A DNA stretch of 47,062 nucleotides, from assembly GCA_017396845.1 (NCBI GenBank), contig JAFQKQ010000096.1, forward strand, positions 1 to 47,062, written 5' to 3'. Positions within the stretch are counted from its first letter, which is position 1, and each line of letters begins with the position of its first letter. Below the pieces are notes generated by a model. The model was not told the origin of the DNA. It did not search any database and saw only the letters and a list, made by a program, of their open reading frames with translations. Of this stretch, positions 1-47,062 are shown piece by piece. The DNA is from Clostridia bacterium. Lineage in GTDB: Bacteria > Bacillota > Clostridia > Christensenellales > Aristaeellaceae. The position numbers and the translations under genes were made by a program.

Positions 1-24
1 CCGCCCTTACTATCGGAAGGGCGG
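1..24 (-). terminator. Inverted repeat, possible terminator of the surface-glycan operon
   Basis: Bases 1-8 (CCGCCCTT) and 17-24 (AAGGGCGG) form a perfect 8-bp stem with an 8-base loop. It lies about 85 bases past the last stop of the minus-strand operon, so it could end that transcript, but any U tract would be outside the window. The rest of 25-107 shows no gene or other clear signal. Confidence 0.3.
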
Positions 25-107
25 CAAGAGGCCGGTGGATCGACAGAGTTAATCTTTTTACATTTTTTCTTTACTGCAGCAGCCATCCGTGTCTGTATTT
101 TGATCTT

Positions 108-1181
108 TTATGATTTCTGCCGCTCGGAAAGATCCTGCGCAAGTCCAAGGAACATGTCTTTAAGGCCTGTTTGCGGTTTCCAGCCGAGGGAACGCATCTT
201 TTGACTGGACAGGCGAAGCTTTACATCCGGCGCGTAGCCGTATTCGTTGGAGGGCGGGATATCAAAGACCACCTTTGATTTTGAACCGGACAGCGTTTGA
301 GAAGCGATGCGGGCGAGATCCTTAATGGGAACGCAGGCTTCTTCGTTGGACACGGTGTATACTTCTCCCATTTCTCCGCGCGTAAGAAGCAGGAATATGG
401 CCAATACGCAGTCGGCAGTGTACACATAATTTCCATAGGATTCGCCTGTCGTGTGAAGAACGATATCCTGTCCAGAAAGGGCGCTTTTGGCGAACTGCAT
501 GAACGCGCGGTTTTCGTCGTCGTTTACGCCAGCGCCGAAGGTCTGCGCAAGCCTTGCCGCGCGGACGGGTACGCCGTACTGATGCGCGTATGCATAGGAC
601 AGGCACTCTGCCATGCGCTTGCTTTCGGAATAGCTGGAGCGCGCGGACTGAAGATCAATATAGCCAAGCTCCTTTTCCAGAACGCGATCTCCTGTTGACG
701 GCGGTATACCGAAGGCCTCCATGCTGGACAGATACACCATGCCTTTAACGTTCTTTTCCTTTGCCAGGGACAGCGTGCTTTCTGCAGACAAAAGGGAAAC
801 CATAATGGTATCCACGGGCTGTGTTATAAACATTTTTGATGAGGTGATCGACGCCGCATGAACGATATAATCGATCTTTTCCGAAATTTTGAGCTTTTTA
901 GTTACGTCCGCCTCGAAAAGAACAAGCTCGTCTCTTTCTTCTGCGCCGCCAAATACCTTCTTCGCCCGCTCAATGCTTCTTACGGGCGCAAGAATCCGTG
1001 CGTTCAAGCCGCGCACGCGGTTGGCGCAAAGAAGCGTTCTTACCAAGGCGCTTCCCACAAGGCCGGTCGCGCCTGTGATCAGGAATGTGGAATTTTTCAG
1101 CAGATCAAAATCGTAATCTGCATTGGCGGCGTATAGGAGATCCGCCTGAAGGCGCGGGCGCCCCGGACATTCTGTCAGCAT
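108..1181 (-). CDS. NAD-dependent epimerase/dehydratase (extended SDR family)
   Basis: Sugar-nucleotide or polyol-forming oxidoreductase of the extended short-chain dehydrogenase family, about 357 residues. The Rossmann glycine motif GATGLVGS is near residues 37-44, a serine pair near 152, and the catalytic YSESK (Tyr and Lys) at 184-188. An in-frame ATG at 1196 has no ribosome site; the ATG at 1181 follows GGGGG by about 8 bases, so I prefer it. It begins within a few bases of the upstream cytidylyltransferase stop and is the last gene of the operon. Ribitol teichoic acid loci normally pair the cytidylyltransferase with a TarJ-type alcohol dehydrogenase; an epimerase-type reductase takes that place here. 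It may make the polyol or sugar phosphate that is activated next door, but the substrate is unknown. Confidence 0.8.
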   Translation of the reverse strand: MLTECPGRPRLQADLLYAANADYDFDLLKNSTFLITGATGLVGSALVRTLLCANRVRGLNARILAPVRSIERAKKVFGGAEERDELVLFEADVTKKLKISEKIDYIVHAASITSSKMFITQPVDTIMVSLLSAESTLSLAKEKNVKGMVYLSSMEAFGIPPSTGDRVLEKELGYIDLQSARSSYSESKRMAECLSYAYAHQYGVPVRAARLAQTFGAGVNDDENRAFMQFAKSALSGQDIVLHTTGESYGNYVYTADCVLAIFLLLTRGEMGEVYTVSNEEACVPIKDLARIASQTLSGSKSKVVFDIPPSNEYGYAPDVKLRLSSQKMRSLGWKPQTGLKDMFLGLAQDLSERQKS

Positions 1182-1183
1182 GC

Positions 1184-1909
1184 TTACAGCCCCCATATCT
1201 GAGAATTCTCACGCGCCTCGTATATGGCGCGGAAGATATAAAAGTCGGAGGGCGACGTGATCTTGATGTTTTCAATCGGCCCTTCCACAGTAAACAGCTT
1301 CATGCCGTAGTAGTTCATGAGCGTTGCGGAATCGATCGCGCCGGTATAACCCTCTTTTCGGGCTTTGACATGTGCGCCGTAGATGTCGCTTAGGAAAAAC
1401 GCCTGCGGCGAGCGGGCGAGCTTGGCGCGCGTTCTGTCCACAACGGCGTCAACCTGCTCGTTTTCGTCCACGGTGATGATGGTTTCGTAGGCGCTGGTTA
1501 CGACGATCGCATTCCCGTTTTGTCTCGCACAGGAAACGACGTCGGATATGGTTTCCGTATCGATCAGCGGGCGAACGCCGTCGTGCATGAGCACCAGCGT
1601 ATCTTCGGCATTTTCGCACGATTCATGAATCGCCTGAAGGCCACAGAATATGGAATCCTGTCCGGTTTCGCCGCCGGGCACCACCCATCGAACCTTTGTG
1701 ATCCTGAATTTCTCTAAAAGCCCGTTCAGAAATTCGATCCAGCCCTTTAAGCACACCACGCAGATGGCGTCGATGTCCTTGCTCGTTTCAAAATATTCCA
1801 GCGTATGAATGATAATGGGCTTTCCGTTCAGCTCCAAAAACTGCTTGGGGCGCGTGCGCGAATTGAGGCGTTTTCCCGTTCCTCCGGCGAAAATGAGCGC
1901 GATATTCAT
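1184..1909 (-). CDS. TarI/IspD-family cytidylyltransferase
   Basis: CTP-dependent cytidylyltransferase of 241 residues, predicted to activate a polyol or sugar phosphate (ribitol-5-phosphate in TarI) to its CDP form for cell-surface polymers. The nucleotide-binding GGTGKR is at 9-14, PKQF at 21-24, GGETGQDS at 79-86, and HDGVRP at 109-114. The C-terminal stretch ENIKITSP is shared by TarI and IspD. The ATG overlaps the stop of the upstream phosphotransferase by 4 bases (ATGA) and has a GGAGG site. Both IspD (isoprenoid) and TarI share this fold. The setting among LicD and glycerophosphotransferases favours a TarI-like surface-polymer role; the exact alditol cannot be read from sequence. Confidence 0.75.
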   Translation of the reverse strand: MNIALIFAGGTGKRLNSRTRPKQFLELNGKPIIIHTLEYFETSKDIDAICVVCLKGWIEFLNGLLEKFRITKVRWVVPGGETGQDSIFCGLQAIHESCENAEDTLVLMHDGVRPLIDTETISDVVSCARQNGNAIVVTSAYETIITVDENEQVDAVVDRTRAKLARSPQAFFLSDIYGAHVKARKEGYTGAIDSATLMNYYGMKLFTVEGPIENIKITSPSDFYIFRAIYEARENSQIWGL

Positions 1910-3084
1910 GTTGTACTGCCTCCTGTACAGATTTCGTAGATGCGTTTGGCTGCATATTCGGCGGCGCGGCCGGTTTCATAGCTTCCGAGCGCTTTGTGGT
2001 GCGATTGCACGTCCTTCAGATATTTGTTATCGTCAAATTCCAGAATGTTTTTTTCAAGCTCGTCGTTGTTTTCGGAAAGCGGGAAGGGCCACGAACGGAT
2101 GTCGGTATAGAAATCGCGCTCGGCGGAGTAATCCTTGAGGTCCGTCGCATATAAAAGCGCGGGTTTTTTGGTTAATGACATATCCCAGATCGACGAGGAA
2201 TAATCGGTGATCAATACGCCCGCGGCCAATAAAAGCTCCTGCATATCCGGATAATCGGTGAGATTGATTGCACCCGACGCGCTTTCCCGATGGCTTTCCC
2301 TGTGCGTGATATGGTGTCCGCGGTAGCCGAACACCCAGCTGCCGCCGAAGCGCTTCTCGAGCGCGCGGGAAATGCGATTGTAGTCAATGCCGAATGCGTG
2401 GGGCTTTATGTCGCTTCGGTAGGTGGGCGCGTAAAGCGCAAGGCGCTGACCGTCTGCAAGACCGACGTCCCTTCGGATTCGAAGGATTTCACTTTCATCT
2501 GCGCCCCTGATGAGTATGTCGTTTCTCGGCATGCCCTTATCAAGCGTGTCCCCGAAATAGCCGAAGGAGTCCTGAAGGGTCATTTGGGTAAAGGCGAGGC
2601 TTGAAGAAAGATATAAATCCGCGCCCTCCTGCTGCAGGGAGAGATAGTACCTTTCAAGGCGCGGCATTTTCTGCATTTTGCCTACGCGTTTGTAAGCGCC
2701 GCCGCCGTGCCAGGTTCTTATGAAGTATTGGCCTTTTCTCCTTGGAAGCGTGGGCTTATAATAGGTGTTTACGCAGACCACCTTCGCCGTGAGCGCAAAT
2801 TTGTACGCTTCGAACGTTCCCGCCTTCATAACGCGAATGCCCTGATCCGAAAGAAAGGAGAATTTTTCCGGGTTTCTGAAGGTCCAGCCGATTTCGATTT
2901 CGTTTCCGTACTGCTTTTTCAATTTCTCTGAAATGTACTTGGGGTTGCAGGCATACTGCTTTTCGCGAAACGCCTGAAACAGCACACGGTTTTTCTTGAT
3001 GGGATAGATATACAACGCCCGGAAAAACAGTCTGGTCAATAGCGCGATGGCAATCTGAAGAAGCAAAACGAGGTTTTTCTTCAT
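1906..3084 (-). CDS. CDP-glycerol:glycerophosphotransferase family protein (copy 2)
   Basis: Membrane-associated transferase of the TagB/TagF family (Glyphos_transf), 392 residues, expected to move a polyol phosphate from a CDP donor to a lipid-linked or glycan acceptor. A hydrophobic, basic segment at about residues 4-28 should anchor it to the membrane. Family motifs are visible: TWHG at 124-127, YAPTYR at 218-223, RGHH at 255-258 and TDYSS at 293-297. The ATG at 3084 sits 6 bases after GGAGGAG and overlaps the upstream stop (ATGA). The longer frame from 3105 lacks a ribosome site. It is a clear tandem paralog of the gene just upstream, sharing long stretches such as the one around WPFPLSENNDEL, so the two may act on successive units or acceptors. 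Confidence 0.85.
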   Translation of the reverse strand: MKKNLVLLLQIAIALLTRLFFRALYIYPIKKNRVLFQAFREKQYACNPKYISEKLKKQYGNEIEIGWTFRNPEKFSFLSDQGIRVMKAGTFEAYKFALTAKVVCVNTYYKPTLPRRKGQYFIRTWHGGGAYKRVGKMQKMPRLERYYLSLQQEGADLYLSSSLAFTQMTLQDSFGYFGDTLDKGMPRNDILIRGADESEILRIRRDVGLADGQRLALYAPTYRSDIKPHAFGIDYNRISRALEKRFGGSWVFGYRGHHITHRESHRESASGAINLTDYPDMQELLLAAGVLITDYSSSIWDMSLTKKPALLYATDLKDYSAERDFYTDIRSWPFPLSENNDELEKNILEFDDNKYLKDVQSHHKALGSYETGRAAEYAAKRIYEICTGGSTT

Positions 3085-4241
3085 TTTTTCTCCTCCGTGC
3101 GGCATTCCCTCAAAATTCGTTTGGCGGTATATTCGCTTGCGCGTCCGCTTTCCGATATTTCCAGTTCTTCGTGATGCCGTGCAATGTCCTTCAGGTATTT
3201 GTCTTCGTCAAAATTCAGTATGTTTTCCGTAAGCTCGTCATTGTTTTCGGATAGCGGGAACGGCCACGTATGAATGTCCGTAAAGAAGTCGCGCTCGAAC
3301 GTGTATTCTTGCAAATCAGTCGCATACAAAAACACGGGCTTTTTGGCAAGCGACATGTCCCAGATGGAGGAGGAATAATCGGTAATCAGAGCGCCGGATG
3401 CTAAAAGCAGCTCCTGCATGTCCATATAATCCGTTGCATCGATGGAAGCGCCGGATGTTCCCGTCACAACATGATGCCCGCGGAACGCCACTTCCCATTT
3501 GCCGCCGAAGCGCTTTTCAAGCGCATGCTTTACGCCGTCAAAATCGAGCCCGTATGCATACGCTCTGTCGTCCGGGCGGAAAGTGGGCGCGTAGAGCGCG
3601 ATGGACGTATCCGGGGGAAGGCTCAATTGATCGTGTACCTTTTTTATGATGCTGTCCGGTGCGGGTTTCATCAGACAATCGTTTCTGGGCATGCCGTGTT
3701 CATACACTTCGCCCGTATAGCCGAACGCCTCGCGAACAGTAAGGCGCGTAAAGGCTTTGGAGGAGGACAAATACAGGTTTACCTGATCCTGCTGAAGGGC
3801 GATGAATTTTCTTCTGAGGGGCGGCATTTTTTCCAATTTGCCCACACGCTTGTATGCGCCGCCGCCGTGCCAGGTCTGAATGAAAAACTGCCCTTTTCTT
3901 CTCGGAAGAAACGGTTTATAGTATGTGTTAGTGCATACGACCTTCGCCGTAAGCGCCGTCTTTATAAAGTCAAACGAGCGGTCGCCGATTACGGAAATTC
4001 CCTGATCCCGCAAAAACGAAAATTTTTCCGGTTCGTGAAACGCCCAGACGATTTCGAGCGCATCTCCCGCGAGCCCCTTCAGCGCCTCGGAAACCGCGCG
4101 GGGATTGCAGGAATATTGCTTTCCGCGAAAGCTTACAAACAGCACGCGGTTTTGCCGGATCGGGTATATATACATTGCCCGAAGCAGAATCCGCGAAAGA
4201 CGGCAGAAGATCAGAATCAGAAAAAGTTTAATCTGCTTCAT
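3081..4241 (-). CDS. CDP-glycerol:glycerophosphotransferase family protein (copy 1)
   Basis: First of two adjacent TagB/TagF-family polyol-phosphate transferases, 386 residues. It has the same layout as its neighbour: an N-terminal membrane segment (about residues 4-27), TWHG at 123-126, then YAPTFR, RGHH and TDYSSSIWDMSL. GGAGG lies 6 bases before the ATG at 4241, inside the 3' end of licD (14-base overlap), so translation is probably coupled. The frame stays open to an ATG at 4271, but that start lacks a ribosome site. Typical poly(glycerol-P) polymerases are longer, with extra domains; this size suits a primase-like or single-addition enzyme, which is an inference. Confidence 0.85.
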   Translation of the reverse strand: MKQIKLFLILIFCRLSRILLRAMYIYPIRQNRVLFVSFRGKQYSCNPRAVSEALKGLAGDALEIVWAFHEPEKFSFLRDQGISVIGDRSFDFIKTALTAKVVCTNTYYKPFLPRRKGQFFIQTWHGGGAYKRVGKLEKMPPLRRKFIALQQDQVNLYLSSSKAFTRLTVREAFGYTGEVYEHGMPRNDCLMKPAPDSIIKKVHDQLSLPPDTSIALYAPTFRPDDRAYAYGLDFDGVKHALEKRFGGKWEVAFRGHHVVTGTSGASIDATDYMDMQELLLASGALITDYSSSIWDMSLAKKPVFLYATDLQEYTFERDFFTDIHTWPFPLSENNDELTENILNFDEDKYLKDIARHHEELEISESGRASEYTAKRILRECRTEEKK

Positions 4242-5160
4242 GTTCATCCTCCGGGTAGGGGCCCAGATCAAGGCTCACATAAAAATGCCTCTCGCGCTTA
4301 TTGACCGGCGGCGGGGTCATGTAATCGCCGTAGAGCTGCGTAAGATAGCTGTGAACATCTGCCGGAAGATAGCCCCTTTCGCCCTCAAAAGCCGCTTCCT
4401 TTGCCGGAATAAAATGCGCCTTCGGATGCATCTCGCCCATATAGTGCCGGATGCCGGTTGGGGCGGTTACGGTATTGGTGGGTTTTTTCGACTGCACAAA
4501 GCGGTCGAACAGATTGTACATCGTCTTGTAGGACAGAAAGCCCGTCAAAAAGCCCAGGGTCATTCGAATCATGTGGTTTATGCGGGAGGAAAGGGTTGCG
4601 GACATGTATTTCCGGATTTCGGGCGTATCGTGCGTACGCATGTAATTGGAAACCGCCGTATAGGCGAACGCATCCGAGAAAAAGCCCTTGATTCTTTGAA
4701 GAAGCTTGTTGTCCGGCGCATAATCGAGCGGGAATATATCCACCCATAAACCGTGAAGCCCGGGCGCTTTTAGTTTGAGAAGCTCTTTTCTCTCGGTGCC
4801 CTTCAGGATTACCTTCATATAGAGGTTGGAGATTTCGCAGCCGTCGGCATTGGGAACCTGAAGAACGTATTTGTCGCCGAGCGCCTTATGAAATATCTGC
4901 TTGAATTTTTCATAATCCTCACGCGTCAGAAGAAGATCCACATCGTCGTCCCACGGTATGAAGCCGCCGTGGCGAACCGCGCCGAGCGCCGTTCCGCCGC
5001 ACATCATAAGTGTGATTCCGTTTTGCTCGCATGCAGAAAAAACGTCCTTGTAGATCATTAAAAGCACTTTTTTCATCTGCGCCGTTTCGCGCTCTGAGGG
5101 CTCATACAGGCCCTCGGTCATGTGCGACAGGCGCTTAAACTGCTTCTGGCTTGAAATCAT
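4228..5160 (-). CDS. LicD family phosphotransferase
   Basis: LicD-type nucleotidyltransferase-fold protein, 310 residues. LicD family members transfer phosphocholine or related phospho-groups from CDP donors to surface glycans. The signature GGTALGAVRHGGFIPWDDDV begins at residue 55; its paired acidic residues bind the metal. There is no signal peptide, so it acts at the cytoplasmic side. The start overlaps the preceding glycosyltransferase stop by 4 bases and has a GGGAG site. No choline uptake or kinase genes (licA/B/C) lie in view, so the transferred group may instead be the CDP-polyol made by the cytidylyltransferase of this operon. Confidence 0.85.
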   Translation of the reverse strand: MISSQKQFKRLSHMTEGLYEPSERETAQMKKVLLMIYKDVFSACEQNGITLMMCGGTALGAVRHGGFIPWDDDVDLLLTREDYEKFKQIFHKALGDKYVLQVPNADGCEISNLYMKVILKGTERKELLKLKAPGLHGLWVDIFPLDYAPDNKLLQRIKGFFSDAFAYTAVSNYMRTHDTPEIRKYMSATLSSRINHMIRMTLGFLTGFLSYKTMYNLFDRFVQSKKPTNTVTAPTGIRHYMGEMHPKAHFIPAKEAAFEGERGYLPADVHSYLTQLYGDYMTPPPVNKRERHFYVSLDLGPYPEDEHEAD

Positions 5161-6059
5161 TTCTTTTCACTCCCTTTAAGGAACCTGTCTTTCAGAAAGC
5201 GAAGGCACATAACGGGCGCAGACAGAAACGCAAAAACGCCCGAAAGAAAAAAACGAAAATACTTTTTCATGCGCACGTATGCAAACGCGTTTACCGCATG
5301 GTGGCGCATGACAATATAGCGCCAATCGGCTTTGGAAAGCCGGCTTTTGAACTGCTTTTTATACCGGAAAAGTTCTTTTTCGCAGATCAGCTTGCTGTTT
5401 CCGCCCGAAAGGCCGCTTTCGGAATGCACAACCGCCTTCGCGCCGGTTTCATCGTGATACACAATTTTTCCGCCGCCTTCGATGGCGCGGGACATCAGAT
5501 AGAATTCGTCGCCGCGGTTGATCGGCGGAAAACCGCCGATTGCATCAAAATACACCCTTGTAAACATCAGGCTGTCCGTTCCGGACATATGGTATTTCAA
5601 ATGACAGCTCATGAGCGCCTTTTGATCTATACCCCGCATGTATTCCCGCGTGCGCGTTTCGATGTACTTTCCGTTTTCGTCGGTAAGGAGGAGATTTTCT
5701 ATGCAGGCATCCGCTTTTTCTTTTAGCATGCAGCCGAGCTGGCGCTCGATTTTGCTTTCGAAGTATTCGTCGTCGTCGTCCAGAAACGCGATATATTCGC
5801 CGCTTGAATGACGAACGGCGTTGTTTCTGTTTTCGGCGGAGCCCAGATTTTTTGCGTTTTGAATGTGAATAAAGCCGAAGCGGCCGCAGATCTTGCTGAC
5901 TTTTTCGCTGCAGGCTTTATCCGCGTTGTCGTCCGCGATGAGAACCTCGATATTTTTATACGTCTGCTTTGAAAGCGACTCGGCGGCTTTCAAAAGAGAT
6001 TCGTCTCTTCTGAAGGTGCTAAGGATTACGGATACCAGCGGCGTTTGATTGCTCGTCAT
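5157..6059 (-). CDS. GT2 family glycosyltransferase
   Basis: Inverting GT-A glycosyltransferase of 300 residues. The N-terminal SVILSTFRRDE and IADDNAD strands begin the nucleotide-sugar fold, and the metal-binding acidic run follows AFL at residues 94-97. No transmembrane helix is evident apart from a moderately hydrophobic, basic C-terminus (about 265-290) that could rest on the membrane. GGGAGGG precedes the ATG, which overlaps the initiating transferase stop by 4 bases. It probably adds the second sugar to the lipid-linked primer; donor and linkage are unknown. Confidence 0.85.
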   Translation of the reverse strand: MTSNQTPLVSVILSTFRRDESLLKAAESLSKQTYKNIEVLIADDNADKACSEKVSKICGRFGFIHIQNAKNLGSAENRNNAVRHSSGEYIAFLDDDDEYFESKIERQLGCMLKEKADACIENLLLTDENGKYIETRTREYMRGIDQKALMSCHLKYHMSGTDSLMFTRVYFDAIGGFPPINRGDEFYLMSRAIEGGGKIVYHDETGAKAVVHSESGLSGGNSKLICEKELFRYKKQFKSRLSKADWRYIVMRHHAVNAFAYVRMKKYFRFFLSGVFAFLSAPVMCLRFLKDRFLKGSEKK

Positions 6060-6643
6060 TTTTTGCCCTCCCGGTAGCCCTTTGAAGACAAAACGCTTTT
6101 GAACGTATCAAATATGATCTTCATATCGCCGATGAACGTGATGTTTTTTACATATTCGCCGTCCAGACGCGCCTTTTCGCCGATTTCAAGCTCGTCGCGT
6201 CCGCTTACCTGCGCAAGACCCGTAAGCCCCGGGCGAACGGCGTTGGCGCCGAATGCGTCCCTTTTTTCGATCAGGTCGTACTGGTTCCAAAGCGCGGGTC
6301 TTGGGCCGATCAGAGACATGTCGCCGGTAAGAATATTGATCAGCTGCGGAAGCTCGTCAAGGCTCGATTTTCGCAGGAATTTTCCGGTTTTCGTGATAAA
6401 CGCTTCCGGATCCTTTAGAAGGTGGGTGGCGGTATTGCCGGGCGCATCCGTTTTCATAGAGCGGAATTTATAGATCGTGAAGTGCTTTTTATCCCTGCCC
6501 ACGCGCTTTTGCGTAAAAAGAACCGGACCCTTTGAATCGAGCTTGATAATCAGCGCGATCAGGAGCAGAGGAATCAGCAGAATCATCAGCATGACGAGGG
6601 CGAAAGCAAAGTCGAAAACGCGCTTAAAAAATCCTTTATACAT
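6056..6643 (-). CDS. Initiating sugar-phosphate transferase (bacterial sugar transferase family)
   Basis: Monotopic polyisoprenyl-phosphate hexose-1-phosphate transferase, 195 residues, the size of the minimal catalytic form without the extra N-terminal membrane domain. One hydrophobic re-entrant or membrane segment lies at about 13-34, followed by KFRSM at 59-63, LDELPQ at 95-100, GPRP at 113-116 and PGLTG at 138-142; the DE pair is the family's catalytic dyad. It starts surface-glycan synthesis by loading a sugar phosphate on undecaprenyl phosphate, and it is the first gene of the operon. GGAGG lies about 12 bases before the ATG, and a good promoter is just upstream. Confidence 0.9.
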   Translation of the reverse strand: MYKGFFKRVFDFAFALVMLMILLIPLLLIALIIKLDSKGPVLFTQKRVGRDKKHFTIYKFRSMKTDAPGNTATHLLKDPEAFITKTGKFLRKSSLDELPQLINILTGDMSLIGPRPALWNQYDLIEKRDAFGANAVRPGLTGLAQVSGRDELEIGEKARLDGEYVKNITFIGDMKIIFDTFKSVLSSKGYREGKK

Positions 6644-6685
6644 ACCGGGGACGACCTCCGTTTTGGATATATCAATTCACAATAC

Positions 6686-6714
6686 AGTATACAACAAATG
6701 AGAAAATTACGCAA
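6686..6714 (-). promoter_or_regulatory. Promoter of the surface-glycan operon
   Basis: Read on the minus strand: -35 TTGCGT (6714-6709), a 17-base spacer and -10 TATACT (6691-6686). Transcription would start near 6679, about 36 bases before the first gene. Confidence 0.65.
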
Positions 6715-6900
6715 TAATGCATATTGAAAACGAGCGGAATCCAAATACCTGCGCACGCATCCGTGTTTTTTTTATAAAACGAGCCCTGTTTCATGCGTTC
6801 AGGCTTAATAAAATGCGCAAAGAATTCGGTATTTAACAAAAAAATAGGCTGCAATTTGTGAGCAAAAGACGAAAATCTGAGCCGCGAAGGGCTGTTTGGC

Positions 6901-6929
6901 TTGTATTATGCGCGGTCATTTGATATAAT
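6901..6929 (+). promoter_or_regulatory. Promoter of glgP-GH13 operon
   Basis: -10 TATAAT at 6924-6929 with a weak -35 TTGTAT at 6901-6906 and a 17-base spacer. GGGGGATC follows as ribosome site 7-8 bases before the glgP ATG. Confidence 0.55.
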
Positions 6930-6962
6930 GGATGAATCATCTGGTCAATTGGGGGATCTGAA

Positions 6963-9413
6963 ATGCCTGTCAATCGCATGTCTGTAAATGAAATCAAAGC
7001 TTCCATTTTGCAGAAGCTGGAAAGGAACTACGGCGTTGATATTACCGACGCAACCCGTGCGCAGATGTATGACGCGCTTGCGCAGACGGTTCGCGACGAA
7101 GTGATGAAAAGCCGCGCCATTTCCCGCGGCGAGCGCAAAAACCAGGGCTGCAAGAAGCTGTATTATCTGTCTGCAGAATTTCTGGTAGGCCGCGCGCTTC
7201 ACAACACTATGGTTTCTCTGGTCAACGAGGGAAATTATGTCCGCGCGCTCAAAGAGCTGGGGCTGGACGGTTCCATTATATTCGAGCAAGAGCCCGAGCC
7301 GGGTCTTGGAAACGGCGGTCTGGGCCGCCTTGCTTCCTGCTTCCTGGATTCTCTCACCACGCTGAATCTTCCCGCCATGGGCATGACCATTCGCTATGAA
7401 TACGGCCTTTTCCGTCAGAAGATCGTAAACGGCTTTCAGGTGGAAATGCCGGATAACTGGCTGGAAAACGGCAATATGTGGGAAGTATGCCGCCTCGACC
7501 AGACGGTCGACGTACATTTCGGCGGAAATGTGGAGTCCTATGAGGAAAACGGACGCATCAAGTACCGCCATGTAAATTACGCGACCGTACAGGCCGTGCC
7601 TTACGACATGCCCGTCATCGGCTATGACAGCAACATGGTCAATATGCTCAGGTGCTGGAGCGCCCGCGCGACCAAGAGCCTTGATATGCAGTCCTTTAAC
7701 CGCGGCGATTATGCAAGAGCCGTAGAGGAAAAGGAGATTGCCGAGGTTATCAGCAAGGTTCTCTACCCCGAAGACAATCACTACGAGGGCAAGGAGCTGC
7801 GCTTAAAGCAGCAGTACTTCCTCTCCAGCGCATCCGTTCAGTATGCCGTAAACGACTTCGTCAAGGTATACGGAAAGAATTTCAAAATCTTCCCGGAAAA
7901 GGTTGCGCTGCATGTAAACGATACGCATCCCGGTATGGCGATTCCGGAGCTTATGCGCATACTCATCGACGATATGGATCTTTCGTGGGAAGAGGCGGAG
8001 GATATCACCCGCCGCACGTTTGCCTACACCAACCATACCGTTATGGCCGAGGCGCTTGAAAAGTGGCCCGAGGAGATGGTGCGCCTGCAGCTTCCGCGCA
8101 TCTATATGATTCTGGAAGAGATCAACCGCCGCGTATGCGACAGACTTTGGAAGTTTTATCCCGGTCAGTGGGAGCGCATCGGACACATGGCGGTCATCGG
8201 CTATGGTCAGGTACACATGGCGAATCTGTGCGTAGCCATGTCTCACATGGTCAACGGCGTAAGCCAGATTCACGCAGATATCCTGAAGAAGAATACCTTC
8301 CACGATTTCTATCTGGCAGAGCCTTCGAAGTTTATCGGCATTACCAACGGCGTTACCCATCGCCGCTGGCTGATGCAGTCGAACTTCCGCCTGTCCAGCC
8401 TTCTGGACGAGACCATCGGAAACGTTTGGCGCAAGGATTATCCGCGCCTGGCGGACGTGGAAGCGTTCAAGAACGACCCCGCGTTTATCGAAAAGTTTGC
8501 TTCCGTCAAGCACGCCAACAAGGTTCGCCTGGCCGAAAGACTCAAGCGCCTGCAGGGCGTGGATGTAAACCCCGACAGCATTTTCGATATTCAGGCCAAG
8601 AGACTTCACGAGTATAAGCGCCAGCTGATGAACGCGCTTGCGATTCTCATCCGCTACAACCGCATCGTGGACGATCCGAACTATGTCTGCCAGCCGCGCA
8701 CCTATATCTTTGGCGCAAAGGCTGCGCCGGGCTATTACCGCGCAAAGCTGATCATCCGCCTGATCAACGAAATTGCGACCCTCATCAATTCCCATCCCCG
8801 CGCCAAAGAGCTTATGAACGTTGTGTTCGTTGAGAACTACTGCGTATCGATGGCGGAGCTTATGATACCCGCAGCGGACGTATCCGAGCAGCTTTCCACC
8901 GCCGGCAAGGAAGCCAGCGGCACCGGAAACATGAAGTTCATGATGAACGGCGCTGTGACCATCGGTACGATGGACGGCGCAAACGTTGAAATCTTTAACG
9001 CCGTAGGTCCCGAGAACATCTACATCTTCGGCATGTCCGCCGAGGAAGTGGAAGCTGCCTATTCCGCGCCCAGCCGCGCCAGCAGCATCTTTGAGACCAA
9101 CCATGAGATCCGCCGCGCGCTTACGCAGCTGATCGACGGCACCCTTTGCCCGGGCGAGCCCGGCCTGTTCCGCGATCTGTATCATTCCCTCCTCTTCGGC
9201 GGAAACGGACATCTTGCGGACGAATACTTTGTGCTCAGCGATCTGCCCGGCTATGTCCGTGCGCAGACGATGCTCGGACAGAATTATCAGGATAAAAATC
9301 AGTGGACGCAGAAGGCGATCATCAATACCGCCCGCTCCTGGATCTTTGCCAGCGACCGCACGATCCAGGAATACAACGATGCGGTATGGCATCTTGACAA
9401 GGTGCAGTTATGA
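6963..9413 (+). CDS. glgP: Glycogen/maltodextrin phosphorylase
   Basis: Pyridoxal-phosphate enzyme of GT35, 816 residues (normal length). It releases glucose-1-phosphate from the non-reducing ends of glycogen or maltodextrins in the cytoplasm. The PLP region EASGTGNMKFMMNGA is present, with the cofactor lysine at about residue 658, followed by TIGTMDGANVEI. Near the N-terminus, YLSAEFLVGR and GNGGLGRLASCF are typical of the family. The stop overlaps the start of the following GH13 enzyme by 4 bases, indicating coupled production of a phosphorylase and an endo- or debranching-type hydrolase. No other glg genes lie nearby. Confidence 0.95.
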   Translation: MPVNRMSVNEIKASILQKLERNYGVDITDATRAQMYDALAQTVRDEVMKSRAISRGERKNQGCKKLYYLSAEFLVGRALHNTMVSLVNEGNYVRALKELGLDGSIIFEQEPEPGLGNGGLGRLASCFLDSLTTLNLPAMGMTIRYEYGLFRQKIVNGFQVEMPDNWLENGNMWEVCRLDQTVDVHFGGNVESYEENGRIKYRHVNYATVQAVPYDMPVIGYDSNMVNMLRCWSARATKSLDMQSFNRGDYARAVEEKEIAEVISKVLYPEDNHYEGKELRLKQQYFLSSASVQYAVNDFVKVYGKNFKIFPEKVALHVNDTHPGMAIPELMRILIDDMDLSWEEAEDITRRTFAYTNHTVMAEALEKWPEEMVRLQLPRIYMILEEINRRVCDRLWKFYPGQWERIGHMAVIGYGQVHMANLCVAMSHMVNGVSQIHADILKKNTFHDFYLAEPSKFIGITNGVTHRRWLMQSNFRLSSLLDETIGNVWRKDYPRLADVEAFKNDPAFIEKFASVKHANKVRLAERLKRLQGVDVNPDSIFDIQAKRLHEYKRQLMNALAILIRYNRIVDDPNYVCQPRTYIFGAKAAPGYYRAKLIIRLINEIATLINSHPRAKELMNVVFVENYCVSMAELMIPAADVSEQLSTAGKEASGTGNMKFMMNGAVTIGTMDGANVEIFNAVGPENIYIFGMSAEEVEAAYSAPSRASSIFETNHEIRRALTQLIDGTLCPGEPGLFRDLYHSLLFGGNGHLADEYFVLSDLPGYVRAQTMLGQNYQDKNQWTQKAIINTARSWIFASDRTIQEYNDAVWHLDKVQL

Positions 9414-11170
9414 CGCGCCCCTGGCACAACCCGTATACCGAATCAGACCGCTTCCCGCAGGGCGCAATGCCTGTGGGAAGCTTTGTTCGCCTTCGGCTGC
9501 GCGTATACGGCGGGTGCGAAAGAGCATATGTGCGCATGTGGAAGAACAACCGCGAGGAATTATATCCCATGCGCCCGCTCACAGGCGGCGGATATGAGGC
9601 GATGGTTCCGGTCGGAAAAAGCGTAGGGCTTGTGTGGTATTACTTTATCATTGATACCGCGCGCGGCCGCGTATTTGCCGGAAAGCCGGAGGGCGAGACC
9701 TGCGGGGAATTTGCGTTTGAACCCCCGTCCTTTCAGATTACCGTATACGATCCGGCGTTTTCAACGCCCGAATGGATGAGAAAGAGCATTATGATGCAGA
9801 TCATGGTGGATCGCTTCCATATCGGCGGAAAAGCCGTAAAGCCCCATGGAAGAGGCGCGTACCTTCATGCATCCTGGGACGAAGCGCCCGAGGTCAGACT
9901 TGCGCCCAAGGGCGGAGACTGCGAAGCCATCGACTTTTTCGGCGGCAACTTAAAGGGCGTTCTTGAAAAGCTTGCGTATATCAAAAGCCTCGGCGTAAAT
10001 GCGCTGTACTTTAACCCCATATTCCGCGCCCGGTCAAATCATAAATATGATACCGGCGATTATATGGAAATCGATCCGTCCTTCGGAACGAACGCGGAAT
10101 TTGACGAGCTTATGCAGGCGCTTAAGGACGAAGGCATGCACGTTGTGCTCGACGGCGTGTTCTCCCACACCGGCGCGGACAGCCGCTATTTCAATAAATT
10201 CAAAACTTACGAGGGTATCGGCGCGTATCAGTCTGCCGGATCGAAGTACGCTTCCTGGTACCGCTTCGGAAAAGACAGAGACGACTACGACGCATGGTGG
10301 GGCTTTGATACGCTTCCGAACGTGAACGAGCTGGATCCCAAGTATCTGGATTTCATCGTTCGCGGAAAGGACGCAGTCGCCGCGCACTATATCAAAAGGG
10401 GAACCTCCGGCTGGCGTCTGGATGTGGCGGACGAGCTTCCGATGGATTTTATCCGTCAGCTCAGACAGCGCGTAAAGGCCGAAGGGCGCGAAAACGCCGT
10501 GATCGGCGAAGTGTGGGAGGATCCTTCCAACAAAATTGCCTATGGAAAGCTGCGCTCCTATGCGCTGGGCGATACGCTCGACAGCACGATGAACTATCCC
10601 TTGAGAAGCGCGGTTATCGACTTTTTCACCGGAAAAACCAATGCATATCAGCTTTCGGAGATTATCAATCATCAGATGAGCACGCTTCCAAGGCCCATGA
10701 TGTATTCCATGATGAACCTTTTGGGAAGCCATGACCGCCCGCGCATCATCAACATGCTTTCCGGAAACGAAAATTTGGAACCCGAAAGAGAAAAGCGCGC
10801 GTTCATACCGCTTAGCAAGGAAGAATATGCGCTCGGCAAGAAGCGGTTTGTGAAAGCGTGGGAACTGGTCTGCCACCTACCCGGCATGCCGTGCCTCTAT
10901 TACGGCGACGAAGCCGGACTGACCGGTATGGGCGATCCGTTCTGCCGCATGCCGTATCCGTGGGGCAAAGAGGATGAGGAGCTCAGGGAAAGAATCCGTG
11001 AGATCAATATGAAGCGCGTAAACGACCGGGCGCTTACGCTGGGCGAAGCCCGCGTGAACGCCAAAAATGCGGATACAATCGAAATTAAGCGCATGATCAG
11101 AAACGGCGAGGACGCCTTCGGAAAAAAAGCGGAGGACAAAGAAACCGTATTCACGCTGAAAAGAGAATAG
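9410..11170 (+). CDS. GH13 alpha-glucanase (neopullulanase/maltogenic amylase-like)
   Basis: Cytoplasmic alpha-amylase-superfamily hydrolase, 586 residues, no signal peptide. Residues 1-110 look like the N-terminal beta-sandwich (CBM34-like) of neopullulanase/cyclomaltodextrinase enzymes. The barrel has VMVDRF-like QIMVDRFH, VVLDGVFSHTG, the nucleophile Asp338 in GWRLDVAD, the acid/base Glu367 in GEVWED and Asp442 in GSHDRPR. After YYGDEAGLTG only about 85 residues remain, so the C-terminal sandwich seems shorter than usual. It is translated from an ATGA overlap with glgP and likely opens or trims linear and branched glucans that the phosphorylase then degrades. Confidence 0.88.
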   Translation: MTRPWHNPYTESDRFPQGAMPVGSFVRLRLRVYGGCERAYVRMWKNNREELYPMRPLTGGGYEAMVPVGKSVGLVWYYFIIDTARGRVFAGKPEGETCGEFAFEPPSFQITVYDPAFSTPEWMRKSIMMQIMVDRFHIGGKAVKPHGRGAYLHASWDEAPEVRLAPKGGDCEAIDFFGGNLKGVLEKLAYIKSLGVNALYFNPIFRARSNHKYDTGDYMEIDPSFGTNAEFDELMQALKDEGMHVVLDGVFSHTGADSRYFNKFKTYEGIGAYQSAGSKYASWYRFGKDRDDYDAWWGFDTLPNVNELDPKYLDFIVRGKDAVAAHYIKRGTSGWRLDVADELPMDFIRQLRQRVKAEGRENAVIGEVWEDPSNKIAYGKLRSYALGDTLDSTMNYPLRSAVIDFFTGKTNAYQLSEIINHQMSTLPRPMMYSMMNLLGSHDRPRIINMLSGNENLEPEREKRAFIPLSKEEYALGKKRFVKAWELVCHLPGMPCLYYGDEAGLTGMGDPFCRMPYPWGKEDEELRERIREINMKRVNDRALTLGEARVNAKNADTIEIKRMIRNGEDAFGKKAEDKETVFTLKRE

Positions 11171-11174
11171 TGAC

Positions 11175-11208
11175 AGGGACTGCTGCACAAAGTGCGGCAG
11201 TCCTTTTT
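11175..11208 (+). terminator. Intrinsic terminator after the GH13 gene
   Basis: A 12-bp stem (GGACTGCTGCAC with GTGCGGCAGTCC, one G-U pair) closes a 3-base loop and is followed by TTTTT. It lies 5 bases after the stop. Confidence 0.85.
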
Positions 11209-11328
11209 GATCGGGAAACGGACGGCGGCCTGAAAAAGGCGAACCGAGCTCCGTTACCCCATGCCGACCCCGCTTGCGGGAAGGACGGGCGAGCAGATGG
11301 AACTGTGATTCTGAGAGTGGTTTTATTG

Positions 11329-11371
11329 AAAAAAGGATGCGGCAAATTGTCTTTTTGCCGCATCCTTTTTG
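11329..11371. terminator. Bidirectional intrinsic terminator
   Basis: GGATGCGGCAAA pairs with TTTGCCGCATCC, flanked by an A run on one side and a T run on the other, so it can stop transcripts from both directions. It serves the minus-strand PIG-L operon and backs up the GH13 terminator. The 120 bases between the two terminators show no gene. Confidence 0.85.
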
Positions 11372-11404
11372 ATATTCAAACAGCTTTAAACGGGTAATCC
11401 CTTT

Positions 11405-12106
11405 TTACAGGCTTTCCATCACAATCTTCCGCGGCTGGGTGGTGCAGAAGCAGGTGGCTCTGTCCTTTCTCACCAGCGCGCCGCGCGTTACGGAAAGGGC
11501 GTCGTAATAGCGCAGGTATTTCATCGATGTGGAATGCTCGGAGAGCCAGAGGAGCTTGATGGCTTTTTCCCAGAGGGGATATGCGTCCGTTACATCGAAG
11601 AAGTACTGCGCTTCAAAGCCTTCCGCGTCTTCCCAGTTTTCGGCGCACAGGAACTGACGGATGGGGGCGGGCTTCAGGCCGTCCAGTTCAAATGTGGGAA
11701 GGGATGCGAAGAATACGGCGTTTTCCGTGATCGTATGCGCCTGAATATGATCCTTATGGATGGAGTTTTTCCAGTGATAGAGCACTGCGTCCACCTGGTA
11801 TTCGCGCATCAGCCGTGCAAGCCTGATTTCGATTTCCTTGGAATCGTACAGTTCGCCGTCCGGCACGTCGAATACTACGGATTCGCCGCCGAGCGCTTCG
11901 GCAAACTGCCTTGCGCAGTCTACGTTATAGGCGCGGAACTCTTCTACGGTCTTATCCTTCGGGCAGCCGCGTTCGCCTGCGGTCAGATCCACGATAACCA
12001 CTTTGTCGCCCATCTGTGCATGCTTGGCAAGCAGCATGCCCATGGTCAGCTGTGCGTCGCCCGTATGTGCGCCGACGGCCATAATTACCTTGCGATTTCC
12101 ATCCAT
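11405..12106 (-). CDS. PIG-L/LmbE family deacetylase-like protein with altered active site
   Basis: Member of the zinc-dependent PIG-L N-acetyl-sugar deacetylase family, 233 residues, no signal peptide. The usual AHPDDE motif reads AHTGDAQ here: His14 and Asp17 (zinc ligands in characterised members) remain, but the general-base Asp is Gly16. The second motif HKDH (His117, His120) is intact. Metal binding therefore looks possible, while classical deacetylation is uncertain. It is the last gene of an operon with a GNAT and a NamZ-like protein, GGGAGG precedes its ATG, and a strong terminator follows. It could act on amino-sugar fragments released from the wall; this is inferred from context only. 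Confidence 0.8.
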   Translation of the reverse strand: MDGNRKVIMAVGAHTGDAQLTMGMLLAKHAQMGDKVVIVDLTAGERGCPKDKTVEEFRAYNVDCARQFAEALGGESVVFDVPDGELYDSKEIEIRLARLMREYQVDAVLYHWKNSIHKDHIQAHTITENAVFFASLPTFELDGLKPAPIRQFLCAENWEDAEGFEAQYFFDVTDAYPLWEKAIKLLWLSEHSTSMKYLRYYDALSVTRGALVRKDRATCFCTTQPRKIVMESL

Positions 12107-12121
12107 GTGATTTTCCTCCCG

Positions 12122-13114
12122 TCAGATTTCTTTTTTCATGATGGCAAACGTTCTTTTTACGTTAAAGCCGGTTCGCTTATAGAGCTTTTGCGCGTGGTTG
12201 TCAACGCCCGTAAAGAGCGTCGAGAATTTTGCGCCCTCCAGTATGAATTCATGCATGAGGTCGTTAAAGATTACGGTCGCAATCCCTCGTTTTTCAAACA
12301 GCGGATCCACGCAAATGCCGGTAAACCAGCCTCTTCCGGAGGGCTCAAGGTCTACAGGTCCCGTGAAGCCGACGATATGCCCGTTTGTTACGCCCGCGAG
12401 TATTACGCGGGGGTTTTCGCAGGTCGTTTCGTCCTTAAGCACCTTTCGCCAGTATTCGCTGCCGACGCGGTCGCACATGCCGTCGAATTCGCAATTAAGC
12501 GCGCAGTCATACCGTCCGGCCGTGATGCCTTCAGACTTGAGGCGGCTTCTGATTTCCTCGATCTCGGGCGCTTTTTCGTACTTCGAAAGCTCCAGATACA
12601 TGGCGACTTCCCTGTGAAGATCCTTATACCCGTTTTTCAGAAGGAATTCATAGCCCATCGACATAACGTCCGTGCCGGGGGCATTGTTGTGGTCGTGCCC
12701 GGGCGTTTCGGGAATATACCACGGAAGGTTGATGGGGTTGTTGCCGGAGGACATTACGCTCTTTTTTCCGTTTTTTCGAAATGCGTCTTCAAGGGCGTTA
12801 AGCAGCGCCTTTCCGATTCCGCGTCCTCTGAAGGCCTTGTCTACAAATATGGCGGTTATGTATCCGGGCGTATTCTCGTGCGTTTCGCCGGGGAGAAAGA
12901 TTTTCTTTTCCGCGCCGGAAATGAAGCCGATGATTTTTCCGTCTTCTTCCGATACGAAATCGTACGCGCCGTCGTAGTGGGGGTTGTCCAGAAACAGCTT
13001 TTTATAGCTGTCCGGATTCAGCGGCTTGTATACCACTTCGCCGCTGTCCGCGCTTTCGTTCCACAGGCGGAAAATCTCGTTTCTTTCGAATGCGGCGGCT
13101 TTTCTGATCAGCAT
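12122..13114 (-). CDS. Tandem GNAT N-acetyltransferase
   Basis: Protein of 330 residues with two GNAT folds. The first (about 1-170) has the acetyl-CoA loop RGRGIGKALL near 94-104. The second (about 185-330) has GICVDPLFEKRGIAT followed by a canonical C-terminal strand with LYKRTGF. Such double-GNAT proteins use one catalytic and one structural half. The substrate cannot be read from sequence. It lies between the NamZ-like gene (18-base gap) and the PIG-L-like gene (15-base gap) with AAGGAGG before its ATG. Acetylation opposed by deacetylation of an amino sugar or amine is a plausible but unproven theme. Confidence 0.8.
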   Translation of the reverse strand: MLIRKAAAFERNEIFRLWNESADSGEVVYKPLNPDSYKKLFLDNPHYDGAYDFVSEEDGKIIGFISGAEKKIFLPGETHENTPGYITAIFVDKAFRGRGIGKALLNALEDAFRKNGKKSVMSSGNNPINLPWYIPETPGHDHNNAPGTDVMSMGYEFLLKNGYKDLHREVAMYLELSKYEKAPEIEEIRSRLKSEGITAGRYDCALNCEFDGMCDRVGSEYWRKVLKDETTCENPRVILAGVTNGHIVGFTGPVDLEPSGRGWFTGICVDPLFEKRGIATVIFNDLMHEFILEGAKFSTLFTGVDNHAQKLYKRTGFNVKRTFAIMKKEI

Positions 13115-13132
13115 GTTTTTTTGACCTCCTTA

Positions 13133-14281
13133 TCAAGCGTAAATATGCCACGCGGTTTTCTGCTTTTTGAATTCTTCAATCTGCGGCTTGTGCATATCGA
13201 TCAAGCCCTTCGCGTCCGTTTTTCCGGTTCTGAAATCGCTCGTTCCGAGCAGAAGGTTAATGCCGGCGAGCGCGCCTGCGTCCTCGCCTAAGAATTTCGC
13301 GTCCTGCGGATACATGTCCAGAATCGCTTCCAGCAGGTAGAGTCCGGCGGCAAACGCGTCTGCCTGCGCGTTTTGTACGTACATTCTTACGCCCATGCAC
13401 ATCTCGCCCGCCCACTTTGAAAACGTGGGAACAAAGCTTGCGCGCATAAAGCCTATGCCGGGAAGGTTCATGCTGCGCATGCGCGCTTCCAATCCGGCCG
13501 GATCAATGAACGGCGCACCGATTACCTCAAAGGGCGTAGTGGTTCCGCGTCCCTCGGATAGATTTGTGCCTTCGAATATGCATGTTCCGGGATAGACGAG
13601 CGCGGTTTCGGGGGTAGGCATGTTGGGAGAGGGGGGAGTCCAGGTGAGGTTCGTGTCCCGCCAGAGCATGCTTCGCTTCCAGCCCGTCACGGGAACGACG
13701 GTAAGATCTATATCCAGCTTCAGATGATCCTTTACAAACAGCGCAAACTCGCCGATGGTGAGCGCGTAACGCGTGGGAACTGCGTATTCGCCGACAAACG
13801 AATGAAAGTTTTCGTCAAGCAGCGTGCCGTGTACGATTTCGCCGCCGATGGGGTTGATTCTGTCGAGCACCACCATCTGTTTTGAGTCCCGTGCGCAGGC
13901 GATCATGGCGTTGGCCATGGAGTAGAGGTAGGTGTAAAATCTTGCGCCCACGTCCTGAAAATCGAAAACGAGCACGTCTACGTCCTTAAGCATATCGCTC
14001 GTGGGCGTTCTTGTGCTTCCGTATAAGGAGTATACCGGTACGCCGGTTTCCGGATCGGTTTCGTCCGAAATATGGTCGCCGCCCTGCGCGGTGCCGCGAA
14101 TGCCGTGCTCGCAGGCAAACAGCGCTGTAAGCTTGTAGTTCTTGCTTAAAATATCAATGCCGCTTTGAAGATTGGAATCGTACCCGCACGGATGCGTCAT
14201 AAGGCCGACGCGCTTTGAAAAAAGTTTGTCATGCGCCAAATTCAAATTGTCAAGGCCCGAAAGAACCTGCGCCTTCGCCAT
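13133..14281 (-). CDS. DUF1343 / NamZ-like exo-beta-N-acetylmuramidase, no signal peptide
   Basis: DUF1343 family, the family of Bacillus NamZ (GH171), which removes terminal N-acetylmuramic acid from peptidoglycan fragments. 382 residues from the ATG at 14281, which follows GGAGG by 8 bases; upstream ATGs lack a site. Recognisable blocks are CEHGIRG, DVLVFDFQDVGARFYTY, VLDRINPIGG, TWTPPSPNMPT and FEGTNLSEGRGTTTPFE. B. subtilis NamZ is exported, but this protein begins with a polar stretch and has no signal peptide, so it should act on imported muropeptides or sugars. It is the first gene of the three-gene minus operon, with an extended -10 promoter about 40 bases upstream. Confidence 0.85.
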   Translation of the reverse strand: MAKAQVLSGLDNLNLAHDKLFSKRVGLMTHPCGYDSNLQSGIDILSKNYKLTALFACEHGIRGTAQGGDHISDETDPETGVPVYSLYGSTRTPTSDMLKDVDVLVFDFQDVGARFYTYLYSMANAMIACARDSKQMVVLDRINPIGGEIVHGTLLDENFHSFVGEYAVPTRYALTIGEFALFVKDHLKLDIDLTVVPVTGWKRSMLWRDTNLTWTPPSPNMPTPETALVYPGTCIFEGTNLSEGRGTTTPFEVIGAPFIDPAGLEARMRSMNLPGIGFMRASFVPTFSKWAGEMCMGVRMYVQNAQADAFAAGLYLLEAILDMYPQDAKFLGEDAGALAGINLLLGTSDFRTGKTDAKGLIDMHKPQIEEFKKQKTAWHIYA

Positions 14282-14322
14282 CACTGCTTCCTCCATTATT
14301 ATGATGTTTTTTCGATGAACCA

Positions 14323-14331
14323 ATTATATCA
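14323..14331 (-). promoter_or_regulatory. Extended -10 promoter of the NamZ-GNAT-PIG-L operon
   Basis: Minus strand TGATATAAT: -10 TATAAT at 14328-14323 with TG at 14331-14330. No convincing -35 box is present, which fits an extended -10 promoter. Confidence 0.55.
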
Positions 14332-14390
14332 CAGAATTCAAAATGCGTACAGGAGAAAGGGAACAAAGGTATCGTTGCCATTTAGCGCTC

Positions 14391-15251
14391 TTATACGCCC
14401 GCATTCAGATTTAATAGCGCCAGAGATACGATGATTACGGCAAGTCCCAGCCATTGCTGCTTTTTCAGCCGCTCCTTAAATGCGATTATGCCGACGATGG
14501 TTACAACCAGTATCGTGCATACGCTGTACACGGGGTATACCACGACTGCGTTCAAATCGGCAAGCGCTTTGAGAATAAAGCGGGAACTGAAATAATTTGG
14601 AATTCCGATCAGCGCACCGAAGAGGAGATCCATCTTGGAGGGCATGTTTTTTTCGATGATCAGCATGATCAGGCACAGAATGAACGCCGACAGGAATATA
14701 TAGAACAGAAACTGCGAGGAGAGAGCCGCTTCGCCCGTTTCTTCAAAGATTTTCGTCATTGAATCCGCTGCGCCGCCTACCAGCAGAAGAAGTATCAGCC
14801 CCCATGCGGAGGACGCCTTGCCTTCGCCCGGCTGGTAATTGATCAAAACAATGGCGAAGAGCGCAAGTATAAAGCCTACGATTTCAAACCAGCGGGGCGT
14901 TTCGTGAAATACTGCGATGGAGAGCATGATCGGAACCAGAAGCCCCAGCTTCATAAATGAAGATGACAGCACTACGCCGTTTTTCTTTACGTTATTCTGA
15001 AACAGTATAAACGCTGCCAGAAACAGAAAGCCGCCCACAAAGCCGAGCGCAAGCGCATGGCCGAGATCGCGCGGAAAACCGCCGTTGAAGGGGAAGAGAG
15101 CATCTGCGCCGGAGTAGAGCGCCGCAACCAGCGAGCACACGAAATAGTTGGATAAAAGCATTCCGCGTTCGCTCTTTGTGCGCCCTGTGCTCAGGCGCAT
15201 GATGATGGATATAAGAGAGCTTGAAAGTATGGCAAGGAGCAGATAGAGCAT
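14391..15251 (-). CDS. EamA/DMT family transporter
   Basis: Integral membrane protein of 286 residues with about ten hydrophobic helices in two repeated halves (about 1-140 and 148-286), the drug/metabolite transporter layout. It ends in a positively charged short loop and a last helix. AGGAGG precedes the ATG and the upstream hydrolase stop is 15 bases away, so both are one transcript from the promoter at 16062-16090. Substrate unknown; the family includes metabolite exporters and importers. Confidence 0.85.
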   Translation of the reverse strand: MLYLLLAILSSSLISIIMRLSTGRTKSERGMLLSNYFVCSLVAALYSGADALFPFNGGFPRDLGHALALGFVGGFLFLAAFILFQNNVKKNGVVLSSSFMKLGLLVPIMLSIAVFHETPRWFEIVGFILALFAIVLINYQPGEGKASSAWGLILLLLVGGAADSMTKIFEETGEAALSSQFLFYIFLSAFILCLIMLIIEKNMPSKMDLLFGALIGIPNYFSSRFILKALADLNAVVVYPVYSVCTILVVTIVGIIAFKERLKKQQWLGLAVIIVSLALLNLNAGV

Positions 15252-15266
15252 GGTTAATTCCTCCTG

Positions 15267-16031
15267 TTACTGCGTTTGAGTTTTCTGAATTTCTTTTACG
15301 GCTTCCTCCATGTATCTTTTCAGAAGAACAAGATCCTCGTCGCCGTACAATAGATGCCCGGAATGAAAAAGTACGGTATTCTTGATGTACGGGTGAGTAT
15401 TAAGATCCTTGATTGACCGGGCGCTCACCAGCTCGTCTGCCTGAGACTGGAACGTATCGGAAGGAATTGCGAGCTTCGGAAGCATTTTCCGCGTTTTTCT
15501 GCATTCAAAGAGCAGCTCGATCAAGCGGGGAATCCATGTAATATAGGGAAAAATCCCCTTTTCCAGCTGAATGCTGGTACCTTTTATCAAAGCGTGTGCA
15601 ATTTTGTCGCCTTTTTTCACCCTTCCGAGCATAATGGCATAGGAGGCGCGAACGGTCGACACGCGCGGAAACGGGCGCGTAGGTACGGACAAAAGAAAAA
15701 GACGGAGAATTTTATCGGGATTCTCAACGGCGTGTTGTATGGAAAACAGCGTGCCCATGGAGTGCGCGACGATGAATATACCGTCATACTGCCTTCGTAG
15801 GTCCTCAAGCGTTTTCCGAAACTGCGCTTTCCATTTTTTCATGGACGCTTTTCCGAAATCGAGAACCGTTTTTCCGTGCCCGTCGAGAAGTATATTGTAT
15901 ATGGAATAATCCTCCGGAATCAAAGGAATCAGCGCCTCAAATTGCGCGGGTGTGCCTGCGATTCCGTGCACCATCAAAACGGCGATTTTCGCGTTTTCCC
16001 GTATTCGTATGTAAGGCTCGTTCTTTTTCAT
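15267..16031 (-). CDS. Alpha/beta hydrolase (carboxylesterase/monoacylglycerol lipase-like)
   Basis: Serine hydrolase of 254 residues. The oxyanion region VHGIAG is at 21-26, the nucleophile elbow AHSMG at 89-93 (Ser91), with a probable Asp199 in QADELV and His226 in HSGHLL. The lid segment around 120-190 is hydrophobic and basic and may contact membranes or lipids. The ATG at 16031 has AGGAGC 8 bases upstream; the frame is open further upstream, but that region holds the promoter. It leads a two-gene transcript with the EamA transporter. Confidence 0.85.
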   Translation of the reverse strand: MKKNEPYIRIRENAKIAVLMVHGIAGTPAQFEALIPLIPEDYSIYNILLDGHGKTVLDFGKASMKKWKAQFRKTLEDLRRQYDGIFIVAHSMGTLFSIQHAVENPDKILRLFLLSVPTRPFPRVSTVRASYAIMLGRVKKGDKIAHALIKGTSIQLEKGIFPYITWIPRLIELLFECRKTRKMLPKLAIPSDTFQSQADELVSARSIKDLNTHPYIKNTVLFHSGHLLYGDEDLVLLKRYMEEAVKEIQKTQTQ

Positions 16032-16061
16032 AAAAAAAGCTCCTGATGTGTTGCTGCGTAA

Positions 16062-16090
16062 AGTATACCGCAAAACGCTGTTTGTTTCAA
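16062..16090 (-). promoter_or_regulatory. Promoter of the hydrolase-EamA operon
   Basis: Minus strand -35 TTGAAA (16090-16085), a 17-base spacer, -10 TATACT (16067-16062). Start near 16055, 25 bases before the ATG. Confidence 0.75.
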
Positions 16091-16168
16091 TCGGCGTTTG
16101 CACTTTTTGGGAGGATATATTAAATGCTTGCACGGTGATAAAAGGACATGGAATTATATGCTTTTTGG

Positions 16169-16177
16169 TGGTATACT
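16169..16177 (+). promoter_or_regulatory. Extended -10 promoter of the second EamA gene
   Basis: TGGTATACT: TG at 16169-16170 and -10 TATACT at 16172-16177, with only a weak -35. The start codon is about 30 bases downstream. Confidence 0.5.
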
Positions 16178-16207
16178 GTATCCAATTTTGATGGGAGATG
16201 AAAGTAT

Positions 16208-17077
16208 ATGAATTATCTGTTGATTACGCTTTCCGCCGTTTTGCTGGCGCTGGATTTTGCCGTCAGCAAAAGGTATCAGAAGGGCGCAGGCGTTGAAATG
16301 ACAGCGTCCCTGAGCTTCAGCGCGGCAAGCGGCCTGATTACGGCGGCAGTATTCTTTTTTATTGGCGGCTGCCGATTGAATTTTGCGCCGTATTCCATTA
16401 TTCTTGCGCTTATGACTGCGCTTTTGGCAAGCGCTTATACGCTGTTGGGCTTTCGCATACTGCGCTACGGAAACATGGCGCTATATACGCTGTTTCTGAT
16501 GTCGGGCGGTATGATTACGCCGTATGTATGGGGCGTATTGTTCTTTGGAGAGCCGCTTACGGTTTTGCGCACATTAGGCGTTATACTGATTTTGATTGCA
16601 ATTGTGATTGTAAATCTCGGAAAAGGAAAGCCGACGGCTTCGCAGCTCATGCTGCTTGCGGCGGTATTTGTGCTGAACGGCTTTGTGAGCGTGCTGTCCA
16701 AATATCATCAGATCGAAAATACATATCAAACCGTAGCCTCCGCCGAATTTGTCATGTGGTCGGGCTTGTTCCGCTTTGTTCTATGCGTGCCTGTGATCAT
16801 GCTGGCCGGAATGAAAAAGAATTTTTCTGAGCCGTTCCCGCCCGTAAAGCTTCTGGGCGTTCTTGCGTTTATATCCGCCCTTGCCGGCGGCGCATCCTAT
16901 CTCATGCAGCTCATCGCCGCAAAAAGCCTGCCCGCAACGGTGCAGTATCCCTTTGTAACCGGCGGAACCATTATATTTTCTACATTTGCGGGTCTCATCT
17001 TTTTCCGTGAAAAAATCACCCGTACCCAGTGGATCAGCATTGCGCTGTGCTTTATCGGAACCTGCCTGTTCCTGTAA
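16208..17077 (+). CDS. EamA/DMT family transporter
   Basis: Second drug/metabolite-type transporter, 289 residues with about ten hydrophobic helices in two halves joined around residue 138. It is distantly similar in layout to the EamA gene on the opposite side of the divergent region, but not a recent duplicate. GGGAG lies about 10 bases before the ATG. It is monocistronic, bounded by its own promoter and a bidirectional terminator. Substrate unknown. Confidence 0.85.
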   Translation: MNYLLITLSAVLLALDFAVSKRYQKGAGVEMTASLSFSAASGLITAAVFFFIGGCRLNFAPYSIILALMTALLASAYTLLGFRILRYGNMALYTLFLMSGGMITPYVWGVLFFGEPLTVLRTLGVILILIAIVIVNLGKGKPTASQLMLLAAVFVLNGFVSVLSKYHQIENTYQTVASAEFVMWSGLFRFVLCVPVIMLAGMKKNFSEPFPPVKLLGVLAFISALAGGASYLMQLIAAKSLPATVQYPFVTGGTIIFSTFAGLIFFREKITRTQWISIALCFIGTCLFL

Positions 17078-17088
17078 AAATCGGGTAT

Positions 17089-17121
17089 AAAAAACGGACT
17101 GCGCGATTGCTGTCCGTTTTT
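17089..17121. terminator. Bidirectional intrinsic terminator
   Basis: AAAAACGGAC pairs with GTCCGTTTTT around a 12-base loop. It sits between two convergent genes and has a T run on either strand. Confidence 0.85.
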
Positions 17122-17129
17122 ATTTGCTG

Positions 17130-18182
17130 TCAGATAATCTCAAGCGCATCTCTGTCCGGAAGAGTAGGGTATTGATCGTCCATGCGGTCGGAATACCAGA
17201 AAGCGACGGATGAGATATCGTCCTGAAGCGGGAGATAGCGGCCGCCGGAGCGCCAGCCAAGCGCCTGGATGGTCACGCGCAGATCCTCTTTAAAGTAAAT
17301 CGGATCCTGAATGTGCCAGCGGTACATGTTGAAGCGGCGGTTGGCTTTATAGAGCGCGTCCGCTGCATCGATTTTACTGAGTCCCGTATAGGGCGTGGAA
17401 TACTCCTGATAGCGGTCGCCCAGGTCAAAATCATAGGAGCCGCAGAAGTAATCCTCGGTGCCGGTTCCGCAGATGGTGGGGAAGTCGGTATCACCGTCGA
17501 TATAGAATTTGATTTCGCCTTCGCCCCACCAGCCGTTGTTGTTTACGCCCCAATACAGGTATGTGCCCACATACTGCCCGTTTCCCTGAACGCCGTCTAC
17601 AATGGTGTATACATCCTTGTAGGGAAGGGGATTTACGCGGCGGAACTGCGCATGGAAGTACAGAGCATCGTCGCCCACAGCCTTTTCTTCGCAGTCGATC
17701 TGATAGTATATGCGGGCGCCCTTGTCGTTTCTGTTTTCAAGCGTCATTTTAAAGCCCTTCCGGTAGGGCATTTCCCAGTAGCAGTTTAAGCCGCTTCGGG
17801 GGTTGACGCACACGGCGAGGCTGTTTAGCTGGCGGTATTCGCTGGTGGCGCTTGCAAAGAAATCGCCTAGCGGCGCTTCAACGGAGGGCGTTTTGCTTCC
17901 GTCCCAGTAGATGCGCAGAATCAAATCGCGCAGCGCAGGCGCGGCGTAGGTAATCCAGAAGTGCTTGATCGCGCCCATGCCGCATATGTCCGCCATGGTA
18001 AAAACGGTTCCGGCGGGAACGTCCACGGAGGGAGAAACTTTCCATCCCTGTCCTAAATCCCTTGCGCACGCTGCGCCGGTGCCCTCTGTGGCCATGCCGG
18101 CCTTGCCCTTTTCGCCGGTGAAGTTTTCGGGACATACGGAAAAGCTTCTAATGTCGTGCTTCCGGCTGAGATAATTCATCAT
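17130..18182 (-). CDS. DUF2961 family protein (GH172-like)
   Basis: DUF2961 family, 350 residues; the family includes GH172 enzymes acting on fructofuranosides and D-arabinofuranosides. A two-jelly-roll layout is expected. The strongest motif is GTGTEDYF at 239-246, with Glu243; a second acidic pair lies in GEGE (221, 223), close to the spacing of the two catalytic Glu residues in GH172. There is no signal peptide, so it would act in the cytoplasm on an imported oligosaccharide or phosphosugar. AAGGAGG precedes two adjacent ATG codons (18182 and 18179). It stands alone with no transporter or regulator beside it, so the substrate is open. Confidence 0.8.
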   Translation of the reverse strand: MMNYLSRKHDIRSFSVCPENFTGEKGKAGMATEGTGAACARDLGQGWKVSPSVDVPAGTVFTMADICGMGAIKHFWITYAAPALRDLILRIYWDGSKTPSVEAPLGDFFASATSEYRQLNSLAVCVNPRSGLNCYWEMPYRKGFKMTLENRNDKGARIYYQIDCEEKAVGDDALYFHAQFRRVNPLPYKDVYTIVDGVQGNGQYVGTYLYWGVNNNGWWGEGEIKFYIDGDTDFPTICGTGTEDYFCGSYDFDLGDRYQEYSTPYTGLSKIDAADALYKANRRFNMYRWHIQDPIYFKEDLRVTIQALGWRSGGRYLPLQDDISSVAFWYSDRMDDQYPTLPDRDALEII

Positions 18183-18457
18183 CTGGTTGGCCTCCTTGTG
18201 TGTTTAATAAGCAATTGGTGTAGGATATAGAATGACTGCCTGATACAGAATACTCGTTTTCGCATGCGCGCAGAATTTCTTGTTTGACGCCGTTTCTTTC
18301 GCCGATCGGCGTAAAGGGCTTTGCCGGGGCTTTCGGCTTGGTTATTACGGGAAAATTGAGGCGGTGATTTGCGCGCGGCGTGGGGGTTCTTTTGCATTTT
18401 CTGAAATTTCTGATTTATTATATAATTTCCGAAGCGGATTGTAAAGGGAGGAGGTAT

Positions 18458-18547
18458 ATGACGGGATGGAGACAAATTTTTATGCGCTGTGCGAAAGCCC
18501 CAAAGGGAGATTGGGCGCCGCTGCTTAAGCGGACAGTGCTTATCTGA
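18458..18547 (+). CDS. Possible 29-residue peptide with strong ribosome site
   Basis: A short frame starting MTGWRQIFMRCAK, 29 residues, basic with scattered hydrophobic residues. Its start lies a few bases after AAAGGGAGGAGG, one of the strongest ribosome sites in the window, and a TATAAT lies about 30 bases upstream. It matches nothing I recognise. It may be a real small peptide, or the 5' end of a decayed gene whose frame is lost after 18545. Confidence 0.25.
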   Translation: MTGWRQIFMRCAKAPKGDWAPLLKRTVLI

Positions 18548-18673
18548 CGGAATGGCGGAAAGAGGCAAGTACACCGTCTGGAATTCGCGGTTAATATCTT
18601 TTGCCGTTGCCATTTTGCTTCAAACGCGGCGAAGGCCGTTTTCCTCTGGCTACCGCAAATCTTAAAAATGCTC

Positions 18674-18682
18674 TGATATAAT
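18674..18682 (+). promoter_or_regulatory. Extended -10 promoter of the HD-ACT-chromate operon
   Basis: TGATATAAT with TG at 18674-18675 and -10 TATAAT at 18677-18682. No clear -35. The start codon is about 28 bases downstream. Confidence 0.55.
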
Positions 18683-18709
18683 TACAAAAAACATCGGAGT
18701 GTGAATGAA

Positions 18710-19204
18710 ATGATTAGCCGGATGACGGAAGCGATGATTCATTTTTATAAAGGCAGTGTTCGGGATATTGAACATTTTCTGAAGGTTCATGCGTATGCGC
18801 GTCTGATCGGCAGGCTCGAGGGGCTTGACAGAGAGACGCAGGATATTCTTGAAATGGCGGCGGTTGTTCACGATATTTCCTGCCCGATTTTGAGAGAGCG
18901 CTTTGGAAACGCAAACGGAAAGCTTCAGGAGGAGATGAGCGGGGAAATCCTTGCGCCGTTTCTTGATGCGTTTGAAATTCCTATGGAAGTTAAGGAGAGG
19001 CTTTTGTTTCTTGTTTCCCATCATCACACCGTGACGAGCGTTGACGGCATGGATTATCAGATCCTGCTGGAAGCGGATTTTCTGGTAAATGCAAAAGAAG
19101 GGAATATGACGAAGGACGCAATTCAGGCCTTCTGCGATCATACGGTGAAGACGGCTGCCGGAAAAAGGCTGTTTGACTCCATGTATCTGGGAAAGGAGCA
19201 GTAA
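18710..19204 (+). CDS. HD-domain phosphohydrolase
   Basis: Metal-dependent HD superfamily hydrolase, 164 residues. The metal set is visible: His27, the HD pair at 54-55 (VVHDIS), a HHH run at 104-106 and Asp123. Members hydrolyse nucleotides or other phosphoesters; the substrate is not apparent. A GTG at 18701 is only one base after GGAG, so the ATG at 18710, 10 bases after it, is preferred. It heads a four-gene plus-strand operon with an ACT protein and the chromate-transporter pair. Confidence 0.8.
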   Translation: MISRMTEAMIHFYKGSVRDIEHFLKVHAYARLIGRLEGLDRETQDILEMAAVVHDISCPILRERFGNANGKLQEEMSGEILAPFLDAFEIPMEVKERLLFLVSHHHTVTSVDGMDYQILLEADFLVNAKEGNMTKDAIQAFCDHTVKTAAGKRLFDSMYLGKEQ

Positions 19205-19209
19205 TAAAG

Positions 19210-19581
19210 GTGAAGATTCATGCGCTCAGCGAGGCGCTTACCGTGTGCAGGGTTGAATCCTATCAAACGGTGGATTTTTCAAGGCCGCTCGTCTTTATCG
19301 GAAAGACGGATGAAGAAAATTCGCTTGTCGCGGAGACGGAATATGTTCCTCAAAATGTGCTTGCGCGCGAGGATGGCTGGCGGGCGTTTCGAATCGAGGG
19401 CGTGCTGGATTTTTGTTTGGTCGGCATACTTTCCGGAATTCTGAATGTGCTTAAGGATTCGGGAATCGGCGTGTTTACGGTTTCCACGTACAACACGGAC
19501 TATATACTTGTAAAAGAGGAGCGCTTTCATGAGGCGCTGAATGCCTTGGATGAGGCGGGATACGAAATAACCGGGAGATGA
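19210..19581 (+). CDS. ACT-domain protein
   Basis: Small cytoplasmic protein of 123 residues whose second half (about 60-123) has the ACT ligand-binding pattern, with DSGIGVFTVSTYNTDYILV typical of the stand-alone ACT_7-type family. Such proteins bind amino acids or small metabolites. Translation starts at GTG (19210), with AAAGGAG about 11 bases upstream; the nearby ATG is out of frame. Its stop overlaps a possible ATG of the next gene. Confidence 0.75.
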   Translation: MKIHALSEALTVCRVESYQTVDFSRPLVFIGKTDEENSLVAETEYVPQNVLAREDGWRAFRIEGVLDFCLVGILSGILNVLKDSGIGVFTVSTYNTDYILVKEERFHEALNALDEAGYEITGR

Positions 19582-19586
19582 TGGGT

Positions 19587-20189
19587 ATGAAGGATGGAAC
19601 GAGGGGCAAAATCCGGCTGCTTGCCGATTTGTTTTTAAGCTTTGCGCGGATCGGCCTTTTTACCTTCGGCGGCGGGTACGCCATGCTTTCGATGATCGAG
19701 CATCACTGCGTGGAGAAGAAAAAGTGGATTACGCACGATGAAATGATGAATATGACGGTGGTCGCGGAATCCACGCCCGGGCCGATCGCCATCAATCTTT
19801 CCACCTATGTGGGTTTCAAACAGGCGGGGCTTTTGGGCTCTGTGATTGCGACCATCGGTATGATTCTGCCGTCGTTTCTCATCATCTACGCACTTTCCAT
19901 GTTTTTGAACCGCTTTCTGGAGATTGAAATCGTCGCGCGCGCATTCTGGGGAATTAAGATTGCGGTCGGCGTAGTGATTCTGGATGCGGCCGTTGCGATG
20001 ATCCGGAAGATGAAGAAAAAGGCGCTGCCGCTTTCGGTAATGATTGTTTCCGCGATAGCGATGCTCCTGATCAATATCTTTTCCGTCAAAATTTCGACCA
20101 TTGCGCTCATGCTCGCTTCTGCGCTGTTCGGGCTTTCCCTGTTTGGCGTCAGGAAGATAAAGCATGCGGAGGGAGGCGGAAAGAAATGA
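19587..20189 (+). CDS. Chromate transporter family protein, subunit 1
   Basis: Short-chain CHR family membrane protein, about 200 residues, half the size of classical ChrA. The conserved TFGGGYAM and ESTPGPIAINLSTYVGF motifs are present in the N-terminal half, followed by four or five hydrophobic helices. An ATG at 19578 abuts GGGAG, so the ATG at 19587 (9-base spacing) is preferred. It is paired with a second half-size CHR gene by a 4-base overlap; such pairs are thought to function together. The name does not prove chromate transport. Confidence 0.85.
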   Translation: MKDGTRGKIRLLADLFLSFARIGLFTFGGGYAMLSMIEHHCVEKKKWITHDEMMNMTVVAESTPGPIAINLSTYVGFKQAGLLGSVIATIGMILPSFLIIYALSMFLNRFLEIEIVARAFWGIKIAVGVVILDAAVAMIRKMKKKALPLSVMIVSAIAMLLINIFSVKISTIALMLASALFGLSLFGVRKIKHAEGGGKK

Positions 20190-20743
20190 TCTATCCGGAG
20201 TTATTTCTGGGATTTCTGAAGGTGGGTCTGTTCGCATTCGGCGGCGCGTACGGCGCGATTCCGCTGATCCGCGACGTGGTGCTCTCCTACGGCTGGCTTA
20301 CGGACGATGCGCTCAGCTATATGATTGCTGTCAGCGAATCCACGCCGGGGCCCATCATGGTAAATCTCGCGACATATGTCGGAAGCTCTCAGGCGGGCGT
20401 ACTTGGCGCTTTGCTTGCCACCTTCGCCGTAGTGCTTCCTTCGTTCGTTATTATTCTGCTGGTGACGGCGGGGCTTAAAAAGCTGCTTAAAAAGCCGTGG
20501 ATGCAGGCGATTCTCTCATGCGTGAAGCCCTGCGTAGTCGGCATTGTGCTGGCGATGGGCGCATATCTGATTCTGGGAAATGCATTTGATATAGAAAACG
20601 GCGGTTCGTTTGAGATAAAAGCGGCGGCTGTTACGATCGTCCTCCTCCTTTTTACCTATCTTCCGAGGCTTATTTTTAAAAAGAAGCTTTCGCCCATATA
20701 TACCATCCTTCTCGCAGCGGTTCTGGGTATGGCGATTGCGTGA
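20186..20743 (+). CDS. Chromate transporter family protein, subunit 2
   Basis: Second half-size CHR protein, 185 residues, with FAFGGAYGAIPLI and ESTPGPIMVNLATYVG matching the motifs of its partner. About five hydrophobic helices. GGGAGG lies upstream of an ATGA overlap with the first subunit. It ends the operon; a terminator follows within a few bases. Confidence 0.85.
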   Translation: MIYPELFLGFLKVGLFAFGGAYGAIPLIRDVVLSYGWLTDDALSYMIAVSESTPGPIMVNLATYVGSSQAGVLGALLATFAVVLPSFVIILLVTAGLKKLLKKPWMQAILSCVKPCVVGIVLAMGAYLILGNAFDIENGGSFEIKAAAVTIVLLLFTYLPRLIFKKKLSPIYTILLAAVLGMAIA

Positions 20744-20745
20744 CA

Positions 20746-20789
20746 GAAAACGCATACAGTGTTCTTATAGAATATTGCATGCGTTTTTC
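20746..20789 (+). terminator. Intrinsic terminator of the HD-ACT-chromate operon
   Basis: AAAACGCAT pairs with ATGCGTTTT, with an inner TTCT/AGAA helix, followed by T residues. It starts 3 bases after the last stop. Confidence 0.75.
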
Positions 20790-20832
20790 GTTTCAAAACA
20801 GGCTTTTCGTTTACCGGATAGACGTGATAAAC

Positions 20833-21957
20833 CTATAGATTCTCAAGAAGCTTTGAAAACACGAGATTGGCTGCGGCGGATACGCCGAATTCGGAAGCGG
20901 AAAACGAGGGGAGTATGGAAACGGGCGATTTCAGCATGGAGCGCTCCCGAATGATTTTCTGCATCTTTTCCGAGAGGAGTTCAAAGCCGTATTTGATGTG
21001 ACCGGCTAAATACACTGTGTCAATATTTACAAGGTTTTTTATGGTGATTATGCCTGCGCTCAGGTATTCCGCTTCGCGCTCAATCAATTGGTCATCTCCG
21101 TTGTCGATGATTTCATTCCAGCTTTTGTATCTGCCGCCCGATTCCTCCAGAAGGTTTGGAATAGAAGCGTATTTTTCCAGGCAGCCTCTGTTTCCGCAGG
21201 CGCATTTTTTGCCGTCAAAGCGAATGGAAATGTGTCCGAGCTCGCTTGTGTATTGATTGGCGCTGATGAGCAGCTTTCCGCCCGTAACAACGCCGGAGCC
21301 TACGCCGCTGTCAACGAGCAGCAAAAGAAAATCGCGGCTGCCGCCCGTCTCAAGATGATATTTCGCCAGCGCATACGCGTCCTTTTCAAGGTATACGGGC
21401 AGGGACAGCGCATCCGTCAGCGTTTTCGTTACGGGGGTATTGCGCCATTTGTCAAAATATGGGGGATGAAGGATTACGCCGTTTTCTGCGTCCAGGGGTC
21501 CCGGCGCGGATACGCCTATGCCGATGATGCTCTTATCTGCGTGCATCCGAAGACGCGCGCGTATTCCGTCCGCAAGCGGCTGAAGGTCGCCGGCGACTGG
21601 AAGAGAGACGGTTTTCCGGGAGAGGATATTTCCGGAAAAATCCGAAAGCCCGATCTCTGCGCCCGTTCGCGTCCAATATACGCCGACGGCATAGAACGCC
21701 TCGGGATTTACCGAGAGCGGAATCGGCGTTTTTCCCTTTTTGGCGCGGGGCGCGGTTTCGCCCTCTGCAATCAGACCTTCCGAAAGCATTTCCCGCGTGA
21801 TCAGTGTGATGGCGGCGCGGGTGAGGCCGGTCTCGCTCGAGAGCTCGATGCGGGACGCGGGTTTTCTTTTCAGTATTTTGAGTATGCTCAGCCGATTCAC
21901 GCGCTTGTTGTACTCCGCATTGCGCGCGCGGGCGGCGTTTTCGTTTCCCTTTTGCAT
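20833..21957 (-). CDS. ROK family transcriptional regulator
   Basis: NagC/XylR-type sugar-responsive regulator, 374 residues. A winged helix-turn-helix covers about 20-65 (recognition helix near LTRAAITLITRE), followed by a ROK domain. The ROK zinc site CACGNRGCLE is at 252-261 and the ELGH motif at 239-242. In place of the usual catalytic NDAN it has EKDAY near 191-195, consistent with ligand sensing more than kinase activity. It is divergent from the HAD/DHS-like/PfkB cassette and is the likely regulator of the palindrome at 22065-22083. Confidence 0.88.
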   Translation of the reverse strand: MQKGNENAARARNAEYNKRVNRLSILKILKRKPASRIELSSETGLTRAAITLITREMLSEGLIAEGETAPRAKKGKTPIPLSVNPEAFYAVGVYWTRTGAEIGLSDFSGNILSRKTVSLPVAGDLQPLADGIRARLRMHADKSIIGIGVSAPGPLDAENGVILHPPYFDKWRNTPVTKTLTDALSLPVYLEKDAYALAKYHLETGGSRDFLLLLVDSGVGSGVVTGGKLLISANQYTSELGHISIRFDGKKCACGNRGCLEKYASIPNLLEESGGRYKSWNEIIDNGDDQLIEREAEYLSAGIITIKNLVNIDTVYLAGHIKYGFELLSEKMQKIIRERSMLKSPVSILPSFSASEFGVSAAANLVFSKLLENL

Positions 21958-21986
21958 AGCAAACGTTCTTTCCTGCGTTTTTATTC

Positions 21987-22015
21987 ATTATAGCATGATT
22001 CTTTTCGTGAAGCAA
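21987..22015 (-). promoter_or_regulatory. Promoter of the ROK regulator gene
   Basis: Minus strand -35 TTGCTT (22015-22010), 17-base spacer, -10 TATAAT (21992-21987) with TG one base before it. Confidence 0.7.
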
Positions 22016-22031
22016 TATCGGGGCGGAGGCG

Positions 22032-22060
22032 TTGACATGCGCATGAGGTTATGCTACAAT
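22032..22060 (+). promoter_or_regulatory. Strong promoter of the HAD/DHS-like/PfkB cassette
   Basis: Consensus -35 TTGACA (22032-22037), a 17-base spacer, and -10 TACAAT (22055-22060). It is immediately followed by a palindrome covering the expected start site. Confidence 0.8.
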
Positions 22061-22064
22061 GTAA

Positions 22065-22083
22065 ATGTTAAACCAATTAACAT
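22065..22083 (+). promoter_or_regulatory. Palindromic operator, probable ROK repressor site
   Basis: ATGTTAA and TTAACAT flank ACCAA, a perfect 7+5+7 inverted repeat of 19 bases placed at the start of transcription. A repressor here would block the strong promoter. The adjacent divergent ROK gene is the natural candidate; AT-rich palindromes of about this size suit ROK proteins. Confidence 0.6.
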
Positions 22084-22136
22084 AATAATCGAGACGATAA
22101 TGCATGCGCAGTTTTACGGAAGGGCGGGAGAGAAAA

Positions 22137-22910
22137 ATGCTGATTTTTGCGCCCCATACATCCGGCGTTTTCCCGGAGGCGGCGGTATTTGATTTTGACG
22201 GTACGATTTCCAGCCTCCGTTCGGGCTGGGAAAGCGTAATGGAGCCTTTGATGTGCGAAATGATACCGGGGGACAGAGATGAGGTTCAAAGGCTGGTAAA
22301 AAATTACATCGACGAATCTACGGGCATACAGACCATTCTTCAGATGCGCTTTCTCCACGACGAGGTGAAAAGGCGCAAAGGAAACGCACTCGATCCGTGG
22401 GAATACAAGCGCGAATACAACAAAAGGCTTATGGAACAGGTACAAAAGCGGCGGGATGCGGTGGAATCGGGAAAAGAAGACAGAAAAAAGTACATCGTAA
22501 ACGGCGCGGAGGAGTTTTTATCGGCGCTTAAGAAAAGGGGCGTAAAATTGTTTGCGGCCAGCGGAACGGACGATAAGGACGTTAAGGCGGAAGCGAAAAT
22601 ACTGGGGCTTTGCGGATATTTCGATGAAATCGCCGGAGCGCCGGACGGGAGCGATGCATGCGCAAAGGAAAATATACTCAGAAGACTTGTAACGCCGGGA
22701 AGGAATTTGCTGGTGGTGGGAGACGGAAAGGTTGAGATTGCGCTTGGGCGGGAAGCGGGCGCGCTTACGCTCGGCATCGCCAGCTGGGATGAAGCGGGAT
22801 GCACAAAAACGGAAGAAAACCCCGTCAAGGTGCGAAGGCTCAGAACTGCGGGCGCGCATGCGGCGGCGGCTGATTTTTCTAACGGAGAGGAGCTTCTTTC
22901 ATGGATATGA
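22137..22910 (+). CDS. HAD superfamily hydrolase
   Basis: Phosphatase-type HAD protein, 257 residues. Motif I is DFDGT at 19-23, the second motif is in FAASGTDD and the acidic motif IV is GDGKVEI. A large cap lies between motifs I and II (about 30-130), as in sugar-phosphate phosphatases. The ATG at 22137 follows GGGAG by 7 bases; an ATG at 22104 lacks a site. First gene of a cassette with a DHS-like enzyme and a PfkB kinase; its 3' end overlaps the next start by 10 bases. Confidence 0.82.
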   Translation: MLIFAPHTSGVFPEAAVFDFDGTISSLRSGWESVMEPLMCEMIPGDRDEVQRLVKNYIDESTGIQTILQMRFLHDEVKRRKGNALDPWEYKREYNKRLMEQVQKRRDAVESGKEDRKKYIVNGAEEFLSALKKRGVKLFAASGTDDKDVKAEAKILGLCGYFDEIAGAPDGSDACAKENILRRLVTPGRNLLVVGDGKVEIALGREAGALTLGIASWDEAGCTKTEENPVKVRRLRTAGAHAAAADFSNGEELLSWI

Positions 22911-23878
22911 TGCGCAGAAAAAAGGAGCTTGATTTTTCGAAAATCGCGCTTGCAAGCGCGAAGGGCAGAAAAAACCTGGTAACGACGGATAATCTGCTTA
23001 CGCCGGGTGTAAGTGTTACGGAGGAATACCGCGCAGAGGGCTTTGACGAATTGATCGGGCGCATAGCGGAAGCGAGAAAGAACGGGCGAGAAGTGATCGT
23101 GAACATAGGCGCGCATGTCATCAAGTGTGGGCTTTCGCGCTATCTGATCGCGCTCGCCAAAGCGGGCTGGATTACGCATTTTTCCGGAAACGGCGCGTCT
23201 TCCATACACGATTTTGAGCTTGCGATGCTTGGCGGAACCTCTGAAGACGTTCCAACTGCGATTGAAGACGGCTCCTTCGGCATGTGGGAGGAAACGCTTA
23301 CCCATATGAACCGGGCGCTGAATGAAGGCGCAAAGAAGGGATACGGCTACGGAGAAGCGCTCTCGGAGTATATCCATAATCACATTTCGCTGTTTCCGCA
23401 CGCGGACGACTGCGTGCTGTACAATATGTATCTGATGGATATTCCCGCCACATATCATATTGCGCTTGGCACAGATATCATTCATCAGTCGCCCATCTGC
23501 GATATGAGCGCCATCGGGAAATGCACCGGCATTGATTTTAAGCGGTATGCATATTCCGTATCCCGAATGGACGGCGGCGTGTTTCTCAACTTCGGTTCAT
23601 CGGTCATAGGTCCGGAGGTGTTTTTGAAGGCGCTTTCCATTTCCAGAAATCTGGGCTACGACACCTTCCGCATCACCACTGCGAATTTTGACATCAAGGA
23701 TCTGGGCGATTTCAGAAAGCGCATCGGCTATGATGATCCCGATTACTATTACCGCCCCCGAAAGAACATCGTAAACCGCCCGGTTTCCCGCGGTGGCTGG
23801 GGAATGCACTTTACGGGCGATCATGCGGTTACGATTCCCGAACTGTACAGAGGACTGATGGAGTATAAAAATGTTTGA
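22901..23878 (+). CDS. Deoxyhypusine synthase-like protein of unknown function
   Basis: 325-residue protein whose motifs resemble a bacterial clade related to deoxyhypusine synthase: GAHVIKCGLSRYLIAL near 70-85, NGASSIHDFELAMLG near 97-111, TSEDV at 113-117, GSFGMWEET near 124-132, GTDIIHQSP and a late LNFGSSVIGPEVFLKAL block. These suggest a Rossmann, probably NAD-binding, fold. Bacteria lack eIF5A, and I see no equivalent of the eukaryotic active-site lysine segment, so hypusine synthesis is unlikely. GGAGAGGAG precedes the ATG, and both ends overlap neighbours (10 and 8 bases), so the three proteins are probably made together. The reaction is unknown; a sugar-phosphate or heptose-like pathway is suggested by context. 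Confidence 0.6.
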   Translation: MDMMRRKKELDFSKIALASAKGRKNLVTTDNLLTPGVSVTEEYRAEGFDELIGRIAEARKNGREVIVNIGAHVIKCGLSRYLIALAKAGWITHFSGNGASSIHDFELAMLGGTSEDVPTAIEDGSFGMWEETLTHMNRALNEGAKKGYGYGEALSEYIHNHISLFPHADDCVLYNMYLMDIPATYHIALGTDIIHQSPICDMSAIGKCTGIDFKRYAYSVSRMDGGVFLNFGSSVIGPEVFLKALSISRNLGYDTFRITTANFDIKDLGDFRKRIGYDDPDYYYRPRKNIVNRPVSRGGWGMHFTGDHAVTIPELYRGLMEYKNV

Positions 23879-24857
23879 TATAAATACAATTGATAACATT
23901 TCCGTCGGCGTACTCGGCGATCTGGCGCTGGATATTTACTGGTATGCGGATATGAAAAAAAGCGAGCTTTCCAGAGAAACGCCGCATTTCCCGCTGCCGG
24001 TGGTTCGCGAAAGAATGAGTCCGGGCGCGGGCGGAAATGTCGCCGTCAATGCGGCGCGGCTGACGCCCGGAAAACTGTTCGTTTCCGGGGTGATCGGCGA
24101 TGACTGGCGGGGAGATATTCTGAAAAAACAATTGCGTCGGCTCGGATGCGATATGACCGGGGTGATTGAGGAAAAGAACCGGTTCACCTGCACATACGCA
24201 AAGCCGATTCGCATGGGCATATCGAATGTGATGTACGAGGATCCCCGGCTTGATTTTTCGCCGGATATTCCGATTGCAAAGGAGACCGAGGATGCGCTCG
24301 TTTCATGGCTTAAGGATGTGGACGGGAAGATCGATATTCTGCTCGTGTGCGACCAGTTTGATTTCGGCGTTGTGACGGACAGAGTTCTTGCACGGCTTGC
24401 CGCTATGAAAACGCCGATTATCGCAGACAGCCGCAAGCGGATTGCGGATTTTAAAATCAACGGCGTTTTGAAGCCCAATGAGGATGAGCTGAGAAACGCG
24501 CTTTTGGGTATGAATCTTTCGCTTCCGGAAGATTTGTCCGACAGGGCGATGCTGCTTTCTAAAAAAACCGGCGCGAAGGTACTTATGACAATCGGTGAAA
24601 AGGGAAGCATATTCGCGTCTTTCGCCGACTTAGAACGCTTTCATACGCCCGCCTTTCCCGTGAAAGGCGAAATTGATATCTGCGGCGCGGGCGATGCGTC
24701 GCTTGCGGCGTTTGCGTGCGCGCTTGCGGCGGGCGCCGGGGAACGGGAAGCGGCGCGGCTGGCGGCAGCCGCATCCGCCGTCGCCGTTAAAAAGATCGGC
24801 GAAACCGGCAGTGCTTCGAGAGAGGAAATTCTGGCGGTTATGAACGCTGTCGCGTGA
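23871..24857 (+). CDS. PfkB family carbohydrate kinase (HldE/RfaE kinase-like)
   Basis: Ribokinase-fold sugar kinase, 328 residues. The substrate-side motif PGAGGNVAVNAARL near 45-58 resembles HldE (heptose-7-phosphate kinase) members, and the C-terminal CGAGDASLAAFACAL carries the catalytic Asp275. NEDEL near 203 is also typical. No adenylyltransferase domain is fused, unlike bifunctional HldE. Its ATG lies inside the last codons of the DHS-like gene (8-base overlap). The likely role is phosphorylation of a sugar or sugar phosphate processed by the two upstream enzymes. Confidence 0.82.
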   Translation: MFDINTIDNISVGVLGDLALDIYWYADMKKSELSRETPHFPLPVVRERMSPGAGGNVAVNAARLTPGKLFVSGVIGDDWRGDILKKQLRRLGCDMTGVIEEKNRFTCTYAKPIRMGISNVMYEDPRLDFSPDIPIAKETEDALVSWLKDVDGKIDILLVCDQFDFGVVTDRVLARLAAMKTPIIADSRKRIADFKINGVLKPNEDELRNALLGMNLSLPEDLSDRAMLLSKKTGAKVLMTIGEKGSIFASFADLERFHTPAFPVKGEIDICGAGDASLAAFACALAAGAGEREAARLAAAASAVAVKKIGETGSASREEILAVMNAVA

Positions 24858-24936
24858 ACGCAGAGCGGCTCCTCGTTTCCGTCCCGATAAAAGATGCATA
24901 TTTTGACGATCCTGTCTAAGAAAGTTCACACAGGGA

Positions 24937-24945
24937 TGTTATAAT
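24937..24945 (+). promoter_or_regulatory. Extended -10 promoter of the DUF3737 gene
   Basis: TGTTATAAT with TG at 24937-24938 and -10 TATAAT at 24940-24945; no clear -35. The ATG is 38 bases downstream. The upstream gap after the kinase shows no terminator. Confidence 0.5.
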
Positions 24946-24982
24946 AGTAAAAATAACGGCAGTATCGGAGACGAAGAATTGT

Positions 24983-25845
24983 ATGGAAATCAGAAATCAG
25001 ACGATGGATGAGGAGCGCGCGCTGTATGGCATTTTGGATGCATTGGTGGCTTCCTGTGTGTTTGACGGGCCGAAAGACGGAGAATCGGCGCTGAAGGAAT
25101 GCAGAAATGTGCAGGTGGATAATTGTTTTTTCAATCTCAGATATCCCTTCTGGCATGTGGAAAACGCGGGAATTTCAGGATGTGAGATGACAGAAAAATG
25201 CCGCGCGGCACTGTGGTATGATAATGGCGTTCGGATTGAGAATACGAAATTGCACGGCATCAAGGCGCTCAGGGAATGCGAAAACGTATCGCTGAGGGCA
25301 TGCGATATTTCTTCCACGGAGTTTTTGTGGAAGTGCAGAAATGTGGAAGTGACGGACTCCAAAATGGAATCGGAATATCCGTTTTTTGAGTGCGGGGATG
25401 TGAATATCGACCGTCTTGTCATGAAAGGCAAATACTCGTTCCAGTATACGGAAAACGTGCGCATTTCAAATTCCGTATTGGATACCAAGGACGCATTCTG
25501 GCATGCAAAAACGTCGTGGTTACGGACAGCGTGGTGAAGGGCGAATATTTGGGATGGTATTCCAAGAATCTTACGCTCGTTCGCTGCCGCATTATCGGAA
25601 CGCAGCCGCTTTGCTATTGCAAGGGGCTGGTGCTTGAAGACTGTACAATGGAGGGAACCGATTTTTCTTTTGAAAGAAGCGAAGTACAGGCGAAGGTCAT
25701 GGGGAAAATTCTGGGCGTAAAAAACCCGCTTTCGGGAAGCATTGAAGCAGATGAAATCGGCGAGCTCCTGATGGAGAAAGAATACATAAATCCCCAAAGA
25801 ACCGTAATTAAAGCAGGCAGAATTGAAAAGCGAATAGATGCGTAA
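24983..25845 (+). pseudogene. DUF3737 family protein, interrupted by a one-base frameshift
   Basis: The two overlapping frames together encode one DUF3737-type protein of about 287 residues, rich in short repeats such as CRNVEVTDSKM and CKNVVVTDSVV, which predict a right-handed beta-helix. The first frame reads well to DTKDAFWHAK and then ends by 25537; the family pattern resumes in the next frame at CKNVVVTDS. Both frames meet at the five-A run 25507-25511; a sixth A would restore a single continuous reading frame ending at 25845. Either a sequencing or assembly slip, a recent inactivation or a slippery tract explains this. GGAG lies about 13 bases before the ATG. Confidence 0.75.
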
Positions 25846-25855
25846 AATAAAATAG

Positions 25856-25892
25856 GAAGCTGCGCCGGCGCATATCAGACCGGGGCAGCTTC
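25856..25892. terminator. Bidirectional hairpin between convergent genes
   Basis: GAAGCTGC (25856-25863) pairs with GCAGCTTC (25885-25892), with an inner CCGG/CCGG helix. Flanks are T-rich on the plus strand and give TATTTTATTTT on the minus strand. Confidence 0.65.
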
Positions 25893-25914
25893 TTATGTTT
25901 ATCGCGCACAGCGG

Positions 25915-26418
25915 TTAATCAATAAACACCGCGCTGTACCAATTCTGTTCTTCCTTGTCCTGATCTGTAAGCGTGTGAATGGGAAGAGAGAATTTTCTTA
26001 CGGTTTTGAATACGTCGATACCTACGCTGTGAAAGGCGGGGCGGGCCATGTACATAAAGCGGCAGGGCGCGTCCTCGGTGGCGGCGCAGGTTTTGCAAAG
26101 CGCGCAGTCGCTCATGGAGAATGCAAAATAATAGCCGTCGCGGAAGGCTTCGCCTTCGATCTGAAAGGAGATCTTCTGAGAGAGCGCCTTGTCATGGGTG
26201 TGAATAATGATTCCCTTTTTATAGCGGGTAAGCATGTCCTTATACTGTTCCATCGTCGGATTGCCCGGACGGGAGGGGCAGGTGTGGTTTTTCCCCCAAT
26301 CGGTGCAGCCGTACATGCATTTGAGAAGCGTGCGGGGGTCGAAAACGATGTCATCGATATCGAAAACCACGGCGTCAGCTGCGCCGAGCGCGAGGGCGCG
26401 GTCTGCGTATTTCTGCAT
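25915..26418 (-). CDS. DUF2284 cysteine-rich metal-binding protein
   Basis: 167-residue protein of the DUF2284 family. Seven cysteines are spaced as in the family: Cys34, Cys38 and Cys47 (CMYGC...TCPS), then Cys105, Cys108, Cys111 and Cys119 (CALCKTC...PCR), likely binding a metal or iron-sulfur centre. No membrane segment. The ATG at 26418 has GGAG 8 bases upstream; other in-frame ATGs are too close or have no site. It is monocistronic. The biochemical role of the family is not established. Confidence 0.8.
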   Translation of the reverse strand: MQKYADRALALGAADAVVFDIDDIVFDPRTLLKCMYGCTDWGKNHTCPSRPGNPTMEQYKDMLTRYKKGIIIHTHDKALSQKISFQIEGEAFRDGYYFAFSMSDCALCKTCAATEDAPCRFMYMARPAFHSVGIDVFKTVRKFSLPIHTLTDQDKEEQNWYSAVFID

Positions 26419-26447
26419 ATCCATATCTCCTTGCATATTTTGATATT

Positions 26448-26476
26448 ATTATACACCAATAAATCGATTTGCGCAA
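26448..26476 (-). promoter_or_regulatory. Promoter of the DUF2284 gene
   Basis: Minus strand -35 TTGCGC (26476-26471), 17-base spacer, -10 TATAAT (26453-26448). Its -35 directly abuts that of the divergent promoter. Confidence 0.7.
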
Positions 26477-26506
26477 TTGACGAAGCGTTTTGAAAGGCGG
26501 TATAAT
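26477..26506 (+). promoter_or_regulatory. Promoter of the WbsX-like gene
   Basis: -35 TTGACG (26477-26482), 18-base spacer, -10 TATAAT (26501-26506). The start lies near 26513, and GGGGG precedes the ATG at 26533. Confidence 0.75.
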
Positions 26507-26532
26507 ATACAAAAAATCAAGGGGGAACCCGT

Positions 26533-27645
26533 ATGAAGCAATACGATATCGCCGCATATATCTGGCCCGCATATACGGGCGATGAAATGCGCACGCGCAT
26601 CTTCTGGCCGGAGGGCATGGGAGAATGGCAGAGCGTGAAAAATGCCGAAAAGAAATTTGAAGGGCACACATGGCCGAGAAAGCCGCTGTGGGGATATGTG
26701 AACGAGGCGGATCCCTATGTGATGGAAATGGAAATCGAAGCCGCGGTCGATCACGGCGTAAATGTATTCATCTATGACTGGTATTGGTATGACAGGCGTC
26801 CGTTTCTTGAAAACTGCCTGAACGACGGATTTTTGAAGGCGAAGAACAACGGCAAAATGAAATTCTATCTCATGTGGGCAAACCATGACGCAGTTTCGCT
26901 GTGGGATAAGCGCACCAGCATGGACGGAGCCACTGTAATCTGGGACGGCGGAATCGACCGAAAGGAATTTGAACGGGCGATGACGAGGGTTATCGAAAAG
27001 TATTTCAAGCTCGATAATTACTACACCATCGACCAAAAGCCTGTGTTCATGATCTACGATGTGCCGAAGTTTGTAAAGGGACTCGGTGGCGTTGAGAGCG
27101 CAAAGGAAGCCGTAGAATGGTTCAGAAGCGCCTGCGTGAAGGCCGGTCTTCCCGGGCTTCATCTGCAGTTCACGATGTGGAATGAGGGCGTAACCAATGT
27201 AAGCGGCGTGGACGGTGAAAAAAATGTGTCCGCCAGGGATTTCGGCTCTGTTGGCTTTGACAGCCTTACGCACTACCAGTTCTGCCATTTTGCCGACATC
27301 GACAGGAATTATGAGGACGTGTTTGAGGATGTAAAAAAGGAATGGGCGAAGATTGACGAATCCATGCCGCTTCCCTACTTCCCGCATGTGTCCGTAGGCT
27401 GGGACAACAATCCTCGCTTTATCGGGTTCAAACCCGGCATCATGAAAAACTGCACGCCTGAAAATATCGAAAAGGCATTAAGAGAAGCCAAAAAATTCAT
27501 AGACGCGCATCCGTCCCTTCCGCCGCTCATCACCGTGAACAGCTGGAACGAATGGACGGAAACCAGCTATCTGGAGCCCGATGATCTGTATGGCTACGGA
27601 TATCTGGAAGCGATCAAGCGGGTGTTTCTTAAGGAAGCAGAATAG
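26533..27645 (+). CDS. WbsX/GH99-like glycan-processing protein
   Basis: 370-residue protein of the WbsX-like (glycosyltransferase WbsX / GH99-like) family. It starts with IAAYIWPAYTG, has VFIYDWYWYDRRPFLENCL near 78-96 and ends with the family-typical TVNSWNEWTETSYLEPD block. The fold is a TIM barrel related to endo-alpha-mannosidase; in bacteria these domains occur with surface polysaccharide loci. No signal peptide, so cytoplasmic. It is a single-gene unit with promoter and terminator. Whether it hydrolyses or transfers sugars is unknown. Confidence 0.8.
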   Translation: MKQYDIAAYIWPAYTGDEMRTRIFWPEGMGEWQSVKNAEKKFEGHTWPRKPLWGYVNEADPYVMEMEIEAAVDHGVNVFIYDWYWYDRRPFLENCLNDGFLKAKNNGKMKFYLMWANHDAVSLWDKRTSMDGATVIWDGGIDRKEFERAMTRVIEKYFKLDNYYTIDQKPVFMIYDVPKFVKGLGGVESAKEAVEWFRSACVKAGLPGLHLQFTMWNEGVTNVSGVDGEKNVSARDFGSVGFDSLTHYQFCHFADIDRNYEDVFEDVKKEWAKIDESMPLPYFPHVSVGWDNNPRFIGFKPGIMKNCTPENIEKALREAKKFIDAHPSLPPLITVNSWNEWTETSYLEPDDLYGYGYLEAIKRVFLKEAE

Positions 27646-27664
27646 ACATAGACGCTGTTTTGTC

Positions 27665-27706
27665 GGGGCTTAAGCGGTTACTTTGTTTTTGCTTAAGCCC
27701 CTTTTG
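27665..27706 (+). terminator. Intrinsic terminator of the WbsX-like gene
   Basis: A perfect 11-bp stem, GGGGCTTAAGC with GCTTAAGCCCC, around a 15-base loop and followed by TTTT. A second small hairpin (AGCGCGC/GCGCGCT, 27713-27733) lies just downstream in the leader of the next gene. Confidence 0.8.
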
Positions 27707-27768
27707 CGGTTAAGCGCGCAGGTGCAGCGCGCTGTATTCCGATTTGTTTTTGAAGGGAGATACATGAA

Positions 27769-28239
27769 ATGAAGACAACCTCCATAAGTAAACCCGCCTT
27801 TTCCGTAATCGGACGGGAAGGATCCACAAAAGACGGGGATGGGTTTGTGGGAAAGCTCTGGGCGGAGGCGAATCAGAAGTTTTCTGAGATTTCGCATCTT
27901 GCAAAGCGCGATTCCGACGGGAATTTTTCTGGCTTCTGGGGGCTTATGACGGACTTTTCGCGTTCATTTCAGCCGTGGGAAAACAACTTCTCTGAAGGTC
28001 TGTATTTGGCGGGCGCAGAATGTGAGGACGATGCAATTGAGCCGGAGGGATGGACAAAGTGGACGGTTCCGGGGTTTGAATACATAATTGTCCCCTGCGA
28101 AAGCGAAAATCCGTTTCTTAGCGGGCTTACATATCTTTCTCAAAACGGTCTTTCACTCGCCGGCGCCGTGCAGGATTTCACTTGCCCGAAGACGGGAAAA
28201 AGCTATATGCTGTTTCCGGTTGGGAGGATGACGGTATGA
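27769..28239 (+). CDS. GyrI-like small-molecule-binding protein
   Basis: 156-residue protein formed only of a GyrI-like/AraC effector-binding domain. Recognisable parts are the NFSGFWGLMTDF region, EGWTKWTVPGFEYIIVP near 91-107 and the C-terminal LFPV strand. It lacks a DNA-binding domain, so it probably binds or modifies a small molecule. GGGAG lies upstream of an out-of-frame ATG and the true ATG at 27769. It is the first of four translationally coupled genes (GyrI-like, GNAT, MFS, PHP), a set that suggests handling of a drug or amine, though this is inference. Confidence 0.75.
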   Translation: MKTTSISKPAFSVIGREGSTKDGDGFVGKLWAEANQKFSEISHLAKRDSDGNFSGFWGLMTDFSRSFQPWENNFSEGLYLAGAECEDDAIEPEGWTKWTVPGFEYIIVPCESENPFLSGLTYLSQNGLSLAGAVQDFTCPKTGKSYMLFPVGRMTV

Positions 28240-28718
28240 ACGGAATTTCCGTTATTGAAGAGCGCCTTTCGCTTAAGGAGTATGTGGATTTTCTTATTCG
28301 GACGGATTTGGGGTCTCAGTATCCGCGGGAGCGTTTTCTGGAAAGGGTGGATACGCTTTTAAAGAGGGCTTCGATCAGCCTTTCGGCGCGGGACGGGGAA
28401 AAGCTCGTCGGCGTTTGCCTTGCGATTACGGATTTTGCGTACTGGATGTTTATTACTGATCTTGGCGTAGACAGAGAGTATGTGAAAAGGGGCATCGGGC
28501 GAAGGCTGATGAACGAGGCGCTTAAGGCTGCCGGCGGACAGGAGAATATCAATGTGTACACATGCGCAAACGAGGGCGCTGTCGGATTTTATGAGAAGCT
28601 TGGCATGAAGCGGGCGGGGAATGATGTGATGGAGTACTGCCATGCCGAGTGGACGGGGTTTACGGTTGACAATAGCATTTGGACACGGGAATATACGGGC
28701 GAGGGGACGGACCAATGA
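28236..28718 (+). CDS. GNAT N-acetyltransferase
   Basis: 160-residue single-domain GNAT. The acetyl-CoA binding segment YVKRGIGRRLMNEA is central and the C-terminal NVYTCANEGAVGFYEKLGM is the typical alpha4/beta7 region. The ATG overlaps the previous stop (ATGA) with GGGAGG 8 bases upstream. The aromatic active-site region (FAYWMFITDLGV) suggests a small amine or amino-acid-like substrate. Second gene of the coupled cluster. Confidence 0.82.
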   Translation: MNGISVIEERLSLKEYVDFLIRTDLGSQYPRERFLERVDTLLKRASISLSARDGEKLVGVCLAITDFAYWMFITDLGVDREYVKRGIGRRLMNEALKAAGGQENINVYTCANEGAVGFYEKLGMKRAGNDVMEYCHAEWTGFTVDNSIWTREYTGEGTDQ

Positions 28719-29926
28719 ACAAAAGACACTCCATACTGAATATATGGGATACGTTTTTTAAGGCGGGCGGCGTGAAGGCGTTTCTGCTTACGATTCTGAT
28801 CACGGGACTTTCCTACGGATTTTATAAAGGCATGCTGGATAATTTCCTGGCCGAGGTCGTTCATATGGGCGAGATGGACAGGGGCGTTACGGAGTTTTTT
28901 CGCGAAATTCCGGGCATACTGCTTGTGTTTATATTGGCTGCGTTTTACACGCTTTCGGCCGAAACGATGTACAAGGCGGGCGCTGTGATCATGCTTGCGG
29001 GCATGGGCATGCATGCGGTTTTGCCGCCTACGAAGGTATTGGCGACGCTTGCCATATGCATGTATTCGCTGGGTGAACACATACAGCTTGGCATGAAAAG
29101 CACCCTCACGCTGAAATACGCAAAGCCCGGCCTTGGCGGCTCGGCGCTCGGCGTGCAAAGCGCCATCAGTCAGATCGGAACGCTGTTCGGATATCTGGTC
29201 ATCGTTGCGGCATTTTCGTATTTTGTGGAAAATCAGCCGTATTCCGTATTCTTTGTGCTGGCGGCGCTGCTGGCAGGCGCAAGCGCAGTGCTTTCCATGC
29301 GGATTACCGGAAGAAGCGAATCGTCGGAAACCAAACAGAGATTTTATTTCAGAAAAAAGTATTCCAAATACTACATGCTTGAAATGTTCTACGGGGCGAG
29401 AAAACAGGTGTTTTTAACCTTCGGCCCGTACGTTCTGATCCTTTTCTACGGCGCGAACGCCGCTACGATCAGCCTGCTCTTTGCAATCTCCGCCGTCGCA
29501 TGCTTTTTTGCCTCGCCCATCGTCGGAAAGATCATCGACCGCGTGGGCTATAAGGCGGTCATGGTTACGGACACGCTGGTGCTTGTGATCGTGTGCCTGT
29601 TCTACGGCTTTGCGCATCATGTGTTCCCGAGAAACATCGCGTTTATCGTGTGCTGTGTGAACTATGTGCTGGATGCAGTGATATCGCTGGCTTCGATGGC
29701 GGCGAATCTGTATGTAAAGGATCTTTCCGACAATTCGGACGAGGTAAAGGCGACGATCTCTACCGGCGTATCCATTAACCACGTCATCACCATATTCATT
29801 GCGCTCTTCGGCGGATGGATCTGGCAGTCGCTTGGCATCGAGCTTCTGTTCATTTGCTCGGCTGTGCTGGGGCTTTTGAACAGCGCATACGCCATGACGA
29901 TCAGGCCCGGGAGGAAGCGTGTATGA
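28715..29926 (+). CDS. MFS transporter
   Basis: Major facilitator superfamily membrane protein, 403 residues, with about 12 hydrophobic helices and a central basic loop (near residues 205-225, TGRSESSETKQRFYFRKK). The conserved loop after helix 8, GKIIDRVGYK, resembles motif A in the second half. Start is the ATG at 28715 in an ATGA overlap with the GNAT gene. As part of the coupled cluster it may export a modified compound; the substrate is not evident. Confidence 0.85.
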   Translation: MNKRHSILNIWDTFFKAGGVKAFLLTILITGLSYGFYKGMLDNFLAEVVHMGEMDRGVTEFFREIPGILLVFILAAFYTLSAETMYKAGAVIMLAGMGMHAVLPPTKVLATLAICMYSLGEHIQLGMKSTLTLKYAKPGLGGSALGVQSAISQIGTLFGYLVIVAAFSYFVENQPYSVFFVLAALLAGASAVLSMRITGRSESSETKQRFYFRKKYSKYYMLEMFYGARKQVFLTFGPYVLILFYGANAATISLLFAISAVACFFASPIVGKIIDRVGYKAVMVTDTLVLVIVCLFYGFAHHVFPRNIAFIVCCVNYVLDAVISLASMAANLYVKDLSDNSDEVKATISTGVSINHVITIFIALFGGWIWQSLGIELLFICSAVLGLLNSAYAMTIRPGRKRV

Positions 29927-30726
29927 TCGATACGCACGTGCATACCCATCTTTCCTGCGATTCAGAGGAGACGATGGCAGCATACCTCTATCAGGCGGAG
30001 CGAAAGGGCGTGAAGGTTTTATGCTTTACAGAGCATGCGGACTTCAACCCTTATGACTACGGGTATCTTTACTATAACCCGGACGCGTTTTTCCGGGATA
30101 TCGGCCATGCAAAACGGCTATCCGCTGGAAAGGTGGAAATCCTTTCGGGGATAGAATTTGGGGAAACGCATTTGTACCCGCACCAGCTTCGCCTGCTTTT
30201 GAAATACCCCTACGATTTCGTTCTGGGCAGCATACACTGGGTAAACAACCTGTTTCCGGATGAAAAAACGCGCATGAAATACGATGCGAAAGAGTTTTTC
30301 GACATGTATTGGACGCAGATGCTGGAAATGGTGAAGTTCGGCGGCTTTGACAGCCTGGCACATATCGATTTTCCAAAAAGGTATTACGGTGAATTGCATT
30401 ATAAGGGATCTGTGCTTCGTGAGATATTCTCACGCCTTCTGGAAAATGACGCCGTGATTGAGATCAACACATCGTCATTAAGAAAGGGCTGCCCGGAGTC
30501 AATGCCTGCAAAAGAAATTATCGAGCTTTACCGCGATATGGGCGGTAAATGCGTGACCATCGGTTCGGACAGTCATATTGCCGGAGATTTGGCGGCGGAT
30601 TTTGAAAAGGCACGGGCGCTGGCGGAAGAGATGGGCTTAGAAATCTGCCTGTACCGCGAGAGGAAGAGATATATATGGCGGGAAGCATCGGCGCGCCCGC
30701 AGGGATTTGACATGCTGAAACGATGA
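29923..30726 (+). CDS. PHP-domain phosphoesterase (histidinol-phosphatase-like)
   Basis: 267-residue metallo-phosphoesterase of the PHP family. The metal-binding residues are visible: MIDTHVHTH at the start, FTEHADF near 38-44, GSIHW, a late HIDFPKRYYG and GSDSH. This matches HisK-type histidinol phosphatases, but the lack of other his genes nearby leaves the substrate open. ATGA overlap with the MFS gene and GGGAGG 8 bases before the start show coupled translation. It is the last gene of the cluster. Confidence 0.85.
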   Translation: MIDTHVHTHLSCDSEETMAAYLYQAERKGVKVLCFTEHADFNPYDYGYLYYNPDAFFRDIGHAKRLSAGKVEILSGIEFGETHLYPHQLRLLLKYPYDFVLGSIHWVNNLFPDEKTRMKYDAKEFFDMYWTQMLEMVKFGGFDSLAHIDFPKRYYGELHYKGSVLREIFSRLLENDAVIEINTSSLRKGCPESMPAKEIIELYRDMGGKCVTIGSDSHIAGDLAADFEKARALAEEMGLEICLYRERKRYIWREASARPQGFDMLKR

Positions 30727-30732
30727 ATGTAC

Positions 30733-30838
30733 ATGAGAAGATTCTGCCTGATTCTTCTTGTGATTTCGGTAATTTTTTTTGAGCGCTTTTATTGCCTGTG
30801 CACAGACGCCTGAAGGAAGGCAGAGGGTTTGGGCATAA
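30733..30838 (+). pseudogene. Lipoprotein signal-peptide remnant with frameshift
   Basis: A frame starts MRRFCLILLVISVIFF, a classic basic-then-hydrophobic signal peptide, and loses sense at the eight-T run 30773-30780. Removing one T gives a hydrophobic stretch ending FIAC, a plausible lipobox with Cys at 30797-30799, then AQTPEGRQ and a stop at 30836. No long mature domain follows in any frame and no clear ribosome site is seen. It reads as the stub of a deleted lipoprotein gene. Confidence 0.35.
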
Positions 30839-31139
30839 GGGGCTATGGTGACATGGGTTCGGGCGAACCGTCCAAGGCTCTAAGCCTGCAATTTCGCGCC
30901 CCTTATATCCGTATTCCTTTACATATACAACGAGCGAGCCGTGGCCGTTCGGCAGAAGGCTTCCCGGTCGCTTGCAAAAGAACCGGCGTACGAATTCGGC
31001 ATATCGAAGCTTGCCGGAAAGATCGGTATCGGCAAGCTGACCGGCGGTGAAAAGAAGCCGATTGCGCAGATCACAGGCAATTTCGGTATGTGCCGCGCCG
31101 AAGAGCCCCAATTCCATGTGCGCGGCGGAAGGGAAAAAA

Positions 31140-31194
31140 GACAAAGCATTTCTTATGCCTGAAAAAGCAGAGAAAGACGCTTTGTCACTTTTTT
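31140..31194 (+). terminator. Composite intrinsic terminator
   Basis: GACAAAGC (31140-31147) pairs with GCTTTGTC (31179-31186), with inner TTTCT/AGAAA pairing, then ACTTTTTT. It ends whatever transcript crosses the preceding gap. Confidence 0.65.
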
Positions 31195-31204
31195 CATATA
31201 TGCC

Positions 31205-31233
31205 TTGCGTGCATAAATGCAATTTGATATAAT
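31205..31233 (+). promoter_or_regulatory. Promoter of the ABC-F gene
   Basis: -35 TTGCGT (31205-31210), 17-base spacer and -10 TATAAT (31228-31233) with TG one base before it. Transcription should start near 31240, ruling out an ATG at 31239 as start codon. Confidence 0.75.
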
Positions 31234-31271
31234 ACAAAATGGATATTTTCGCGCGAAAGGAAACCGTACAG

Positions 31272-33188
31272 ATGGTGCTTCTTACTTTATCCAATATTTC
31301 CAAGGCGTTTGTTATGAACCAGGTGCTTTCCAACGTATCGCTTTCGCTCCCTGCGGGCAGCCGCATGGGGCTTGTAGGCGTGAACGGAAGCGGAAAGAGC
31401 ACGCTGCTTCAGATTATTACGGGCGCGCTTTCGCCGGACGAGGGAACGGTGTCGCTGGCGAAGGGAACCACAATCGGTCATCTTACGCAGCATGCGGATA
31501 TCGACAGCACCTGTACCGTAACCGAGGAGCTCTCGCGCGTTTTTGACGATGTTAAGCGGATGGAGGAGCGCCTTCGCGAAATGGAAGCTCAGATGAGCGA
31601 AAATCATTCCGATCCCGAAAAAATGGCGCAGCTGACCAATGCATACGACCGCCTCATGCGAAGATATGAGGATGCGGGCGGATATGAATGGCCCAGCCGC
31701 GTGCAGGGCGTTCTCGCAGGACTCGGATTTTCGGAGGAGAGGCGCAATCAGCCGGCGCATCTTTTGTCGGGCGGCGAAAAAACGCGCCTGTCCCTTGCAA
31801 GGCTGCTTTTGAGGCAGCCCGATCTTCTGCTTTTGGACGAGCCCACCAACCATTTGGATCTCACCAGCACCGAATGGCTGGAGGAAACGCTCAAAAAATA
31901 CAGGGGCACCGTGCTTGTAATATCGCACGACCGCTATTTCCTGAATTCTGTATGCGATATGATGGCGGAGCTTCGCCAGACGCATCTTACGCAGTACAAC
32001 GGAAACTACGATCAGTTTGCCGTGAAGCGCGAGGCGGATCTGGAAAGGCAATTAAAGGAATATAAAATGCAGCAGGCGGAGATCGAGCGTCAGGAGGCGA
32101 TTATCCGCAGATACCGCATGTTCAACCGCGAAAAATCCATACGCGCGGCGGAGAGCCGCGAAAAGAGGCTTGAAAAAATCGAGCGCCTGGAAAAACCCGT
32201 AGACGATCAGAAGGTGCGCTTCCGCTTTGAAGCGAGACGCAGAACCGGCGACGACGTGCTTCTGATACGCGATTTAAAAAAATCCTTCGGCGAAAGAACG
32301 CTGTTTCGGAATTTCACCACCACCATCCGCGCGGGCGAGAGAGTGGCGCTGATCGGACCGAACGGCGTTGGAAAGAGTACGCTTTTAAATATCATCACAG
32401 GCTCGCAGCCTGCGGATACCGGAACCGTTCGCTACGGCGCGAACGTTGATATCGGCTATTACGATCAGCAGCAGTCGTCGCTGCATCCCGAAAAGCAGAT
32501 CATGAGCGAGGTGTGGGACGATTTTCCCCACATGGAGCCCGACCGCGTGCGCTCAACATTGGCGCTTTTCCTGCTCACGGGCGAGGATGTGTTCAGAACG
32601 ATTTCAACCCTTTCCGGCGGCGAACGCGGGCGCGTGGCGCTTGCGAAGCTGATGCTGAAAAAGGATAATCTGCTCATCCTTGACGAGCCCACCAACCATC
32701 TGGATATGGACAGCCGAGAGGTGCTGGAGGGCGCGCTGGACGATTTCGACGGAACGATTCTCACCGTTTCGCACGATCGCTATTTCATTAACCGCGTTGC
32801 CACCCGCGTAATCGAAATGAATGAGGACGGCGTTACGGAGTACGTAGGCAACTACGATGATTATCTGGATACCAAAAAGCGCATACAGCTGGGCGAAGTG
32901 CTGATCGACACGCAGGGAAAAACCAAGACCCAGATTGAAAAGGACAAAAAGAAGGAAAAGCTGCTTCGCGAGAGTGAAAAAACGAGGAAAGCGAAATTCC
33001 AGAAGCTCGAAAAGGATATATCGGATACCGAGGACAGGCTCAGCGAGATTGAGATCGAAATGGGCAAGAGCGAAACGTGGCTTGACCGCGGGAAGGCGGC
33101 TGCTCTTGAAGAAGAAAGGGCGCGAAAGACGGAAGAACTTGAAAAAATGTATGAGGACTGGGAAGCGCTTGCCGAAATCATGGAATGA
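31272..33188 (+). CDS. ABC-F family ATPase
   Basis: Soluble ribosome-associated ABC protein of the ABC-F group, 638 residues, with two ATPase domains and no membrane segment. Walker A is GVNGSGKST at 36-44 and GPNGVGKST near 362-370; both halves have LSGGE and LDEPTNHLD. A linker rich in charge (about 240-305) separates them. The C-terminal 90 residues form a charged coiled coil starting near TQIEKDKKKEK, as in Uup/YdiF-like members. AAAGGA lies 11 bases before the ATG at 31272. Roles in the family range from translation factors to antibiotic protection; which applies here is not visible. Confidence 0.9.
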   Translation: MVLLTLSNISKAFVMNQVLSNVSLSLPAGSRMGLVGVNGSGKSTLLQIITGALSPDEGTVSLAKGTTIGHLTQHADIDSTCTVTEELSRVFDDVKRMEERLREMEAQMSENHSDPEKMAQLTNAYDRLMRRYEDAGGYEWPSRVQGVLAGLGFSEERRNQPAHLLSGGEKTRLSLARLLLRQPDLLLLDEPTNHLDLTSTEWLEETLKKYRGTVLVISHDRYFLNSVCDMMAELRQTHLTQYNGNYDQFAVKREADLERQLKEYKMQQAEIERQEAIIRRYRMFNREKSIRAAESREKRLEKIERLEKPVDDQKVRFRFEARRRTGDDVLLIRDLKKSFGERTLFRNFTTTIRAGERVALIGPNGVGKSTLLNIITGSQPADTGTVRYGANVDIGYYDQQQSSLHPEKQIMSEVWDDFPHMEPDRVRSTLALFLLTGEDVFRTISTLSGGERGRVALAKLMLKKDNLLILDEPTNHLDMDSREVLEGALDDFDGTILTVSHDRYFINRVATRVIEMNEDGVTEYVGNYDDYLDTKKRIQLGEVLIDTQGKTKTQIEKDKKKEKLLRESEKTRKAKFQKLEKDISDTEDRLSEIEIEMGKSETWLDRGKAAALEEERARKTEELEKMYEDWEALAEIME

Positions 33189-33207
33189 CCGGGGGTTCGG
33201 TGCATAA

Positions 33208-34947
33208 ATGATGAAAAAGCTTTTATCTTCAGGAAAGCGCTTTTTTGACAGCGTGCATTTGCCCGACAGGTTTTCATCGCTGTTTGCTTTTCTGATCATG
33301 CTCGTACATCCTTTGATATACGACGATTATTTCTTCAATATCAATCGCTTCAAATTTGCGTTTCTTTCGTATGCCGCATTCGGTTCGCTGATTGCATATC
33401 TGTTTTTGTGCCTTGCAAGGCGGCGCGCGCTGTCGGGACAAACCTATTTGCCGTTTAAGCTTACCTTGGCTGACTGGGGCATGGCGGGATTTGTGCTGAC
33501 TGCGCTTGTTTCCTGCGTGCTTTCAGACGATCCTTTTTCGGCGTTTACGGGCGACGAAGGGCGGTTAAGCGGGCTGGTATTCATACTCGCGATGGGCGCG
33601 GTCTATATCATCGTATCCCGCGCGCCGGCTGCCGGTAAATGGGCGGTGAGAGGGCTGCTGATTTCGGGAGCCGCCGCTTCGGCCCTGGGCATACTGAATT
33701 TCTTCTATGTGGATCCTCTGAATTTCTATGAGCGCCTGAGCGCAAAAAGTACGGAGGGTTTTATTTCCACCATCGGAAACACCAATTTCTTCGGCGCTTT
33801 TCTCTGTCTGTATATGGGCGCTGCGGCGGCCATGATGTTTTCTTCCAATATGCTTGTGCGCGCGCAGATGGCGGTGCATCTGGCTTTGGGCGCGGGCGCC
33901 GTAATCGCATCAAGATCGGACGGAGCGCTGCTTGCGCCGCTTCTCAGCATGCTCTTTGCGTTTGTATGCGGCGTGAAAGGGCGGCGTCAGCTTGGATGCG
34001 CGTGCCTGACCGCGTCTTCGGTATTCACAGGCTTCTTTATCGTCGCAAGTTTTATGTATATGAACCCCGCCTCTTTTATCCGCATGGAGCCGAACGCCAT
34101 TAATACGCTGGGTGAGAAGCCGGTTTTTGCGGCGCTGCTTGCGCTTCTTTTTGCAGCGCCGGCGTTTGCGCTGATCCGTGCAGGAGAAAAAATGTACCGG
34201 AAAAGGACGGTTGCGCTGATCAGGAAGCTGATCGCGTTTTTCCTGATACTTGCAGCTGCTTTGAGCTTTGCGCTCATGATCTATTTTACCTTTATTCGTC
34301 CCGATTTTGAGCTTACCGGCGCTATGCGCCTGTTCCGCTTTCATGATAAATGGGGCTCGAATCGCGGCGGGGTATGGGTAAGGTCGCTGAAGCTCTGGGG
34401 CGAAAGCGATCTTCGGGTAAAGCTTGTGGGCTTTGGACCGGATCTTCTCAAAAAGCCGCTTGCGGACGCGTATGGTCAGGAGATTATTGAGTACTGCAAT
34501 TTGTCGTTTGATAATGCGCACAATGAAATGATTCAGTACCTTTTAACGCTGGGCGCGTGCGGGCTTTTGAGCTATCTTGCACTGCTTGCCGGAAGCGCAA
34601 AGCGCATGCTGAAAAGGATCTCTCAGGATCCGTATGCGCTTTCTCAGCTGTTTGCGTGCGGCGTGTTTTTTGTGCATTCCCTGGTCAACGTAAATCAGCC
34701 CATCACTACGCCGCTTATGTTTATGCTTTTGTCCGCCTCTGTTTCCGCAAGCGAAAAAAGATGTGATAAAATGAAGGCCGTCTGCAAAGAATATGATGAA
34801 ACAGGCGCAAAGCAGATTGCGCCGGAAAGGGCGGCAGAGGATGAAAAAATCGAAAAGGATTCCCGAGAAAGCGGCGCAGGAGAGACGGACAACAAACAGC
34901 CTTATGAGCGCGACAGAGATGACGGGGCTGATTCCGGCGGGGCTTGA
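33208..34947 (+). CDS. O-antigen ligase/polymerase-type membrane protein (Wzy_C)
   Basis: Polytopic membrane protein of 579 residues with about 12 helices between 20 and 515. The Wzy_C-type signature DNAHNEMIQYLLTLGACG begins near residue 435, including His438, on an external loop; an earlier RSDGALLAPLLSM segment is also typical. In Gram-positives these proteins polymerise or ligate surface glycans, so it may serve the glycan built by the operon at 0.1-6.6 kb. The last 60 residues are strongly charged and hydrophilic and are overlapped by a small gene in another frame; a six-A run at 34754-34759 sits where the tail begins. It follows the ABC-F gene by 19 bases. Confidence 0.82.
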   Translation: MMKKLLSSGKRFFDSVHLPDRFSSLFAFLIMLVHPLIYDDYFFNINRFKFAFLSYAAFGSLIAYLFLCLARRRALSGQTYLPFKLTLADWGMAGFVLTALVSCVLSDDPFSAFTGDEGRLSGLVFILAMGAVYIIVSRAPAAGKWAVRGLLISGAAASALGILNFFYVDPLNFYERLSAKSTEGFISTIGNTNFFGAFLCLYMGAAAAMMFSSNMLVRAQMAVHLALGAGAVIASRSDGALLAPLLSMLFAFVCGVKGRRQLGCACLTASSVFTGFFIVASFMYMNPASFIRMEPNAINTLGEKPVFAALLALLFAAPAFALIRAGEKMYRKRTVALIRKLIAFFLILAAALSFALMIYFTFIRPDFELTGAMRLFRFHDKWGSNRGGVWVRSLKLWGESDLRVKLVGFGPDLLKKPLADAYGQEIIEYCNLSFDNAHNEMIQYLLTLGACGLLSYLALLAGSAKRMLKRISQDPYALSQLFACGVFFVHSLVNVNQPITTPLMFMLLSASVSASEKRCDKMKAVCKEYDETGAKQIAPERAAEDEKIEKDSRESGAGETDNKQPYERDRDDGADSGGA

Positions 34948-35014
34948 AGACGAAATGGAAGCCGATTCCTATGAGGATATGGCGTCTCTAGTAGAGCAGA
35001 AGCCGAAAAAGTGA
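34841..35014 (+). CDS. Small conserved-looking protein overlapping the Wzy_C tail
   Basis: 57-residue protein starting MKKSKRIPEKAAQERR and containing TEMTGLIPAGLEDEMEADSY, a pattern I recall from short acidic proteins of Clostridia (an MTGLIP motif followed by acidic residues and YEDM). It overlaps the last 36 codons of the upstream gene in another frame. AAGGGCGG lies about 7-10 bases before the start. The motif and the acidic tail suggest a real gene, and the poorly structured upstream tail suggests that its reading frame there may be secondary. Function unknown. Confidence 0.5.
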   Translation: MKKSKRIPEKAAQERRTTNSLMSATEMTGLIPAGLEDEMEADSYEDMASLVEQKPKK

Positions 35015-35026
35015 CGAAACGGATGT

Positions 35027-35053
35027 GAAGACGCGGTTTTTATGCGCGTTTTC
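35027..35053 (+). terminator. Possible terminator hairpin
   Basis: GAAGACGCG pairs with CGCGTTTTC (one G-U) around a 9-base loop, 13 bases after the small gene. There is no T run after the stem, so termination is uncertain. Confidence 0.35.
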
Positions 35054-35074
35054 AGACGATTGAAAGGACAGGCA

Positions 35075-35103
35075 TTGCAAAAAGCGCTTCGTTCAGATAT
35101 ACT
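35075..35103 (+). promoter_or_regulatory. Promoter of the DUF2500-UPF0489 operon
   Basis: -35 TTGCAA (35075-35080), 17-base spacer, -10 TATACT (35098-35103). The start codon is 25 bases further. Confidence 0.75.
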
Positions 35104-35127
35104 GATATCGTGAAGGGAGGCGCTTTT

Positions 35128-35469
35128 ATGCTGAGGTTTTTGATATTTTTTCTGTTGTTTGCTGCCGCCATTGTGCTGATGATTCTTGCCGTGCGGGAGA
35201 TGCTTCCGAAAAAGGCAATGCGAAGCGAAACTCAGGTGACTGCCCGCGCCCGTGTATACGAAAAGCGTTCGGTACTTGGAAAAGGAAGCAGGAAAAACGG
35301 ACAGGCGGCAATCGCGCGGTACATGACATTTGGACTGGAGGACGGAACTGCGGCGGATTTTCTGGTGACGAAAGAAATGTACGAAAAGTATGAAGAAGGA
35401 ACATTCGGCGTAATTATTTATCAGGGCAATCAGCTGATTTCCTTTGAAGCGGAGAAATACGACTTATGA
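35128..35469 (+). CDS. DUF2500-like membrane-anchored protein
   Basis: 113-residue protein with one N-terminal membrane helix (about 3-22) and a small beta-rich domain. VTARARVYEKRSV, YMTFGLEDGTAADFLV and EEGTFGVIIYQGNQLISFE follow the DUF2500 pattern. GGGAGG lies 7 bases before the ATG at 35128; an in-frame GTG at 35110 lies before that site. It shares a transcript with the UPF0489 gene (ATGA overlap). Function unknown. Confidence 0.75.
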   Translation: MLRFLIFFLLFAAAIVLMILAVREMLPKKAMRSETQVTARARVYEKRSVLGKGSRKNGQAAIARYMTFGLEDGTAADFLVTKEMYEKYEEGTFGVIIYQGNQLISFEAEKYDL

Positions 35470-36179
35470 TGCGTGTGCTCGATATCGATCTTGATTTTTT
35501 TCTAAACGACGTATGCCCGTTTGCCGACGAGGGTTCCCGGCCCGACGTCAGCGGCCGCGAGCCGTGGGACAAGGAGAGGGTTTCCGGGTTTCTTACAGAC
35601 AATCTGGGTCTTAAAAATACGCGTCCGATTCCCGGGCGCGTATTTGAAACGCATGACGGGGCGCTGTTTTTCTGGCGCGACATGATGAAGCAGGGCGCAC
35701 TGTCTGCGCCGTTTTCCGTTACGCACATCGACGCGCATACCGATCTTGGCGTCGCGCAGAGAGGATATCCGTTTGTCAAACATAATGTGCTTGCAAGAAG
35801 CCCTGAAAACAGATGCGATATTGATTTCTATAAGGAGATTCGGCAGCTGAACGAAGCCAATTATCTATCCTTTGCACTGGCGTTTCGGTGGGTGGGAGAA
35901 CTGATTAATGTAAGAAACCCGAAATCGAAGGCGGATATGCCGAAGGAAATGCTTTCGGGAGACGGAAGATTTCTGCATCTGGAAAGCGCGTTTCCGATGC
36001 TGTTTGAAAAAAAGTACGGAACGGAAATGTACGTTCCATACTTTGAATACGGCGACTATCGCGCGTTTTCCGCGCCCGAACCGTTTGATTTTATGTCCCT
36101 TGCCGTATCGCCCAGATATTCGCCTGCGGAAGCGGATCAGCTGATCGATAGAATTATGGCCTTTTCACGTCCGGTATAG
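35466..36179 (+). CDS. UPF0489 family protein (arginase-like fold)
   Basis: 237-residue protein of the UPF0489 family. DIDLDFF near residues 6-12 and HIDAHTDLG near 88-96 look like the metal-binding motifs of the arginase/deacetylase fold, and a late DFMSLAVSP matches family ends. Two adjacent ATGs (35466, 35469) overlap the DUF2500 stop. The catalytic activity of the family is not established; an amidino- or amide-hydrolase-like activity would be a guess from the fold. A terminator overlaps the 3' end. Confidence 0.78.
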   Translation: MMRVLDIDLDFFLNDVCPFADEGSRPDVSGREPWDKERVSGFLTDNLGLKNTRPIPGRVFETHDGALFFWRDMMKQGALSAPFSVTHIDAHTDLGVAQRGYPFVKHNVLARSPENRCDIDFYKEIRQLNEANYLSFALAFRWVGELINVRNPKSKADMPKEMLSGDGRFLHLESAFPMLFEKKYGTEMYVPYFEYGDYRAFSAPEPFDFMSLAVSPRYSPAEADQLIDRIMAFSRPV

Positions 36180-36199
36180 GGCGGGAAAAGGCCGTTTTT
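36158..36199 (+). terminator. Intrinsic terminator overlapping the UPF0489 stop
   Basis: GGCCTTTTC (36158-36166, inside the gene) pairs with GAAAAGGCC (36185-36193), followed by GTTTTTATTT. Confidence 0.75.
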
Positions 36200-36206
36200 A
36201 TTTGGA

Positions 36207-37601
36207 TTATTTCGTATTCAGCTGCATAAAGCCCCATTCAAAGGGATGCATGGAGGCGTACTCCTTTTTTATGGCTTCAATGGCTGTTTGAACTTCCGGA
36301 GTATTTTCATACTTTTCAAGGGACGGAATCGCATCCGGAGAGAGTCTGGAGAGATAGTCCGTATCGACCGTTTTTACGGAGACGTTTGCAAACCGGTTCA
36401 TGTTTACGCTGGCGATCACACCGTCGGCATTCATCCATGAAAACGCCATCCATGTGATAATGGCGATGGTAATTGCGAGCGAAAAGAATTTCTTGTCCGG
36501 GCGGATGATTTTTATAAGCGATATCACGGTGAATACGCCCATCATCAGTATACCCCAAAGCGTCAAAAGTCTGAGAAACGAGAGCGCGTATTCGGAAATA
36601 TACAGACCCATTCTGATGGAGGCGGATATCAGCAGAATCAGCGTGGAAACCAGCGTAAGCGCGCTCATGATGCGGATGATCTTGTGATAGCGGGTCAGAG
36701 AAAGGACGGCCTGCGTAAGGAAAAGATTGATCATGCACACGGCTGCAAGCTCAAAAAAGCCCTTTCTTGCATACTGCGCGTATCCGCCTGTCATCATTGC
36801 GGCTTCTCTCCCGCCGAACAGATACAGAAACTGTATGGAAATAAATATTGCGTAGGTGATGTTGATAAAGAAAATCGGTATGAACATGGTGATGACCGGG
36901 CATTCGTGCGACGAGCCCTCGCGAAGGGGCCGTCTCAGGCCGCGGGATGCACTCTGCAGAAGGGATGCGCTCAAGAGAAATACCAGCACTGCGAAATGGA
37001 GCCTCAGAATTCCTTCAAAGGAGGTAAGGCTGCTAATGAAATCGACGGCGCGGGTGAGCATGCCGGAAAATACCTCGTCTGCATTTGATAAAAGATTGAG
37101 CACGATCAGCATCAGCGGAAGCGACAGAAGAAAGCCGATCAGCGCCGCGTGCGTTTGTCTGCTCTTTTTGATCATCCGAAACGGCGCGTCCATGCGGGTA
37201 AATGCGGCGGGAAATACGAAACGAAGCGCTTTTTTTACGCCGGAAAGGCTCAGCGCGCCGCGCTGTATAAAGTCCGTGCGAAGCAGCATAAACAAAAGCA
37301 TGAGAAACGCCGTGAACGGAATATTGATAAAGCGCATGCGATTGTTTGTAAATACTAAAAACCAGAGGCTCATGGCAATCAGTGATACTGCAAGAAATTT
37401 CTCCTCCAAGGAGCGCTTGGCGGGCGTTATGAAGCACACTGCGCCCAGCGTGATCAGGAAAAGCGCGGATATGCCCGCGCCCGGCATGTTCGTAAGCGGC
37501 CATATGAGGCAAAGCCCGATCGCCCAGAGACAGGCGCAGATTATCTGGATATAGTCCTTTTTATCATAGGGCTTCCGAGGCTTCAAATCGTTTATTTCCA
37601 T
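36207..37601 (-). CDS. DUF4173/DUF4153-like polytopic membrane protein
   Basis: 464-residue integral membrane protein with about 11-12 helices and a soluble C-terminal tail (about 400-464). The motif YARKGFFELAAVCMINLFL near 275-293 is characteristic of DUF4173-type proteins. AGGAGG lies 9 bases before the ATG. It is a single-gene unit with a consensus promoter carrying repeated CGATATAT boxes. Function of the family is unknown; similar genes often sit beside small transcriptional regulators, but none is adjacent here. Confidence 0.75.
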   Translation of the reverse strand: MEINDLKPRKPYDKKDYIQIICACLWAIGLCLIWPLTNMPGAGISALFLITLGAVCFITPAKRSLEEKFLAVSLIAMSLWFLVFTNNRMRFINIPFTAFLMLLFMLLRTDFIQRGALSLSGVKKALRFVFPAAFTRMDAPFRMIKKSRQTHAALIGFLLSLPLMLIVLNLLSNADEVFSGMLTRAVDFISSLTSFEGILRLHFAVLVFLLSASLLQSASRGLRRPLREGSSHECPVITMFIPIFFINITYAIFISIQFLYLFGGREAAMMTGGYAQYARKGFFELAAVCMINLFLTQAVLSLTRYHKIIRIMSALTLVSTLILLISASIRMGLYISEYALSFLRLLTLWGILMMGVFTVISLIKIIRPDKKFFSLAITIAIITWMAFSWMNADGVIASVNMNRFANVSVKTVDTDYLSRLSPDAIPSLEKYENTPEVQTAIEAIKKEYASMHPFEWGFMQLNTK

Positions 37602-37626
37602 AGCATCATTCCTCCTTTATGTGAGC

Positions 37627-37655
37627 AGTATAGCATATAATATATCGTATGTCAA
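37627..37655 (-). promoter_or_regulatory. Promoter of the DUF4173-like gene
   Basis: Minus strand consensus -35 TTGACA (37655-37650), 17-base spacer and -10 TATACT (37632-37627). Confidence 0.8.
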
Positions 37656-37668
37656 TAAATATATATCG
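37640..37668 (-). repeat. Direct repeat CGATATAT around the -35 box
   Basis: CGATATAT occurs at 37668-37661 and again at 37647-37640 on the minus strand, 21 bases apart (two helical turns), one copy upstream of the -35 and one in the spacer. The phasing suits binding of a regulator on one face of the DNA. Confidence 0.4.
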
Positions 37669-37704
37669 AAAAAACCTGCACCGTTTTTCGTCGGCGCAGG
37701 TTTT
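37669..37704 (-). terminator. Intrinsic terminator of the aromatic operon
   Basis: On the minus strand AAAACCTGC (37704-37696) pairs with GCAGGTTTT (37679-37671), with an inner CCG/CGG helix and a T6 tract. It lies about 30 bases past the aroQ stop. Confidence 0.85.
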
Positions 37705-37735
37705 GATGATTATTAGGGATGCGTACCCTTGGCGC

Positions 37736-38179
37736 TTAAGACTTGTCTTCGCCGTTTCCGTCGATCAGTATATCCATAGCTTCGAGGTATCCTGAAAAGC
37801 CCTTGCCTTTGACGGTGGCGATTGCCGCCAGGCGGACGTAGGATATCTTTCTGAAATCCTCCCGCTGATCGGGGTCTGAGATATGCACTTCTACGGTTTT
37901 AATGCCGACGGACTTTACTGCGTCCAGAATTGCTACGCTCGTATGGGTGTAGGCGGCGGGATTGATTATGATGCCGTCGTATTTTCCCATGGCGTCCTGA
38001 ATTGCGTCCACGATTGCGCCTTCATGATTGGACTGGAAAAAACCGCACGACACGCCTCTTTTTTCTGCGTGCGAACGGATCATATCGACAAGATCCTGAT
38101 AGGTGTTCTTTCCGTAGATATCCGGCTCGCGAATACCCAGCATATTGAGATTCGGCCCGTTAATGATAAGAATATTCAC
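37736..38179 (-). CDS. aroQ: Type II 3-dehydroquinate dehydratase
   Basis: Third step of the shikimate pathway (3-dehydroquinate to 3-dehydroshikimate), 147 residues, normal for the small dodecameric type II enzyme. The N-terminal NILIINGPNLNMLGIREP leads to the catalytic Tyr22 in IYG; SNHEGAIVDAI, INPAAYTHTS and EVHISDP supply the remaining active-site Asn, His and Glu. Translation starts at GTG (38179), 6 bases after GGAGGG, and overlaps the AroE/K gene by 20 bases. Last gene of the operon. Confidence 0.92.
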   Translation of the reverse strand: MNILIINGPNLNMLGIREPDIYGKNTYQDLVDMIRSHAEKRGVSCGFFQSNHEGAIVDAIQDAMGKYDGIIINPAAYTHTSVAILDAVKSVGIKTVEVHISDPDQREDFRKISYVRLAAIATVKGKGFSGYLEAMDILIDGNGEDKS

Positions 38180-39404
38180 AGAAATCCCTCCAGATTTTTT
38201 CTGCAGCTTCCTCGATCGTGCCATTGTTGTCGATGGCGAAGTCCTGCGCCATATTGTAATACGGCTCGCGTTCCAGAAGCATTTTATTTAGATCGGCGTC
38301 CTTTGAAAGCGGCCTTCCGTCGCGCGGAAGCAGGCTTACGTCCCTTAAAATGCGGTATGTGCGCGAATTTCTTTTGAGATTCATGCGGTTTTCCTCTCTA
38401 AGCACCGCGCCGCCGCCTGTGATCAGTATGCAGCCGCGGACGAGGCAGGCACGTGCAAGCACCTTGCTTTCCAGATCTCTGAACGCCTGAACGCCTTCCT
38501 GCGCCATGATCTCGGGGATTGATTTTCCGGCCTCCGCAACGATTTCTGCATCGATATCGATGATCTGTCTTCCGGTGAGCGCTTTCAGCGCCTTGCCGAC
38601 CGCGCTCTTTCCGGATCCGGGCATGCCGATCAGCGCGATGTTCGTTTTGATGCGGTTGACCTCGTCGAGCACGCGCTCAATTTCGATATCGTCGATTTTG
38701 GCGCTTAGAAAATGCTCCTCGGCTGCCTTGGCCTGCGCGACAAGCATCGAAAGCCCGTTGGAATAGGGAATTCCGAGCGTTCGCGCCTGCCTTAGAAAGT
38801 CAGTCTCGGACGGGTTGTACACCATGTCGAGCGCCCCGGCGGCTTTTGGAAAGCGCGAAAGATCGACTGCAGAGCCGTTCACGTTCGGATACATGCCTAC
38901 GGGCGTTGCGTTTATGAGAATCTGAGCGTCCTCATGAAGATACAGGTTTTCGTAATTGTTTTCCCCGCTTCGCGAGATTACGACTGTTTCCCTTGCACCC
39001 ATTTTTTTTAGTGCCGCAACCGCTGCTTTCGATGCGCCGCCGCTTCCGAATACCAGCGCCTTCTTGCCAAGAAGATCGATTCCGGCGCGCTTTGCCATAT
39101 ATATAAAGCCCCAAAGGTCGGTGTTGTGCCCGATTCTCTGTCCGTCAGATGTGAATACGATGGTATTTACGCTTTCGATTTCCCTTGCTTCCCGAGAAAG
39201 AGACGTAAGATACGGAATCACCGCCTGCTTGTAGGGGATGGTTACGTTGATTGCGCGAAGATCGTCCCTTTTTAAAAAGCTTTCGATTTCTTCCGGCTCG
39301 ATTTCGAAGAGCGTATAGCCTGAAAGGCCGAATTTTTCATGGATGATTGCGGAATCGCTGTGCGAAAGCTTTCTTCCGATCAATCCGAATACGTTTCTTT
39401 TCAT
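38160..39404 (-). CDS. aroE-aroK: Fused shikimate dehydrogenase-shikimate kinase
   Basis: One 414-residue polypeptide carrying two consecutive shikimate-pathway steps. Residues 1-250 are AroE: KLSHS at 12-16, catalytic Lys59 in NVTIPYK, Asp96 in NTD and the NADP motif GSGGASKA at 120-127. Residues 254-414 are AroK: Walker A GMPGSGKSA at 260-268, IDID at 282-285, GGGAV at 330-334 and the lid RPLSKD at 364-369. The linker is short (about 240-253). The reading frame is continuous and there is no internal ribosome site at the junction, so this is a true fusion. It follows pheA by 4 bases. Confidence 0.93.
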   Translation of the reverse strand: MKRNVFGLIGRKLSHSDSAIIHEKFGLSGYTLFEIEPEEIESFLKRDDLRAINVTIPYKQAVIPYLTSLSREAREIESVNTIVFTSDGQRIGHNTDLWGFIYMAKRAGIDLLGKKALVFGSGGASKAAVAALKKMGARETVVISRSGENNYENLYLHEDAQILINATPVGMYPNVNGSAVDLSRFPKAAGALDMVYNPSETDFLRQARTLGIPYSNGLSMLVAQAKAAEEHFLSAKIDDIEIERVLDEVNRIKTNIALIGMPGSGKSAVGKALKALTGRQIIDIDAEIVAEAGKSIPEIMAQEGVQAFRDLESKVLARACLVRGCILITGGGAVLREENRMNLKRNSRTYRILRDVSLLPRDGRPLSKDADLNKMLLEREPYYNMAQDFAIDNNGTIEEAAEKIWRDFCEYSYH

Positions 39405-39408
39405 GGTT

Positions 39409-40548
39409 TTATACCTGCGCGTACGCGCCTAAGAACGTGAACGATTCACAGCGCTTTTCAAGATCCGACAGCATGCCCATTACGCCCGGCGCATAGATGT
39501 TCGCATCCAGATCCAGATAGAACTGGCTTTCAAAATCGCGGCCTGCAACGGGATAGCTTTCGAGCTTGGACATGTTTACGCCGCGCGAAGAGAGCATCGA
39601 CAGAATTTCTTCCAGCGCGCCTGCGCGGTTTTCACAGGATACGATCAGACTGATTCTGTCTGCGCCTGCGTAGACTGCGGGCTTGTTGGTCACTAAAATG
39701 AAGCGCGTGTAGTTGTTGGCGCTGTCCTGTACATCGTCCTTAAGCACGTTAAGTCCGTAGAGCTTGGCGCACTGGCGGGAAGAAAGCGATGCAACGGATT
39801 TGTCGCCGTTTTTCGCTACGTCTCTTGCGGCGACGGCGGTATTCAAGCATGCGGCGGTATGCACGTGATCGCCCAGCGAATGAATGAAATTGGAGCACTG
39901 CCCCAGCGCCTGCTCGTGGGAGGTGATTTCGCGGATATCCGAAAGAGATGCGCCCGGAACTGCCAGGAGCGAATGACGGATGTTGAGGCGCGTCGAGCGC
40001 ACGATGGCGAACTTTCTCTCGCGCATCAGCTCATATACCGCGCGTACGGAACCGTTGATGTTGTTTTCGATGGGCAGTACGCCGTAATCGCAGAAACCCG
40101 ATTCCACCGCATCGAATATGGCGGCAAACGTTTTTACATACAGTATATTTCCGCGCTTTACCAGCTTTTCAGATGCTTCCTGCGAATTTGCGCCCTCTAT
40201 GCCCTGTACGGCGATCATGCCCGTTTCGGGGAAGATTTCATCAATCGGCTTTACGGATGCGCGGATTGCTTCGCAAACCGGAGCGCTGCCCGCCATCAGA
40301 TTGCCCTGCTTGGCCTTGGAAAGCGCCATGAGCACGCTGAACAGACGGTATGCATACGCCTCGTCCTCGCCCGCCTTTGCCATTACGTCTTTAAGAATCT
40401 GGCGCTCGCGTTCGCGGTTGAGGACCGGAAGATTGTTCTGAATCTTGTATTTTGCAACCTCTATGCTAAGATTCATTCGCTTAAGGAACAGTTCCAATAT
40501 CCCCTGATCAATTTCATCGATTTCCCGTCTGATTTCGCTAAGCTCCAT
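39409..40548 (-). CDS. pheA: Bifunctional chorismate mutase/prephenate dehydratase
   Basis: Converts chorismate to prephenate and prephenate to phenylpyruvate for Phe synthesis. 379 residues: AroQ-type chorismate mutase (about 1-85, with RREIDEIDQGILELF and NRERERQIL), prephenate dehydratase (about 105-285, with NNYTRFILV) and a C-terminal ACT domain (about 295-375, ENRAGALEEILSML). The ACT Phe-binding motif usually read as ESRP is ESYP here, and the mutase Asp48-equivalent (E. coli numbering) is Asn44. The first change could alter feedback. GGAGGG precedes the ATG, one base after aroC. Confidence 0.93.
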   Translation of the reverse strand: MELSEIRREIDEIDQGILELFLKRMNLSIEVAKYKIQNNLPVLNRERERQILKDVMAKAGEDEAYAYRLFSVLMALSKAKQGNLMAGSAPVCEAIRASVKPIDEIFPETGMIAVQGIEGANSQEASEKLVKRGNILYVKTFAAIFDAVESGFCDYGVLPIENNINGSVRAVYELMRERKFAIVRSTRLNIRHSLLAVPGASLSDIREITSHEQALGQCSNFIHSLGDHVHTAACLNTAVAARDVAKNGDKSVASLSSRQCAKLYGLNVLKDDVQDSANNYTRFILVTNKPAVYAGADRISLIVSCENRAGALEEILSMLSSRGVNMSKLESYPVAGRDFESQFYLDLDANIYAPGVMGMLSDLEKRCESFTFLGAYAQV

Positions 40549-40549
40549 A

Positions 40550-41632
40550 TTATTTTCCCTCCAATAACAGATCCAGTATCACAATTGCTGCGGCCGCTTC
40601 CACCACGGGTACCGCCCGCACGACCACGCATGGGTCGTGCCGCCCGTGAATTTCGATCTCTGTATTTTCGCCGCTTGACAGATTTACCGTGGCCTGTTTT
40701 TTTGCAATCGACGGCGTAGGCTTGAACGCAGCCCGCATGACGATGGGCATGCCGTTTGTTATGCCGCCGAGAATGCCGCCCGCGTGGTTGGTTTCGGTAA
40801 ATACCTTTCCGTTTTCATCCATTCTGAATGCGTCGTTGTTTTCGCTTCCCATGAGCCTGGCTGCTTCAAAGCCCGCGCCGAATTCCACGCCCTTGACCGC
40901 GGGAATTCCGAAAAGCGCCTGTGAAAGCTTGTTTTCAACGCCGTCAAACATCGCTTCGCCCAGTCCCGGCATTACGCCCGTAACCGCGCATTCTACAATG
41001 CCGCCGACGGAATCCATATTCATCTTCGCGTTTTCGATTTCCTTTTCCATTTCTCTGCCGCGCGCATCCGATATTACGGGCGTCGCCTTCTGAGATATGG
41101 AATCAAACAGCGCTTTGTCCGGAAAGAGGGGAAAGGGCTCGTCCTTAACGCCGTGAATTTCTGAAATGTGCGCGCCGATATAAATTCCGCGCTTTTCAAG
41201 AATCTGCTTTGCAATGCCGCCCGCGATGCAAAGGGGAGCGGTGAGCCTTCCGGAAAAGTGTCCGCCGCCGCGCATGTCTGCGAAGCCGCCCCACTTCATA
41301 AAGGCCGTATAATCCGCATGCCCCGGGCGCGGCGTGTGAATCAGCTTTTCATAATCCTTTGAATGCTTGTCGCCGTTTTTGATTACCGCGCATACGGGAA
41401 ACGCGCAGGTAATGCCGTTTTCAATGCCGGAGAGAAATTCGGGTCTGTCCGCTTCGCTCCTTGCTGTGGTAAGAATTCCCTTTCCGCCGCGCCTTCTTTC
41501 CATAAAGGTTTGAAGCGCGTCAAAATCAATCGCTTCGCCCGAGGGAAGGCCGCTGATTACGCAGCCGACGGCGCTGCCGTGCGATTGCCCGAATATGCTT
41601 ACGCGAAGTTTATTTCCGAATTCAGAGGACAT
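40550..41632 (-). CDS. aroC: Chorismate synthase
   Basis: FMN-dependent enzyme that makes chorismate from EPSP, 360 residues, typical length. Motifs include GQSHGSAVGCVISGLPSG at the N-terminus, RRGGKGILTTARSE, the GGHFSGRLTAPLCIAGG block and RHDPCVVVRAVPVVEA near the C-terminus. GGGAGG lies 8 bases before the ATG at 41632, which overlaps the aroA 3' end by 11 bases. The frame is open to an ATG at 41656 without a proper site. Confidence 0.95.
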   Translation of the reverse strand: MSSEFGNKLRVSIFGQSHGSAVGCVISGLPSGEAIDFDALQTFMERRRGGKGILTTARSEADRPEFLSGIENGITCAFPVCAVIKNGDKHSKDYEKLIHTPRPGHADYTAFMKWGGFADMRGGGHFSGRLTAPLCIAGGIAKQILEKRGIYIGAHISEIHGVKDEPFPLFPDKALFDSISQKATPVISDARGREMEKEIENAKMNMDSVGGIVECAVTGVMPGLGEAMFDGVENKLSQALFGIPAVKGVEFGAGFEAARLMGSENNDAFRMDENGKVFTETNHAGGILGGITNGMPIVMRAAFKPTPSIAKKQATVNLSSGENTEIEIHGRHDPCVVVRAVPVVEAAAAIVILDLLLEGK

Positions 41633-42875
41633 CCGCTTTTCCTCCCATCTTTTCAAAATCCCGATAGAACGCAGGATACGATTTATTGACCGCCTCGGCG
41701 TGCGAGATCACCGCGCCGTTTTCGGAATATGCGCCGGCAATTGCCGCCGCCATTACAATTCTGTGATCGTTCATTCCGTTTACACGGCCGCCGGTCGGCT
41801 TCTTTCCGTAAACGATCAGCTGATCGCCCGTTTCTTCTGCCTGTCCGCCCATGTTTTCAATCATTTCCCGCATGGCGCGGATCCGGTCGCTCTCCTTCAG
41901 CCGAAGCCTCGCGCCGTTTACAAACGCTGTTTTTCCTTCTGCAAACATGGCGGTCACTGCAAGCGGCGCAATCAGATCGGGCACTTCGTCGATATCGATT
42001 TCAGCTGCGTGAAGGCGGCCGCCTTTTACCGTAAAAGTGCCGTTGTTTTCCGTAATCTGTGCGCCGAACGCACGCAGAAGCGCTATGATTTTTTTGTCGC
42101 CCTGCGCCGCGTCCGCCTGAAGACCCGATACCGATACGCCTTCATTTCCGATTGCCCCGGCTGCAAGGAAAAATGCTGCGTTTGACCAATCGCCGTCTAC
42201 CGTGACAGTTCCCGGAGAAACGGGCGTTTGATTGCCCTTTATAAAGAAGCCGGTTTCCGTTTTCTGAACAGACAGGGCGAATTTTTCCATGGCGCGAAGC
42301 GTGATATCCACGTACGCCTTTGACTGAAGCGGTCCGATCACGCGGATTTCGCTGTCGCCGTTTAGGAGCGGAAGCGCGAGCAAAAGCCCCGTTACATACT
42401 GGGATGAAATATTCCCGGGAACGGTATATACGCCGCTTTTGATTTTTCCCTTCGCCGAAAGCGGAAGACGGTCGGAAGAAAAGCTTGCGCCGCCCGATTT
42501 CAAAGCGTCTATTAAATGCGTAAGCGGACGCTCGGGAAGCCTGCCCCGCCCGGTAAAGGACACGCTTTCACATTTTGCAAGCGCTACGGGAATCAGAAAG
42601 CGAAGCGTAGAGCCGCTTTCTCTTGCGTCAAGGTTTACATAAACCGGACTTTCATCGGGAAATACGGTTGCGCCTTCGTCGTCCCATTCGATTTTTGCGC
42701 CGAGCGCTTCAAGGCATGCGCCGGTGGCTTCGGTGTCGTCGCATTTTCCGCGCATGATCACGCGGGTCGGCGTTTGGCAAAGCGACGATAGGATCAGCTG
42801 TCTGTGCGCTTCGGATTTGGATGCGATTGCGCCGATGGTGCCCGACAGTTTTGCGGGCTGAACGGATGCGTTCAC
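41622..42875 (-). CDS. aroA: 5-enolpyruvylshikimate-3-phosphate synthase
   Basis: Joins PEP and shikimate-3-phosphate, 417 residues. The N-terminal KSEAHRQLILSSL, SGSTLRFLIP, the GDWSNAAFFLAAGAIG block and RLRLKESDRIRAM (PEP-binding Arg) with NDHRIVMAAA near the C-terminus identify it. The glyphosate-region signature usually NAGTA-like reads ESGSTLR, the pattern of class II-type enzymes. Translation starts at GTG (42875) after GGAGGAG, one base beyond the aroB stop. Confidence 0.94.
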   Translation of the reverse strand: MNASVQPAKLSGTIGAIASKSEAHRQLILSSLCQTPTRVIMRGKCDDTEATGACLEALGAKIEWDDEGATVFPDESPVYVNLDARESGSTLRFLIPVALAKCESVSFTGRGRLPERPLTHLIDALKSGGASFSSDRLPLSAKGKIKSGVYTVPGNISSQYVTGLLLALPLLNGDSEIRVIGPLQSKAYVDITLRAMEKFALSVQKTETGFFIKGNQTPVSPGTVTVDGDWSNAAFFLAAGAIGNEGVSVSGLQADAAQGDKKIIALLRAFGAQITENNGTFTVKGGRLHAAEIDIDEVPDLIAPLAVTAMFAEGKTAFVNGARLRLKESDRIRAMREMIENMGGQAEETGDQLIVYGKKPTGGRVNGMNDHRIVMAAAIAGAYSENGAVISHAEAVNKSYPAFYRDFEKMGGKADVL

Positions 42876-42876
42876 A

Positions 42877-43944
42877 CTATATCTCCTCCGATCCCATGCG
42901 GATGTATGCGATAAATTCCTCCGCCGGTATTTTCCGGATTTCGCATTTGCCGATTTCCTTCGGTACGATGATCGAAAGGCTTGCGCCCGCGCGTTTTTTA
43001 TCGTTCATTGAAGCGTCTGCCATAGCCTCTGCAGCAAAGGGCGATTCTGTGGGAAGGCCGTATTTTTTAAGCACGTTTATAATCTTTTCCGCCGTTTCCT
43101 TTTCCATATCGCCCATCCTGCATGCGGTGCGCACGGCCATGGCAAGACCGATTGCGACTGCATGCCCGTGGGGAATGGTATAATCGCTCAGCTTTTCGAT
43201 CGCGTGGCCGTAGGTGTGACCGAGATTCAGAAGCTTCCGCACGCTTCCCTCTCTCTCGTCCTGATCAACGATCTCCGCCTTGGCGAACACCGATAAAAAG
43301 ATCACTTCTTTTTCGTTATGAAACGCCTCTCCGCTTTCAAAAAGCGAAAACAGCTTTTTGTCTGTAATCACGCCCATCTTCACGGCTTCCGCGATTCCGG
43401 AGGCATAATCCTCCTTTGAAAGCGTCCTGAGCGTGTCCGTGTCTATGAGAACCATCTTGGGCTGATAGAAAAGCCCTGCGAGGTTTTTTCCGCTCTTTAA
43501 GTTCACTGCGGTTTTACCGCCAACGGAGGAATCGACCGCGGCTAAATAGGTGGTCGGAATCTGAACAAAATCGATTCCACGCATATAGCAGCCCGATGCA
43601 AAGCCCGTCATATCACCCGTTACGCCGCCGCCGAGCGCAATGGCAAAATCCGTTCGGGTGAGCGGAATCTTAGCCATAAATTCAAGGATATCGGAAAGCG
43701 TGTCCATATTTTTGCTGCTTTCGCCCGCTTGAAAGGCGTATGCATGCGCGCGTATTCCCGCGCTTTCAAGGGAAGAAAGGAGGGAGGAAAGATACAGTTT
43801 TTCCACGTTTGTATCCGTGATGACCGCACAGGTCCTTCCTGCGTACATATTCTTTAAAAGCTGACCGGCTTTTGAAATAAGGCCGGATGCAATGAGTATG
43901 TCGTATCCGCCGCCGATCTTTACATGCGCCTGTAATCCGTTCAT
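42877..43944 (-). CDS. aroB: 3-dehydroquinate synthase
   Basis: NAD- and metal-dependent cyclase turning DAHP to 3-dehydroquinate, 355 residues. Motifs: ALGGGVTGDMTGFASGCYMRG, IPTTYLAAVDSSVGGKTAVN (Lys and zinc region), LNLGHTYGHAIE with zinc His residues, and IPHGHAVAIG. GGGAGG lies 8 bases before the ATG at 43944, which is 1 base beyond the tyrA stop. Second pathway step; the product feeds aroQ at the end of the operon. Confidence 0.95.
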   Translation of the reverse strand: MNGLQAHVKIGGGYDILIASGLISKAGQLLKNMYAGRTCAVITDTNVEKLYLSSLLSSLESAGIRAHAYAFQAGESSKNMDTLSDILEFMAKIPLTRTDFAIALGGGVTGDMTGFASGCYMRGIDFVQIPTTYLAAVDSSVGGKTAVNLKSGKNLAGLFYQPKMVLIDTDTLRTLSKEDYASGIAEAVKMGVITDKKLFSLFESGEAFHNEKEVIFLSVFAKAEIVDQDEREGSVRKLLNLGHTYGHAIEKLSDYTIPHGHAVAIGLAMAVRTACRMGDMEKETAEKIINVLKKYGLPTESPFAAEAMADASMNDKKRAGASLSIIVPKEIGKCEIRKIPAEEFIAYIRMGSEEI

Positions 43945-43945
43945 A

Positions 43946-44782
43946 TCAGTTGCCTCCCGCAAGCGCCTTCTTTTCGCGTCCGTCCTTTAACAGCGCGCGC
44001 AGTTTTTCTGCGTCTCTTTCTTCAAGCGCGTTTTTATACTGCGTGAGATTTTCGATCAGAATTTCCAACTGCGTTTTCAGGAAATCATCGTTTAACAGGA
44101 AAAGCTCCGTCCACATATCCTCATCAAGATGCGCGACGCGCGTCATATCCTTAAAGCTTCCCGCCGAGAAGCCCCGCTGCCTGAGCGCTTCGGGCGATTT
44201 AATATAGGCGTTGGAAGCGATGTGCGCAAGCTGGGAGGTATAGGCGATGATGCGGTCGTGCTCTTCGGGAGAGGTAAACACGACTCTTGAAAAACCGATA
44301 TCGGTAAAGAGCATATTGAGCGTTTCCAGCGTTTCGGGTTCGGCGCTTTTTCCGGGGGTCAGTATCATGGACGCGCCCACATACAGGCTGTCGGTGGAGT
44401 TTACGAATTTTCCGCGTTCCTTGCCCGCCATCGGGTGTCCGCCGATAAATTGAACGGAATATTCTTCGGAAAGGGGATATATTTCATCCATCACCTTTCG
44501 CTTTACGCCGCAAAGATCCACGAGGATGGCGCCCTTTTTCAAAAGAGGCAGGTTTTTTTTCGCCCATTCGATTGCGGCAAGCGGCCTGATTGCGATAAAT
44601 ATAAGGTCGGCGTCCCGGATTTCGTCATCGGTAAGCGGAGCGTCGATTGCGCCCGACAGGCGTGCAAGCAGCATCGTTTCATCATTCAGGTCAAATCCGT
44701 ACACGGAATTGGCAGTGCGCGCTTTGATCGCCTTTGCCATGGAGCCGCCGATCAGTCCCAGTCCCACTACGCCGATTTTCAT
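43946..44782 (-). CDS. tyrA: Prephenate dehydrogenase
   Basis: NAD-dependent oxidative decarboxylation of prephenate to 4-hydroxyphenylpyruvate for Tyr. 278 residues: Rossmann GVVGLGLIGGSMAKA at the N-terminus, GGHPMAGKE near 133-142 and a helical C-terminal dimerisation domain. It ends without a regulatory ACT domain. A TTG at 44791 is only one base after GGAGG; the ATG at 44782 has 10-base spacing and is preferred. It starts 5 bases beyond the aroF stop. Confidence 0.92.
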   Translation of the reverse strand: MKIGVVGLGLIGGSMAKAIKARTANSVYGFDLNDETMLLARLSGAIDAPLTDDEIRDADLIFIAIRPLAAIEWAKKNLPLLKKGAILVDLCGVKRKVMDEIYPLSEEYSVQFIGGHPMAGKERGKFVNSTDSLYVGASMILTPGKSAEPETLETLNMLFTDIGFSRVVFTSPEEHDRIIAYTSQLAHIASNAYIKSPEALRQRGFSAGSFKDMTRVAHLDEDMWTELFLLNDDFLKTQLEILIENLTQYKNALEERDAEKLRALLKDGREKKALAGGN

Positions 44783-44787
44783 GATCT

Positions 44788-45804
44788 TCAAGCCTCCTCA
44801 GAGTTCAGGTATGCTTTCAAGGAAAGCGTCTTCTTGGCGATTTTGGCGAACACCTCCGGCGTTATGGACTGTTTTCCGTCGCACAGCGCGTGCGCGGGAT
44901 CGTTATGAACCTCGATCATCAGTCCGTCCGCGCCTGCGGCGACTGCAGCCATTGCCAGAGGTTCGACCAGATCCGCTTTTCCGGTCGCATGGCTGGGATC
45001 GATTACGACGGGGAAGTGCGAAAGCTTTTTAAGCACGGGAATCGCCGCGAGATCCAGCGTGTTTCTTGTATATGTTTCAAAGGTTCTGATGCCGCGCTCG
45101 CAGAGGATTACATCTTCGCAGCCCTCGCTCATCAGGTATTCGGCGCTCATCAGCCACTCTTCATAGGTGGCGGACATGCCTCTTTTTAAAAGGATGGGCT
45201 TTTTCTGTGAGCCGAGCTCCTTCAAAAGATTGAAGTTCTGCATATTTCTTGCGCCCACCTGAATGATATCCACATCGTCAAACAGGGGAAGCTGGGAAAT
45301 CTCCATGATCTCTGTGACAATCGGAAGACCGGATTCCCGGCTTGCGAGCATAAGCAGCCGGAGACCTTCTTTTCCAAGTCCCTGGAAGGCATAGGGAGAT
45401 GTGCGGGGCTTGAATGCGCCGCCGCGAAGCACGGTTGCGCCGGCTGCTTTTACCGCATGCGCTACTTCTATCATCTGCTTTTCGGTTTCGACGGAGCAGG
45501 GGCCGGCGATCAGCGTAAGATTTTTTCCGCCGATCTTTGTTTTATTCAACACGTTTACAATAGTGTCCTCCGGATGAAATTTGCGGTTGGCGTTTTTATA
45601 CGGCTCCTGTACGCGCTTTACGTCCTCCACAATATCCAGCGCCGAAATCAAATCCATATCGAGCTTGCTGGTATCGCCCACAAGACCCAGAATTTGATGG
45701 GAGTCGCCCGTGGATTCGTGAATATTGATTCCCTTGCCGTGGATCCAGTTTTTGAGAGATTCGAGCTGGTTCGGATTCGGATTGGATTTCAGAATAACGA
45801 TCAT
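44788..45804 (-). CDS. aroF: 3-deoxy-7-phosphoheptulonate synthase (DAHP synthase, type I-beta)
   Basis: First committed step of aromatic synthesis, condensing PEP and erythrose-4-phosphate. 338 residues, the size of Thermotoga-type enzymes: an N-terminal ferredoxin-like regulatory domain (about 1-70, starting MIVILKSNPNPNQ) and the barrel with AGPCSVE, GGAFKPRTSPYAFQG, ILLKRG and VVIDPSHATG. The N-terminal domain in this class allows Tyr/Phe feedback. The ATG at 45804 has GGAGG 8 bases upstream; that site begins right after the attenuator's T tract. First structural gene of the operon. Confidence 0.95.
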   Translation of the reverse strand: MIVILKSNPNPNQLESLKNWIHGKGINIHESTGDSHQILGLVGDTSKLDMDLISALDIVEDVKRVQEPYKNANRKFHPEDTIVNVLNKTKIGGKNLTLIAGPCSVETEKQMIEVAHAVKAAGATVLRGGAFKPRTSPYAFQGLGKEGLRLLMLASRESGLPIVTEIMEISQLPLFDDVDIIQVGARNMQNFNLLKELGSQKKPILLKRGMSATYEEWLMSAEYLMSEGCEDVILCERGIRTFETYTRNTLDLAAIPVLKKLSHFPVVIDPSHATGKADLVEPLAMAAVAAGADGLMIEVHNDPAHALCDGKQSITPEVFAKIAKKTLSLKAYLNSEEA

Positions 45805-45819
45805 TTTCAGTGCCTCCAT

Positions 45820-45848
45820 AAAAAAACCGCAGCCGGTTTGGCTGCGGG
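45820..45848 (-). terminator. Attenuator terminator before aroF
   Basis: On the minus strand CCGCAGCC (45847-45840) pairs with GGCTGCGG (45834-45827) around AAACC, followed by seven T (45826-45820). It ends directly before the aroF ribosome site, so it lies in the operon leader, not after a gene. Confidence 0.88.
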
Positions 45849-45888
45849 CGTTTCATACTTGTATCGGAAACCGGATACGGTTTTCCTT

Positions 45889-45984
45889 TCAGCACTCTTC
45901 GCAATTTGCCAAACCGCAATTGACCTTACCGTAAAAGCCGGTAAAGTAAAAATAGGAATAGGCAAAATACTGAATGCGCTTCAT
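45889..45984 (-). CDS. Phe/Tyr-rich leader peptide of the aromatic operon
   Basis: 31-residue frame starting MKRIQYFAYSYFYFTG. Residues 6-18 contain five Tyr (6, 9, 11, 13, 18) and four Phe (7, 12, 14, 17), then the peptide ends with three Cys in its last nine residues. It lies between the operon promoter and the terminator, so scarcity of charged tRNA-Tyr or tRNA-Phe would stall the ribosome before the first switch segment at codons 23-25. The stop is 42 bases before the terminator stem. The ribosome site is weak (an AGGAAAGCGAG stretch is rather far upstream), which is the main doubt. Confidence 0.72.
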   Translation of the reverse strand: MKRIQYFAYSYFYFTGFYGKVNCGLANCEEC

Positions 45985-46021
45985 GGAAATATGCGTCTCG
46001 CTTTCCTGTTTTATGGGCAGA

Positions 46022-46050
46022 ATTATATCACTGCATTCGCGTGCTGTAAA
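46022..46050 (-). promoter_or_regulatory. Promoter of the aromatic operon
   Basis: Minus strand -35 TTTACA (46050-46045), 17-base spacer, -10 TATAAT (46027-46022) with TG one base before it. Start near 46015 gives a leader of about 210 bases. A perfect palindrome AAAGTTAACTTT (46048-46059) overlaps the edge of the -35. Confidence 0.78.
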
Positions 46051-46101
46051 GTTAACTTTTGTGTAAAATGGCGGATGAAAAATCAAAAATTGCAAAAATG
46101 A

Positions 46102-46130
46102 TTGCGAAGGCGAACGCGCTCTGGTATAAT
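46102..46130 (+). promoter_or_regulatory. Promoter of dnaE
   Basis: -35 TTGCGA (46102-46107), 17-base spacer, -10 TATAAT (46125-46130) with TG one base before it. The start codon is 38 bases downstream. Confidence 0.75.
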
Positions 46131-46167
46131 AAAAATGGATAGTTGTGTGTGAAAGGGGAATTTACAG

Positions 46168-47062
46168 TTGTTTGCACACCTGCATATGCATACCGAATAC
46201 AGCCTGCTTGACGGCGCAAACCGGATTAAGGATCTGATCGAAAGGATCAAGAGCCTTAATATGACTTCCTGCGCCATAACGGACCACGGTGTAATGTACG
46301 GCGTGGTAGATTTTTATCAGCAGGCGAAGAAAAACGGCATACATCCGGTCATCGGCTGCGAGGTATACGTGTGTCAGGATATGGACGACAAAGCCTCCGC
46401 TGCGCGCGAGTACAGCCATCTGATCCTTCTGTGCGAAAATCAGACGGGGTATCAGAACCTGATCAAGCTGGTCAGCGAGGGCTTTACGCGCGGCTTTTAT
46501 TACCGCCCCCGCGTGGATTATGCGCTTTTGAGGGAGCATTCCGAAGGCCTGATTGCGCTTTCCGCCTGTTTATCGGGCGATATACCGAAGGCGCTTTTAA
46601 ACGGGCGCAAAAAGGAAGCATTTGACCTTGCAAACATGTATCTTGATATTTTCGGCGAAAATAACTTCTTTATTGAGCTTCAGGATCACGGGCTTGCCGA
46701 ACAGAAGCAGGTGCTTCCGGGGCTTATAAGGCTTGCAAATGAACTGAATATTCCCATGGTCATCACCAACGACTGTCACTATCTCACCAAAGAAGACAGT
46801 CAGGCACAGGAAATCCTGATGTGCATCCAGACGGGCAAGACGCTGAAGGACGAAAACCGCATGCGCATGCACACGGATCAGATGTACATTAAAAGCGAAG
46901 AGGAAATCCGCAGTCTGTTTCCGGATTTTGACGACGCAATCAATCGAACGGAAGAAATCGCTCAAAGATGCCATGTGGAATTCGATTTTGAAACCAAACA
47001 TCTTCCGAGCTATCCGCTTGACGGAAGCGAGAGCGCCTATGATATGCTGAATCGTCTCTGCA
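46168..47062 (+). CDS. dnaE: DNA polymerase III subunit alpha (DnaE), 5' part
   Basis: N-terminal 298 residues of the replicative polymerase alpha subunit; the gene continues past the window end. The PHP domain is clear: FAHLHMHTEYSLLDGA at the start, CAITDHGVMYGVVDFYQ, GCEVYV, then SACLSGDIPKALL and TNDCHYL. It starts at TTG (46168), 7-8 bases after AAAGGGGA, with the usual short distance to the HLHMHTEYS motif. The PHP domain acts in proofreading or structural support in this family. It is divergent from the aromatic operon and has its own promoter. Confidence 0.93.
   Translation, partial: MFAHLHMHTEYSLLDGANRIKDLIERIKSLNMTSCAITDHGVMYGVVDFYQQAKKNGIHPVIGCEVYVCQDMDDKASAAREYSHLILLCENQTGYQNLIKLVSEGFTRGFYYRPRVDYALLREHSEGLIALSACLSGDIPKALLNGRKKEAFDLANMYLDIFGENNFFIELQDHGLAEQKQVLPGLIRLANELNIPMVITNDCHYLTKEDSQAQEILMCIQTGKTLKDENRMRMHTDQMYIKSEEEIRSLFPDFDDAINRTEEIAQRCHVEFDFETKHLPSYPLDGSESAYDMLNRLC

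What the first reader, a model, noticed from the sequence alone, without database searches (positions are those of the whole stretch)
45820..46050. Ribosome-mediated attenuator with a Tyr/Phe leader peptide controls the aromatic operon
Between a good promoter and aroF there is a 31-codon frame with nine Tyr/Phe codons in thirteen, then four alternating CGGTTT/AAACCG segments, then an intrinsic terminator touching the aroF ribosome site. The segments allow two exclusive folds: 2:3 plus terminator, or 1:2 plus 3:4 antiterminator. This is the logic of enterobacterial phe/trp attenuation. Gram-positives mostly use T-boxes or TRAP for such genes, and here one leader would sense both Tyr and Phe for an operon feeding both. 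I know of no described case with this arrangement.
Basis: partly seen in the sequence, partly recalled or inferred. Interest (0 to 1): 0.86.

Follow-up and report, generated by a model that had tools for sequence, protein, structure and literature searches.

The report
Tyr/Phe leader-peptide attenuator before aroF
A short frame packed with tyrosine and phenylalanine codons, followed by a transcription terminator and a competing RNA pairing, most likely lets this Clostridia-like bacterium switch on its Tyr/Phe operon when these amino acids run short, and a similar arrangement sits before aroF in most of the relatives examined.

Summary
On the minus strand, between a sigma-70-type promoter (46050-46022) and aroF, lies MKRIQYFAYSYFYFTGFYGKVNCGLANCEEC* (45984-45889), then a terminator (45847-45820) abutting the aroF ribosome site. 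It heads eight genes: aroF, tyrA, aroB, aroA, aroC, pheA, aroE-aroK, aroQ.

A Tyr/Phe-rich leader frame precedes 86 of 110 same-family aroF copies read (50 of 1100 shuffles) and 63 of 80 in a titled genome collection. Over 162 distinct leaders the leader end pairs with its own terminator's 5' arm better than with other leaders' (0 of 5000 permutations); the hairpin inside the Tyr/Phe codons and the terminator covary. This is the anatomy of classical ribosome-mediated attenuation.

What seems new is its spread among Clostridia-like genomes that also carry T-boxes, and the mixed codons. Regulation is untested. Equilibrium folding always favours the terminator here, so the switch must be kinetic; the two congeners' antiterminator pairings are individually no better than shuffles.

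The parts
46022..46050 (-). sigma-70-type promoter, TTTACA-17-TATAAT with TG before the second hexamer; transcription start inferred near 46015
   Evidence: consensus scan, 11 of 12
45889..45984 (-). leader peptide frame MKRIQYFAYSYFYFTGFYGKVNCGLANCEEC*, nine Tyr/Phe in codons 6-18
   Evidence: similar frames in relatives
45924..45946 (-). helix 1:2 inside the Tyr/Phe codons: CTTTACCG (45946-45939) with CGGTAAGG (45931-45924)
   Evidence: MFE fold; over 44 leaders 93.1% of cells paired, 28 cells changed on both sides vs 9.9 in shuffles
   Evidence: duplex with own terminator -21.1 kcal/mol, 8 of 500 shuffles as strong; nascent fold
   Evidence: nascent fold
45820..45847 (-). intrinsic terminator CCGCAGCC-AAACC-GGCTGCGG + T7; GCCAAACCG (45842-45834) in it is the antiterminator 3' strand
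   Evidence: terminator core covaries over 44 leaders
44788..45804 (-). aroF, DAHP synthase type I with ferredoxin-like domain (ORF list start 45819; likely start 45804)
   Evidence: Pfam PF00793, PF18152
43946..44791 (-). tyrA, prephenate dehydrogenase
   Evidence: PF02153, PF20463
42877..43962 (-). aroB, dehydroquinate synthase
   Evidence: PF01761, PF24621
41622..42875 (-). aroA, EPSP synthase
   Evidence: PF00275
40550..41656 (-). aroC, chorismate synthase
   Evidence: PF01264
39409..40548 (-). pheA, chorismate mutase-prephenate dehydratase
   Evidence: PF01817, PF00800
38160..39404 (-). aroE-aroK fusion, shikimate dehydrogenase and shikimate kinase
   Evidence: PF08501, PF01202
37736..38224 (-). 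aroQ, type II dehydroquinase
   Evidence: PF01220

Best explanation
A classical ribosome-mediated transcription attenuator controls the aro/tyr/phe operon. RNA polymerase makes the leader; a ribosome follows on the 31-codon frame. If charged Tyr- or Phe-tRNA is scarce the ribosome stalls in codons 6-18; the leader-end segment CGGTTTGGC stays free and pairs with GCCAAACCG as the terminator's 5' arm emerges, before the 3' arm exists, so the terminator cannot form and the operon is transcribed. If both are plentiful the ribosome runs over CGGTTTGGC to the stop codon, keeps it from pairing, and the terminator forms. The helix 1:2 within the Tyr/Phe codons probably times polymerase and ribosome; in the window it does not overlap the antiterminator strand, so an untranslated leader is not predicted to terminate more than a stalled one. 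Shown: anatomy, conservation, covariation of helix 1:2 and terminator, complementarity of leader end and terminator over the set. Inferred: translation, stalling, kinetic preference, response to Tyr and to Phe.
For: Tyr/Phe-rich frame before 86 of 110 family aroF copies vs 50 of 1100 shuffles, 63 of 80 in the titled collection, 22 of the 29 best class-wide loci. Terminator-like hairpin after the frame 166 of 172 vs 15 of 172 shuffled. Of 162 distinct leaders 152 have both Tyr and Phe in the best 13 codons; cluster residues Y 521, F 620, W 7 of 1752. Ribosome site <= -5 kcal/mol in 72% of 166 leaders vs 16% of 166 control starts. Leader end vs own terminator 5' arm: -19.2 vs -14.5 kcal/mol permuted, 0 of 5000; mean z -2.0 vs dinucleotide shuffles, z < -1 in 73%; window 8 of 500. 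Helix 1:2: 28 cells changed on both sides vs 9.9, terminator 54 vs 16.4, no shuffle of 500 as high. Coding stretch folds better than synonymous recodings, mean z -1.2. Nascent model: terminator 5' arm sequestered 0.74 with a ribosome on a mid-run Tyr/Phe codon vs 0.38 at stop; window 0.39 vs 0.03. Model R1: of 53 matches in 150 family genomes 51 lie before aroF by my comparison by eye.
Against: At equilibrium the terminator wins at every ribosome position in the window (P 0.94-1.00) and only 30 of 162 leaders drop by >0.3 on stalling (1% of shuffled linkers): a kinetic trap must be assumed. In the nascent model 37% of shuffled linkers also rise by >0.2 on stalling (means 0.52 vs 0.38), against 111 of 162 real ones, so part of the effect is geometric; and the window without ribosome (0.35) hardly differs from the stalled one (0.39). 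In congeners L002 and L003 and in Oscillibacter valericigenes L111 the duplex is individually no better than shuffles (145, 300 and 190 of 500). Counts of pairs with double changes and of pair types do not exceed shuffles for helix 1:2 (244 and 195 of 500), nor pair types for the terminator (497 of 500). The window's Shine-Dalgarno is weak. The antiterminator strand lies 17-25 nt before the stop, so a ribosome at stop covers it only in part. 24 of 110 family and 17 of 80 titled copies show no such frame. R1 matches are partly by construction: 32 of its 44 rows come from these genomes. No expression data.
Confidence: 0.87

Rival explanations
1. The attenuator is real but responds to only one of the two amino acids (most likely Phe), the other codons being there for their sequence, which is needed for helix 1:2.
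For: C. glutamicum aroR (Phe-Tyr-Phe) responds to Phe and not Tyr, as told by PMC11802643 (passage). Helix 1:2 uses TTT codons. Eight of 162 leaders have Phe only, two Tyr only (two of the eight, L058 and L153, look like wrong frames). TTT makes up 573 of 715 Phe codons.
Against: 152 of 162 clusters hold both residues; Tyr codons use TAT and TAC about equally (268 and 303), which suggests that Tyr is kept as an amino acid; the operon makes both.
Confidence: 0.3
2. A non-ribosomal riboswitch or T-box whose expression platform is this terminator; the frame is incidental.
For: The genomes carry many T-boxes (20 of 20 genomes searched, own included).
Against: No Rfam match to the window at gathering scores or to 14 leader loci up to E 0.1; Tyr/Phe frame with ribosome sites kept in relatives. 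Inference: a leader of about 196 nt mostly filled by the frame leaves little room for a T-box.
Confidence: 0.04
3. The frame codes for a small functional protein and the terminator only tunes basal expression.
For: Part of the peptide is similar across relatives (FSFTGF..GK).
Against: Outside the Tyr/Phe run the peptides differ in sequence and length (about 13 to 56 codons), the similar part coincides with helix 1:2, and the RNA covaries and keeps complementarity.
Confidence: 0.04
4. One reading: segments 1:2 plus 3:4 form the antiterminator in this species.
For: The complementarity is present in the window sequence; the congeners do not clearly support 1:4 pairing.
Against: The nascent fold pairs 1 with 4 around 2:3; Oscillibacter L111, L112 and L122 keep CGGTTTGGC with a matching terminator but not the 2:3 hairpin sequence.
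Confidence: 0.12

Closest known systems
Corynebacterium glutamicum aroR leader before the aroF operon (Neshat et al. 2014, not seen, told in PMC11802643; predicted in PMC4046766)
   Same: Leader peptide with Phe and Tyr codons and ribosome-mediated attenuation before aroF in a Gram-positive; Phe limitation raises transcription (passages read)
   Different: Actinobacterium; only Phe-Tyr-Phe; Tyr said to have no effect. Here a run of nine mixed codons, and similar frames in most relatives examined. Sequence homology not tested
uORFC-13-1 motif before aroF in Acholeplasma (PMC8632094)
   Same: uORF with at least one Phe codon, promoter, ribosome site and a terminator just before aroF (passage read)
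   Different: 24 sequences in Acholeplasma and environmental DNA; no mixed Tyr/Phe run mentioned in the passage; another base-paired substructure supported but no antiterminator named there
Enterobacterial pheA (pheL), pheST and trp attenuators
   Same: Regulatory codons in a leader peptide before an amino-acid operon (named in PMC11802643, passage); the 1:2, 2:3, 3:4 logic is recalled
   Different: Those sense one amino acid each; here the operon holds the first step plus both branches
Leader-peptide attenuators in Firmicutes: bacilli hisS/hisZ (PMC2965389) and Staphylococcus aureus ilv-leu (PMC5794164)
   Same: Leader peptides in place of T-boxes in Firmicutes (passages)
   Different: Other amino acids and genes
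T-box leaders (RF00230)
   Same: Present in the same genomes; three of five trpE-type matches lie just behind a T-box match, one of the three over the family's cut-off
   Different: No leader peptide (recalled); none found at this locus

Membership tests
Ribosome-mediated (trp/phe-type) attenuator | Short translatable frame between promoter and operon | tested here: met
   Frame 45984-45889; ribosome sites in relatives 72% vs 16% control, weak in the window
Ribosome-mediated (trp/phe-type) attenuator | Run of codons for the operon's end products | tested here: met
   Nine Tyr/Phe in 13; in 86 of 110 family copies a run of >=5; operon holds tyrA and pheA
Ribosome-mediated (trp/phe-type) attenuator | Intrinsic terminator before the first gene | tested here: met
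   Window; 166 of 172 vs 15 of 172 shuffled
Ribosome-mediated (trp/phe-type) attenuator | Helix 1:2 overlapping the regulatory codons | tested here: met
Ribosome-mediated (trp/phe-type) attenuator | Helix 1:2 exclusive with the antiterminator | tested here: not met
   In the window the two do not share bases: 45931-45924 vs 45916-45908, and no-ribosome sequestration equals the stalled one, 0.35 vs 0.39; in the set as a whole stalled exceeds no ribosome by >0.2 in 64 of 162 leaders, the reverse in 3
Ribosome-mediated (trp/phe-type) attenuator | Antiterminator exclusive with the terminator | tested here: met
   and, for the window, 84; individually not better than shuffles in both congeners. Overlap with the terminator arm (159 of 162) is largely built into the test
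Ribosome-mediated (trp/phe-type) attenuator | Ribosome position selects the fold | tested here: inconclusive
   Yes in the nascent model beyond shuffles, no at equilibrium
Ribosome-mediated (trp/phe-type) attenuator | Readthrough follows tRNA charging | not testable with these tools
   needs expression data
T-box (RF00230) | Match to the covariance model | tested here: not met
   No match in the window at gathering score or at 14 leader loci to E 0.1
Any Rfam 15 leader family | Match to the family model | tested here: not met
uORFC-13-1 motif | Match to its consensus model | not testable with these tools
   model not at hand
C. glutamicum aroR | Sequence homology of the leader | not tested
   sequence not fetched

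The most novel reading that the evidence does not exclude
Clostridia hold a large, old and undescribed family of leader-peptide attenuators dedicated to aroF operons that read Tyr and Phe charging together through one ribosome, kept while the RNA sequences turned over, in genomes that otherwise carry many T-boxes; at least one member is doubled in series before one operon.
Probability: 0.6. Interest if true: 0.62.

Novelty: new member of a known kind. Interest (0 to 1): 0.5.

Why it matters
Here leader-peptide anatomy stands before the aromatic operon in most relatives examined, in genomes that also carry T-boxes (20 of 20 searched). It offers over a hundred distinct leaders for testing how one leader reads two amino acids, and a handle on Tyr/Phe synthesis in these bacteria. 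Only 1 of 18 family genomes searched, some of them incomplete, showed an anthranilate synthase domain, which fits a leader nearly free of Trp codons (7 of 1752 run residues).

Tried and rejected
Equilibrium folding as a switch test gave P(terminator) 0.94-1.00 in the window for all states; reported as evidence against, and followed by a nascent-RNA model. One alignment-wide antiterminator count was not possible, because its register differs between subfamilies in A3; it was counted on a chosen 15-leader subgroup only (A4): 88.9% paired, cells with double change 6 (5 of 500 shuffles as high), pairs 3 (58 of 500), types 9 (77 of 500), and two slid versions have more double-change cells (10 and 7). 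A pair alignment of window and L002 used a wrong stretch and was not used. Alignment A5 was made and not counted. The R1 match G063:C18 is a terminator behind an unrelated gene. The script picked a wrong hairpin for the first unit of L233; its antiterminator was read by eye only.

Rows left out: only part of the matches was fetched (110 upstream stretches, L001-L110; the lowest-ranking and truncated rows were not). Loci cut by contig ends (L016, L047, L054 for instance) count as misses. Some picked frames are probably wrong (L014, L058, L091, L153) and were left in the counts. L191 repeats L001; leaders identical in sequence were merged (162 of 166) for pairing tests. L171, L176 and L184 appear to be the same records as L086, L090 and L069 (equal contig lengths). 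Class-wide loci L192-L220 are the best-scoring ones, so biased to close AroF relatives. The permutation test does not remove base composition or kinship; the dinucleotide shuffles remove composition only.

Papers: ten searches listed no paper that I could see to describe a Tyr/Phe leader before aroF in Clostridia; listings and passages only, in a library of open-licence papers. PMC1173090 (passages) lists putative attenuators before some tyrA operons from a database, Thermoanaerobacter among them, with no leader peptide in the passages seen. PMC4833913 and PMC1262725 (passages) gave nothing on aro leaders in Clostridia.

Full report
What is there. The finding lies on the minus strand. Reading 5'->3': a promoter TTTACA-17-TATAAT (46050-46022), a 31-codon frame (45984-45889) with Tyr/Phe at 9 of codons 6-18, a terminator CCGCAGCC-AAACC-GGCTGCGG followed by seven T (45847-45820), then GGAGG and the ATG (45804) of aroF. 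The operon holds DAHP synthase, prephenate dehydrogenase, AroB, AroA, AroC, chorismate mutase-prephenate dehydratase, a shikimate dehydrogenase-kinase fusion and AroQ, each by Pfam. The divergent gene begins with a PHP domain; that it is dnaE is inference. The leader RNA folds at -67.8 kcal/mol against -46.1 for shuffles, z -5.9.

Where it comes from. The window is contig C68 of a genome given as 73% complete, unnamed. Contigs of three family genomes (G007:C11, G008:C75, G092:C72) have the same lengths as records titled Eubacteriales, Clostridia and Clostridiales bacterium, so I place the family in Clostridia by inference.

Relatives. AroF matched in 104 of 150 genomes of the family. I read 110 upstream stretches. 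A frame with at least five Tyr/Phe in 13 codons, 60-400 nt before aroF, was present in 86 of 110; the same selection on Markov shuffles gave 50 of 1100. Both congeners (L002, L003) keep frame, codons, helix 1:2 and terminator. In a collection of titled genome records the 80 best AroF loci (a capped list) gave 63 with such a frame, among them Oscillibacter valericigenes, Angelakisella massiliensis, Bittarella massiliensis, Clostridium magnum and C. ganghwense. Of the 29 best loci from a class-wide sample 22 had it. After the frame a terminator-like hairpin is found in 166 of 172, in shuffled stretches in 15 of 172. Of 20 titled loci scanned with Rfam, 15 of them without such a frame, one has a T-box (L178). 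tyrA lies within the 1.2-1.5 kb read downstream in 83 of 114 loci with a frame, and in 12 of 25 without.

Codons. In 162 distinct leaders with a terminator, 152 have both Tyr and Phe in the richest 13 codons, eight Phe only, two Tyr only. Run residues are Y 521, F 620, W 7 of 1752. An anthranilate synthase domain (PF04715) matched in 5 of 30 genomes, 0 of 3 in the genus and 1 of 18 in the family; several of these genomes are incomplete.

RNA logic. The end of the leader frame is complementary to the terminator's 5' arm and loop. Over 162 leaders this pairing averages -19.2 kcal/mol; with terminators permuted among leaders -14.5, none of 5000 permutations as strong; with 130 leaders of low mutual similarity z is -18.5. 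Against dinucleotide shuffles of the leader end the mean z is -2.0, z is below -1 in 73% and 53% lie in the best 5%. Single leaders vary: of 500 shuffles 8 are as strong in the window, 145 in L002, 300 in L003, 190 in O. valericigenes L111, 23 in L112, 49 in L122. The window and the three Oscillibacter leaders pair the same CGGTTTGGC. In alignment A3 (44 chosen leaders) helix 1:2 is 93.1% paired with 28 cells changed on both sides (9.9 in shuffles, none of 500 as high), though the numbers of pairs and pair types with change do not exceed shuffles (244 and 195 of 500). The terminator core is 96.7% paired with 54 such cells (16.4; none of 500), pairs 5 (17 of 500), types 10 (497 of 500). In a 15-leader subgroup the antiterminator is 88.9% paired with six such cells (5 of 500), pairs and types not clearly above shuffles (58 and 77 of 500), and two slid versions have more double-change cells. 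The coding stretch folds better than synonymous recodings, mean z -1.2.

Mechanism. With the transcript ending just past the terminator loop, the terminator 5' arm is sequestered upstream with mean probability 0.74 when a ribosome sits on a mid-run Tyr/Phe codon, 0.38 with the ribosome at the stop, 0.53 without a ribosome; 111 of 162 leaders are higher by more than 0.2 stalled than at stop, three lower. Shuffled linkers give 0.52 and 0.38, with 37% higher and 8% lower, so part of the effect is geometric. In the window the values are 0.39, 0.03 and 0.35, and the stalled fold pairs CGGUUUGGC with GCCAAACCG around the GGAAAACCG hairpin. So the window's model distinguishes stalled from terminating ribosomes, but not stalled from absent ones; its helix 1:2 (45946-45924) does not overlap the antiterminator strand (45916-45908). 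At equilibrium with the full terminator, the terminator wins at every position in the window (0.94-1.00), and 30 of 162 leaders drop by more than 0.3 on stalling (1% of shuffled linkers; one leader the reverse). The switch, if real, is kinetic, as is held for classical attenuators (recalled). The model ignores RNA behind the ribosome; in the window the antiterminator strand lies 17-25 nt before the stop, at the rim of a terminating ribosome.

Dedicated to the pathway. A covariance model of the leader (R1) matched 53 places in 52 of 150 family genomes; by comparison by eye, 51 lie before aroF on the same strand, within about 200 nt. 32 of the model's 44 rows come from these genomes, so many matches are by construction. 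One (G078) lies before aroB-aroA-aroC in a genome, 72% complete, without an aroF match; one (G063) looks like chance. In a phylum-wide sample 13 of 299 genomes matched; the loci of five of them (L229-L233) show a DAHP synthase motif downstream.

T-boxes. All 20 genomes searched, the window's included, hold T-box matches, 18 of 20 with one over the family's cut-off; the window's genome has 18 matches at E <= 0.001. Three of five trpE-type matches (G366, G539, G009) lie just behind a T-box match, of which only that of G366 is over the cut-off. In G009 a leader of the R1 kind precedes aroF.

Prior knowledge. Passages read: C. glutamicum aroR, a Phe-Tyr-Phe leader before aroF, induced under Phe limitation while Tyr availability has no effect (PMC11802643, citing Neshat et al. 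2014, which I did not see; PMC4046766); uORFC-13-1 before aroF in Acholeplasma (PMC8632094); leader peptides in Firmicutes for hisS/hisZ (PMC2965389) and ilv-leu (PMC5794164). No Rfam family matches. I saw no paper on this element in Clostridia in the listings of ten searches.

Verdict. It is a new and, in the relatives examined, widespread member of a known kind.

Noticed in passing
L233 (G805:C1, reverse strand), R1 matches 739635-739748 and 739461-739568: Two Phe-rich leader frames, each followed by a terminator-like hairpin, in tandem before one aroF (MYNNFVFSNSFFSFTNFFSKVI and MNNLHNSTISFVFFFGFVFFTRLC): attenuators in series, with hardly any Tyr codons.
   Followed up: partly
L226 (G078:C5) about 1452-1585: The same kind of leader before aroB-aroA-aroC in a 72%-complete genome where no aroF was matched: the leader stays with the operon when aroF is not there.
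   Followed up: partly
G010 (L025 and L031): One genome with two aroF copies, each behind its own Tyr/Phe leader of different sequence.
   Followed up: no
L169, L185 (Clostridium magnum, C. ganghwense): Longer leader frames (56 and 49 codons) with two Tyr/Phe runs and a shared SAG(Y/F)xFCKK stretch, a different subtype farther from aroF.
   Followed up: no
window 45889-45984 against L002, L003: The window's leader reads on past the place where both congeners stop, and its Shine-Dalgarno is farther from the ATG.
   Followed up: partly
family f1 genomes: No anthranilate synthase domain matched in 17 of 18 family genomes searched, suggesting Trp auxotrophy; some of these genomes are incomplete.
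   Followed up: no
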